Source of the DNA: a virus | DNA: 35,109 nt | Direction: 5' to 3' (one strand) | Virus record (IMG/VR): IMGVR_UViG_3300047388_000361 | Coordinates: 1 to 35,109 of that record | Part shown: piece by piece, positions 1 to 35,109 of the stretch | Layout of the letters: each line of letters starts with the position of its first letter | Position numbering within the stretch: position 1 is the first letter of the stretch | The notes under the pieces: generated by a model | Told to the model about the DNA's origin: nothing | The model's input: only the letters and a program-made list of their open reading frames with translations | The model's database searches: none | Program-made: the position numbers and the translations under genes

Positions 1-1050
1 GTTACCATTGATGGAAATAGTGGTTCGGTAACGGGTCCTACCATCAGTATTGTAGATTCACAAGGAACAGGATTATTTACAGGTTCAGGAACTACCCTAA
101 CTCATACATATGTGGATGGTAATGATAATCTTGTTTTAGGTGATAATACTCTAGTCGCAATAACTTCAGCCGCAGAAAATGTCCTATTAGGTGGGGCAGC
201 AGCACTTCCAATAACGAGCGGGTCAGTAAATGCCGGAGTTGGACAATCGGTATTAAGACAACTAACCACAGGTTCCAACAATGCCGCATTGGGATCTAAT
301 GCATTAGGTCTTATAACCACTGGTATTAATAATATCGGGATAGGAAGTTCAGCAGCAACCAGCGATACTGGAGGGGCTAGTTACACTGCAGCTGATTCAA
401 ATAATATCGCGATTGGTAACCCAGGATTAGCTGGTGAATCAAATGCCATACGATTAGGAAAAAGTGGAGCTGGGGCATTTCAACAAAATAAAACATTTAT
501 AGCGGGTATTAATGGAAATACTGTTTCTAATACCATGATGGTTACCATTGATAGTTCGACTGATCAATTAGGTGTTGCTGCTATTCCTATTACAGCTGGA
601 ACTAATGTTTTTCTTGCCTTTATGAATGCCTCACAGACGAATGTCACAGGAGCTGGAGCGCAAACAACTATTGTTTTTAATGATGTCACTTCTAATCCAG
701 GGTCATTTTACAATACTGCAACTGGCATTTTTACAGCTCCAATTACAGGAAATTATCAATTTAACTGTAATTTAGCTGTGGGTGGAACGTCAGCTGGGGC
801 CAATCGGGGAATTGTCTTGGCCGAAGTTGGTGCTCTTGAATATAAACTCATTGATGAAAACTTTCTTCAAGGCACCGGAAGTGGTGAAGCTTATTTCAAT
901 ACATCATTTATGGCACGACTGAATGCTACAGATACCTGTTTTATTCAGCTACGAGTATTAGGCGGTGCTGGCGATACGTTAAGTATTGATGGTTCTGGTG
1001 GTGGAGCACAATATACTTCATTATTTTCTGGATACTTTGTTTCAGCTTAG
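1..1050 (+). CDS. tail fibre / receptor-binding protein, 5'-truncated by window edge, YadA-like repeats plus C1q-like C terminus
   Basis: The frame is open from base 1, so the true start lies outside the window; a GTG at 112 is only the first start-like codon inside it. Residues about 35-160 (counted from base 1) carry short repeats of the type TG.NN.A.G and E.NAI.LG, which resemble the head domain of YadA-type trimeric adhesins and are common in phage fibres. The last ~135 residues look like a C1q/TNF-like beta-sandwich: the pattern FY..ATGIFTAPI.G.Y.F and the ending SLFSGYFV are typical. Such domains trimerise and bind receptors. The next fibre gene starts 9 nt downstream behind a GGAG site. 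I infer an adhesive virion fibre tip. The family match is by eye, without a search. Confidence 0.8.
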   Translation, partial: VTIDGNSGSVTGPTISIVDSQGTGLFTGSGTTLTHTYVDGNDNLVLGDNTLVAITSAAENVLLGGAAALPITSGSVNAGVGQSVLRQLTTGSNNAALGSNALGLITTGINNIGIGSSAATSDTGGASYTAADSNNIAIGNPGLAGESNAIRLGKSGAGAFQQNKTFIAGINGNTVSNTMMVTIDSSTDQLGVAAIPITAGTNVFLAFMNASQTNVTGAGAQTTIVFNDVTSNPGSFYNTATGIFTAPITGNYQFNCNLAVGGTSAGANRGIVLAEVGALEYKLIDENFLQGTGSGEAYFNTSFMARLNATDTCFIQLRVLGGAGDTLSIDGSGGGAQYTSLFSGYFVSA

Positions 1051-1059
1051 GAGATTTTT

Positions 1060-2787
1060 ATGGCATCAAATAATAACTTCTTCCTTAATGGACTTAATCC
1101 CCTAGCTTATCTAGGGGTTAATCCCTATACGCCTGTCCCTTTCTTTTCTAAAACAACAGACCCAACAACCCGAGATGCACAGAACTTCATATTGGGAACC
1201 ATTTGGCTCAATACCATTACAGAAGGCATCTGGTTTCTGGTATCTCTTGCAAATGGTAATGCTACCTGGGTTCAACTTTCTGCAGGTGGTGGTGGTACGG
1301 TTATATCACTAACAGGCGATGATTCTATTCCAGTGCTACCGTTAGTGGGCAATATCAATGTCTTTGGTACTCCACAAGCCGGATCTTCTGTATCATTTAC
1401 AGGTGCAACCCCTCACACGCTGAAACTTAACACGACAGATGCTAACGGTAATACTATTATTGGTAATTCAGCTGGTAATGGATCTATATCAGGACTCGAT
1501 AATACTGCCCTAGGATTCTCTGCGCTGCATGATTTAACTACCGGTAGTAATAACGTAGCTATTGGCGAATCTTCTTTAGCTGCGGTGCTCACGGGACATG
1601 ATAATATCGCCGTAGGGCAACTAGCTGGGGATAATTATACCGGTGCAGAATCTCATAATATCTTGATTGGTAATCTTGGTGTTCTTGGCGAATCGAATGC
1701 TATACATATTGGTACTCAGGGAACTCAAACTACTGCATTTATGGCAGGTATTTCAGGAGTTTCTGTATCAAACAAGAATAGAGTTACCATTAATACTGTG
1801 ACGGGACAATTGGGCAGTGAAGCTGACCCTAGTGGAACTATAACAGCAGTTGCAACTGCTAATGCCACGCCTCAATTTGTGTTATCTGGAACTACTGAAA
1901 CAGTAGATTTCAATCTTACAACTAATTTAGTATTGGGTAGTTCTTTGCCTTCACTTGCAGGTGGAACTCATAACGTAGGTATTGGTCAATTAGCTCTTAA
2001 TAGTTTAACATCTGGTGTAAATAATACCGCAGTTGGATATAATGCTGGAACGGCTATAACAACTGGATCCAATAATATGATTTATGGTGATCTCGCTGGC
2101 AGGGCTATAACAACTGGATCAGACAATATTTCTATGGGTTTTGCTACGCTTGGTACTATGACAACTGGTTCTAGCAATACTGCTATAGGTGCTGGTGCTG
2201 GTTCTGTATATACTGGTGCCGAATCCAATAATATATTACTTGGAAATGTGGGTGTTCTTGGGGAATCTAATACTATTCATATCGGTGCTACTCAAACATC
2301 TGCTTATATGTCTGGTGTATATGGTGTAACTCCTGCAAATCCTACTCAATTTGTGATAGTGGATTCTGTAACCGGACAATTGGGATCAACTGCAGGAACT
2401 CCCGGATCGACGGGCAATAGTATTATCGCAATTTCTTCCCCTGTTAGTAATTTTACGGCCCCTAAATTTTTTTCAATTTCATCGCTTAACCAGAATGGTG
2501 TTGCTAGTTCAGCTTTAGCTAATAGTGTCGTGCCTATTGCGGGAACATTGAGTAACTTATATGTAAATGTTATTTCAAATGCAAGTACAAGCAATGATAC
2601 CTTTACTCTTTATAAGAATAATAGTGCTACAAGTTTAGTAGTAACTATTACTGCATTAACAACAGGAGTATTTTCTGACACAACTCATTCGGTAGCGGTT
2701 GTAGCAGGAGATCTTATATGCTTTAATTCATCGCAATCAACTACTGCTAATTGGAGTGGACAGGTTACTTGCAATTTAAATGCGTAG
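1060..2787 (+). CDS. tail fibre with two tandem YadA-head-like modules
   Basis: 575 residues behind GGAGATTTTTATG. Residues 1-80 form an N-terminal module with PTTRDAQNF.LGTIWLNT and a W.LVSLANG.ATWVQL stretch. This is a common attachment or adaptor module of phage fibres, and it is matched by the N terminus of the gene at 32841. Two homologous modules follow (about 125-258 and 295-440), each made of TG.NN.AIG-type repeats followed by ES.AIHIG..QT.A.M.G..GV and a closing TVTGQLGS. The last 130 residues are a different Ser/Thr-rich beta domain, the likely receptor-binding tip. It ends 80 nt before a strong terminator and so closes a transcript. Fibre role is inferred from composition and family resemblance. 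Confidence 0.82.
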   Translation: MASNNNFFLNGLNPLAYLGVNPYTPVPFFSKTTDPTTRDAQNFILGTIWLNTITEGIWFLVSLANGNATWVQLSAGGGGTVISLTGDDSIPVLPLVGNINVFGTPQAGSSVSFTGATPHTLKLNTTDANGNTIIGNSAGNGSISGLDNTALGFSALHDLTTGSNNVAIGESSLAAVLTGHDNIAVGQLAGDNYTGAESHNILIGNLGVLGESNAIHIGTQGTQTTAFMAGISGVSVSNKNRVTINTVTGQLGSEADPSGTITAVATANATPQFVLSGTTETVDFNLTTNLVLGSSLPSLAGGTHNVGIGQLALNSLTSGVNNTAVGYNAGTAITTGSNNMIYGDLAGRAITTGSDNISMGFATLGTMTTGSSNTAIGAGAGSVYTGAESNNILLGNVGVLGESNTIHIGATQTSAYMSGVYGVTPANPTQFVIVDSVTGQLGSTAGTPGSTGNSIIAISSPVSNFTAPKFFSISSLNQNGVASSALANSVVPIAGTLSNLYVNVISNASTSNDTFTLYKNNSATSLVVTITALTTGVFSDTTHSVAVVAGDLICFNSSQSTTANWSGQVTCNLNA

Positions 2788-2830
2788 AGCGATATAATAA
2801 ATAATTATGTGTCCCCTTTAGTCACATGAA

Positions 2831-2860
2831 TCCGCCGTCGCATTGCTATGGCGCGATAAA
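2831..2860. repeat. dispersed imperfect palindrome, copy A
   Basis: The block CGCCGTCGCAT-TGCTATGGCG forms an imperfect hairpin and is followed by an A-rich tail. It shares the core CGCAT..GCTAYGGCG with blocks at 6797-6823 and 13055-13083. All three are intergenic. It resembles the short GC-rich palindromes scattered through many bacterial genomes; that likeness is from memory only. Confidence 0.5.
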
Positions 2861-2867
2861 GAAGCAT

Positions 2868-2910
2868 AATAGCCACTTAGTTAAGGAGACTAACTAAGTG
2901 GCTATTTTTT
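2868..2910 (+). terminator. strong intrinsic terminator after the fibre operon
   Basis: A perfect 16-bp stem (2868-2883 with 2891-2906), a 7-nt loop AGGAGAC, and a run of T directly after it. It lies 80 nt past the fibre stop codon and just before the convergent minus-strand genes, so it ends the rightward late transcript. Confidence 0.9.
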
Positions 2911-2937
2911 ATAAGCAGTACAAACCGCTTCTGAAGT

Positions 2938-3018
2938 CTATGTTGAATGCGATCTACCCAAGATATAAGAACCAACAAACACAACAACAATCAAAGCTAT
3001 ATAAATAAACTTATCCAT
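2938..3018 (-). CDS. 26-residue single-span membrane peptide
   Basis: Begins MDKFIYIALIVVVFVG and ends with a short basic tail GRSHST: one transmembrane helix and nothing else. Its ATG overlaps the stop region of the 57-residue gene upstream (AATGGATAA), as expected for translational coupling inside the minus-strand operon. No homologue recognised. Several comparable tiny membrane peptides exist in this genome (25349, 31871). Real expression is inferred from the overlap and the hydrophobic profile. Confidence 0.5.
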   Translation of the reverse strand: MDKFIYIALIVVVFVGSYILGRSHST

Positions 3019-3184
3019 TTATGTACTCGATGCCGGTATATTCCCAGATGGGATGATCTTCGTCTTTATTGCGTTGAATATAAACTTCATATTCATTGTC
3101 TTTAATATACACGCGACATTGAGTTCCAACGGGCCATTGGTCAAACTCAGATGGGGCAGCGTATCTGGTTATTGTTATACTCAT
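3011..3184 (-). CDS. small hypothetical protein, 57 aa
   Basis: An intact small frame starting MSITITRYAAPSEFDQWPVG, with a later beta-rich stretch CRVYIKDNEYEVYIQR and a closing DEDHPIWEYTGIEY. The alternating pattern suggests a small beta-barrel or SH3-like fold, but I recognise no family. An AAGAGAG ribosome site sits just upstream of the ATG. It lies 52 nt downstream of the Erf gene in the same direction and overlaps the 26-residue membrane peptide, so it belongs to the recombination operon. Confidence 0.6.
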   Translation of the reverse strand: MSITITRYAAPSEFDQWPVGTQCRVYIKDNEYEVYIQRNKDEDHPIWEYTGIEYING

Positions 3185-3236
3185 ATACTCTCTTGATCCT
3201 TTTAATTCATTGAGAACATTTATTGAACATAAAGTA

Positions 3237-3989
3237 TTATATACCCGTATTTCTCAATTGCTTAATTTCCCGGATTCTTCTGATGGAAACGCCATATTTA
3301 CTTTTTGGGATATCTGCAATCGATTGTATCTTTAATCCTTCAAGAACCTGTGAAGCAATATCTGGATATTCAGCAAGCTCATACTGCAACTCATCCAACT
3401 GGTCTTTGCTTACCGTTTCTGCTGATTCTTCTCTTGGATTGTATTTAGTATTAAGAGCTACACCTTTAGCAAATGTTTCTCTTGAAGTGGCTACCGCTTT
3501 TTCACCATCATCATCTTCAGCTTCAGCAACAACACCAATAAGTGCCGCATAGTTTATGCGCTTTAAATAGGTGATATAACTGGAGATAGTCTGTATATCA
3601 TTTTTAGGAGGAACCACACGCATGGTACTTTCTGTCCATTGGCCACTACAATGCATTAAGACAGTATGTAGCATAGTTGAGCCATCAACATTAGTGATAA
3701 CTTTCTGCGTTACGCTAAGGCCATTTTTAGATAGACAAGGACGAGATACTGATACAATCTCTGCAAGATCAGCATAGCTTGATTTGAAATAAGGATTCTC
3801 ACTATCCTTTTTTGCAGTAGGCATCTCTGATTGTGCTTTAGCTAAGGCGGTTGCAAGCTCGTTAATATTTTCAGATCTATGTTCTATCTTTGTGTGTTTA
3901 TTGATAGCTTCAGAAGTAGCAAGCAAAGCATTGAGCTTCTCTTCGTATATTTTGCCTACAAATTCTAATACTTGATTTAAGTTATCCAT
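3237..3989 (-). CDS. erf: Erf-family single-strand annealing protein
   Basis: 250 residues. Residues 45-165 carry the ERF signature: LA.ALAKAQSEMPTAKKDSENPYFKSSYADLAEIV, then RPCLSKNGLSVTQKV and the aromatic/basic SSYITYLKRINYAALIGV. Family knowledge: Erf proteins (phage P22) form rings on ssDNA and anneal complementary strands, allowing RecA-independent recombination and genome circularisation. The C-terminal ~60 residues are an acidic-to-basic tail ending in a helix rich in Arg and Lys. The ATG overlaps the stop of the 81-residue gene upstream (TAATG type), so the two are co-translated. With RusA at 6834 it suggests recombination-dependent replication or end repair. Confidence 0.9.
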   Translation of the reverse strand: MDNLNQVLEFVGKIYEEKLNALLATSEAINKHTKIEHRSENINELATALAKAQSEMPTAKKDSENPYFKSSYADLAEIVSVSRPCLSKNGLSVTQKVITNVDGSTMLHTVLMHCSGQWTESTMRVVPPKNDIQTISSYITYLKRINYAALIGVVAEAEDDDGEKAVATSRETFAKGVALNTKYNPREESAETVSKDQLDELQYELAEYPDIASQVLEGLKIQSIADIPKSKYGVSIRRIREIKQLRNTGI

Positions 3990-4234
3990 TATTTATCTTT
4001 CTTTAGATTAGGATAATTTTCTACAATTATATTTAATTTTAATCTATTAACATCTCTCGCAGTTTCCATATCTGCATTAATTACTTCAATACCATATTTT
4101 GTTTCTGTAACAGCTAAATCAAAATCTATATCTTTTGGATAAAATGCTTTATATGTTTCGCTACTATTATTAAAAGAATCAATGCCGGATTTTATTTCTT
4201 TAATTGTTAAATGTATGAAATTATTTAGTTCCAT
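3989..4234 (-). CDS. hypothetical protein, 81 aa (weak trypco2-like pattern)
   Basis: Begins MELNNFIHLTIKEIKSGIDSF and continues with IDFDLAVTETKYGIEVI and a beta-like VNRLKLNIIV. One helix followed by strands, with the LAVTE-type strand, faintly recalls the trypco2 domain of bacterial conflict systems. The likeness is weak and could be chance. Both ends overlap neighbours (4234 and 3989), a sign of tight translational coupling to the Erf gene. Confidence 0.7.
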   Translation of the reverse strand: MELNNFIHLTIKEIKSGIDSFNNSSETYKAFYPKDIDFDLAVTETKYGIEVINADMETARDVNRLKLNIIVENYPNLKKDK

Positions 4235-4470
4235 TATTCTCCCTTTAATATATTATTCATTTTTATCAAAATACGGAGAACGGTTTCATTTCCTTCCCGA
4301 ATAGAAAGTTTATTTTTATTTATTGAAAGAAAAGAAATAAGTTGATCCAGCGATAAATTATTTAAATCTTCAACATTTGTTTCTTTCTTAACACTCCAAT
4401 TTGCGATGATAACAAATAAACATGCAAAAAAAGCAAACGCTATAAAATATATTATTTCTAATGAAGTCAT
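4234..4470 (-). CDS. small membrane-anchored protein, 78 aa
   Basis: Residues 4-26 form a single hydrophobic helix (IIYFIAFAFFACLFVIIANW). The rest is a soluble segment rich in Asn, Leu and Lys that looks helical. No family recognised. It starts in TAATG overlap with the Cys-rich 36-residue frame upstream and ends in overlap with the 81-residue gene, so it is the second gene of the leftward recombination operon. Confidence 0.7.
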   Translation of the reverse strand: MTSLEIIYFIAFAFFACLFVIIANWSVKKETNVEDLNNLSLDQLISFLSINKNKLSIREGNETVLRILIKMNNILKGE

Positions 4471-4580
4471 TATGGTCCTGTAGATAATAGCATCCAGTGT
4501 GATACAAATAATAAGTCGTCATCTATCTTATAATACAAAAGGCATATCATACATTTCTTATCTTGAGTACATGTACACAT
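4470..4580 (-). CDS. 36-residue Cys-rich peptide with a DUF551-like tail
   Basis: Starts MCTCTQDKKCMICLLYYK and ends FVSHWMLLSTGP. The ending matches the conserved C-terminal signature of DUF551 proteins (VTHWMPLP.PP), while the CxC...CxxC front could bind metal. AGAGGAA lies 7 nt before the ATG, and the stop overlaps the next ATG as TAATG, which supports translation. It looks like a truncated or rearranged DUF551 gene heading the leftward operon. Function unknown. Confidence 0.55.
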   Translation of the reverse strand: MCTCTQDKKCMICLLYYKIDDDLLFVSHWMLLSTGP

Positions 4581-4655
4581 TTCTATTTCCTCTATTGTTT
4601 TTATACCTGTTGCCCGATCAAAGGCTTATGGACAGGCAACTCATATTTTTAAGGA

Positions 4656-4680
4656 GACATGGCCATACAATTTCCATGTC
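4656..4680. promoter_or_regulatory. inverted repeat between divergent early operons (operator candidate)
   Basis: GACATGG (4656-4662) and CCATGTC (4674-4680) are perfect 7-nt arms around an 11-nt spacer, in the gene-free stretch between the leftward operon (start 4580) and the rightward operon (start 4776). A second small palindrome, GTACATGTAC, lies at 4568-4577. The HTH protein at 4776 is the obvious candidate ligand; this is inference. Confidence 0.4.
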
Positions 4681-4708
4681 TATATATACTCTACCATATA
4701 TCTTCGTA

Positions 4709-4738
4709 TTGTCAATTGATTTTAATATACAGTAATAT
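4709..4738 (+). promoter_or_regulatory. promoter candidate for the HTH/early operon
   Basis: TTGTCA (4709-4714), an 18-nt spacer, then TAATAT (4733-4738), followed 38 nt later by the ATG of the HTH gene with GGAG in front. A second possible -10, TATAAT, is at 4744-4749. The whole area is AT-rich, so the exact start is uncertain. Confidence 0.45.
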
Positions 4739-4775
4739 ATACTTATAATATATACATAGATCAGTTGGAGATATT

Positions 4776-5000
4776 ATGCAAGAAATAAGAAGTTATCGTG
4801 AAATAATGGGACAGCAGTCCGCAGTAAGGCAGCATCTGTTAAAAGACCTGATGGACAAACCAATCTCATGGACAGCTTTGGCTAAGGATATTGGTATATC
4901 GGTTATTACCTTAAAGAAATTTGCTATAGATGAGTGCGATATGGATTTCATAATCCTGAATAAAATAAGAAACTATAACTTAAGAAATGAGAAACAATGA
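4776..5000 (+). CDS. helix-turn-helix DNA-binding protein, 74 aa
   Basis: Residues 31-52 read as a helix-turn-helix: WTALAKDIGISVITLKKFA, with the alanine and glycine spacing usual for the turn. Flanking helices complete a small phage regulator of the Cro/repressor type. TTGGAG lies 7 nt before the ATG. It is the first gene of the rightward early unit, and its stop overlaps the next ATG. By position it could control the divergent promoters on either side of 4656-4738. Regulatory role is inferred; no specific family was identified. Confidence 0.72.
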   Translation: MQEIRSYREIMGQQSAVRQHLLKDLMDKPISWTALAKDIGISVITLKKFAIDECDMDFIILNKIRNYNLRNEKQ

Positions 5001-5188
5001 AAATAGAATATGAAAAATGTAATCGTTGCAATTTAATAGCTAATGAAAATCAAAGATGGATAGCATATAAATTTATTAATGATGATAATGAACCAACTGT
5101 ACTTTGCATAAATTGTTATAAATTATTTGAGAAATTAAGAAAAAATACATATGAGAAAATGTTAAAAGAATTTTGTGAAAAACAATGA
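4997..5188 (+). CDS. small zinc-ribbon protein, 63 aa
   Basis: Two Cys pairs, CNRC near residue 8 and CINC near residue 34, are separated by a strand-rich segment (QRWIAYKFIN). This arrangement suggests one Zn2+ site. The C-terminal third is a charged helix. Start and stop both overlap the neighbours by four bases (ATGA), so it is coupled to the HTH and DUF551 genes. No specific family recognised. Confidence 0.68.
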   Translation: MKIEYEKCNRCNLIANENQRWIAYKFINDDNEPTVLCINCYKLFEKLRKNTYEKMLKEFCEKQ

Positions 5189-5394
5189 AATGGATAAGTG
5201 TTAAAGATAGATTGCCTGATTTGAATGAATTTCCTAGTGGTTATAAATCATCAAATTCATTATTGGGATATGATGATGGTTTTTATTCGATAGTGGAATA
5301 TACGGGTGATAACATTTGGCGTGATGAATATTCAAAGATGACTATAGTAACCCATTGGATGCCTTTGCCACCAAAACCAGAGACAGTTGATTAA
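5185..5394 (+). CDS. DUF551 protein
   Basis: Carries both DUF551 hallmarks: the start MKWISVKDRLPD and the end VTHWMPLPPKPE, over 69 residues, which is normal for the family. DUF551 is a widespread small phage domain of unknown function. The first 36 bases are nearly identical to those of the copy starting at 10174, so one is a recent duplicate of the other or both come from one pool. It overlaps the gene upstream by ATGA and closes the early cluster before a weak terminator. Confidence 0.85.
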   Translation: MKWISVKDRLPDLNEFPSGYKSSNSLLGYDDGFYSIVEYTGDNIWRDEYSKMTIVTHWMPLPPKPETVD

Positions 5395-5474
5395 TTCCTA
5401 GCATTCAGTATAATCTTACAGATTTGCGAATGATTGTACTTCGTGAATCACCGAAATAACTACACTAAATAAAA

Positions 5475-5510
5475 AGACCGCTTTTTTAAGGCGATCTCAA
5501 TATTTTTACC
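5475..5510 (+). terminator. probable intrinsic terminator with one mismatch
   Basis: 5475-5484 pairs with 5488-5497 (AGACCGCTTT-type arm with AAGGCGATCT, one C-A mismatch), followed by CAATATTTTT. It lies 80 nt after the DUF551 gene and before the replication gene. Confidence 0.45.
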
Positions 5511-5554
5511 AGACTCTAGTACTATTCCAACCGTGCTTAGAGTGTAACGAAAGA

Positions 5555-5632
5555 ATGTTTATGAAACATACAAACAACAAACAACACGAGGTGATAATTA
5601 AAACTATCAAACACGAGGTGAATGTATGTTAA
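5555..5632 (+). CDS. possible 25-residue leader peptide upstream of the replication gene
   Basis: An open frame MFMKHTNNKQHEVIIKTIK followed by HEVNVC and a stop whose codon overlaps the start of the replication protein. Inside it the 12-mer AACACGAGGTGA occurs twice (5583-5594 and 5610-5621), 27 nt apart and in the same frame. The second copy is the ribosome site of the next gene. A leader that couples translation to the replication protein is plausible but unproven; the upstream ribosome site is weak. Confidence 0.3.
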   Translation: MFMKHTNNKQHEVIIKTIKHEVNVC

Positions 5633-6519
5633 ATAATAAACGTTTTCCGCGTTATGTCAACAGTTCTCAAGTAAAAGATTGTATTCCACTTAAACAAATA
5701 CAAGATAATCCCCGTGCAGAACTTTCTAAATTGACAAGAAAAGAATTAGATGTTCTTATTTTTATATTATTTATTAATAATAGACACCCCGATATATATC
5801 CCCGCCAAGATACTATAGCTAAGTTCGCCCATTGTTCATTGAGATGGGTTAATAGTACCATCGCCAAGCTCGTTTCTTTAGGTCTTATTAATAAGATATA
5901 CCGTGCTAATAAAAGCTGCCTCTATAGAGTATCCTCATGGTTCACAGAAACTGATGTTAAAAGAAGAATAATCGACATCTTACCCGTACTTAAAATCATC
6001 CCTCTTATGTTTCTCATAGCCATCGATCCAATGGTCAGATATGGGGCCTCTTCTTACGATATCTTTAAAGGAGATATATATATAACAAACAAACAACAAT
6101 CATCTTTGAATTATGTACCACGTAGTAATGGAAAAATAGTAAAAAAAGGAAAAGTTATGTCACTTGCAATCAGGTTGGCTGGAAAGTGGGGTTGTTCGTT
6201 AGAAGAAACAGCTGTGTTGGAGTCGTATTCTGATAAAATTCTGGAATATGCTGACAAACAGATGTTGAAAACAACGGGAATAACCAACAAAAGGGCTTAC
6301 TTTTTATCTATCTGCAGAAACCAATCGATTACCAAACCAAAGACCAATAACTTTTCAAGAAGTGATTCTGATAATACATCAACAAAAACGCCTATCTATA
6401 ATGCATATATCAAGCCTGAAGAGCAAAGCCAAGAACAGATAATAGATCGACTCCAAACCCATAAAGAATGGCGGAATAAGCGAGATCAATATCTCAGAGA
6501 TATTTCGGGTAATGATTGA
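5626..6519 (+). CDS. winged-helix replication (initiator-type) protein, 297 aa
   Basis: Residues 30-105 form a winged helix: LTRKELDVLIFILFIN, then YPRQDTIAKFAHCSLRWVNSTI and the wing LVSLGLINKIYRANKSCLYRV. This layout is shared by phage and plasmid replication initiators and replisome organisers, which bind iterons and load host helicase. A hydrophobic helix (residues ~118-134) and a basic middle follow. The C-terminal 60 residues are charged and helical, possibly a partner-binding region. GAGGTG lies 6 nt before the ATG. No polymerase or helicase gene follows, so host enzymes would be recruited. Replication role is inferred from fold and position. Confidence 0.62.
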   Translation: MLNNKRFPRYVNSSQVKDCIPLKQIQDNPRAELSKLTRKELDVLIFILFINNRHPDIYPRQDTIAKFAHCSLRWVNSTIAKLVSLGLINKIYRANKSCLYRVSSWFTETDVKRRIIDILPVLKIIPLMFLIAIDPMVRYGASSYDIFKGDIYITNKQQSSLNYVPRSNGKIVKKGKVMSLAIRLAGKWGCSLEETAVLESYSDKILEYADKQMLKTTGITNKRAYFLSICRNQSITKPKTNNFSRSDSDNTSTKTPIYNAYIKPEEQSQEQIIDRLQTHKEWRNKRDQYLRDISGND

Positions 6520-6550
6520 TCTTTCCATTCTGTTTTTATATATTTAAAAC

Positions 6551-6669
6551 GTATTTCATTGCGATAGCCAAGACTGTGAAAAGGTAAGCTCGTGCCAATG
6601 CTTTTCTACGGAGCAAATAAACAATTACGTAGATGTGAATGGTTAGATTCCATTTCGACAATGAAATAC
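6551..6669. ncRNA. candidate structured RNA in a gene-free stretch
   Basis: The 302-nt gap 6520-6821 has no convincing gene. Within it GTATTTCATTG (6551-6561) and CAATGAAATAC (6659-6669) are perfect 11-nt inverted arms. They enclose two further hairpins, GAAAAG/CTTTTC (6578-6583 with 6601-6606) and CTACG/CGTAG (6606-6610 with 6628-6632). A closing stem around two hairpins is the shape of a small structured RNA or a replication-origin element next to the initiator gene. Strand and function are unknown. Confidence 0.35.
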
Positions 6670-6730
6670 ACATAATAATATCCCCATTGATATTCCACTT
6701 CTTATTTTCTATCTTATCGGTATCCTACTT

Positions 6731-6776
6731 CTCCTCGAGCGGAGTTTATCCTGAGCTCGTCGAAGGAGCGGGACGA
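6731..6776. repeat. bacterial-type dispersed palindromic repeat
   Basis: TATCCTGAGCTCGTCGAAGG is a variant of the very common bacterial intergenic repeat that reads TCATCCTGAGCTTGTCGAAGG, here flanked by CTCC...GGAG and GGAGCGGGA. It lies in the gap before the resolvase gene. Recognition is from memory of the repeat; its presence in a phage hints at exchange with a bacterial chromosome. Confidence 0.5.
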
Positions 6777-6796
6777 GTCTATCTCTAAACCGAAAA

Positions 6797-6823
6797 CGCC
6801 GCCGCATGAAGCTATGGCGGTTT
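6797..6823. repeat. dispersed imperfect palindrome, copy B
   Basis: CGCCGCCGCATGAAGCTATGGCGG forms a bulged hairpin and matches copies A (2831) and C (13055) in the CGCAT..GCTAYGGCG core and the following A/G-rich tail. It ends 10 nt before the resolvase start codon, so the hairpin may also affect that start. Confidence 0.5.
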
Positions 6824-6833
6824 GAAAGAGTAT

Positions 6834-7286
6834 ATGAATTCATTGAAAACCGACATAGCCTTGGCGAAGTCGTTCAGTTATATTATTACCGGTGATCCAA
6901 CACCATTAGCCAGACCAAGATTTGCAGGACCATCCAGACATGTCTATGATTCACAAAAGATATTAAAACACTCAATCATCCATCAGCTTATTAATCAACA
7001 TGCTGGGCGTAAGCTATTTGCTGGAGCATGTCGTCTTGATGTTATCTTTTATCTACGTATACCTAAGACATCAATAACACGGATGAAGACTTTACAGGGG
7101 CAATATCATGTGTTTAAGCCTGATCTTTCAAATTTAATAAAATTTGTGGAAGATGTTGCATCTATGCGTGATATGGATGATAATGAAATTTTAATAAAAG
7201 ATGATTGTATAATATCCAGCATTAGTGCCAAGAAGATATATGATCTTAATCCAAGAACTGAATTCACTATTACCGAGTTAATATGA
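6834..7286 (+). CDS. rusA: RusA-family Holliday junction resolvase
   Basis: About 150 residues from the ATG at 6834 (a TTG at 6822 could add four). RusA features: GDPTPLARPRF near the N terminus, HVYDSQK, then KPDLSNLIKFVED and the acidic cluster MDDNEILIKDDCII. RusA dimers cut Holliday junctions using acidic residues that bind Mg2+. In the usual PDxDN motif the second acid is Ser here (D97, S99), so a neighbouring acid may substitute or activity may be altered. The stop overlaps the next ATG (ATGA). Together with Erf it forms a recombination and packaging-preparation module just ahead of the terminase genes. Confidence 0.85.
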   Translation: MNSLKTDIALAKSFSYIITGDPTPLARPRFAGPSRHVYDSQKILKHSIIHQLINQHAGRKLFAGACRLDVIFYLRIPKTSITRMKTLQGQYHVFKPDLSNLIKFVEDVASMRDMDDNEILIKDDCIISSISAKKIYDLNPRTEFTITELI

Positions 7287-7768
7287 CCGAAGTAAAAAAG
7301 ACTATTAGTAAAGCCAAAAAGAATAGCATTGAATCAAGCAAAGTTGCAAAAAAGACCTTCTTTGATTACTTAGACACTTTTACCTTTAAGATGAAACCTA
7401 TTTCTGAAGACTCTTTAGATAAATTGGCGGAAGAATTAGTCAGATGGGCTGTAAATGATGATGACGCTTTGAAATTAAGTCAGTTTTATATTAAACATGG
7501 TTTTTATGATTCTGATTTTTATAATTGGTGTGCAAGAAATAAGAATTTAGAGATTGCACATAAGACTGCCATGATAGCTATTGGAAATCGTAGAGAAATT
7601 GGGGCTATTAAACGCAAATACGATTCTGGCACTATTAATACTTCCATGTCTATATACGACAAGCAATGGAAAGAATTGGCTGAATGGAAAGCAAATCTTA
7701 ATAAAGAAAAAGAACAAGTCGAACAGAAGATCATAGTAATTGAACGATTCCCTGAAAGTGATAAATAA
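7283..7768 (+). CDS. putative terminase small subunit
   Basis: 161 residues: a Lys-rich N-terminal segment, then a helical core with LAEELVRWAVNDDDALKLSQF, FYNWCARN, IAHKTAMIAIGNRREIGAI and a final amphipathic helix. The helix pattern and the place immediately upstream of the large terminase fit a small terminase, which recognises the packaging site and presents DNA to the motor. It overlaps RusA by ATGA and the next frame by TAATG. No signature motif is diagnostic, so the name rests on order and helical content. Confidence 0.58.
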   Translation: MTEVKKTISKAKKNSIESSKVAKKTFFDYLDTFTFKMKPISEDSLDKLAEELVRWAVNDDDALKLSQFYIKHGFYDSDFYNWCARNKNLEIAHKTAMIAIGNRREIGAIKRKYDSGTINTSMSIYDKQWKELAEWKANLNKEKEQVEQKIIVIERFPESDK

Positions 7769-7998
7769 TGGATGGTTATTTAATTTGCCAAGGCTGTCTC
7801 GTTATTCTCGCTAGAGTTTATCAACGGTCAAAAAGTCAGATGGTCCCCTCTGACTTCATAGGCTGCCAAAGAGAAAATAAATGCTTTTTACAACCGCAGT
7901 CAATATCCTCTGAAGGTTCTGCTGTAGAAATTTCTGTCTTAAAGGGAAGTGGTAATTTAATCATTCAACATCTATCTAAATCTTATAGAGAAGAATAA
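7768..7998 (+). CDS. hypothetical protein, 76 aa
   Basis: Starts MDGYLICQGCLVILARVYQR with a CxxC pair and continues with a Ser-rich region and a closing SGNLIIQHLSKSY. No family recognised. The main support is its arrangement: TAATG overlap with the small-terminase stop and TAATG overlap with the next 46-residue frame. It might be a minor packaging accessory. An alternative is that it is an unselected frame bridged by reinitiation. Confidence 0.45.
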   Translation: MDGYLICQGCLVILARVYQRSKSQMVPSDFIGCQRENKCFLQPQSISSEGSAVEISVLKGSGNLIIQHLSKSYREE

Positions 7999-8138
7999 TG
8001 ACATTAGAAGACTTTTTTGTATTAGATCTAAAAAATAGACAAGAAGAGCGTAAGAAGAAGACAGTAAAATTATCTGATCATGAAGCCGAGCAACGAGCCA
8101 TTGGAATAGATGAATATAGAAACGAAGATCCATCTTAA
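7998..8138 (+). CDS. 46-residue charged peptide before terL
   Basis: MTLEDFFVLDLKNRQEERKK opens a strongly charged helical peptide that ends within the first ten codons of the large terminase, in another frame (29-nt overlap). Its ATG overlaps the preceding stop as TAATG. It may serve to deliver ribosomes to the terminase start, which lacks a strong ribosome site. No family recognised. Confidence 0.5.
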   Translation: MTLEDFFVLDLKNRQEERKKKTVKLSDHEAEQRAIGIDEYRNEDPS

Positions 8139-9471
8139 CCGCTTTAAGCCTAGACCTTTCCAACTCAAGCTTTGCCAAGCTCTTGAGAATGACGGTTTTA
8201 AGAAGATACTCTGTATCTGGCCGCGTAGGGCTGGTAAAGATATTACTGCTTGGAACTTAATGATTCGAGCAGCTATTAGAAGAGTAGGAGTCTATATGTA
8301 CTGCCTACCAACTTTTCGACAGGCTAGACTGGTTATTTTTGATTCCATTACCAATAATGGCGAGCGTTTTTTGGATTATATTCCTAAGGAGCTTATCGAA
8401 TCGGTGAACCAACAAGAGATGAAGATCAAGCTCATTAATGGATCAATGATCAACATGATCGGCAGTGATACGTATGATACCTCTCTTGTGGGAACTAACC
8501 CGCGAATGGTTGTTTTTAGTGAGTACGCTTTAGCTGACAGCAGAGCTTTGCAGTTCGTTAGACCAATTCTTAATGCTAATGGCGGTACAGTTATTATCTT
8601 ATCAACACCACGGGGACGTAATCATCTGTGGGAATTATATAATATCGCTAAAGAATCCCCCGATTGGTTTTGTTATAAGCTAACTCTTGAAGATACTCAA
8701 CATATATCCTGGGAAGAAATACAGCGTGAGGTTGCCTCAGGAGAGATCTCTGAAGACCTTGTAGCCCAGGAATATCTAACAAGCTTTGATCTTGGTGTAG
8801 AAGGTTCTTATTACACTAAATACATAGATAAACTTAAACTGAACAACCAGATAACTATAGTTCCGTATGAGAATGCATTCAAGGTCCATACCGCATGGGA
8901 TCTTGGTCTTTCTGATAAGACTACTATTATCTTCTATCAAACTATTGGTCAAACAATACGTATCATTGATTACTACGAAAACAAAGATTATGGGCTTGAT
9001 CATTATGTGAAGATAATCCAAGGTATGGGTTATGTTTATGGTAAGCACATAGCGCCTCATGATATAATGGTTCGTGAATGGGCGGCTGGTGCAGTTACCC
9101 GTTTTGATAAAGCGCGTCAGCTTGGTGTTACTTTTACCGTTGCTCCTAATATTCCCGTTGAAGATGGTATCGAGGCTGTAAGATCTATGTTCAGTAAATT
9201 ATGGATAGATGAAGTTAAATGTGCCCAGCTTATTAAAGCTATTGAATCTTATAGGCGGGAGTTTGATAGTAAGAAGAAAGTATATAAAGACCATCCTCTA
9301 CATGATTGGTCTTCAGATCCTTGTGATGCACTACGTATGCTTGCAGTATCATTGCCTAAGACACGTGATGGTCTATCACCTGAAGCATTAGAACAACGTT
9401 ATCAAGAAGCAGTTTATGGTGTACAATCGAACCAAGCACCGTTTTTTAGAGATGATTTACCGGAGTATTGA
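8110..9471 (+). CDS. terL: terminase large subunit (packaging ATPase/nuclease)
   Basis: 453 residues. ATPase half: variant Walker A PRRAGKD (residues 38-44), Walker B MVVFSEYA with the catalytic Glu 138, and coupling motif STPRG (165-169). Nuclease half: RNase H-like acids at D264 (AWDLGLSD), D318 (APHDIMVREW) and D403 (HDWSSDPCDALRML). Family knowledge: TerL docks on the portal, pumps DNA into the prohead and cuts the concatemer. Walker A ends in Asp rather than Thr/Ser, a variant seen in some terminases. The start used here overlaps the 46-residue frame. It is followed directly by small accessory genes and, 1.3 kb later, by the portal. Confidence 0.95.
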   Translation: MNIETKIHLNRFKPRPFQLKLCQALENDGFKKILCIWPRRAGKDITAWNLMIRAAIRRVGVYMYCLPTFRQARLVIFDSITNNGERFLDYIPKELIESVNQQEMKIKLINGSMINMIGSDTYDTSLVGTNPRMVVFSEYALADSRALQFVRPILNANGGTVIILSTPRGRNHLWELYNIAKESPDWFCYKLTLEDTQHISWEEIQREVASGEISEDLVAQEYLTSFDLGVEGSYYTKYIDKLKLNNQITIVPYENAFKVHTAWDLGLSDKTTIIFYQTIGQTIRIIDYYENKDYGLDHYVKIIQGMGYVYGKHIAPHDIMVREWAAGAVTRFDKARQLGVTFTVAPNIPVEDGIEAVRSMFSKLWIDEVKCAQLIKAIESYRREFDSKKKVYKDHPLHDWSSDPCDALRMLAVSLPKTRDGLSPEALEQRYQEAVYGVQSNQAPFFRDDLPEY

Positions 9472-9724
9472 TTATGAGTGATTTATTCATAGAAATTCTA
9501 AAATTAACGCCTATTTTCTTAATTATAATTTTTATTATTTACGAAGTCGTTAAGCATAATAATGAAATGAAAGCTCTAAATAAATATTGGGATGATAAGA
9601 TGGAATATGCTTTGAAGCGGCTTGATATTGCTTTAGAAACTCATATAGACTTATTACAACTCGCAGCTGAAGAATTAGAGAATAAAAAGGAATAGAATTT
9701 CTAAATATGATTTACCGGAGTATT
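9452..9724 (+). repeat. 18-bp direct repeat flanking the 9474 gene
   Basis: ATGATTTACCGGAGTATT occurs exactly at 9452-9469 (last codons of terL, including the ribosome site of the next gene) and again at 9707-9724, just before the gene at 9729. The 73-residue membrane gene lies precisely between the copies, which suggests insertion or duplication of that gene using the terL 3' end. Confidence 0.8.
9474..9695 (+). CDS. small membrane protein with coiled-coil tail, 73 aa
   Basis: Starting at ATG 9474 (a TTG at 9468 is the only upstream option). Residues 6-24 form a hydrophobic span (ILKLTPIFLIIIFIIYEVV). Residues 30-70 form an amphipathic charged helix, probably coiled-coil (MKALNKYWDDKMEYALKRLD). 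CCGGAG inside the terL end is the ribosome site. A Rz/spanin-like or holin-like inner-membrane role is conceivable, but nothing specific shows it. It sits between the two copies of the 18-bp repeat. Confidence 0.62.
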   Translation: MSDLFIEILKLTPIFLIIIFIIYEVVKHNNEMKALNKYWDDKMEYALKRLDIALETHIDLLQLAAEELENKKE

Positions 9725-9728
9725 AAAT

Positions 9729-9947
9729 ATGACAGAAGCTAAAATGAAATATCTATGTTTATTATTACCATTTTTTCTTTGTGCATCAGAAAATAAAGAG
9801 CCGATTCCCAAAAAGCCTTCATTAGTACGAAGAGATCGAGTCTACTTTGGCTCTTTTGAGGGTATTCCCATTGAGCAGATACTGAAAGAAAAAAGACCTA
9901 GAATAGTTGTTTCACATCCTGGAAAAGAAGAAGAGAAGAAAGAATGA
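9729..9947 (+). CDS. putative exported protein, 72 aa
   Basis: An N-terminal signal-like segment MKYLCLLLPFFLCASENKE begins at the internal ATG 9744; the ATG at 9729 adds five residues and has GGAG at good spacing. FFLC is not a proper lipobox, so cleavage after LCA is more likely than lipidation. The mature part is short, basic then Lys/Glu-rich. No family recognised. With the preceding membrane gene it could be a lysis or surface accessory pair, but that is speculation. It overlaps the next gene by ATGA. Confidence 0.55.
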   Translation: MTEAKMKYLCLLLPFFLCASENKEPIPKKPSLVRRDRVYFGSFEGIPIEQILKEKRPRIVVSHPGKEEEKKE

Positions 9948-10171
9948 AATGGATAAAATTCGAAGAACAGATACCTTCTATCGATGGTTATTCTTATCTT
10001 GTGGCTGGGTATGAATTCTTTGGCATAGCAACCTGGAAAAATCAAAGTGGATGGCAAGAAGTTTATATGGGAGATTTCCCCTTCGGTCCGAGATTTTATG
10101 AAAAAGATACGATAGATGGAACCAGAGCCATTATTAAATATTGGTGTGAATTGCCGGAGTATCCAGAATGA
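9944..10171 (+). CDS. DUF551-like protein, 75 aa
   Basis: MKWIKFEEQIPSIDGYSYLV at the start and YWCELPEYPE at the end match the DUF551 frame (MKWISV...LP ... HWMPLP.PE), with an internal W.....GW and several Gly turns. It is a diverged member; His before Trp is replaced by Trp-Cys. ATGA overlaps on both sides make it the first of two adjacent DUF551 genes. Function unknown. Confidence 0.72.
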   Translation: MKWIKFEEQIPSIDGYSYLVAGYEFFGIATWKNQSGWQEVYMGDFPFGPRFYEKDTIDGTRAIIKYWCELPEYPE

Positions 10172-10374
10172 AAATGAAATGGATTAGTGTTAAAGATAAA
10201 TTGCCTGATGAAAATGTATGGGTTTTATTATATGATAAAAAAAGTATCGTAATTGGCAGATTATATTTTTCAATTATGAAATGGGAAATATTAAATCATA
10301 GTACTACTAATGAAATTATATTTAAAAAAGACCGGGTATCTTTTTGGATGCCATTACCCGAGAAGCCAGAATGA
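10168..10374 (+). CDS. DUF551 protein, 68 aa
   Basis: MKMKWISVKDKLPDENVWV and the end VSFWMPLPEKPE are classical DUF551 signatures. Two in-frame ATGs, at 10168 and 10174, are possible; the first overlaps the upstream stop as ATGA. Its 5' end is nearly the same in DNA as the gene at 5185. Immediately after, in ATGA overlap, comes the dead stub of a further copy. Confidence 0.85.
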   Translation: MKMKWISVKDKLPDENVWVLLYDKKSIVIGRLYFSIMKWEILNHSTTNEIIFKKDRVSFWMPLPEKPE

Positions 10375-10397
10375 AATGGATAAGTCGGTTATTCTAG
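10371..10397 (+). pseudogene. truncated DUF551 remnant
   Basis: ATGAAATGGATAAGT encodes MKWIS, the exact DUF551 start, then runs RLF and stops. It overlaps the stop of the intact copy by ATGA like its siblings. It marks the point where a third tandem copy was cut off by the sequence carrying the methyltransferase relic. Confidence 0.6.
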
Positions 10398-10532
10398 ATT
10401 AAAGATTATTAGTTTTGCTATTTCCTTAACAACGGGAACGGCTATACTGTTACCAAAAAGAAAATTGTACTTAGGTAAATAAAATAGTGCTGTACTATAT
10501 ATTACTACAAATGGAGTCGAACCATTCACAGC
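10389..10532 (-). pseudogene. C-terminal relic of a DNA cytosine-5 methyltransferase
   Basis: The minus strand reads YLPKYNFLFGNSIAVPVV followed by KEIAKLIIF and a stop. FGNSIAVPVVKEIAKLI is motif X of C5 cytosine methyltransferases (the GNSV..PV..I pattern that ends these enzymes). Upstream the frame meets a TGA at 10533-10535, and no catalytic PCQ or ENV motif is seen nearby, so only the tail survives. Further minus-strand frames up to ~10660 look like scrambled coding DNA. This is the main content of the otherwise gene-free 10398-10755 stretch. Confidence 0.62.
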
Positions 10533-10639
10533 TCATATTTGTTTAATTGTTTTGAGCCCATCGATACAAGCCGATCGCATTTTCCCGGTCACGAACATTT
10601 TCATATACATTCCAGCACTAAATTGAGTATATCTTGTAC

Positions 10640-10668
10640 TTGATTCCAACTCTACATAATTCTACACT
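10640..10668 (+). promoter_or_regulatory. promoter candidate ahead of the portal gene
   Basis: TTGATT (10640-10645), 17-nt spacer, TACACT (10663-10668). A transcript from here would begin about at the strong hairpin 10680-10719. The hexamers are only moderate matches to the sigma-70 consensus. Confidence 0.35.
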
Positions 10669-10679
10669 ATCGTTTAAAT

Positions 10680-10719
10680 ACTAGTCTGGGTTTTCACTCC
10701 TCTCTTTTCCCGGGCTAGT
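10680..10719 (+). promoter_or_regulatory. strong 5'-leader hairpin upstream of portal
   Basis: 11-bp stem between 10680-10690 and 10709-10719 (ACTAGTCTGGG with CCCGGGCTAGT, two G.U pairs) and an 18-nt pyrimidine-rich loop. No T-run follows, so it is more likely a message-stabilising, processing or translational-control element than a terminator. Confidence 0.6.
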
Positions 10720-10755
10720 TTAATAAGTAGAGATTAGTTACAGAAAGGTACTGCC

Positions 10756-12873
10756 ATCATATTCCCTCAACTTGGCCCTGAATATTATGATGAACGTGAT
10801 CGTGGTATTTTAGCCCGAATACAAACTTTTTATGCAGAGTCTGTCACAATTAACCAAGCATTCTGGCAAGAAGCTGATACCGATACTCGTTACGAGGCAG
10901 GCGATCAGTCTTTCTTTAATGATCTTTATGGTAATCTTCCTGCAAACCGCAGAAGACAATTTAACTTCAATAGAATAAAACCCGTTATAAATATGATATC
11001 CGGTTACCAACGACGTAATCGTAAATCAACCATCGTAACTCCAATAGAGAATGGTGACGCAGAAACTGCTGACCAATTCACTAAAGTTATGATGCATATC
11101 GATAGAACTGAAGGTGTTCTTGAAACAATATCAAGTTCTTTCCACGGTTCTCTCGTTACGGGTATGAACTTACTTTATGTCTGGAATGATCTTAGATCAG
11201 ATCCCGTTTCAGGTAATATCAAAGTTGATAACTGTTCTTATAATAGTTTTCTTATTGATCCCTATTTCCGTAAAATGGATCTTAGTGACTGTCGCGGTAT
11301 ATTACGCCGTCAATTCATGAACAAGCGCCAGATTATCTCAATACTTCCGCAATATGCTGATGAGATATTGGCCCTTATGACCCATGATTCTGGATCTGGT
11401 CGTGACGGTAAATTCCAGTTTATGCCTGAATCATATTCATGGTCAGTTAATAACTTGCTTACTTACGATGAGTTCTGGTACCAAGATTTCCGCGAGCAGC
11501 GTGTTCTTGTAGATTCTGAAACCGGTGAATCTATGGAATGGACCGGTAAAGACGAAGAAGCTCTCAAAATGTATCTTCAGATGTATCCACAAGTTACGGT
11601 TGTTAAACAAGATATCCCAACCGTTCGCTTAGCGATTGTTGTTGAGAATAAAGTCTTTTACCATGGACCAAATCCATTAGGGATAGATAAATATCCATTC
11701 GTTCCTGTGTTTTCTTATTACAATCCACAAATGCCTTATATGCCTTACAGGGTTGCAGGCGTAGTTCGCGGACTAAGAGATGCTCAGTATCTTTATAATA
11801 GACGCAAAGCTATTGAGCTCGATATCTTAGAATCACAAATAAACTCTGGATTCAAATATAAAGAGAATGCACTTGTTAATCCAAAGGATATATTTTTAAC
11901 GGGTCAGGGACGTGGGCTTGCTCTTAAAGAAGAAGCCATGATGACAGATGTTGAACAAATAATAGCTCCACAGATTCCACCATCAATGATCGAGCTTTCT
12001 AAGATTCTTGCTGATGAAATTCAAAAAATATCTGGTGTAAACGAAGAATTACTCGGCGCAGCGGTTGATGACAAGGCTGGCATTCTAAGCATGCTTCGCC
12101 AGGGCGCCGGACTTACCACTCTCCAGGTATTATTCGACAATCTAGACTATGCTCAGAAGCTCTTGGGCCAAGTCATGATCGATATTATTCAAGCTAATTA
12201 TATGCCTGGTAAGATTAAGAAGATTCTTGAGGGCGCTGAACCAACTGCACAGTTTTATAATAAAGCTTTTGGTAAATATGGTGCAGCGGTTGAAGAAGGG
12301 TTTAACACAACCACTCAACGTCAAATGCAATTCGCGCAACTCTTACAGCTTAAAGAAGTTGGTGTGCCTATACCTAATGATCAATTGCTTGAAGCGTGTA
12401 CCTTGCAGAATAAGAAACAACTTATCGAATCTATTCAGAAAGCCGAGCAACAACAACAACAGATGCAACAAGCTCAAATGCAACAACAGATGGAAGTTCA
12501 AAGATCTCAGATCGAACTTGCCAATTCACGTGCTATGGCTGATCAAGGTCTGTTTGTTGAACGCACAAGTCGCGTTGAAGAGAACCGTGCTCTTGCTGTA
12601 CAGAAACTATCTGAAGCCAATAAGAATGATGAACAAGCATTGCTTGAGAAAGTTAAGATACTTAAAGAGATTGAAGATATGGACATTGGTCATATTGAAA
12701 GACTTCTAGCTATTGCTAACTCTCTTAAACTTGCAGAGCAAGCAACAGTGCAGAGTCCAGAGCCATTGCAACCCAACACTCAGCCAGCGGCTCCCGTGCA
12801 ACCTATGGTCGCTGGCGCTCCATCCCGCGCTCAAGCTATGGATGGCAGGCCTAACCCTCAACCCCTAGGATAA
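10756..12873 (+). CDS. P22-like portal protein, no canonical start codon
   Basis: The conserved portal frame is open from 10738 (a TAG precedes it), and clear family sequence begins by ~10771: LGPEYYDERDRGILARIQTF, QAFWQEADTDTRYEAGDQ, NRRRQFNFNRIKPVINMISG. The first ATG, at 10993, would delete about 75 conserved residues, so I place the start at the ATC/ATA codons 10756-10761, 7-10 nt behind AAAGG; this is uncertain. The body has DPYFRKMDLSDC, a long wing and clip region, and NEELLGAAVDDKAGILSMLRQGAGL. The C terminus is Gln-rich (residues ~560-585) and coiled. Twelve copies form the DNA gate and terminase dock. An intron-borne start exon is an alternative. Confidence 0.88.
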   Translation: MIFPQLGPEYYDERDRGILARIQTFYAESVTINQAFWQEADTDTRYEAGDQSFFNDLYGNLPANRRRQFNFNRIKPVINMISGYQRRNRKSTIVTPIENGDAETADQFTKVMMHIDRTEGVLETISSSFHGSLVTGMNLLYVWNDLRSDPVSGNIKVDNCSYNSFLIDPYFRKMDLSDCRGILRRQFMNKRQIISILPQYADEILALMTHDSGSGRDGKFQFMPESYSWSVNNLLTYDEFWYQDFREQRVLVDSETGESMEWTGKDEEALKMYLQMYPQVTVVKQDIPTVRLAIVVENKVFYHGPNPLGIDKYPFVPVFSYYNPQMPYMPYRVAGVVRGLRDAQYLYNRRKAIELDILESQINSGFKYKENALVNPKDIFLTGQGRGLALKEEAMMTDVEQIIAPQIPPSMIELSKILADEIQKISGVNEELLGAAVDDKAGILSMLRQGAGLTTLQVLFDNLDYAQKLLGQVMIDIIQANYMPGKIKKILEGAEPTAQFYNKAFGKYGAAVEEGFNTTTQRQMQFAQLLQLKEVGVPIPNDQLLEACTLQNKKQLIESIQKAEQQQQQMQQAQMQQQMEVQRSQIELANSRAMADQGLFVERTSRVEENRALAVQKLSEANKNDEQALLEKVKILKEIEDMDIGHIERLLAIANSLKLAEQATVQSPEPLQPNTQPAAPVQPMVAGAPSRAQAMDGRPNPQPLG

Positions 12874-12877
12874 AACT

Positions 12878-13054
12878 ATGTCATTTATTTCATTGATAGA
12901 AACTATTGCAGCAAATTTAAACCCATCAAATATTTCAGAGTTTATAACTCTTACTGAGAATCTAGTCTCAATTGGTGAATCTGTTGTAAGTGAAATTGAA
13001 TTGGTAGCAAAACCTGTAGCAAAACCATTACCGGGAACTACTCCGAATAGCTAA
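12878..13054 (+). CDS. small hypothetical protein, 58 aa
   Basis: Four nt after the portal stop, with TAGGAT as ribosome site. Sequence MSFISLIETIAANLNPSNIS, a helical middle with ENLVSIGESVVSEIE, and a Pro/Lys tail VAKPVAKPLPG. No family recognised. The acidic helix plus Pro tail would suit a small virion or assembly cofactor; this is inference from its place in the head operon only. Confidence 0.6.
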   Translation: MSFISLIETIAANLNPSNISEFITLTENLVSIGESVVSEIELVAKPVAKPLPGTTPNS

Positions 13055-13083
13055 TCCTCCTACGCATTATATGCTACGGCGGG
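13055..13083. repeat. dispersed imperfect palindrome, copy C
   Basis: CCTCCTACGCAT-TAT-ATGCTACGGCGGG folds with GCAT/ATGC at the tip and CC.CC/GG.GG at the base. It is the third member of the family with copies at 2831 and 6797, again intergenic and followed by an A-rich tail. Confidence 0.5.
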
Positions 13084-13164
13084 ACAAGAAAATATATCTC
13101 TAATAGTTAGAGGTTTACCCTTGCAGCCCTTATGGGTGTTTGCAGTTACTAAGAAAGGGCTACT

Positions 13165-13518
13165 ATGGCCAAAAGACATTACGAATCAGGAGCACGTGTT
13201 GCTCACGCCAAAGATAAATTTAATGACGAAATTAAGAACGATAAAGGTTCTTACAAAATGGATCCACGCAAGCCATTAATGGATGAATATTACGCTGGCT
13301 CAGGCGCACGTCGTCGTCAAGAGCTAGAAGATGGTGGCATGATCCATGAAGATCATTCAGCTATCGCTAATCTTCCACAAAATGTGATGATGAAGCCTTA
13401 TCCAAAAACTGGACCTTATATGCCTGAAGATTTAGATGATAGAATCGAAGGCGTTGATCGTCAAATGAATTATGATGATAAACAACGTGCAGCTCATTTT
13501 TTTCCAAAAAAAGTTTAA
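13165..13518 (+). CDS. conserved head-operon protein, 117 aa (paralogue of 13763)
   Basis: Hydrophilic protein beginning MAKRHYESGARVAHAKDKFN, with a central block ARRRQELEDGGMIHEDHSAI then ANLPQNVMMKPYPKTGP and a final FFPKKV. The central block recurs in the gene at 13763 (RRKQELTDARMIQEDHTAMANL), so the two are paralogues. No transmembrane segment, no enzyme motif. AAAGGG precedes the ATG. Its setting between portal and scaffold suggests a minor capsid or assembly protein; function not established. Confidence 0.7.
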   Translation: MAKRHYESGARVAHAKDKFNDEIKNDKGSYKMDPRKPLMDEYYAGSGARRRQELEDGGMIHEDHSAIANLPQNVMMKPYPKTGPYMPEDLDDRIEGVDRQMNYDDKQRAAHFFPKKV

Positions 13519-13537
13519 GTACTTATTTAGGATTAAT

Positions 13538-13693
13538 ATGGCACCAGCTATGGTTCGTGATTTAGATAATAAAGCCACTAAGATTGCTTTTAAGATTCTT
13601 GGTAAACCGCAGAATATGCAAAGCCAAGAGACTAAGAAGGAATACGAGATCGAAAAGCGTTTAGCTTATGAAGATACTCGATTAGTGAGATAG
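13538..13693 (+). CDS. small hypothetical protein, 51 aa
   Basis: The ATG at 13538 with TTAGGAT upstream is preferred over an earlier ATG inside the previous gene (13472). MAPAMVRDLDNKATKIAFKI is followed by a charged helix QSQETKKEYEIEKRLAYEDT. Entirely hydrophilic, helical, unrecognised. It lies between the two paralogues 13165 and 13763, and a strong hairpin follows it. Confidence 0.6.
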   Translation: MAPAMVRDLDNKATKIAFKILGKPQNMQSQETKKEYEIEKRLAYEDTRLVR

Positions 13694-13709
13694 AACTTCC
13701 TTTTGTTGT

Positions 13710-13747
13710 AAGGCGGGGGGTTTAATCGAGATATTTACCCCCGTCTT
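13710..13747 (+). promoter_or_regulatory. intergenic GC-rich hairpin
   Basis: 10-bp stem AAGGCGGGGG (13710-13719) with CCCCCGTCTT (13738-13747), one G.U pair, 18-nt loop. Only a short T-poor tail follows, and the ribosome site of the next gene comes 6 nt later. It may be a processing site, a stabiliser or a weak attenuator within the head operon. Confidence 0.55.
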
Positions 13748-13762
13748 ATTAATGGAGATATA

Positions 13763-13987
13763 ATGGAATTTAAGGTATATGCAGCAAACTACATCGACCC
13801 GATAACTAATGTCGATCCACGTAGAAAGCAAGAACTAACAGACGCACGTATGATACAAGAAGATCATACCGCTATGGCTAATCTTTCAGGTCGCGTTATT
13901 AATAAAGAATTTAACGTCTGGAAATACCCAGAACGCTTAGCAATGTATAATCAAAATACTGGTAAAAAATTAAGTAGCGATTGGTAG
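13763..13987 (+). CDS. head-operon protein, 74 aa (short paralogue of 13165)
   Basis: MEFKVYAANYIDPITNVDPR leads into RRKQELTDARMIQEDHTAMA and NLSGRVINKEFN, matching the core of the 117-residue neighbour. The C-terminal part (WKYPERLAMYNQNTGKK) is unique. TGGAGATATA precedes the ATG. A duplicated minor structural gene is the simplest reading. Confidence 0.68.
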   Translation: MEFKVYAANYIDPITNVDPRRKQELTDARMIQEDHTAMANLSGRVINKEFNVWKYPERLAMYNQNTGKKLSSDW

Positions 13988-13990
13988 ATC

Positions 13991-14257
13991 ATGAGAAAAG
14001 AAGAAATAAAAGATAAAAAGCTTATGAAGTCTATTAAAGACGCTCATAAAGAAAAAATGCCTAAAGCTCCTAAAAAAGATAAAAAGAAGCCAAAAGGCGA
14101 AGCTAAAGTTGAAAAAGTAATGCATGAATACAAAGAAGGTAAATTACATTCAGGATCTAAAAAAGGACCTGAAGTAACTAACCCTAAGCAAGCTGTAGCG
14201 ATTGCATTATCTGAGGCGAGAAAATCTGGCGCTAAAATACCCAAAAAGAAAAAATAA
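13991..14257 (+). CDS. DUF6496-type Lys-rich protein, 88 aa
   Basis: The C-terminal half VEKVMHEYKEGKLHSGSKKG then PEVTNPKQAVAIALSEARKSGAKIPKKKK is the recognisable DUF6496 pattern found in many phages and bacteria. The N-terminal half is almost all Lys, Asp and Pro. Strongly basic (nucleic-acid or capsid-interior binding is plausible), function unknown. It ends 32 nt before a good terminator, closing this head-gene transcript. Confidence 0.8.
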   Translation: MRKEEIKDKKLMKSIKDAHKEKMPKAPKKDKKKPKGEAKVEKVMHEYKEGKLHSGSKKGPEVTNPKQAVAIALSEARKSGAKIPKKKK

Positions 14258-14288
14258 AAAGATTTCATTCTCCTTTTTTTATTACTTG

Positions 14289-14325
14289 ACCCATGAGACC
14301 TAAAAAATCTCGTGGGTTTTTATTT
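14289..14325 (+). terminator. intrinsic terminator after the DUF6496 gene
   Basis: 10-bp stem ACCCATGAGA (14289-14298) with TCTCGTGGGT (14308-14317), one T.G pair, loop CCTAAAAAA, then TTTTATTTAT. A typical rho-independent terminator. Confidence 0.85.
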
Positions 14326-14356
14326 ATCTTATTATTTGTTAATATGCATTCACTTT

Positions 14357-14407
14357 GGTGAGGGGTGTGTAAGTATAACCACAATACTACTGTGATTCCC
14401 CCTTACC
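14357..14407 (+). promoter_or_regulatory. two-tier hairpin in the leader of the 14430 gene
   Basis: GGTGAGGGG (14357-14365) pairs with CCCCTTACC (14399-14407), and CACA/TGTG pair inside. It belongs to the recurring set of G-rich/C-rich intergenic hairpins found ahead of several virion genes here. Confidence 0.45.
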
Positions 14408-14429
14408 ATTTTCTAATCTAAAGGATTTT

Positions 14430-14666
14430 ATGATAGTTAAGCATGTTGGTAATAGTGAAAAAGATCGTGAAATCGCGCTTAAAGAATTAGGTTTGCCCGA
14501 AGATTTCAAACCAAAAACAATAGAAGATTATAATAAAATATCGCGCAAGATGATAGAAATAAGAAGAAATTGTGATAAGCATAATCATATTACAAGAGAT
14601 GTATCAATCTCTCAGATATTTAAAGAAATTAGACCCTGGAAATTGAGTAAATTAGATGAAGCGTAA
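14430..14666 (+). CDS. hypothetical protein, 78 aa
   Basis: MIVKHVGNSEKDREIALKEL, then GLPEDFKPKTIEDYNKISRK and ISQIFKEIRPWKL. A small helical, charged protein with AAAGGA as ribosome site. No family recognised. It overlaps the next gene by 11 nt, so the two are coupled and precede the scaffold gene. Confidence 0.65.
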   Translation: MIVKHVGNSEKDREIALKELGLPEDFKPKTIEDYNKISRKMIEIRRNCDKHNHITRDVSISQIFKEIRPWKLSKLDEA

Positions 14667-15129
14667 AACAGTTGGCCAAGAGTCTTTAGAACTTAGCCAA
14701 AAAACACCTGATAATATAAGCGTATTAGAGCAACAAGAGGCAATGCAACAAGATTATATGAAGAATCTTTTGGAAATTATCGATACTGCATACGATAAAT
14801 ATCCTGAGAGTTTTTTTGTAGAAGTTATTACCAAGAACGAAAAATTAATGCCCAATGTATTTCGCAATTATTTTGTCGATCGCTCTACGTGCCCTACCCC
14901 AAATTACGATCAAAGTGTTTATAGATATAATAAAGTAGCTGGTCAGATAGAATACATCTGGACTATACCGTCACGCGATGCCACAGCGCATCTTGTTGAT
15001 AACCAACTCATAGTTCATAAAGACGAAAAACAACTTACTGAATTCTGTGTTATGTTCGCTAAAGGCGAATTATTTAAACTTATGAAGAAATTAAATGGCG
15101 AAGCCCCCGATTCACCCATTCTAGCTTAA
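14656..15129 (+). CDS. conserved head-operon protein, 157 aa
   Basis: After a polar start, residues 35-150 contain the helix DYMKNLLEIIDTAYDKYPES, then VEVITKNEKLMPNVFRNYF, RSTCPTPNYDQSVYRY and IEYIWTIPSRDATAHLVD. It has the look of a compact globular alpha/beta protein kept in this type of P22-like head cluster just before the scaffold; I do not know a function. It ends 8 nt before the scaffold gene, whose ribosome site AAGGAG overlaps its stop. Confidence 0.65.
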   Translation: MKRKTVGQESLELSQKTPDNISVLEQQEAMQQDYMKNLLEIIDTAYDKYPESFFVEVITKNEKLMPNVFRNYFVDRSTCPTPNYDQSVYRYNKVAGQIEYIWTIPSRDATAHLVDNQLIVHKDEKQLTEFCVMFAKGELFKLMKKLNGEAPDSPILA

Positions 15130-15137
15130 GGAGCCCG

Positions 15138-16040
15138 ATGAGTTTTGAAATTAAATATAACCGTGATGGCGAAGTAATAAAAGACAAATCACAAGAATTG
15201 CATATAAATCAAGTAGCAGAACAGCAAGCGGTGTTAGATATTCAACCAAAAGTAATGGAAAACACCCTGGATATACAACCAGAAAACTTACAACAGATCT
15301 TAACGCAACAAACTATCCAGGATAATCCGGAATCAGAATCTGAATATTCAGGGACGGAGATCGAAGAAACTCCGGTTCAACAAGCGCGTAAAACTCCAGC
15401 CGATAGCTTTAGGGAATTGAGGCTCAAAGCAGAACGAGCAGAAAAAGCAGAGCGTGAACGCGACGAAATGATGCGCAAGTTATATGAATATGAAAACTAT
15501 AATCAGAACTCAAAACAAAAACAGATGCGGATAGAATCACCTATAGAAGAAGAACTCTCTGTAGCCGCTGATGACCTTGTTGAGGGTAAGCATCTAAGTA
15601 AAGTAGATAAAAAAGTTCGTCAATTAGAAGAACAACTTAAGGCTTATCAACAACAAACTGCTACAGCAACAACTGAAGCTAGACTTAAGGCACAATACGC
15701 TGACTTTGATAAAGTTGTCTCTAAAGACAACATAGAGATGCTCGCTTATACTTACCCCGAATTAGCGAATGCACTTAACTCAACATCTGATCTTTATAGT
15801 AAAGCAGTTAGTGCTTATATGATGATAAAGAATACTGGTGTCTATAAAGAAGAGACTTTTATAGCCGAGAAGAAACGCGTGCAAGAGAACGCCGCTAAGC
15901 CACGATTATCTCCTGCGGTATCTTCAGCACAGCAAGGTGAATCTCCTTTAACTAAGGCCAGCATGTTCGCTGATGGATTAACTCCACAGTTACAAGAGCA
16001 ACTGCGCCGCGAAATGAATGAGATTAGAAAGGCAAACTAA
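15138..16040 (+). CDS. putative scaffolding protein, 300 aa
   Basis: No transmembrane part. Residues 1-80 are acidic and Gln/Glu-rich. Residues 85-175 are a long charged coiled coil (FRELRLKAERAEKAERERDE, KVRQLEEQLKAYQQQ). Residues 180-225 form a helical domain, and the C terminus is short with a mixed charge helix LQEQLRREMNEIRKAN. This is the usual build of phage scaffolds, which bind coat protein through a basic C-terminal helix and leave the prohead. Its place after the portal and before the coat gene agrees. It overlaps the next gene as TAATG. Confidence 0.72.
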   Translation: MSFEIKYNRDGEVIKDKSQELHINQVAEQQAVLDIQPKVMENTLDIQPENLQQILTQQTIQDNPESESEYSGTEIEETPVQQARKTPADSFRELRLKAERAEKAERERDEMMRKLYEYENYNQNSKQKQMRIESPIEEELSVAADDLVEGKHLSKVDKKVRQLEEQLKAYQQQTATATTEARLKAQYADFDKVVSKDNIEMLAYTYPELANALNSTSDLYSKAVSAYMMIKNTGVYKEETFIAEKKRVQENAAKPRLSPAVSSAQQGESPLTKASMFADGLTPQLQEQLRREMNEIRKAN

Positions 16041-16264
16041 TGAAAATATTCGGAAAACTTCATTATGATGATTGTGGTGATAGAATAAGACAACTTGAGA
16101 AAGCATTAGAATTATCTATGCGCCAAAATATTGATTTCTCTCGAGATTTATTGGAACTTTCCTGCAAATTAAAAACTGTCACTTTAAATAAACATGTTGT
16201 TTGTTGCTCCGAATGCTCAGAAAAAAAAGAAGTTGAAGCTTTAATAAATTCAGTGCTAGAATAG
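16040..16264 (+). CDS. small coiled-coil protein with Cys cluster, 74 aa
   Basis: Residues 14-50 form an amphipathic helix (DRIRQLEKALELSMRQN) and a CCSECSEKKE cluster follows, possibly a metal site. TAATG overlap with the scaffold gene. Two terminator-like hairpins follow, so it closes the scaffold transcript. No family recognised. Confidence 0.6.
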   Translation: MKIFGKLHYDDCGDRIRQLEKALELSMRQNIDFSRDLLELSCKLKTVTLNKHVVCCSECSEKKEVEALINSVLE

Positions 16265-16272
16265 TGCGCATT

Positions 16273-16296
16273 GTGTGTTCGATAACGCACGCTTTT
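16273..16296 (+). terminator. short hairpin with T-run
   Basis: GTGTGTT (16273-16279), loop CGAT, AACGCAC (16284-16290), then GCTTTT. A first terminator just after the 74-residue gene. Confidence 0.55.
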
Positions 16297-16307
16297 AGGC
16301 ACAATAT

Positions 16308-16354
16308 GCCAATGGTAGTTTTGTTCGCTCCTCTTCTACCATTGGCTAATTTTA
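16308..16354 (+). terminator. second, stronger terminator hairpin
   Basis: Perfect 11-bp stem GCCAATGGTAG (16308-16318) with CTACCATTGGC (16336-16346), then TAATTTTA. It separates the rightward head transcript from the convergent minus-strand cassette that ends at 16360 and could act on both. Confidence 0.7.
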
Positions 16355-16359
16355 CCTCA

Positions 16360-16923
16360 TTAAAACTTCATTGAATGATCTTTTAAAATATTTTTAAAGT
16401 GAGCTTCTCCTGCCTTAGCGATAAATGCTCGAGCATCGATACTGCATGCAGCTGGAAATCCCATCTCATTATCAGGACAAGTTGCATTCTTATGGACACA
16501 ATCAATAAACATAGTTTGAGATAATTGGGTCTCATATTCATTTTTGGCACGAAGCTGATCATTCTTTTGATGTACAGTCGGCCATACATGGGGTTGTGCC
16601 TTATATACGAGCCACCCAATTCCAGTAATTGCAGCCGTTAATACAACAGCGTGGGCATTAGCCTCAAGACCATGAGCAATAGCTTCAGAACCAGATTGTA
16701 TAGTTTCTTTTAGCCCTTCTATATTTGCACCCATCTCCTCAGCAGCGGTTTTTATGGATTCACCATGCGCTATAAGGCCAGTGGCCACAGTTCCAGCGGC
16801 TAAACTACCAGCTTCTTGAAGACCTGCTTTTATAATCTTCGATTCTTTTTTTGCATCAGGCCAAAACCAGTTTCCTGAATGAAGATGTGCAAATGAGATA
16901 AATATTATCCATAAAGTGACCAT
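16360..16923 (-). CDS. putative exported/membrane protein of the antisense cassette, 187 aa
   Basis: I choose the ATG at 16923, which has AAAGGA at ideal spacing; the longer frame from 16962 has no ribosome site. The N terminus MVTLWIIFISFAHLHSGNWF is signal-like. Residues 30-110 are an Ala/Gly-rich helical stretch (AGLQEAGSLAAGTVATGLIA), residues 94-112 a second hydrophobic helix (AVVLTAAITGIGWLVYKA), and the tail holds four Cys (IDCVHKNATCPDNE, AACSID) that would form disulphides outside the cytoplasm. No family recognised. Last gene of a three-gene leftward unit. A host-envelope function is inferred. Confidence 0.65.
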   Translation of the reverse strand: MVTLWIIFISFAHLHSGNWFWPDAKKESKIIKAGLQEAGSLAAGTVATGLIAHGESIKTAAEEMGANIEGLKETIQSGSEAIAHGLEANAHAVVLTAAITGIGWLVYKAQPHVWPTVHQKNDQLRAKNEYETQLSQTMFIDCVHKNATCPDNEMGFPAACSIDARAFIAKAGEAHFKNILKDHSMKF

Positions 16924-16942
16924 GCGAGTCCTTTTAATTATT

Positions 16943-17107
16943 TTAAAGTTCATTTTTTTCATATTTATTTATTTTGTTAAAGATTAATATTAATAACCAG
17001 ACAGAAATAACAATTAATGCGCAGTATTGTGTATGTGTTAGATCTAATTGAACCTTAATTACATAAGCTAATAGAGATACGCATGAATAAAGTAATATTC
17101 TGTTCAT
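16943..17107 (-). CDS. small membrane protein, 54 aa
   Basis: Two hydrophobic spans: LLYSCVSLLAYVIKV and ALIVISVWLLILIF, ending with a basic NKINKYEKN tail. Its ATG overlaps the stop of the Gly/Ala-rich gene upstream (ATGA) and it runs 20 nt past the start region of the 16923 gene. Two short spans and a charged tail are holin-like in outline, but no family is recognised. Confidence 0.6.
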   Translation of the reverse strand: MNRILLYSCVSLLAYVIKVQLDLTHTQYCALIVISVWLLILIFNKINKYEKNEL

Positions 17108-17568
17108 GGTAGAAACGGGATTGATGCACCAAAAGCGAATGCTCCAATGGATGCAGCTTCTACTAAAGCCATAGCCCCAGCAACAGACCCTGTGGTTCCT
17201 ACAGCAGCAGCAGTTCCTAACATGGCTAGTTCTGTGGCAGCAGCTGAACTCGCAATAGCCCCAGCAGCAATAGTTGCCCCGCTAGTTGCCATAGCTGAAC
17301 CAAGTGCTGTTCCAGATATACCCACGACTCCTGCAGTAAGTGCACCACCGGTACCCATAGCCGCAACAGTTCCACCACCCAATGCAGCCGCGGCAGCTCC
17401 ACCAGTAGCAACAGTAGCAGCACCAAGAGCAGCAGCAGCACCGCCGTAACAGGTAGTTTTCGTCAAGCCATAAAGAAACCATCCAGTTACGGGACCCTTC
17501 CCTTTACCAGCAAAGACATTTCCCGAACATAATAACGTTAAAGAAAGTAACGCAATTCGAATTGTCAT
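17104..17568 (-). CDS. exported Gly/Ala-rich (glycine-zipper) protein, 154 aa
   Basis: Clear signal peptide MTIRIALLSLTLLCSGNVFA with cleavage before GKGKG. The remaining ~130 residues are almost wholly Gly, Ala, Thr, Val in runs such as GAAAALGAATVATGG and GTALGSAMATSGATIAAG, i.e. repeated GxxxG/AxxxG spacing that packs membrane helices. Strong GAGGAG 5 nt before the ATG. First gene of the leftward cassette, with a promoter and palindrome upstream. Such glycine-zipper chains occur in pore-forming and membrane-perturbing proteins. A lysis, superinfection or host-envelope role is possible but unproven. The opposite strand also has long frames, purely from this biased composition. Confidence 0.75.
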   Translation of the reverse strand: MTIRIALLSLTLLCSGNVFAGKGKGPVTGWFLYGLTKTTCYGGAAAALGAATVATGGAAAAALGGGTVAAMGTGGALTAGVVGISGTALGSAMATSGATIAAGAIASSAAATELAMLGTAAAVGTTGSVAGAMALVEAASIGAFAFGASIPFLP

Positions 17569-17609
17569 AAAGACTCCTCATATTAATAGTGTTTTTAATT
17601 ACATTATTA

Positions 17610-17638
17610 AGAATAATACATAAATAAACACATTACAA
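17610..17638 (-). promoter_or_regulatory. promoter candidate of the antisense cassette
   Basis: On the minus strand TTGTAA, 17-nt spacer, TATTCT. The -35 element lies within the palindrome 17627-17644, which would let a repressor block it. Confidence 0.45.
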
Positions 17639-17688
17639 TGTGTTGCGTTTTTGTTGTTTTGAGTAATCAATGTGTTGCAATTTTGTTG
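17627..17688. promoter_or_regulatory. palindrome and direct repeats in the divergent promoter region (operator candidate)
   Basis: AACACATT-AC-AATGTGTT (17627-17644) is a perfect palindrome. Its right half begins a 21-nt block (17636-17656) that returns almost unchanged at 17668-17688 (CAATGTGTTGC, then TTTTGTTG). The repeats lie between divergent genes and overlap the leftward promoter. The binding protein is unknown; the RHH proteins at 32367-32716 or the HTH protein at 4776 are candidates. Confidence 0.5.
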
Positions 17689-17710
17689 CGCTAAACCTGT
17701 AAATAGTTTT

Positions 17711-17738
17711 TTGATTGTTTATTTAAAGTAACTATTCT
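17711..17738 (+). promoter_or_regulatory. promoter candidate for the 17774 gene
   Basis: TTGATT (17711-17716), 16-nt spacer, TATTCT (17733-17738), the same -10 as the divergent leftward promoter. Confidence 0.45.
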
Positions 17739-17773
17739 AAACTTAGTGCGTGTACCAATCTGAAAGGTTGTTC

Positions 17774-18100
17774 ATGAAAAGATTATACTTTGTATCATCT
17801 ATCTTATTTCCTTCCCTCGTTTTAATGGCAGCACCGCATCCAGAAATAAAAATACATAAAGAACAGGATATCTTTATCCAAGTTGGCGACGAACATCTTT
17901 ATAATCTCAAAGAAATAATCGCTGAGCTTGAAGAACATCCAAATATCATCGAAGAACAACCAATTGAACAACCCCCATTAACTTGTAGACAACGTTTAGC
18001 TAAAAATAGAAATGCCTTAATAATTGCTGGAGTGTCGTTGGGATCGGCTACTATAAGTGGTGCAGTTGCTTTGATAGTTCATTTTACTGCGCAGAGATAG
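17774..18100 (+). CDS. exported protein with C-terminal membrane anchor, 108 aa
   Basis: The ATG at 17774 (AAAGG in front) gives a proper signal peptide MKRLYFVSSILFPSLVLMAA. The middle is acidic and Pro-rich (EEHPNIIEEQPIEQPPLTC), and residues 84-104 form a transmembrane helix (ALIIAGVSLGSATISGAVAL) followed by IVHFTAQR. It diverges from the Gly/Ala-rich cassette, so both sides of the regulatory region encode exported proteins. Its last 28 nt, with the stop codon, recur at the end of the gene at 18308. No family recognised. Confidence 0.65.
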   Translation: MKRLYFVSSILFPSLVLMAAPHPEIKIHKEQDIFIQVGDEHLYNLKEIIAELEEHPNIIEEQPIEQPPLTCRQRLAKNRNALIIAGVSLGSATISGAVALIVHFTAQR

Positions 18101-18141
18101 ATAGTATACTGCTAATGTAACTAGCAACAAAAGGATAGATT

Positions 18142-18345
18142 GTGAAAATGTTTAAAATTTGTTCGGACTGCATAAAAGATTTACAAGGTCTTCGGTCGAG
18201 AGAAGAATCTAAATATAGAAGTTTATTATATCGACCTTCTTATATAAATTGTCCTAATAGACCTAGATGTTTTGATCAACCTGAACGTAGTAAACAAGAA
18301 GATATTGATGAATTGGAAAAAAGAAAAAGAACATCAACCAAATAA
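18142..18345 (+). CDS. small Cys-containing protein with intron-core-like segment, 67 aa
   Basis: GTG start at 18142 (AAGGAT well spaced) or ATG at 18148. It has CSDC near the start, CPNRPRC mid-way, then DQPERSKQEDIDELEKRKR. The DNA for QPERSKQED closely follows the segment of intron 2 (20089-20116) that encodes QPERSKRED and forms the ribozyme P7/P3 strand. The leader GTATACTG.TA...GCAACAA is also shared with intron 2 (19819-19855). I infer a decayed relative of the intron-2 reading frame. Protein function unknown. Confidence 0.45.
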   Translation: MKMFKICSDCIKDLQGLRSREESKYRSLLYRPSYINCPNRPRCFDQPERSKQEDIDELEKRKRTSTK

Positions 18346-18517
18346 AAGAGAATCTATCATATTTATAGAATACTCTGGAAAAATACATGCAGGCATATGG
18401 GAAGACCAAGTTTTCTTTCGTTATGATGAAGATGGAATTAATCCTATTCATGGTCCGGAAGTAGAATGGTGGATTGCACTTTCTGAAATCCCATTTCATT
18501 TTACTGCTCAAAGATAG
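18308..18517 (+). CDS. DUF551-like protein with exchanged C terminus, 69 aa
   Basis: From the ATG at 18308: MNWKKEKEHQPNKRESIIFI, then YSGKIHAGIWEDQVFF and EVEWWIALSEIP, matching the DUF551 scheme (MNWI...HWMPLPEPP). It then ends FHFTAQR instead of stopping, with DNA that is 26 of 28 identical to the end of the 17774 gene (18078-18105). It overlaps the frame at 18142 by 38 nt. A recombined DUF551 copy; function unknown. Confidence 0.55.
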   Translation: MNWKKEKEHQPNKRESIIFIEYSGKIHAGIWEDQVFFRYDEDGINPIHGPEVEWWIALSEIPFHFTAQR

Positions 18518-18522
18518 ATAGT
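18495..18522 (+). repeat. 28-nt copy of the 3' end at 18078-18105
   Basis: Begins TTCATTTTACTGCTCAAAGA and ends TAGATAGT; it differs from 18078-18105 at two positions. Both copies encode the last residues HFTAQR and a TAG stop of different genes. A third, looser likeness (TTAC.GCGCAAAGA) is at 19174-19187 beyond the HNH gene. Confidence 0.7.
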
Positions 18523-19142
18523 TATTTTCTTTTTCGGTTTAATAGATTTTCTTGGTGTGATATCCATCTGCAATTTCCTGGTGCATAATTTCCATCATTG
18601 TCTATGCGATCAAGTTCCATATTTTCAGGACGCTCACCCATGTCAGCAATAAAATTATTAAACTCTAGCCAAATCTCGCATACCTTTATTCCTCTTGCGC
18701 CATAATGTTTATAATTTGTATTATTAGGATTAGTACAACGTTGTATCATAGACTCCCACGTGGTATAAGTTTTACTATGAGCCATTTTATGTTTAGTTGA
18801 GCCACATGTTCTGCATGCTAAAGAATCTCCGAACCTGAGCCTTATAGCTTTTTGTGTTCTTACGAAACCGCATTCACATTGAACTATATAAGTTTTCCTT
18901 TTTTCTTCTGTTTTTATTTCTTGAACTATTGTCCATTTGCCGAATTTGTCACCAGATTTTATTTCTTGAGTTTTATACATACATTTTCTACAAGAAGTTG
19001 ATTTGGCTGCCTTTAGAATTTCTTCTCTTACTAAAAATATTGCCCCACAAACACATCTACATTGATATAATTTTCGATCTTTTATTCTTTGATTTTCAGA
19101 TATTATTTGCCAATTTCCATGCTTTGATCCAATTTCAAACAT
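18522..19142 (-). CDS. HNH homing endonuclease with tandem Zn-ribbon/DNA-binding repeats, 206 aa
   Basis: Start taken at ATG 19142 (MFEIGSKHGNWQIISENQ); 21 more residues are open upstream but lack a ribosome site. Two repeats, residues 2-54 and 60-114, each have GxKxGxW.I followed by CxCG and CxxC, a Cys-rich DNA-binding unit. Residues 121-206 are an HNH nuclease of the common phage type: H122, TTWESMIQRCTNP, YGARGIKVCEIW, MGERP, LDRIDNDGNYAPGNCRW. Such enzymes nick or cut DNA to spread themselves. No group I core surrounds it, so it appears free-standing, antisense to the neighbouring genes and only 180 nt upstream of the split capsid gene. Confidence 0.88.
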   Translation of the reverse strand: MFEIGSKHGNWQIISENQRIKDRKLYQCRCVCGAIFLVREEILKAAKSTSCRKCMYKTQEIKSGDKFGKWTIVQEIKTEEKRKTYIVQCECGFVRTQKAIRLRFGDSLACRTCGSTKHKMAHSKTYTTWESMIQRCTNPNNTNYKHYGARGIKVCEIWLEFNNFIADMGERPENMELDRIDNDGNYAPGNCRWISHQENLLNRKRK

Positions 19143-19161
19143 TGTTTTTCTTTCATTGTTT

Positions 19162-19287
19162 ATGTTATTATTCTTACGGCGCAAAGAGGCCATCGCCACC
19201 CTCAATAAAGACCCATCGTACGCAAATCGGGATTCGTACTCCGATGACGCAATGTTAGCCTCGTCAGCTTATAGTGTATCATCTTAG
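19162..19287 (+). pseudogene. orphan 41-codon frame, probably the 3' remnant of an interrupted gene
   Basis: The plus strand reads RRKEAIATLNKDPSYANRDS then YSDDAMLASSAYSVSS and stops at 19287. An ATG at 19162 exists but has no ribosome site. The peptide looks like a genuine C terminus, and its 5' side abuts the HNH gene, so it may be the tail of a gene split or displaced by the endonuclease. I found no matching front half upstream. Confidence 0.35.
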
Positions 19288-19324
19288 GATGATTTTGTAA
19301 AACAAATAACTATAAGGAAAGCTT

Positions 19325-22012
19325 ATGTCAATAACGACTACCAGCTCTTTGCCAGCCCCTGTGCAGCAATCCTTCAGCTATAAATTGCTGAGTGTTCCAG
19401 TTCCGAACATGATCCATTAATAACACTTGTGGATGTAAAATCTTCTCTGATTGAGGTGGAAGCGCTAACGAATAAGACGAGCGTGACACTGCGGAAGCAC
19501 ACGCACCGTAACAGACTGAGCGAGAAGACGCCTAAGGGCGATGCGACAGTCGGGTCTTTATGGAGACATAGAGAGTTGGGAATAACAAGACCAACCGCCT
19601 AGTAATAGGTCTTAAAGTAACAGTTTGAAGATCCCTGCCATGAAGAAACAGATGCCCCGTAATGGTGGTACAACTCTTCGTATGCGTAGGTACAACCCAT
19701 TAAACACAGCGATGGTTCCACTAGGGAACTCAGGTGTTACTCCCCCGCCACAAAATCTAACTGCCGTGGATAGACTTTATGTCCACGTTAAATCTTCTCT
19801 GATAGACTTGGAAACCGTAGTATACTGTTAGAAAAGTATAACCGGCAACAAGGGGCAAGATTATGGAATTAAATTGGATAGATCCGCGAGATAAATTACC
19901 CGATGAAGGGCAATTGGTAATTTTGAATCATGAAGGGCATAATTTTTATATTGCCACTTATAAAAAGCATGAAGATTATCAAAATGGAATTTTCGTTTTA
20001 AATGAAGAAGATGATTTTATTCCATGTAAGCTTCGGAAATGTGATTATATCCCGATATCCAATTCAAATGATATATTCAATAATCAGCCTGAACGTAGCA
20101 AGCGAGAAGACTTAGACTGCAATAATTGCAAAGAAATTGTTAGGTTGATGAAATATGAATTATCTCCCAAAACATTAGCACTTATTGATATATCTAAGAT
20201 GCGGTGCTCTGAACATTGTGGAAACACAGTGAGGGAAGCTAGATAAACTTCCTCGCCTAGAGAAATCTAGGTCACAAAAGTAACAGAATTGATAGATGCT
20301 AAGATTTCGTTTTATGGAACGTACGTGACCATCAATGAACAAGTCACGCTACAGAACCAAGACCCTAAAATGGATGGGGTCTATAAATTTTCTCTGATTG
20401 ACTTGGAAGCCTACGGCATTTGCTAAGGTGACAGGGGCCAAGGATGAGATTTAAACATTATGTTTCATAGGATGAAGATGCCAGCGAGAATTAAGTTTAC
20501 GAATAGATTCAAGACACTCTTGACGAATAGCTATAGCTTCAGCAGAAAGCTTATTGCTACCCAATTGCGTGTTATAGGTCTTTCTGAATTTAATCATGAT
20601 TTCGCATTGTTCTTTTTTGATAACCAAATATGGAAGCAATTGTTCGCACAGATCCAACAAGCGATCTCCGGTAGCTGTCCAAGTGAAAACTTCTCTCTCG
20701 AACTTTCTGCTAGAAGTGGATCGACAATGAGCAGAAGAAGTTCCACTAAAAACAGTGTCAATCCAATCGAGCAATCTTACATCAGTGTTATCGATTTTAA
20801 GGAGCCCTCTATAATGTTCAGTGACGTAACCGTCACCAGCTTTCTTGGGCAACTTACACATAAAGAAACAACCTTCTCCATCGACAATTCCAGCCATATA
20901 AGCAAGATCAATTGGTCTGTATTCGGCAGGAACATAATCTTTAGATCTTTTATAGTATTTTCTTCTTTCTTGCATAGTATCCTTAACAAAGTTAAGCAGT
21001 ATTACTATATAAGTATAAATGAAGCAGAACTATTTGTCCAGGCTGAACGACTAAGTGAGAAAACCCTATTTAGGGATGCGATAGTCTGACCTCCAATCGA
21101 AAGTTGGAGAGGTGAATCCGAAGAGGTTTGCCCGCCTAGAAATAGGTCACAAAAGTAACAGAATTGGTCCTTAACGAATGTGCTGCACGTCTTGGTGTTT
21201 CTCTTCGTCAAACCGAAGATCAACTTACACGCGATATGTTAGCTTCTACAGCTTCATTTATCAACTGTACAGGTGGTGTTAATGGCGATGTTCCTACTGA
21301 AATTACACGTTCTGATGTTGATACTATTGTTCGTGCATTGTTAAACAACAACGCATACACAATTATGGATAACATCGAGGGTAAACTCTTTGCCCTCATT
21401 AAATTTTCTCTGATTGACTTGGAACCCGTAGCGTAAGAGCCGGAAACAGGGCGGAAGGCACAAGCCACCGTGAGAGACTGAGTGAGAAAACACCGAAAGG
21501 TGATGCGACAGTCCGAACTCTAGAGGAAACCTAGAGAGATAGGCAGAAATGACTTATCCGGTAGAATTAAATTCTATTTGTAACAAAATTTGGAAGATAA
21601 ATTTGGTACAGCTCCTGTTCGTGATGCGTACTTCGCATTATGCTCAACACAGCTTACTGGTAACTTAGATAACGTCGCTGGCTTTATCCAAAAGAACCAA
21701 TATCCTGCACCTATGAACGCTCTTCGTTCAGAATGGGGCGCAATTGGGAACCTTCGTTTCCTTATATCATCTATTGGTTCAGTATCTGCTAATGCTTCAT
21801 CTCTTGGCGCAGATGTGTATAACATCTTCTGTGTTGGTATGGAAGCTTATGCATGTATTGAGCAAGATGGTTATAGCGCAAGCTTTATTTATCGTCCACC
21901 TATATATGATGGCCCATTGGCGCTTAATGCTTCAGTTGGCTATAAATTCGCTGAAGTGCCACGCATCACTAACGATCTGTGGGTATTAAATCTTCGCGCA
22001 ACACTAGCTTAA
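19325..22012 (+). CDS. major capsid protein (N4-gp56/P22-coat-like), split by four group I introns
   Basis: Five exons: 19325-19417, 19628-19771, 20292-20366, 21167-21382, 21593-22012; 948 nt, 315 residues, all junctions in phase 0. Exon 1 has AAGGAAA and ends PVPNMIH; exon 2 runs KIPAMKKQMP...LTAVD; exon 3 IDAKISFYGTYVTINEQ...QDP; exon 4 VLNECAARLGVSL...MDNIEG; exon 5 EDKFGTAPVRDAYF...LNLRATLA. Joined, they give the expected order for this coat family (GVTPP.QNLTAVD, GTYVTINEQVTL, TEDQLTRDML, EITRSDVDTI, SEWGAIGNLRFLISS, YNIF, AEVPRI.NDLW.LNLRA). Hundreds of copies form the shell. Unspliced mRNA gives only 31 residues, because intron 1 starts with TAATAA. The next virion gene follows 9 nt later. 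Confidence 0.93.
19418..19627 (+). ncRNA. group I intron 1 (210 nt, no ORF)
   Basis: 5' site: exon ATCCAT pairs with GTGGAT in the intron, with U.G at the cut. P10: CTT just before it pairs with exon 2 AAG. P3: TCTTCTC/GAGAAGA. P7: GACTG/CAGTC in GTAACAGACTG and GATGCGACAGTC. P8: CGCC-TAAG-GGCG. P9: TCTTTATG-GAGA-CATAGAGA. It ends AACAGTTTG, the terminal G expected. At 210 nt it is near the lower size limit of active group I introns. Confidence 0.9.
19772..20291 (+). ncRNA. group I intron 2 (520 nt, contains a DUF551-like ORF)
   Basis: 5' site: exon GTGGAT pairs with intron GTCCAC (U.G at the cut). P10: TAT with exon 3 ATA. P3: TCTTCTC/GAGAAGA. P7: AGCA/TGCT in GAACGTAGCAAGCGAG and GATGCGGTGCTC. 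P8: CTTAG/CTAAG with a 75-nt loop. P9: CATTGTG-GAAA-CACAGTG. It ends GTAACAGAATTG. The reading frame 19863-20246 covers the core from P6 through P9. Confidence 0.88.
19863..20246 (+). CDS. intron-2 reading frame: DUF551-like front fused to ribozyme-encoded tail, 127 aa
   Basis: Residues 1-70 resemble DUF551: MELNWIDPRDKLPDEGQLVI, internal YIATYKK, and a final CDYIPISN in place of HWMPLP. Residues 78-127 (QPERSKREDLDCNNC ... SKMRCSEHCGNTVREAR) are encoded by the catalytic core itself: R strand, P8 loop, S strand and P9. The peptide therefore ends where the ribozyme must fold. GGGGCAAG precedes the ATG. No endonuclease motif is seen, although the Cys/His pattern C..C...C..H could bind metal. 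Whether the protein helps splicing, acts otherwise, or is just tolerated is unknown. Confidence 0.6.
   Translation: MELNWIDPRDKLPDEGQLVILNHEGHNFYIATYKKHEDYQNGIFVLNEEDDFIPCKLRKCDYIPISNSNDIFNNQPERSKREDLDCNNCKEIVRLMKYELSPKTLALIDISKMRCSEHCGNTVREAR
20367..21166 (+). ncRNA. group I intron 3 (800 nt, antisense LAGLIDADG ORF)
   Basis: 5' site: exon AGACCCT pairs with intron GGGGTCT (U.G at the cut). P10: GGAT with exon 4 GTCC. P3: TTTTCTC/GAGAAAA. P7: GACTA/TAGTC in GAACGACTAAG and GATGCGATAGTC. P8: CCCT-ATTT-AGGG. P9: CTCCAA/TTGGAG. It ends GTAACAGAATTG. The endonuclease gene lies between the P4-P6 region and P7, on the other strand. Confidence 0.92.
20451..20975 (-). CDS. LAGLIDADG homing endonuclease, antisense in intron 3
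   Basis: 174 residues with AAGGA 5 nt before the ATG. Residues 24-37, LAYMAGIVDGEGCF, are the single LAGLIDADG motif with catalytic acid E34. The saddle strands follow (YRGLLKIDNTDVRLLDWI, FTWTATGDRLLDLCEQLLPY, CEIMIKFRKT). One-motif enzymes act as dimers on near-palindromic sites and drive intron homing into empty alleles. It is transcribed against the capsid gene, so it needs its own promoter and is not exposed during capsid translation. Length is normal for the family. Confidence 0.92.
   Translation of the reverse strand: MQERRKYYKRSKDYVPAEYRPIDLAYMAGIVDGEGCFFMCKLPKKAGDGYVTEHYRGLLKIDNTDVRLLDWIDTVFSGTSSAHCRSTSSRKFEREVFTWTATGDRLLDLCEQLLPYLVIKKEQCEIMIKFRKTYNTQLGSNKLSAEAIAIRQECLESIRKLNSRWHLHPMKHNV
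21383..21592 (+). ncRNA. group I intron 4 (210 nt, no ORF)
   Basis: 5' site: exon GAGGGT pairs with intron GCCCTC (U.G at the cut). P10: TCTTT with exon 5 GAAGA. P3: TTTTCTC/GAGAAAA. P7: GACTG/CAGTC. P8: CACC-GAAA-GGTG. P9: CTCTAG/CTAGAG. It ends AACAAAATTTG. Its P3-P4 strand TTTTCTCTGATTGACTTGGA is the same as that of intron 3. Confidence 0.92.
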
Positions 22013-22021
22013 GGAGAAGAC

Positions 22022-23248
22022 ATGGACGGAACTATACTCGGACAAGGTTCATTTGTAGCAAATTTCACTGGTTTGGTTAACCCAAATGATGGAATGGCTT
22101 CAATTGGCCAATCAAATTCAACAATTATCGCTATTCCTAGTGGTGCTGATTGGGTAAAAGTTAGTAACTATACTCAATATGGTACGGTAGGTGCTGCTGG
22201 CGGTGCATATTTCAATGGAACAGCAAACGCTAACGTTGGTTATGAATTCTACTGGCAGCGTGGAATGGCTCCAGGAACTGGTCTTGTGAGCTATAAAGCT
22301 TCAGCAAGTGCTGTTGGCTCTGTAGACTCCATGGTGTCTGGCGGATTTACTCTTTATGATCCATCTGGCCAATCAAATGGTGCACAACCATTACTTGGAC
22401 CTGCAGTAGCCACAACTGCTACTACTAACGCAACGCGACCTGTAGTAAGTACTGGAAACACAGCAGGACTTTTTGTTGGATCAGTAGTGCGTTTAAGTAA
22501 AACCGCGCAAACAGATGTCAATGGTATTGATATGGTAGTAAGTGCAGTTACTGCAAACACAAGCTTCGAGCTTTTATTTGCTAATAACGCATTAGCTACC
22601 GCACCAGGTGCAATTGGTGGTGCAGGGTTCTATCGTATTGTTAATAATGGTAACAGTGCGTTATTTTATCCACGTCGTAGAGTTGTTACAAACATCTCTC
22701 GTGCTGTTAATGCTGTAGTAAGTACTTCAATTGCACACGGTTTAACCTGTGGACAAGAAGTTCGCTTCAACATTCCTGCAGTTTCTGGAATGATTCAGTT
22801 GAATCCTAATCCATTAAATAACTACTTCCCTACTGGTTCAAGCGTCGCTGCCATTGTAGTAAGTATTATTGATGATTACGATTTCACTATCAATATCGAT
22901 ACTACTGGTTATACAGCATTTACTTATCCAACCATTGCTCAACAGCCAAGTTCTTTCCCAGAAGTTACTCCTTTTGGTGAAGATACAGCTACTGCTCTGG
23001 TTACAACTGGATTGGTTGTTCCTACTATTAATGGTCAACAAATCTTTAACACTAACACAGGTATTTTAGCTGATTCAACAGTTAACACTGGATTCCTTGG
23101 AATGATCCTTGGTAATGGTGGAAACGGTCTTGAATTAACTACTCCTATCTTAGGACCTTCTGGCTCTGTGGCCTGGTCTGCAGGTAACGCTGGTACTGGT
23201 GACACCATGTATTGGTTAGCTGGTAAATCTACCTACGGTGGGTTATAA
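22022..23248 (+). CDS. virion protein with FCCH-like domain, 408 aa
   Basis: AAGGAGAAGAC precedes the ATG, 9 nt after the coat gene. Residues 1-110 form a beta-rich domain (GQGSFVANFTGL...SNYTQYG). Residues 130-215 are another beta domain with VVSTGNTAGLFVGSVVRLS. Residues 225-310 hold AHGLTCGQEVRFNIPAVSGM, QLN and FTINIDTTGY, the pattern that databases label E1 FCCH-like and which recurs in phage structural proteins, including the next but one gene. No transmembrane or enzyme motif. Place and composition suggest a capsid decoration or head-to-tail protein; the exact role is unknown. Confidence 0.75.
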   Translation: MDGTILGQGSFVANFTGLVNPNDGMASIGQSNSTIIAIPSGADWVKVSNYTQYGTVGAAGGAYFNGTANANVGYEFYWQRGMAPGTGLVSYKASASAVGSVDSMVSGGFTLYDPSGQSNGAQPLLGPAVATTATTNATRPVVSTGNTAGLFVGSVVRLSKTAQTDVNGIDMVVSAVTANTSFELLFANNALATAPGAIGGAGFYRIVNNGNSALFYPRRRVVTNISRAVNAVVSTSIAHGLTCGQEVRFNIPAVSGMIQLNPNPLNNYFPTGSSVAAIVVSIIDDYDFTINIDTTGYTAFTYPTIAQQPSSFPEVTPFGEDTATALVTTGLVVPTINGQQIFNTNTGILADSTVNTGFLGMILGNGGNGLELTTPILGPSGSVAWSAGNAGTGDTMYWLAGKSTYGGL

Positions 23249-23288
23249 GATATAAGATAATTCGAAAGAATTATTATTAATGTGCCAT

Positions 23289-23316
23289 GTGCAGGGGGCC
23301 TAAAAATCCTCTGCAC
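23289..23316 (+). promoter_or_regulatory. intergenic hairpin before the 23341 gene
   Basis: 10-bp stem 23289-23298 with 23307-23316 (GTGCAGGGGG / TCCTCTGCAC, two G.U), loop CCTAAAAA, no T-run. It belongs to the recurrent set of leader hairpins of virion genes. Confidence 0.55.
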
Positions 23317-23340
23317 GATTACTAACAACGAAAGAAAACT

Positions 23341-23763
23341 ATGGCTAAACAAGCACAAAGCGGAATTACTTCAACATCAGCATCAGCTCCAGTAGCTCCA
23401 GCAATAAAACCTAATTACAAATATTTACGTGATAAAGACCGTGAAATAGTAAAAGGTATATTTAGGTTCCATGAAGTTCCAGGTGGACAGATGGAGTTCA
23501 GTTTTAAGAAATGGAAAGAAGATCAAGTAGAGAACTTTAAACTACAAGATGGTGAAATATATTCACTGCCACTTGGAGTCGCTAAGCATCTCAATAAAGA
23601 TTGTTGGTATCCAGTGCATTCTTTTATGATGAATGAAAGTAATGTTCCTACCATGAAAGTGAACCAGAAAGTAAGACGTTGTTCTTTTCAATCTCTAGAG
23701 TTTGTAGATATTGAAGATCTTGCTCCTGCCGGACAATCAATAATTATGGTAGAATCACTGTAG
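23341..23763 (+). CDS. conserved virion-cluster protein, 140 aa
   Basis: Low-complexity Ala/Ser/Pro start, then a globular part: NYKYLRDKDREIVKGIFRFH, EVPGGQMEFSFKKWKEDQ, LPLGVAKHLNKDCWYPVHSF and KVRRCSFQSLEFVDIEDL. No family name comes to mind, but the strongly patterned sequence and the position between coat and connector genes point to a structural or head-completion protein. Ends 16 nt before the next gene. Confidence 0.65.
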   Translation: MAKQAQSGITSTSASAPVAPAIKPNYKYLRDKDREIVKGIFRFHEVPGGQMEFSFKKWKEDQVENFKLQDGEIYSLPLGVAKHLNKDCWYPVHSFMMNESNVPTMKVNQKVRRCSFQSLEFVDIEDLAPAGQSIIMVESL

Positions 23764-23779
23764 TTTACAGAGGTAACAT

Positions 23780-24145
23780 ATGACAATTCTTGCAATTCCA
23801 TTCCCTACTTTTCAGCCGTCTATGCGTATTATAGAGGCTATAACTAACGCATTTCCTGCCCTTGTGACAACCACTTTCGCCCATCAATATATAACCGGCA
23901 CGATTATTCGCTTAGATATTCCCCTAGGATATGGTATGCAACAAGCTAATCAACAGTTTGGATCTATCATTGTTACCTCACCTACTACTTTTAATATAAG
24001 CATAGATACAACCTTCTATGACCCTTTTATAACACCGACACAATATCCATTAACATCACAATATCCACAATGTGTTGCTTTTGCAGAAGATAATGGAATA
24101 TTAACCGCATCTGTTCAAAATGTCCTTCCCTATAAGGCAAGCTAG
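23780..24145 (+). CDS. small virion protein with FCCH-like domain, 121 aa
   Basis: Almost the whole protein is one domain: TTFAHQYITGTIIRLDIPLG, YGMQQANQQFGSIIV, FNISIDTTFYDPF. This is the same pattern as residues 225-310 of the 408-residue gene and a stretch near residue 580 of the 800-residue gene, so it is a shared structural module. AGAGGT precedes the ATG. A single-domain copy may act as a plug or decoration; inference only. Confidence 0.68.
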   Translation: MTILAIPFPTFQPSMRIIEAITNAFPALVTTTFAHQYITGTIIRLDIPLGYGMQQANQQFGSIIVTSPTTFNISIDTTFYDPFITPTQYPLTSQYPQCVAFAEDNGILTASVQNVLPYKAS

Positions 24146-24154
24146 GAGATATTA

Positions 24155-25333
24155 ATGGCAATTTACCCGACCCTCCCGCCAGGAAATACCCTGGCATCAA
24201 TTCAGCAAAAGGTTAGACGATTAACACGTTCACCAAGTGAAGCGCAACTTACAACCGACGATCTAAATAATTATATTAATACTTTTGTACAATACGATTT
24301 CCCTGAACATCTACGCATGTTTAATCTACATGCTCGGTTTAAGTTTTGGACTAACCCAGGACAAGATGTTTATTATACAAACATTGCCGGATATGGAGGG
24401 GCATCTAATGCCAGCGCTCAAGTACTTTATAATTTCCAGAATAAGTATTTGACTATTAATCCGCCCATTTATATTGCAGGGTATCAATCTTTTTATACTC
24501 AATCACGTGAACAATTCTTTGGTATATATCCAAATATCACTAATATATCATCGATTGGCGTTACTGGTGATGGTGTTACTAATTCTTTTTCAGGAGTTGT
24601 CACTAATGCTCAGGGTGCAATTTTAGCTGCAGGCCAAACTCAACAAGTGGCTTTCGTAAAGCGAGAAGTTCTTTTTGATTCAATTGATGTTAATAATAAT
24701 GGTCTTGCATTGGTTGATATTCCTGTTTTGGATGCTACAACTGGACAGCCTACTAATATAGGTAATCTTTATGATCCAAATAGTATAGCTTTCAAAAATG
24801 CACAAGTTAACCCACCTAAAGCAACTCCACCTTATCTTCCTGGATCCGGAGATATCCTGAGTAATAACTATATTAACTATATAACAGGCCAATATGTTAT
24901 TACCTTTTCAGCAGCTCCTGGTGTAGGAAATACTATAAATAGCCAAACAGTTCAGCTCAATACGTCTCTGCCTCAGGCGATGTGTTATTTCGATAATACT
25001 TTTATCCTAAGACCTATTCCTGATCAACCATACGAAATTAACTTTGAAGTTTTTGTTCGGCCATCGCAGTTACTTGAAACAAATTCTGTTCCGCAACTTG
25101 AGGAATGGTGGCAATACATAGCGTATGGCTCAGCTAAGAAAATATTCGAAGATAGAATGGATTTAGAATCAGTACAAATGATTCTTCCAGAATATAGAAA
25201 ACAAGAGAATCTTTGCCTTCGTCGTACTATAGTTCAGATAACCAATGAACGATCTGCAACAATATACACCGAACAAGCAGGCGGACCTGGTGGTAATGGC
25301 GCATTCTGGGGATGGGGCGGAAGTAACTTCTGA
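24155..25333 (+). CDS. putative head-tail connector/adaptor protein, 392 aa
   Basis: N terminus with two helices: LASIQQKVRRLTRSPSEAQ, LTTDDLNNYINTFVQYDFPE. The middle (residues 70-280) is beta-rich and variable, and the C-terminal part returns to helices with EEWWQYIAYGSAKKIFEDRM and QENLCLRRTIVQITNERS. The helical frame with a variable insertion resembles adaptor proteins that sit under the portal, and its place after the coat genes fits. It ends with a Gly/Trp-rich tail. Confidence in the exact function is low. Confidence 0.6.
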   Translation: MAIYPTLPPGNTLASIQQKVRRLTRSPSEAQLTTDDLNNYINTFVQYDFPEHLRMFNLHARFKFWTNPGQDVYYTNIAGYGGASNASAQVLYNFQNKYLTINPPIYIAGYQSFYTQSREQFFGIYPNITNISSIGVTGDGVTNSFSGVVTNAQGAILAAGQTQQVAFVKREVLFDSIDVNNNGLALVDIPVLDATTGQPTNIGNLYDPNSIAFKNAQVNPPKATPPYLPGSGDILSNNYINYITGQYVITFSAAPGVGNTINSQTVQLNTSLPQAMCYFDNTFILRPIPDQPYEINFEVFVRPSQLLETNSVPQLEEWWQYIAYGSAKKIFEDRMDLESVQMILPEYRKQENLCLRRTIVQITNERSATIYTEQAGGPGGNGAFWGWGGSNF

Positions 25334-25348
25334 TTAAAAGGAAATAAT

Positions 25349-25438
25349 ATGACTCAATTACAAAATTATATAACAATTGTAGTAGCACTTGGCGGGATAG
25401 CACTTTTTTTGGCCTATAATATGTTTATGAAGGAATAA
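25349..25438 (+). CDS. 29-residue single-span membrane peptide
   Basis: MTQLQNYITIVVALGGIALF followed by LAYNMFMKE: one transmembrane helix. AAAAGGA lies 6 nt before the ATG, and its stop is 2 nt from the next ATG. Tiny but well supported by signals and spacing. It may be a virion-associated or holin-like peptide; nothing specific shows this. Confidence 0.62.
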   Translation: MTQLQNYITIVVALGGIALFLAYNMFMKE

Positions 25439-25440
25439 TA

Positions 25441-26088
25441 ATGGCTTATCAATATAATATTCCTTTAGCGACTGATCAATTATCTAAATCACAAGGCGAT
25501 ATTCAGGGTAATTTTAACGTTTTAGGTGCCATTGCTGGTAATGGGAATATTGCGAGTAGTTCTTTGAATGGAACAGTTGGATTCAATTTTGTGTATCTTG
25601 CATCACAGGCCGGAGCTATTCCACCTATAACTTTTCCTGCGGCTAATATAGCCTTATATTCTGCAACTGATCCCGTAACAACTAAAAATGAACTTTATAT
25701 TAATAAAACTAATCAAGCAACAGTAGTTCAGATACCTGCTACCGGTTCAATATTAAGTACAGTATCCAGTCCAGGTAATAATTCAGCAGGATGGTCATAT
25801 TTACCCTCTGGTCTTTTAATGATGTGGAATACTGTTTCGGTTCCTACAGGTGGATCACCTGGTCCTAATACCCCAATTCCATTTCCAACTGGAGCAGGTA
25901 TACCAGTATTTTCTCAGGTTTTTCAAATATTACTTACTCCAACTATTAATTCTACCTCAACATCCAGATCTTATTCGATACAATTAGGAACTGTTACTAC
26001 AACAAATTTCAAAGTTTCATGGACGGGAAATGCCGTTGCGGGTGATTTATTAAGTTTCTTGGCGATTGGTATTCCAACAGCTTATTAG
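25441..26088 (+). CDS. short tail fibre/spike protein with gp53-like C terminus, 215 aa
   Basis: Residues 1-60: QYNIPLATDQLSKSQGDIQG and NFNVLGAIAG, a pattern common at the start of phage fibres that follow a needle. Residues 65-125 are a beta linker. Residues 125-215, LPSGLLMMWNTVSVPTGGSP, FPTGAGIPVFSQVFQILLTP, TTTNFKVSW and FLAIGIP, follow the C-terminal gp53-like fibre domain (GL...WG...T.FP..F......V..T...F.......W.AIG). Adsorption role inferred from this match. Confidence 0.72.
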   Translation: MAYQYNIPLATDQLSKSQGDIQGNFNVLGAIAGNGNIASSSLNGTVGFNFVYLASQAGAIPPITFPAANIALYSATDPVTTKNELYINKTNQATVVQIPATGSILSTVSSPGNNSAGWSYLPSGLLMMWNTVSVPTGGSPGPNTPIPFPTGAGIPVFSQVFQILLTPTINSTSTSRSYSIQLGTVTTTNFKVSWTGNAVAGDLLSFLAIGIPTAY

Positions 26089-26097
26089 GAGTTAGAT

Positions 26098-28500
26098 ATG
26101 CCTTTTGACAGATTTCTCATATCACCTTTTTCAACAGGTCTTCAAACCGATGAGCGTCCTTGGAAAATTATGGACGATGCCTTCTTTCAACTTCAAAATG
26201 CTTATGTATTTAGAGGAAGGGTAAGAAAGCGTTTCGGATCAACTTTAATGGGCACGATGCCACAACTTTCTCGCTTACGTATAAATATTGGAACAAATAC
26301 TAATGCTGCGATGAATCTACCAGCAAATACTACTACGCATACACCACAATTAGCAATAGGGCAGATGTTCACTTTAGGGCCTATTATATTTACCGTTTAT
26401 CAACTTGGCGCTGGAGTTGCTACTTATACAACAAATGCCGCAGTTACAGCTGTAGTAGATAGTACTACTTCACCAAATACTATAACAATAACGGGCGGTG
26501 CATTAGTAAATCTCTACTGGTATCCAAGCCTTCCTGTTATGGGAATAACACAATATCTAAAAGGCGATATTAATGACCATCCTACGTATGCATTCGATAC
26601 TGAATTTGCTTACATCTATTCTAATCCTGGTTGGGAAAGATCAGGAACAGGTGCAGCGCCTATATGGCATGGTAGTAATGATGATTATTTTTGGGCAACT
26701 AATTGGCAAGGAAGCACGACTTCATCAAATACCGGGCAACCAGTTTTATTTGTAACTAACTTCCATGTGACAAATTATAATGGAGCTGGGGCTGCAACGG
26801 ATGATCCAATTTGGTATACCCAAGATGGAAATACATGGAATTCTATAACTACTTCAGCAAGTAATGGATTTTATTTCCTTCCGGCTAGCGGTAGTGCATT
26901 TCCGAATGGTCCTTTTATAGTAACTGTTCGTATTATTGTCCCGTTTAAAAATAGATTAGTTTTACTTAATACGGTTGAAAACAATAACTCAGGTGGGTTT
27001 GGAGCAGGAACTAACACAAATTATGTTAATAGAGCGCGTTATTCTTTTAACGGCTCTCCATTTGCTCCAAATGCTTGGTATGAACCAAATACTCGGGATA
27101 GTTCTGGAAATATTGCAGCAGGTGCAGGATTTATTGACGCCTCAACAGAAGAGAAAATTATTTCAGCGCAATTTATTAAAGACAGGTTAATCGTTTATTT
27201 TGAACGATCTACATGGGAATTGGCCTATACCGGCAACGAGATTCTACCATTTGTATGGCAAAAACTTAATAATGAACTTGGATCTCAGTCAACATTCTCT
27301 ACTGTTCCTTTTGATAAAGAAATATTAACAGTAGGTAATACCGGTGTTCATTCTTGTAATGGCTCAAACGTCGCGCGTGTTGATAATAAGATTCCACAAT
27401 TTATATTTGATGATGTTTCAGCTGAAGCAGATAATGTAGTTCGTATTGCTGGTATACGCGATTATGATTTTGAAATGGTATATTGGGCTTTTGTAAGTAC
27501 TGAAGCTGCGGCTCCATCTGAACCAACGCAGGTATTTCCTAACCAGATATTAGTTTATAACTATAAAACAGGTTCATGGGCTATCAATGACGATTGCTTT
27601 ACCTCTTTTGGTTATTTAGAACAGCAATCAGACATTACCTGGCAATCCTCAGCACCAACAACTTGGGAACAATTTAATGGTACCTGGATTGAAGGTGTAA
27701 CCCAGGCTAATAATAGGCAGATATTAGGTGGAACTCCTGAAGGATTTGTTCTTATTATCAATCCGGATAGATCAAGAAATGCAGCATCAATGCAAATAAC
27801 TGATATGTCGCTTTCAGTAAATATTCTTACTTTAACTATTATTAACCATAATTTTGCAGAAAGTGCTCAAGAATATCCCGATTCTGGAATCTATGTTCTT
27901 TTTGAAAACGTATCGAGTAGCATTTCTTCAGTTCAGACCTATCTTAATGGAAATATATTTCAGATAAATAGTGTCCCTGATGTTAATACCATTACTATAG
28001 TTGTTTATCCCATACCATTTACGGGCGGATTAACTGGTTATGAAGGTGGCGGAACTCTTGCTCGTGTTTCAAATGTTCAATGTTATACGAAACAATGGAA
28101 CCCATATGATAAGCAAGATCAAAATGTGTATATTCAGCGAATAGATTTTATAGTTCAAAAAACGGGAGATTTTAATCCTGTTGAAGAGGGTGGTCAAATC
28201 ACAGTAGATTATTATCCATCGGCAACTGAACTTTCTATGATTGAAGAAGGTACAGCTTCAAATGCTATTATGGGAAACAATATTCTTGAAACAACGCCTT
28301 ATGATCCAGCTATTTATCCTTTAGAATCAGAACAAGAGCGATTAGTACACCCTATTTATTTCCAGAGTGATGGAACATGTATCCAACTGGCAATGTATAT
28401 GAGTCAACAGCAAATGACAAACCCATCAATTTCTTTAGCAGATTTTGAATTAGAAGGCATGATTCTTTGGACACAGCCAACAACATCTAGGATGCAATAA
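26098..28500 (+). CDS. large virion (tail) protein, 800 aa
   Basis: Starts MPFDRFLISPFSTGLQTDER, then PWKIMDDAFFQLQNAYVFRG and RVRKRFGSTLMG, a highly conserved-looking entry. The body is rich in Trp, Tyr and beta turns, with repeat-like stretches (PVLFVTNFHVTNY, KNRLVLLNTVE, FIKDRLIVYFERSTWEL, VGNTGVHSCNGSNV) suggesting a beta-propeller or stacked beta sheets. Around residue 580 an FCCH-like module (INHNFAE...LNGNIFQINSV) is embedded. Size and position suggest a main tail-tube, hub or stabilising protein. AGGAG precedes the ATG and the stop overlaps the next gene (TAATG). Confidence 0.65.
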   Translation: MPFDRFLISPFSTGLQTDERPWKIMDDAFFQLQNAYVFRGRVRKRFGSTLMGTMPQLSRLRINIGTNTNAAMNLPANTTTHTPQLAIGQMFTLGPIIFTVYQLGAGVATYTTNAAVTAVVDSTTSPNTITITGGALVNLYWYPSLPVMGITQYLKGDINDHPTYAFDTEFAYIYSNPGWERSGTGAAPIWHGSNDDYFWATNWQGSTTSSNTGQPVLFVTNFHVTNYNGAGAATDDPIWYTQDGNTWNSITTSASNGFYFLPASGSAFPNGPFIVTVRIIVPFKNRLVLLNTVENNNSGGFGAGTNTNYVNRARYSFNGSPFAPNAWYEPNTRDSSGNIAAGAGFIDASTEEKIISAQFIKDRLIVYFERSTWELAYTGNEILPFVWQKLNNELGSQSTFSTVPFDKEILTVGNTGVHSCNGSNVARVDNKIPQFIFDDVSAEADNVVRIAGIRDYDFEMVYWAFVSTEAAAPSEPTQVFPNQILVYNYKTGSWAINDDCFTSFGYLEQQSDITWQSSAPTTWEQFNGTWIEGVTQANNRQILGGTPEGFVLIINPDRSRNAASMQITDMSLSVNILTLTIINHNFAESAQEYPDSGIYVLFENVSSSISSVQTYLNGNIFQINSVPDVNTITIVVYPIPFTGGLTGYEGGGTLARVSNVQCYTKQWNPYDKQDQNVYIQRIDFIVQKTGDFNPVEEGGQITVDYYPSATELSMIEEGTASNAIMGNNILETTPYDPAIYPLESEQERLVHPIYFQSDGTCIQLAMYMSQQQMTNPSISLADFELEGMILWTQPTTSRMQ

Positions 28501-29021
28501 TGGCAAATTCATCTCAGTATGGTGCATTTGTACCATCAAATTGGATATGGGATATTCAACAACTTCAAGATATAAAAGATGTGAGTCCTGAGCTTAAAGA
28601 ACTTCTTATCCGCTTGTATCAAAACCTCAATCTTATGGCTAATGTCCTTAATGTTAAAGAAACTGGTCAATACGCCCTCATGGAAATAGTTGATGGCAAT
28701 TTATGGTTTCCTAATCCAGCAAACAATTCTTCTACCGCAGCTGGGCCTGCTGAAAGACAGGAACTTAAGAAAACATTCTTAATTAATGGAGCGTTGCCAA
28801 ATATAGGTGTTGTCACTATTCCTCATGGTATAACCGTTACTGCTAACACAACCTGGACGTATATTGAGGGTACGGCAACTAACCCAGGAGTTGGGGGTGT
28901 TTCATTGAATAGCTCATCCGCAACTATCTCCACAACAACAACTAATATAGTTATTACAACAACAGTAGATTTGTCTGCTTATACACTAACTTACATTGTG
29001 TTACGCTATCTTCAAAGTTAA
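28500..29021 (+). CDS. virion-cluster protein, 173 aa
   Basis: TAATG overlap with the 800-residue gene. The N terminus is helical: WIWDIQQLQDIKDVSPELKE, LLIRLYQNLNLMANVLNVKE. The C-terminal half is a Thr/Asn-rich beta domain (VTIPHGITVTANTTWTYIEG ... TLTYIVLRYLQS), as in small fibre or tail-tip proteins. No family recognised. Co-translation with the large tail protein suggests a common complex. Confidence 0.65.
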   Translation: MANSSQYGAFVPSNWIWDIQQLQDIKDVSPELKELLIRLYQNLNLMANVLNVKETGQYALMEIVDGNLWFPNPANNSSTAAGPAERQELKKTFLINGALPNIGVVTIPHGITVTANTTWTYIEGTATNPGVGGVSLNSSSATISTTTTNIVITTTVDLSAYTLTYIVLRYLQS

Positions 29022-29035
29022 GAAAGGTTTAAATT

Positions 29036-29701
29036 ATGGATCCACTAACAATATCAGCGCTGATAAGTGCAGCGGCCTCACTTGGTTCTGCTGGAATAGA
29101 TGCTTATAGCAGAAGTGGTAGCGGAAATAGCCAACTCAATACATTAAGACCCAATCAGGTTGGGTTGCAAGATTCATTAGTTGATAGAATCCAATCATTA
29201 TTGAATGGCCAAGGCGGACTTTCCCCTATTTCTCAGAATGCTATAAATAGATTCAATACCCAGACCGTACCTTCTCTTGCAGAAAGATTCACTTCTTTAG
29301 GCTCAGGTGGTTCTCAGGGATCATCCGCTTTTGCTGGACAACTTGGTCAGGCGGGTTCTGATCTACAGCAGCAACTTCAGGGATTAGATTTCCAACAAAT
29401 ATTACAATTACTCGGACCTGCTCTCGGTCAATCTTCAGAGAATATACAACAAGAACCAAGCAATTTCTTTAGTAATGCTTTTGGTAATGTTGATCAAAAA
29501 GCTATATTAGATCTTGTTAAAGCCTATCAGAGTGGTTCTTCAGGATCATCGTCCCCAGCAACTGCTACCGGATCAACTGGATTAAATGCTTTAAATAAGA
29601 ACTTTGGATCGGATCTTTATAAACAAAAAGCAGGAAATATTATACCAGGTATGGCTTCTTTAAACAGGCTTGGTGGAAACCCTTATAGTTTTGGTGTGTA
29701 A
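29036..29701 (+). CDS. putative DNA ejection/pilot-type protein, 221 aa
   Basis: N-terminal hydrophobic helix PLTISALISAAASLGSAGID, then a Gln/Gly/Ser-rich chain (QTVPSLAERFTSLGSGGSQG, SDLQQQLQGLDFQQILQLLG). This build, one membrane-active helix plus long helices interrupted by Gly/Ser, is common in small ejection or pilot proteins of podo- and microviruses. It overlaps the next gene by TAATG, and the three genes 29036-31876 form a row where P22 keeps its ejection proteins. Confidence 0.55.
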   Translation: MDPLTISALISAAASLGSAGIDAYSRSGSGNSQLNTLRPNQVGLQDSLVDRIQSLLNGQGGLSPISQNAINRFNTQTVPSLAERFTSLGSGGSQGSSAFAGQLGQAGSDLQQQLQGLDFQQILQLLGPALGQSSENIQQEPSNFFSNAFGNVDQKAILDLVKAYQSGSSGSSSPATATGSTGLNALNKNFGSDLYKQKAGNIIPGMASLNRLGGNPYSFGV

Positions 29702-30555
29702 TGGTACAAATAATAAAAAATCCTAATAATGAACTTGGTGCATTGCTTGGAAAGAATCTTTCTACTGGTTTAAGTGCTCTAGCGCAACATAAATTAGGCG
29801 AATTAAACCAACGTAATCAGGCTTTAGGATTACAGGCTTTAATGTCGCAATCTGGAAAACAGATAAGTCCAGAAGATGCAGATGCACTATCTAAACTAAG
29901 TCCTGACTTACTTAAAGAATATGTTAAGGGCGCTTTTAATCCTAAGTCAGCTGTAGTAGATATTAATGTAGGTGGGAAAAAACCACTTACTGAAGCTCAA
30001 CAAAAACATAGAGATACAGTCAGAAATAGTTATGAGATTAATAAAAACTTAGTTGATACCACTGAAAGAATGCTTCAAGATTTAAAGAATGGAAAGGTAC
30101 AAACCGGATTAATACCACATCTTAAATCTGAATATTGGCCTACTTCACTCAATCCAGAAACGGGAATATTTGCTAAGGATGCTGCCAACGTACTTACCTG
30201 GACAACTGAAGGGCAAAGAGGTCTTCAGTCTAAGTATAGAATACAACAGACTATGAAGGGTAAGCCCGGTGTAAATCAACTTCCTCAAGTTAATCAACAC
30301 GTACTAAGTGAAATTAATAAACGTGCTAAACATAATCTTAAGAACTTTGAAAAAGATTATCCTGGATTCAATTTAGATGATGCAGAAAATTATGATTATG
30401 AAGGGAAGCATCCAGTATATCCTGAACAAGCATCTCCAGAAGGCGAAATACTTGATGAAAAGCCAGATGCATCAAATCTACCTGATAATACAATGTGGGT
30501 AGAGGATAATGGAGAACGCCAAGTAGTTAAAGATGGCCAATGGATGCCTTATTAA
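29701..30555 (+). CDS. putative ejection protein, 284 aa
   Basis: Helical and charged: NELGALLGKNLSTGLSALAQ, HKLGELNQRNQALGLQALMS, then LTEAQQKHRDTVRNSYEINK. The region AANVLTWTTEGQRGLQSKYR and VNQHVLSEINKRAKHNLKNF is followed by an acidic tail with a final WVEDNGERQVVKDGQWMPY. No enzymatic motif. Role inferred from neighbours (TAATG overlap with the pilot-type gene) and composition only. Confidence 0.5.
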   Translation: MVQIIKNPNNELGALLGKNLSTGLSALAQHKLGELNQRNQALGLQALMSQSGKQISPEDADALSKLSPDLLKEYVKGAFNPKSAVVDINVGGKKPLTEAQQKHRDTVRNSYEINKNLVDTTERMLQDLKNGKVQTGLIPHLKSEYWPTSLNPETGIFAKDAANVLTWTTEGQRGLQSKYRIQQTMKGKPGVNQLPQVNQHVLSEINKRAKHNLKNFEKDYPGFNLDDAENYDYEGKHPVYPEQASPEGEILDEKPDASNLPDNTMWVEDNGERQVVKDGQWMPY

Positions 30556-30565
30556 TGGAGAGATA

Positions 30566-31876
30566 ATGGGAAGATTAATATTGCCAAATGTAGAAGCTAG
30601 CCAACAACAACCACAGGAAACGGGTCTATTGGGTCAGGCTGGTCAAGGTGCATTAGACTTAGTAGCAACTCTTGCTGGAATTCCAGGATCATTATTAGAA
30701 TCGGGACGTAATAGCCAATTTGCTCAATCAATAAAACAGCAACGTAATGGTAATGTTTTTGAACCATCTGCTCCAACTTCGCAAAACCTTGTTTCTGGTG
30801 CAAGAAAATTAACTGGGTATGCTGAACCGCAGACAACAGCCCAAAGATTCGCTTATAATGCTGGTCAAGCAATTCCACAAACAGCCGCAGCATTATTAAC
30901 CGGTGGAGCAAGCGCCGCTGTTCCTGCGGCTGCAGCAGGAGTGGGAAGTGCAGCAGGTAAAACCGCATCTCAAGAACTGGGATTAGGGACTATAGGTGAT
31001 ATAGCTTTATCTGTCATCGGTGGAGGATTGGGTTCTAATTTAGCGCGTGGCGGAACAAAAGCAATCGCAAATAGAATTCCTGTTATACGAAGAGAATCTT
31101 ACAAAACTGCTGAAGAAGCTGGTAAAAAGTTACCTCTTGTTGGTGGCGATGTCTCTCAAGTTCAAAAAGATATATTGAATATCGAAGCTAATGCTAAAAA
31201 TGCTATCGGTGGTCCATTATCAAAAAAATATTATAAACAATTGCTGCATGATACAAATACATTAACCGATAAGATAAAAAAGGGTAATGCAAATGTATGG
31301 GATTTAGTAGAAGCAAAGAAGAAATTAAATACAATCGCTTATGATTATAAAGTTCCTGATAAAGTAAGATATGCTTTTGGTGATGCTAGAGATTCATTGA
31401 ATAATACAATACGTAATTTTGAAGAAGTTTATAAAGAATTTGGTATGCCATATCGAAAAGGTGAGAATCTTACTACATTCATAAAAGGATCAGAACGATT
31501 TAAGGATTTCTTTAAGCAGCATAAAGAATTAGATGGATTATTGAGTGATCTTCCCAATGAAGTTACGCATATTATAAAACAGATTGGTTCACCAAGCACT
31601 TTATCAAAGACTTTATATAAAGCAGCAGTAGCGCCCTTAAGAGTTCCTGTTAAATATGCCGCCAATGAATATAAGAATGCGCGTGAGTTATTAAGCAATC
31701 CTGAAACGGGGAAACTTATTCAGGAATTATATAAAGGCATAGCTGAGGATAACGTGGGTAATGTCGCACGATCTTTATTGAGTTTAACCGGGAATGGAGA
31801 AGAAAATACTAATCAGCCACAACAGTCCCAACAAAAAACAGAAAAAGCGCGTGGAAGATTAATATTACCATCATGA
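30566..31876 (+). CDS. putative ejection (injection) protein with GRLILP at both ends, 436 aa
   Basis: I take the ATG at 30566 (TGGAGAGATA in front) over 30533. The start is MGRLILPNVEASQQQPQETG; a Gly/Ala-rich hydrophobic region covers residues 20-170 (ALLTGGASAAVPAAAAGVGS, GDIALSVIGGGLGSNLARGG); long helices follow (residues 190-400). The end is KARGRLILPS. GRLILP thus opens and closes the protein, with matching DNA. Amphipathic and membrane-active traits fit a protein released from the virion to carry DNA across the envelope. It ends the main rightward late transcript. Confidence 0.6.
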   Translation: MGRLILPNVEASQQQPQETGLLGQAGQGALDLVATLAGIPGSLLESGRNSQFAQSIKQQRNGNVFEPSAPTSQNLVSGARKLTGYAEPQTTAQRFAYNAGQAIPQTAAALLTGGASAAVPAAAAGVGSAAGKTASQELGLGTIGDIALSVIGGGLGSNLARGGTKAIANRIPVIRRESYKTAEEAGKKLPLVGGDVSQVQKDILNIEANAKNAIGGPLSKKYYKQLLHDTNTLTDKIKKGNANVWDLVEAKKKLNTIAYDYKVPDKVRYAFGDARDSLNNTIRNFEEVYKEFGMPYRKGENLTTFIKGSERFKDFFKQHKELDGLLSDLPNEVTHIIKQIGSPSTLSKTLYKAAVAPLRVPVKYAANEYKNARELLSNPETGKLIQELYKGIAEDNVGNVARSLLSLTGNGEENTNQPQQSQQKTEKARGRLILPS

Positions 31877-31930
31877 TGATATGCCATCATAAATAATCAA
31901 AGCTATTATTATCCAAAATACAATGTGCAT
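31871..31930 (-). CDS. 19-residue membrane peptide
   Basis: MHIVFWIIIALIIYDGISS, a single hydrophobic helix. Support is a consensus AGGAGG at 7-nt spacing in front of the ATG and position 11 nt after the Cys-rich gene. It overlaps the end of the convergent ejection gene by 6 nt. Function unknown. Confidence 0.45.
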   Translation of the reverse strand: MHIVFWIIIALIIYDGISS

Positions 31931-31941
31931 TATTATTCCTC

Positions 31942-32085
31942 CTAGCAATCGCAGCATTCATTAAAATCATCAGGACCTGATGGTTGGCCATAAGAACAAC
32001 CGTTATTTGTGTGTTGTAAGAAGCAAGATTCGCATAAGCAGCTTATCTCGCATTTAGTGAAATTTGTGATATTATTATTTTGCAT
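31942..32085 (-). CDS. Cys-rich small protein, 47 aa
   Basis: Eight Cys in 47 residues: KCEISCLCESCFLQ, NGCSYGQ and a final NECCDC. Paired spacing (C...CxCxxC, CCDC) suggests bound zinc or, if exported, disulphides. GGAG is 8 nt before the ATG. It is not seen on the opposite strand as a real frame. No family recognised. It forms a two-gene unit with the 19-residue membrane peptide. Confidence 0.55.
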   Translation of the reverse strand: MQNNNITNFTKCEISCLCESCFLQHTNNGCSYGQPSGPDDFNECCDC

Positions 32086-32124
32086 TCGAAGTACTCCGAT
32101 TCTTCAGTGTTTAATTACTATTCG

Positions 32125-32158
32125 AATCCCCATGTATTACAACCACGTGGGGATTTTC
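32125..32158 (+). terminator. terminator closing the rightward late transcript
   Basis: 11-bp stem AATCCCCATGT (32125-32135) with ACGTGGGGATT (32145-32155), one T.G pair, 9-nt loop, then TTCATTT. It lies between convergent units and directly before the end of the minus-strand gene at 32161, so it could serve both directions. Confidence 0.65.
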
Positions 32159-32160
32159 AT

Positions 32161-32370
32161 TTAATTTGTTCTATATGATCTATGGTTAGATTCAGGATTA
32201 ATGACAGTAATATTGATAATGATAAGATGACAATTTCGACCATAGTATTCCTCTGGTAAAGTATCGTCTCTGTATTCTACCACGTCATCATCAAACGGAA
32301 CAAATTCTATATCTTCCAAGTCATTACCTAGAAGTGAAAAATATAAAAATGATAACCATATATTATTCAT
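32161..32370 (-). CDS. hypothetical protein, 69 aa
   Basis: N terminus MNNIWLSFLYFSLLGNDLED is hydrophobic and short, perhaps a weak signal. The middle is very acidic (DIEFVPFDDDVVEYRDD), and the end is beta-like (CHLIIINITVINPES). ATGA overlap with the RHH gene makes it the third gene of that operon. Its acidic patch could make it a partner of the basic RHH proteins, a purely positional idea. Confidence 0.55.
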   Translation of the reverse strand: MNNIWLSFLYFSLLGNDLEDIEFVPFDDDVVEYRDDTLPEEYYGRNCHLIIINITVINPESNHRSYRTN

Positions 32371-32537
32371 AAATTCTCCAAATTATCTCTCTCCAATTTT
32401 TCATTGATAGCATCATATATCCATTCTCTAACGGTTATAAAGTTTTCCATACAATGCTTCTTAACTTTCTCATGCTGTTCGCTATCAACATCATAATGTG
32501 ATCTTGATATACGCTTTTCCCTTTTATATTCATCCAT
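32367..32537 (-). CDS. ribbon-helix-helix protein 2, 56 aa
   Basis: Start fixed by TAATG overlap with the upstream RHH gene at 32537. RISRSHYDVDSEQHEKVKKH, CMENFITVREWIYDAINEKL: a basic strand, helix, turn and second helix as in Arc/MetJ-type repressors, which dimerise and insert the paired strands into the major groove. It is a paralogue of the gene upstream. Likely a transcriptional regulator or an antitoxin-like protein; the inverted repeat at 32750-32768 is a possible target. Confidence 0.65.
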   Translation of the reverse strand: MDEYKREKRISRSHYDVDSEQHEKVKKHCMENFITVREWIYDAINEKLERDNLENL

Positions 32538-32716
32538 TACCAACCCAATTCTTTTTCTCTTTTTATCTTTTCGCCACAAGCCTCAAGAATCCAATCCTTC
32601 ATACTCATGTTTTTTTCCATAGCGCGTAATTTCAAATCTTCATGCCATTCTTTATGCACATCAAAAGCTATCTGCTTTAAACCAATACGGTCTCTAAGTC
32701 TTTTTTTCTTTTCCAT
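32537..32716 (-). CDS. ribbon-helix-helix protein 1, 59 aa
   Basis: RLRDRIGLKQIAFDVHKEWH then EDLKLRAMEKNMSMKDWILE and ACGEKIKREKELGW: the same strand-helix-helix plan as its neighbour (compare VREWIYDAINEKL with MKDWILEACGEKI). First gene of the leftward operon behind a good promoter. Two different RHH subunits made in tandem could form a heterodimer. DNA binding is inferred from the fold pattern. Confidence 0.68.
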   Translation of the reverse strand: MEKKKRLRDRIGLKQIAFDVHKEWHEDLKLRAMEKNMSMKDWILEACGEKIKREKELGW

Positions 32717-32737
32717 ACTTTACCCTTTACTTTATAT

Positions 32738-32768
32738 ATTATACAACAACCTAGTCCATGTGTCTAGG
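32738..32768 (-). promoter_or_regulatory. promoter with overlapping inverted repeat for the RHH operon
   Basis: On the minus strand TAGACA (32766-32761), 17-nt spacer, perfect TATAAT (32743-32738). CCTAG (32750-32754) and CTAGG (32764-32768) form an inverted repeat across the -35 and spacer, the position expected for an autorepressor site. Confidence 0.6.
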
Positions 32769-32784
32769 GTGATTAGGGAATTAG

Positions 32785-32831
32785 TTTACATTGTGTTCTA
32801 CTAAGTTATAAATATATTTTTTATAACTTAG
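32785..32831 (+). promoter_or_regulatory. promoter and leader hairpin of the 32841 fibre gene
   Basis: TTTACA (32785-32790), 16 nt, TATAAA (32807-32812). A perfect 12-bp inverted repeat, CTAAGTTATAAA (32801-32812) with TTTATAACTTAG (32820-32831), covers the -10 and ends inside the ribosome site TAGGAG. It could be an operator or, in the RNA, a start-site hairpin. Confidence 0.5.
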
Positions 32832-32840
32832 GAGATTATT

Positions 32841-33809
32841 ATGGCCAACACCCCAAGGCTTGTTTCAGCATATACACTTGATGCTCTAACCCCTTTAAGT
32901 CCAAAACCAATAGCAGCAAACCGCGCGCCAACAACAGCCGATACCGGTTATATTCCAGGCCAACTTTGGATCTTTGTAGCTAATAATGCTGCATATATTC
33001 TTACCTCGGTCGCAAATGGTTTAGCAAACTGGTTACTGATCGAAACATCTGGCGGAGCAGGTGTATTCACAACCCTTGTTTCTACTGGTCAGTTTAATCT
33101 TGATACCACAGCAGTCGGAGCTAATACTCTTGGTAATACTACCGGTGGAACTTCTCTGGCTATATCAGTGGGTACAGGTGGCTTTTCTGTTACTGGCGTA
33201 GCTGGTTCAGCTATAACAATAGGTACTGGGGTAACAACCGGAGCTATATCATTTGCAGGCGATCAAACAACGGGAACATTAAATATTGGTGGTACTGGTG
33301 CTAACTCAGGTACGGCTACTATTCTTGGTGGAACTGGCGCTCAAATTGTTAATATAGCAAACTCTACTGGTGGAAAAACAGTAAATATTGCTACTGGTGC
33401 TGGCATCAATGATGTGGTTATCGGTTCTCTTACAACTTCATCGCAAACCATTATTCAAGCTGGTACTAACGGTCTTGAGTTGAATGCTGGTGGTGCAGTG
33501 ACGGTTGCTACAGCTACTAACTCTACTGCCACAACAACCGCTGTTATTAATAAGAACGTTGGCCAGGCGACATTCACCGGTCAAACAACTGCTGCTGCAG
33601 GATCGTTAGTTCTTACTATCACCAACTCAGTTGTAAGCGCTACATCAGCAATATTGGTAAGCGCTGCAAACCAAGGTTCTAATGATGCTCAGATGACTGT
33701 TACACGCGTACAGCCTGGTACGGGATCATTTGTAGTGACTCTTTTAAATAATGGCGCTGCTGCCCTTAACGGTGATGTTCTTATTACCTTTTGGGTTGTA
33801 GCCGTATAA
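32841..33809 (+). CDS. tail fibre with Gly/Thr/Ala-rich beta-structure, 322 aa
   Basis: Residues 1-75 hold the same N-terminal module as the fibre at 1060 (P.TADTGYIPGQLWIFVANN, LTSVANGLANWLLIE). Residues 80-230 are repeats of Gly, Thr, Asn, Ile (GTGGFSVTGVAGSAITIGTG, GGTGAQIVNIANSTGGKTVN) typical of triple beta-helices. The final 90 residues are a beta domain (QATFTGQTTAAAGSLVLTIT ... VTLLNNGAAALNGDVLITFW). A separate fibre or baseplate component is likely. It has its own promoter and starts the second late fibre unit. Confidence 0.75.
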   Translation: MANTPRLVSAYTLDALTPLSPKPIAANRAPTTADTGYIPGQLWIFVANNAAYILTSVANGLANWLLIETSGGAGVFTTLVSTGQFNLDTTAVGANTLGNTTGGTSLAISVGTGGFSVTGVAGSAITIGTGVTTGAISFAGDQTTGTLNIGGTGANSGTATILGGTGAQIVNIANSTGGKTVNIATGAGINDVVIGSLTTSSQTIIQAGTNGLELNAGGAVTVATATNSTATTTAVINKNVGQATFTGQTTAAAGSLVLTITNSVVSATSAILVSAANQGSNDAQMTVTRVQPGTGSFVVTLLNNGAAALNGDVLITFWVVAV

Positions 33810-33825
33810 AAGTATTTCGGGTGTT

Positions 33826-33915
33826 CTGAGGTGAGTAGTACCCCACGTGCTATCTCTATCACTTCAGACAACTCATTAGTGGAGAAAGGTATGAGGCTTC
33901 TTCTCCACTAATGAG
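33826..33915 (+). promoter_or_regulatory. two consecutive intergenic hairpins
   Basis: Hairpin 1: CTGAGGTGA (33826-33834) with TCACTTCAG (33859-33867). Hairpin 2: perfect 15-bp stem CTCATTAGTGGAGAA (33872-33886) with TTCTCCACTAATGAG (33901-33915), 14-nt loop. Neither has a T-run, so RNA processing or stabilisation between the fibre gene and the next gene is likelier than termination. Confidence 0.6.
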
Positions 33916-33961
33916 CTATACTTTATAAATTTAATTCATTACAAGCCCCGAAGGAATAACT

Positions 33962-34159
33962 ATGAACCAAATCGCATTTTATAATATCGAAAAAGAAATA
34001 GAAGGCCGCGCTTACCGTTTATCTATGCAGATAGGATCTCCATGGGAAGAAGCTATCGCCATCTCACAAGCATTTGCCGATAAAGTTAAAGAAATAGCCG
34101 CCTTAGCAGAGGCCCAAAGAAAGGCTTCTGAAGAAATCAAACCTGAACTTACGGAGTAG
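33962..34159 (+). CDS. small helical protein, 65 aa
   Basis: MNQIAFYNIEKEIEGRAYRL, then SPWEEAIAISQAFADKVKEI and AALAEAQRKASEEIKPELTE: three amphipathic helices, the last coiled-coil-like. GAAGGAATAACT precedes the ATG; it ends 2 nt before the next gene. No family recognised. Possibly an assembly chaperone for the fibres by its place among them. Confidence 0.62.
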   Translation: MNQIAFYNIEKEIEGRAYRLSMQIGSPWEEAIAISQAFADKVKEIAALAEAQRKASEEIKPELTE

Positions 34160-34161
34160 TT

Positions 34162-34506
34162 ATGGCAGTTAGAAACACAGTTCAAGCTATACCATTAACC
34201 AATATAGCCTCTTCTGCCCTAACAGGTACGTATGCTGCAATTAATGTGGGTGGATTACCCCAAGCATGTTTTCTTATTAGATTAAATTCAACTTCAAGTA
34301 CTTCCGTCACGTTAAGTTATGATGGTGTTAATGATCATGAATTTCTCTTAGCAGGAGCCTTTGTAAATCTCAACTTCCAGACAAATGCTCAACCTAATAA
34401 CTTCATAGCTAATCTACCTATTGGAACAGTTATTTATGCTAAAGGTACAGCTGGTACTGGAAATATATATCTCAGTGGGTATTATAGCCCCAAATCACTA
34501 GTTTAG
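34162..34506 (+). CDS. small beta-rich virion protein, 114 aa (paralogue of 34514)
   Basis: Entirely beta-like: TYAAINVGGLPQACFLIRLN, TSVTLSYDGVNDHEFLLAGA, GTVIYAKGTAGTGNIYLSGY. The motif S.DG.NDH..L..G and the closing Y.....G.IYL..YY recur in the next gene, so the two are tandem paralogues. Similar single-domain sandwiches decorate heads or tails, but I cannot name this family. Starts 2 nt after the previous stop with GGAGT nearby. Confidence 0.65.
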   Translation: MAVRNTVQAIPLTNIASSALTGTYAAINVGGLPQACFLIRLNSTSSTSVTLSYDGVNDHEFLLAGAFVNLNFQTNAQPNNFIANLPIGTVIYAKGTAGTGNIYLSGYYSPKSLV

Positions 34507-34513
34507 GAGAGAT

Positions 34514-34867
34514 ATGGGAAACTATTCATTAGCTGTACGTATGTACCCAGAGGTTATGCGCAGTGTAGGCTTTAGTTCTATTTCTGGAACTTATATCGGT
34601 ATTGGAACCGCCTTAGATAATCCATCATTACAGCTCATTATCCAGAATCTAACCGATCAAAGTGTTGTTATAAGTTGGGATGGCATCAATGATCACTTGG
34701 TTCTCGTATCAGGATGCGCTTGGGATAGTGATAATACTTCTAATAGGGCTAGAGAGCAAGGGTTATATATTCCTCAAGGACAACGATTCTACGCTCGTCA
34801 ATTAGAAGATACAAGTCCAACATCAGGCGCTGTATATTTAACAACTTTTTACGGCCAGGGAGTATAA
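34514..34867 (+). CDS. small beta-rich virion protein, 117 aa (paralogue of 34162)
   Basis: Shares SWDGINDHLVLVSGCAWDSD and RFYARQLEDTSPTSGAVYL with the preceding gene's SYDGVNDHEFLLAGAF and VIYAKGTAGTGNIYL. The N terminus (NYSLAVRMYPEVMRSVGFSS) differs and may bind a different partner. TAGGAGAGAT precedes the ATG. A heteromeric ring or tip with its neighbour is plausible; not established. Confidence 0.65.
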   Translation: MGNYSLAVRMYPEVMRSVGFSSISGTYIGIGTALDNPSLQLIIQNLTDQSVVISWDGINDHLVLVSGCAWDSDNTSNRAREQGLYIPQGQRFYARQLEDTSPTSGAVYLTTFYGQGV

Positions 34868-34868
34868 T

Positions 34869-35109
34869 ATGTCATCATTATCAAATGTATTTGGATTAGG
34901 AGGCGGTATGGGAACAGTAACTTCAATAACTTTTAATGGTGGTCTAACGAGTACTCCCGATCCAGTTACAACTATTGGTACTGCAACGATAGACCAAACT
35001 AATCTTTTGACGCTTGATGGTACAGTCTATTGGGATACTGGTACACAATTATTAAGTACCACAGCAACTGGAACATCTGGTCAAATTCTTACGAGTAATG
35101 GTGCTGGGA
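34869..35109 (+). CDS. tail fibre, 3'-truncated by window edge
   Basis: Eighty codons are visible: MSSLSNVFGLGGGMGTVTSI, then TFNGGLTSTPDPVTTIGTAT, TLDGTVYWDTGTQLLST and GTSGQILTSNGAG. The last block (GT.GQ.LTSNGAG) is a frequent fibre signature. It starts 2 nt after the preceding stop. If the genome is circular, its remainder could be the truncated fibre at position 1, but the two edges do not join in frame directly, so bases would be missing between them. Confidence 0.75.
   Translation, partial: MSSLSNVFGLGGGMGTVTSITFNGGLTSTPDPVTTIGTATIDQTNLLTLDGTVYWDTGTQLLSTTATGTSGQILTSNGAG

What the first reader, a model, noticed from the sequence alone, without database searches (positions are those of the whole stretch)
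19325..22012. Major capsid gene divided into five exons by four group I introns
Seen: four insertions of 210, 520, 800 and 210 nt, each after a U, each ending in G, each with P1 (U.G) and P10 pairings to the flanking exons. Removing them gives one uninterrupted 315-residue coat protein in family order. All four sit in phase 0. Group I introns in phage genes are known, but four in a single 0.95-kb capsid gene, with exons as short as 75 nt, would be exceptional. All virion production would depend on four splicing events.
Basis: partly seen in the sequence, partly recalled or inferred. Interest (0 to 1): 0.96.

Follow-up and report, generated by a model that had tools for sequence, protein, structure and literature searches.

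The report
Capsid gene split by four ribozymes
A virus of bacteria carries its main shell-protein gene in five pieces separated by four self-cutting RNA introns; the evidence is very strong, and the surprise is that such splitting is common in its relatives, some of which also carry tiny extra inserts with intron-like ends but no self-cutting machinery of their own.

Summary
Confirmed at the stated coordinates. The window is a 35,109-bp IMG/VR phage record. Four insertions (210, 520, 800, 210 nt) split its only major capsid gene; removing them gives a 315-residue protein (PHROG 1357 major head protein, E 1e-31). Eighty relatives, up to 96% identical, read straight through all four sites. The insertions are group I introns: U·G P1, P10 and terminal G in all four. 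In 31 aligned homologues, helices P1-P9.2 pair in 93% of cells (39-48% when slid), with double-sided changes at 40 of 49 pairs. Rfam RF00028 misses them. Splicing itself is untested.

Not unique: a crAss-like capsid gene in five fragments is published. In this lineage 35 of 80 capsid genes, sampled on a mostly intron-free stretch, carry such introns; I found about 29 sites in all phases and up to five introns per gene. The same ribozyme family also interrupts an unrelated capsid gene.

Beside it, in relatives but not in this window: core-less 28-53-nt inserts after Gly88 with intron-type ends, covarying P1 and P10, and a helix abutting the next intron's P1. They may be satellite introns removed by the neighbour's ribozyme.

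The parts
19325..19417 (+). Capsid exon 1 (residues 1-31)
   Evidence: continuous with exon 2 in relatives
19418..19627 (+). Group I intron 1, 210 nt, no ORF, after codon 31; P1 AUCCAU/GUGGAU, P10 AAG/CUU
   Evidence: (172.7 bits, in training set)
19628..19771 (+). Capsid exon 2 (residues 32-79)
19772..20291 (+). Group I intron 2, 520 nt, after codon 79; P1 CGUGGAU/GUCCACG, P10 AUAGA/UUUAU
   Evidence: two half matches, 50.3 and 59.8 bits, around the ORF
19863..20246 (+). 127-aa cargo ORF of intron 2: DUF551-like start, read on through the ribozyme core (QPERSKRED...MRCSEHCGNTV)
   Evidence: no Pfam or PHROG hit itself
20292..20366 (+). Capsid exon 3 (residues 80-104), 75 nt
20367..21166 (+). 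Group I intron 3, 800 nt, after codon 104; P1 AGACCCU/GGGGUCU, P10 GUCC/GGAU
   Evidence: 54.8 and 114.5 bits around the ORF
20451..20975 (-). 174-aa LAGLIDADG-type homing endonuclease ORF, antisense in intron 3
   Evidence: motif YMAGIVDGEG; PHROG 5046 E 7.6e-25 (labelled HNH endonuclease); Pfam LAGLIDADG_1 E 0.008, below cut-off
21167..21382 (+). Capsid exon 4 (residues 105-176)
21383..21592 (+). Group I intron 4, 210 nt, no ORF, after codon 176; P1 GAGGGU/GCCCUC, P10 GAAGA/UCUUU
   Evidence: (199.3 bits, in training set)
21593..22012 (+). Capsid exon 5 (residues 177-315) and stop
   Evidence: spliced protein PHROG 1357 E 1.2e-31

Best explanation
The gene encodes the phage's major capsid protein and is interrupted by four related group I introns. 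In the transcript each intron folds into a ribozyme: P1 presents the U.G at the 5' splice site, P7 binds the G cofactor and then the intron's last G, and P10 aligns the 3' exon. The introns are removed and one 315-residue coat protein is made. They are mobile elements: intron 3 carries an antisense LAGLIDADG-type homing endonuclease, intron 2 a non-endonuclease cargo ORF, introns 1 and 4 no ORF. In this lineage the capsid gene is the favoured place of this ribozyme family. Shown here: anatomy, empty alleles, conserved covarying structure, recurrence at many sites. Inferred: splicing, self-catalysis, present-day mobility.
For: Exact boundaries and restored 315-residue frame. All 80 best relatives continuous through the four sites. 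P1, P10 and terminal G in all four. Covariation: 93.2% of cells paired against 39-48% slid, 40/49 pairs changed on both sides, score 0.569 against shuffled 0.175; P1 U.G in every row where P1 aligned (27), P7 G-C in 31/31. The model finds only these introns in the window. Same family at about 29 capsid sites in relatives, in 35 of 80 sampled genes. Only capsid gene in the record. Precedents with proven splicing in phage capsid or other genes: PMC3706429, PMC12363816.
Against: No RNA data. RF00028 gives no match. The alignment used introns chosen partly by U/G ends and P1, so those features are not independent in the relatives; P3-P9 were not used in choosing. The record is a metagenomic contig with no isolate or known host.
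Confidence: 0.96

Rival explanations
1. The gene is a decayed copy: the insertions are true group I introns, but one or more no longer splice and the contig is from a defective phage.
For: Metagenomic single record; no RNA data; two long introns score lower with the model because of their ORFs.
Against: All exons are open and conserved to 96% protein identity with relatives; all P1, P10 and core helices are intact; neighbouring structural genes are open; multi-intron capsid genes are common in relatives.
Confidence: 0.03
2. The insertions are something other than group I introns: inteins, group II introns, or segments skipped by the ribosome.
For: Phage genes do carry inteins, and T4 gene 60 shows ribosomal skipping of 50 nt (PMC5009743).
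Against: In-frame stops 0-57 nt after each 5' boundary rule out inteins. Lengths of 210-800 nt with a covarying P3/P7 core do not fit skipping. U before and G at the end, with P1 and P10, are group I, not group II, features.
Confidence: 0.005
3. Assembly artefact joining pieces of different phages.
For: Single metagenomic contig.
Against: Introns at the same sites and with the same architecture occur in many independent contigs, and each boundary is exact to the base with site-specific P1 and P10.
Confidence: 0.005

Closest known systems
Intron-rich major capsid gene of crAss-like phages, Zeta group cMAG OLRF01000054 (PMC7886860)
   Same: Capsid gene in five fragments; three of the four spacers carry group I-type domains.
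   Different: Large phages of the gut with introns in many genes, recognised there by endonuclease domains. Here a 35-kb record in which the introns found lie only in the capsid gene; two of them have no ORF and were shown by structure and empty alleles.
LittleE mycobacteriophage capsid intron (PMC3706429)
   Same: Likely group I intron in a capsid gene, U before, G at the end, LAGLIDADG ORF on the bottom strand; splicing proven by RT-PCR and protein sequencing.
   Different: One 819-bp intron; unrelated phage.
Multi-intron phage genes: Twort (three introns in one gene, title cited in PMC11878797) and Bastillevirinae polymerase and terminase genes
   Same: Several group I introns in one phage gene.
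   Different: At most three per gene in the passages read; capsid genes are not mentioned in that paper.
Jug phages (PMC12363816)
   Same: Small group I introns of about 206 nt, very dense; splicing supported by RNA reads for 37 of 76.
   Different: 360-402-kb phages, introns spread over many genes.
For the mini-inserts: engineered group I spliceozyme (PMC4094466) and T4 gene 60 bypass (PMC5009743)
   Same: Spliceozyme: a group I ribozyme removes an intron that is not its own. Gene 60: a 50-nt insert after a Gly codon, perhaps a degenerate group I intron.
   Different: Spliceozymes are designed and act in trans. Gene 60 uses matched GGA take-off and landing codons; the inserts here end in NNG with no matched codon but keep P1, P10 and a terminal G.

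Membership tests
Group I intron | U at the end of the 5' exon, U.G pair closing P1 with the internal guide sequence | tested here: met
   4/4 in the window, 6-7 bp; 27/27 rows where P1 aligned
Group I intron | Terminal G and P10 pairing to the 3' exon | tested here: met
   4/4 terminal G; P10 3, 5, 4, 5 bp
Group I intron | Core helices P3-P8 and P4-P6 with P3/P7 pseudoknot | tested here: met
   P3 99.5%, P4 100%, P6 100%, P7 100%, P8 100% paired, with double-sided changes in each
Group I intron | Conserved G-C pair in P7 (guanosine-binding site) | tested here: met
   G-C 31/31; introns of intron 2's type have an extra bulged base in P7 (alignment)
Group I intron | Intron-free alleles of the same gene | tested here: met
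   80/80 best relatives continuous at the four sites
Group I intron | Match to Rfam RF00028 (a detection model, not a defining property) | tested here: not met
   no match at E 10; control genomes do match
Group I intron | GTP-dependent self-splicing and exon ligation | not testable with these tools
   needs RNA chemistry
Phage major capsid protein | Family profile and place in the structural gene block | tested here: met
   PHROG 1357 E 1.2e-31; Pfam PF25209 E 1.1e-5, 26.3 bits, just under its cut-off of 27; downstream of portal and terminase genes
LAGLIDADG homing endonuclease (ORF in intron 3) | LAGLIDADG motif and family profile | tested here: inconclusive
   motif present, PHROG 5046 E 7.6e-25 (labelled HNH), Pfam LAGLIDADG_1 E 0.008, below cut-off
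Intein | Open frame continuous with the exons | tested here: not met
   in-frame stop 0, 57, 57 and 51 nt into the four insertions

The most novel reading that the evidence does not exclude
In this capsid-intron system a group I ribozyme removes not only its own intron but also a separate, core-less 'satellite' intron upstream (28-53 nt after Gly88, or 4-5 nt after Arg118). The Gly88 satellite is presented by its own P1 and P10 and by a helix to the exon segment abutting the ribozyme's P1. This would be natural excision of a foreign intron, possibly an addiction device, because losing the ribozyme intron alone would leave a frame-broken capsid gene. The satellites are found in relatives, not in this window.
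Probability: 0.5. Interest if true: 0.92.

Novelty: new variant of a known kind. Interest (0 to 1): 0.68.

Why it matters
The most abundant virion protein would depend on four splicing events, and in this lineage that is ordinary: nearly half of the sampled capsid genes are split, at about 29 sites. Standard tools (ORF callers, Rfam RF00028) miss it, so capsid genes of environmental phages are probably often annotated as fragments or called broken. It gives a natural series of one small gene with 0-5 introns in which to study intron gain, loss and cost. The core-less mini-inserts next to these introns raise a directly testable question: can one natural ribozyme splice out an intron that is not its own?

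Tried and rejected
Rfam scans of the whole window and of the 2.75-kb region: no group I hit; RF00028 against the record: none. 'All four in phase 0' as meaningful: rejected, relatives use all phases. A loose DNA pattern for the mini-inserts gave mostly unrelated matches; a longer one worked. Translational bypass for the mini-inserts: not excluded, but disfavoured, since no landing codon matches GGU, the third base of the resume codon pairs with the insert in 55/55, and the third helix tracks the position of the downstream intron. Host: four GTDB hits in unrelated MAGs, no conclusion. Search for a guide for the 4-5-nt inserts: only an exon segment just upstream of the next intron. Literature was limited to open-access papers.

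Full report
WHAT IS THERE. The window is a whole IMG/VR virus record of 35,109 bp, classed linear. The genes around the finding are those of a small tailed phage: a terminase, a P22-type portal (Pfam E 1.6e-60), then the capsid gene and tail-type genes. The joined frame is 315 residues and matches PHROG 1357, major head protein, E 1.2e-31. It is 23-26% identical to annotated capsid proteins of isolated phages.

EMPTY SITES. Searching IMG/VR with the spliced protein returned 80 relatives, up to 96% identical. All 80 are continuous through the window's four sites; 73 have no intron of this family in the gene, and seven carry one at another site. The five relatives printed at each junction read straight through. 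No second capsid gene is in the record.

GROUP I IDENTITY. All four have a U.G-closed P1 of 6-7 bp, P10 of 3-5 bp and a terminal G. Thirty-one short introns of this capsid gene, two from the window, were aligned. The structure P1, P3, P4, P5, P6, P7, P8, P9, P9.1, P9.2 has 93.2% of cells paired, against 39-48% when the partner is slid. Forty of 49 pairs show changes on both sides (shuffled mean 29.9), and the covariation score is 0.569 against a shuffled mean of 0.175, none of 500 as high. Relatedness alone can exceed shuffles; the slid control and the size of the effect are what convince. A covariance model finds in the window only the four introns, the 520- and 800-nt ones as two halves around their ORFs. 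The two 210-nt introns were in the training set; the long ones were not. RF00028 misses all of them.

CARGO. Intron 3 holds an antisense LAGLIDADG-type ORF; the same arrangement is described for LittleE. Intron 2 holds a sense ORF of 127 aa with a DUF551-like start, read on through the ribozyme core. Many mid-size relatives carry different short ORFs with the same core-encoded stretch QPERSKRED, often followed by MRCSEHCGNTV; two of the seven tested are DUF551 by Pfam.

HOW COMMON. Scans for intron patterns brought in about 100 capsid loci. With boundaries fitted by protein continuity, U/G ends and P1, 103 confident introns occupy about 29 codon/phase sites in all phases, with four in several genes and five in L110. 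The fit itself rewards U, G and P1, so the site list rests mainly on the protein join. To sample without choosing for introns I searched with a 48-residue stretch: 35 of 80 capsid genes carry at least one intron. Sites 261, 269 and 273 fall inside that stretch, so the figure may be slightly low. In complete capsid loci one core motif occurs 146 times inside the capsid span and twice outside; part of these loci were fetched by an intron pattern, so this ratio is not unbiased. The same ribozyme family also interrupts an unrelated capsid gene (PHROG 283, five loci), a portal gene and a ribonucleotide reductase gene. Introns at one site often, but not always, group together in a quick tree without support values, which fits homing plus occasional jumps.

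SATELLITE INSERTS IN RELATIVES. Relatives, not the window, carry small inserts after Gly88: first 20, then about 60 with a further scan. In a filtered set of 55 the lengths are 28-53 nt, 44 of them not divisible by three. The last base is G in all; the pattern used there required a G, but the first 20, placed by protein alignment, had it too and no case was lost for lack of it. The 5' exon UACGGU pairs with GCCGUA, and the two variants (UUCGGU/GCCGAA, UAUGGU/GCCAUA) compensate. The synonymous third base of the next Thr codon pairs with the insert in 55/55, in all four Watson-Crick combinations. A third helix joins the insert to an exon segment that ends within a few nt of the P1 strand of the next group I intron, at codon 96, 104 or 116, in nearly every case (L146, L434 and L494 give weaker or other best helices; some single helices are not better than shuffled inserts on their own). 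A script found P1 plus core downstream in 37 of 55; of the other 18, read by eye, all appear to have an intron except L431, which ends at the contig edge. L172 has a full-size intron at the same codon, so the inserts look like internally deleted derivatives. L284, L258, L116 and L093/L152 also have 4-5-nt inserts (UACG, UUCG, UAUG, UAAUG) after Arg118, upstream of an intron at codon 144. The reading I favour is removal by the neighbouring ribozyme; bypassing as in T4 gene 60 is the rival.

COMPARISON WITH WHAT IS KNOWN. A five-fragment capsid gene with group I introns is published for a crAss-like phage, a proven capsid intron for LittleE, up to three introns per gene for Bastillevirinae, and intron-rich Jug phages with splicing supported by reads for 37 of 76. 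The window is therefore a new variant of a known kind. What is new, as far as the open-access library shows, is the density in one small gene across a widespread lineage, and the satellites.

VERDICT. Observation confirmed; interpretation supported (0.96); rarity overstated; splicing remains to be shown.

Noticed in passing
About 60 related loci, e.g. L225:2799-2826, L165, L187, L236 (capsid codon 88); not in the window: Core-less inserts of 28-53 nt after Gly88 with U/G ends, covarying P1 and P10, and a helix to the exon segment just upstream of the next group I intron: possible satellite introns.
   Followed up: partly
L284 ~2523, L258 ~1416, L116 (capsid codon 118), L093 ~9552 and L152: Frame-breaking inserts of 4-5 nt (UACG, UUCG, UAUG, UAAUG) after Arg118, each upstream of an intron at codon 144; the 5' exon can pair with the exon just before that intron.
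   Followed up: partly
window 19863-20246 (+) and introns of many relatives: Non-endonuclease small ORFs (DUF551-like, Cys-rich) carried in introns and translated on through the ribozyme core, so that unrelated cargo proteins share QPERSKRED...MRCSEHCGNTV.
   Followed up: partly
window 18142-18345 (+): Small ORF outside the capsid gene contains FDQPERSKQED, like the peptide encoded by the intron core: perhaps cargo that left an intron, or an intron relic.
   Followed up: no
window 5185-5394 and 10168-10374 (+): Free-standing DUF551 genes; the second resembles the start of the intron 2 ORF (52% over 21 aa), which suggests exchange of cargo between introns and genome.
   Followed up: no
window 18522-19205 (-): Free-standing HNH endonuclease gene just upstream of the capsid gene, on the other strand (PHROG 374 E 5e-57).
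   Followed up: no
L090, L120, L127, L148, L168; L125; L102: The same intron family interrupts an unrelated capsid gene (PHROG 283, five loci), a portal gene and a ribonucleotide reductase gene.
   Followed up: partly
window 17750-18100 and 18272-18517 (+): Two neighbouring ORFs end in the same peptide HFTAQR, a possible short repeat.
   Followed up: no
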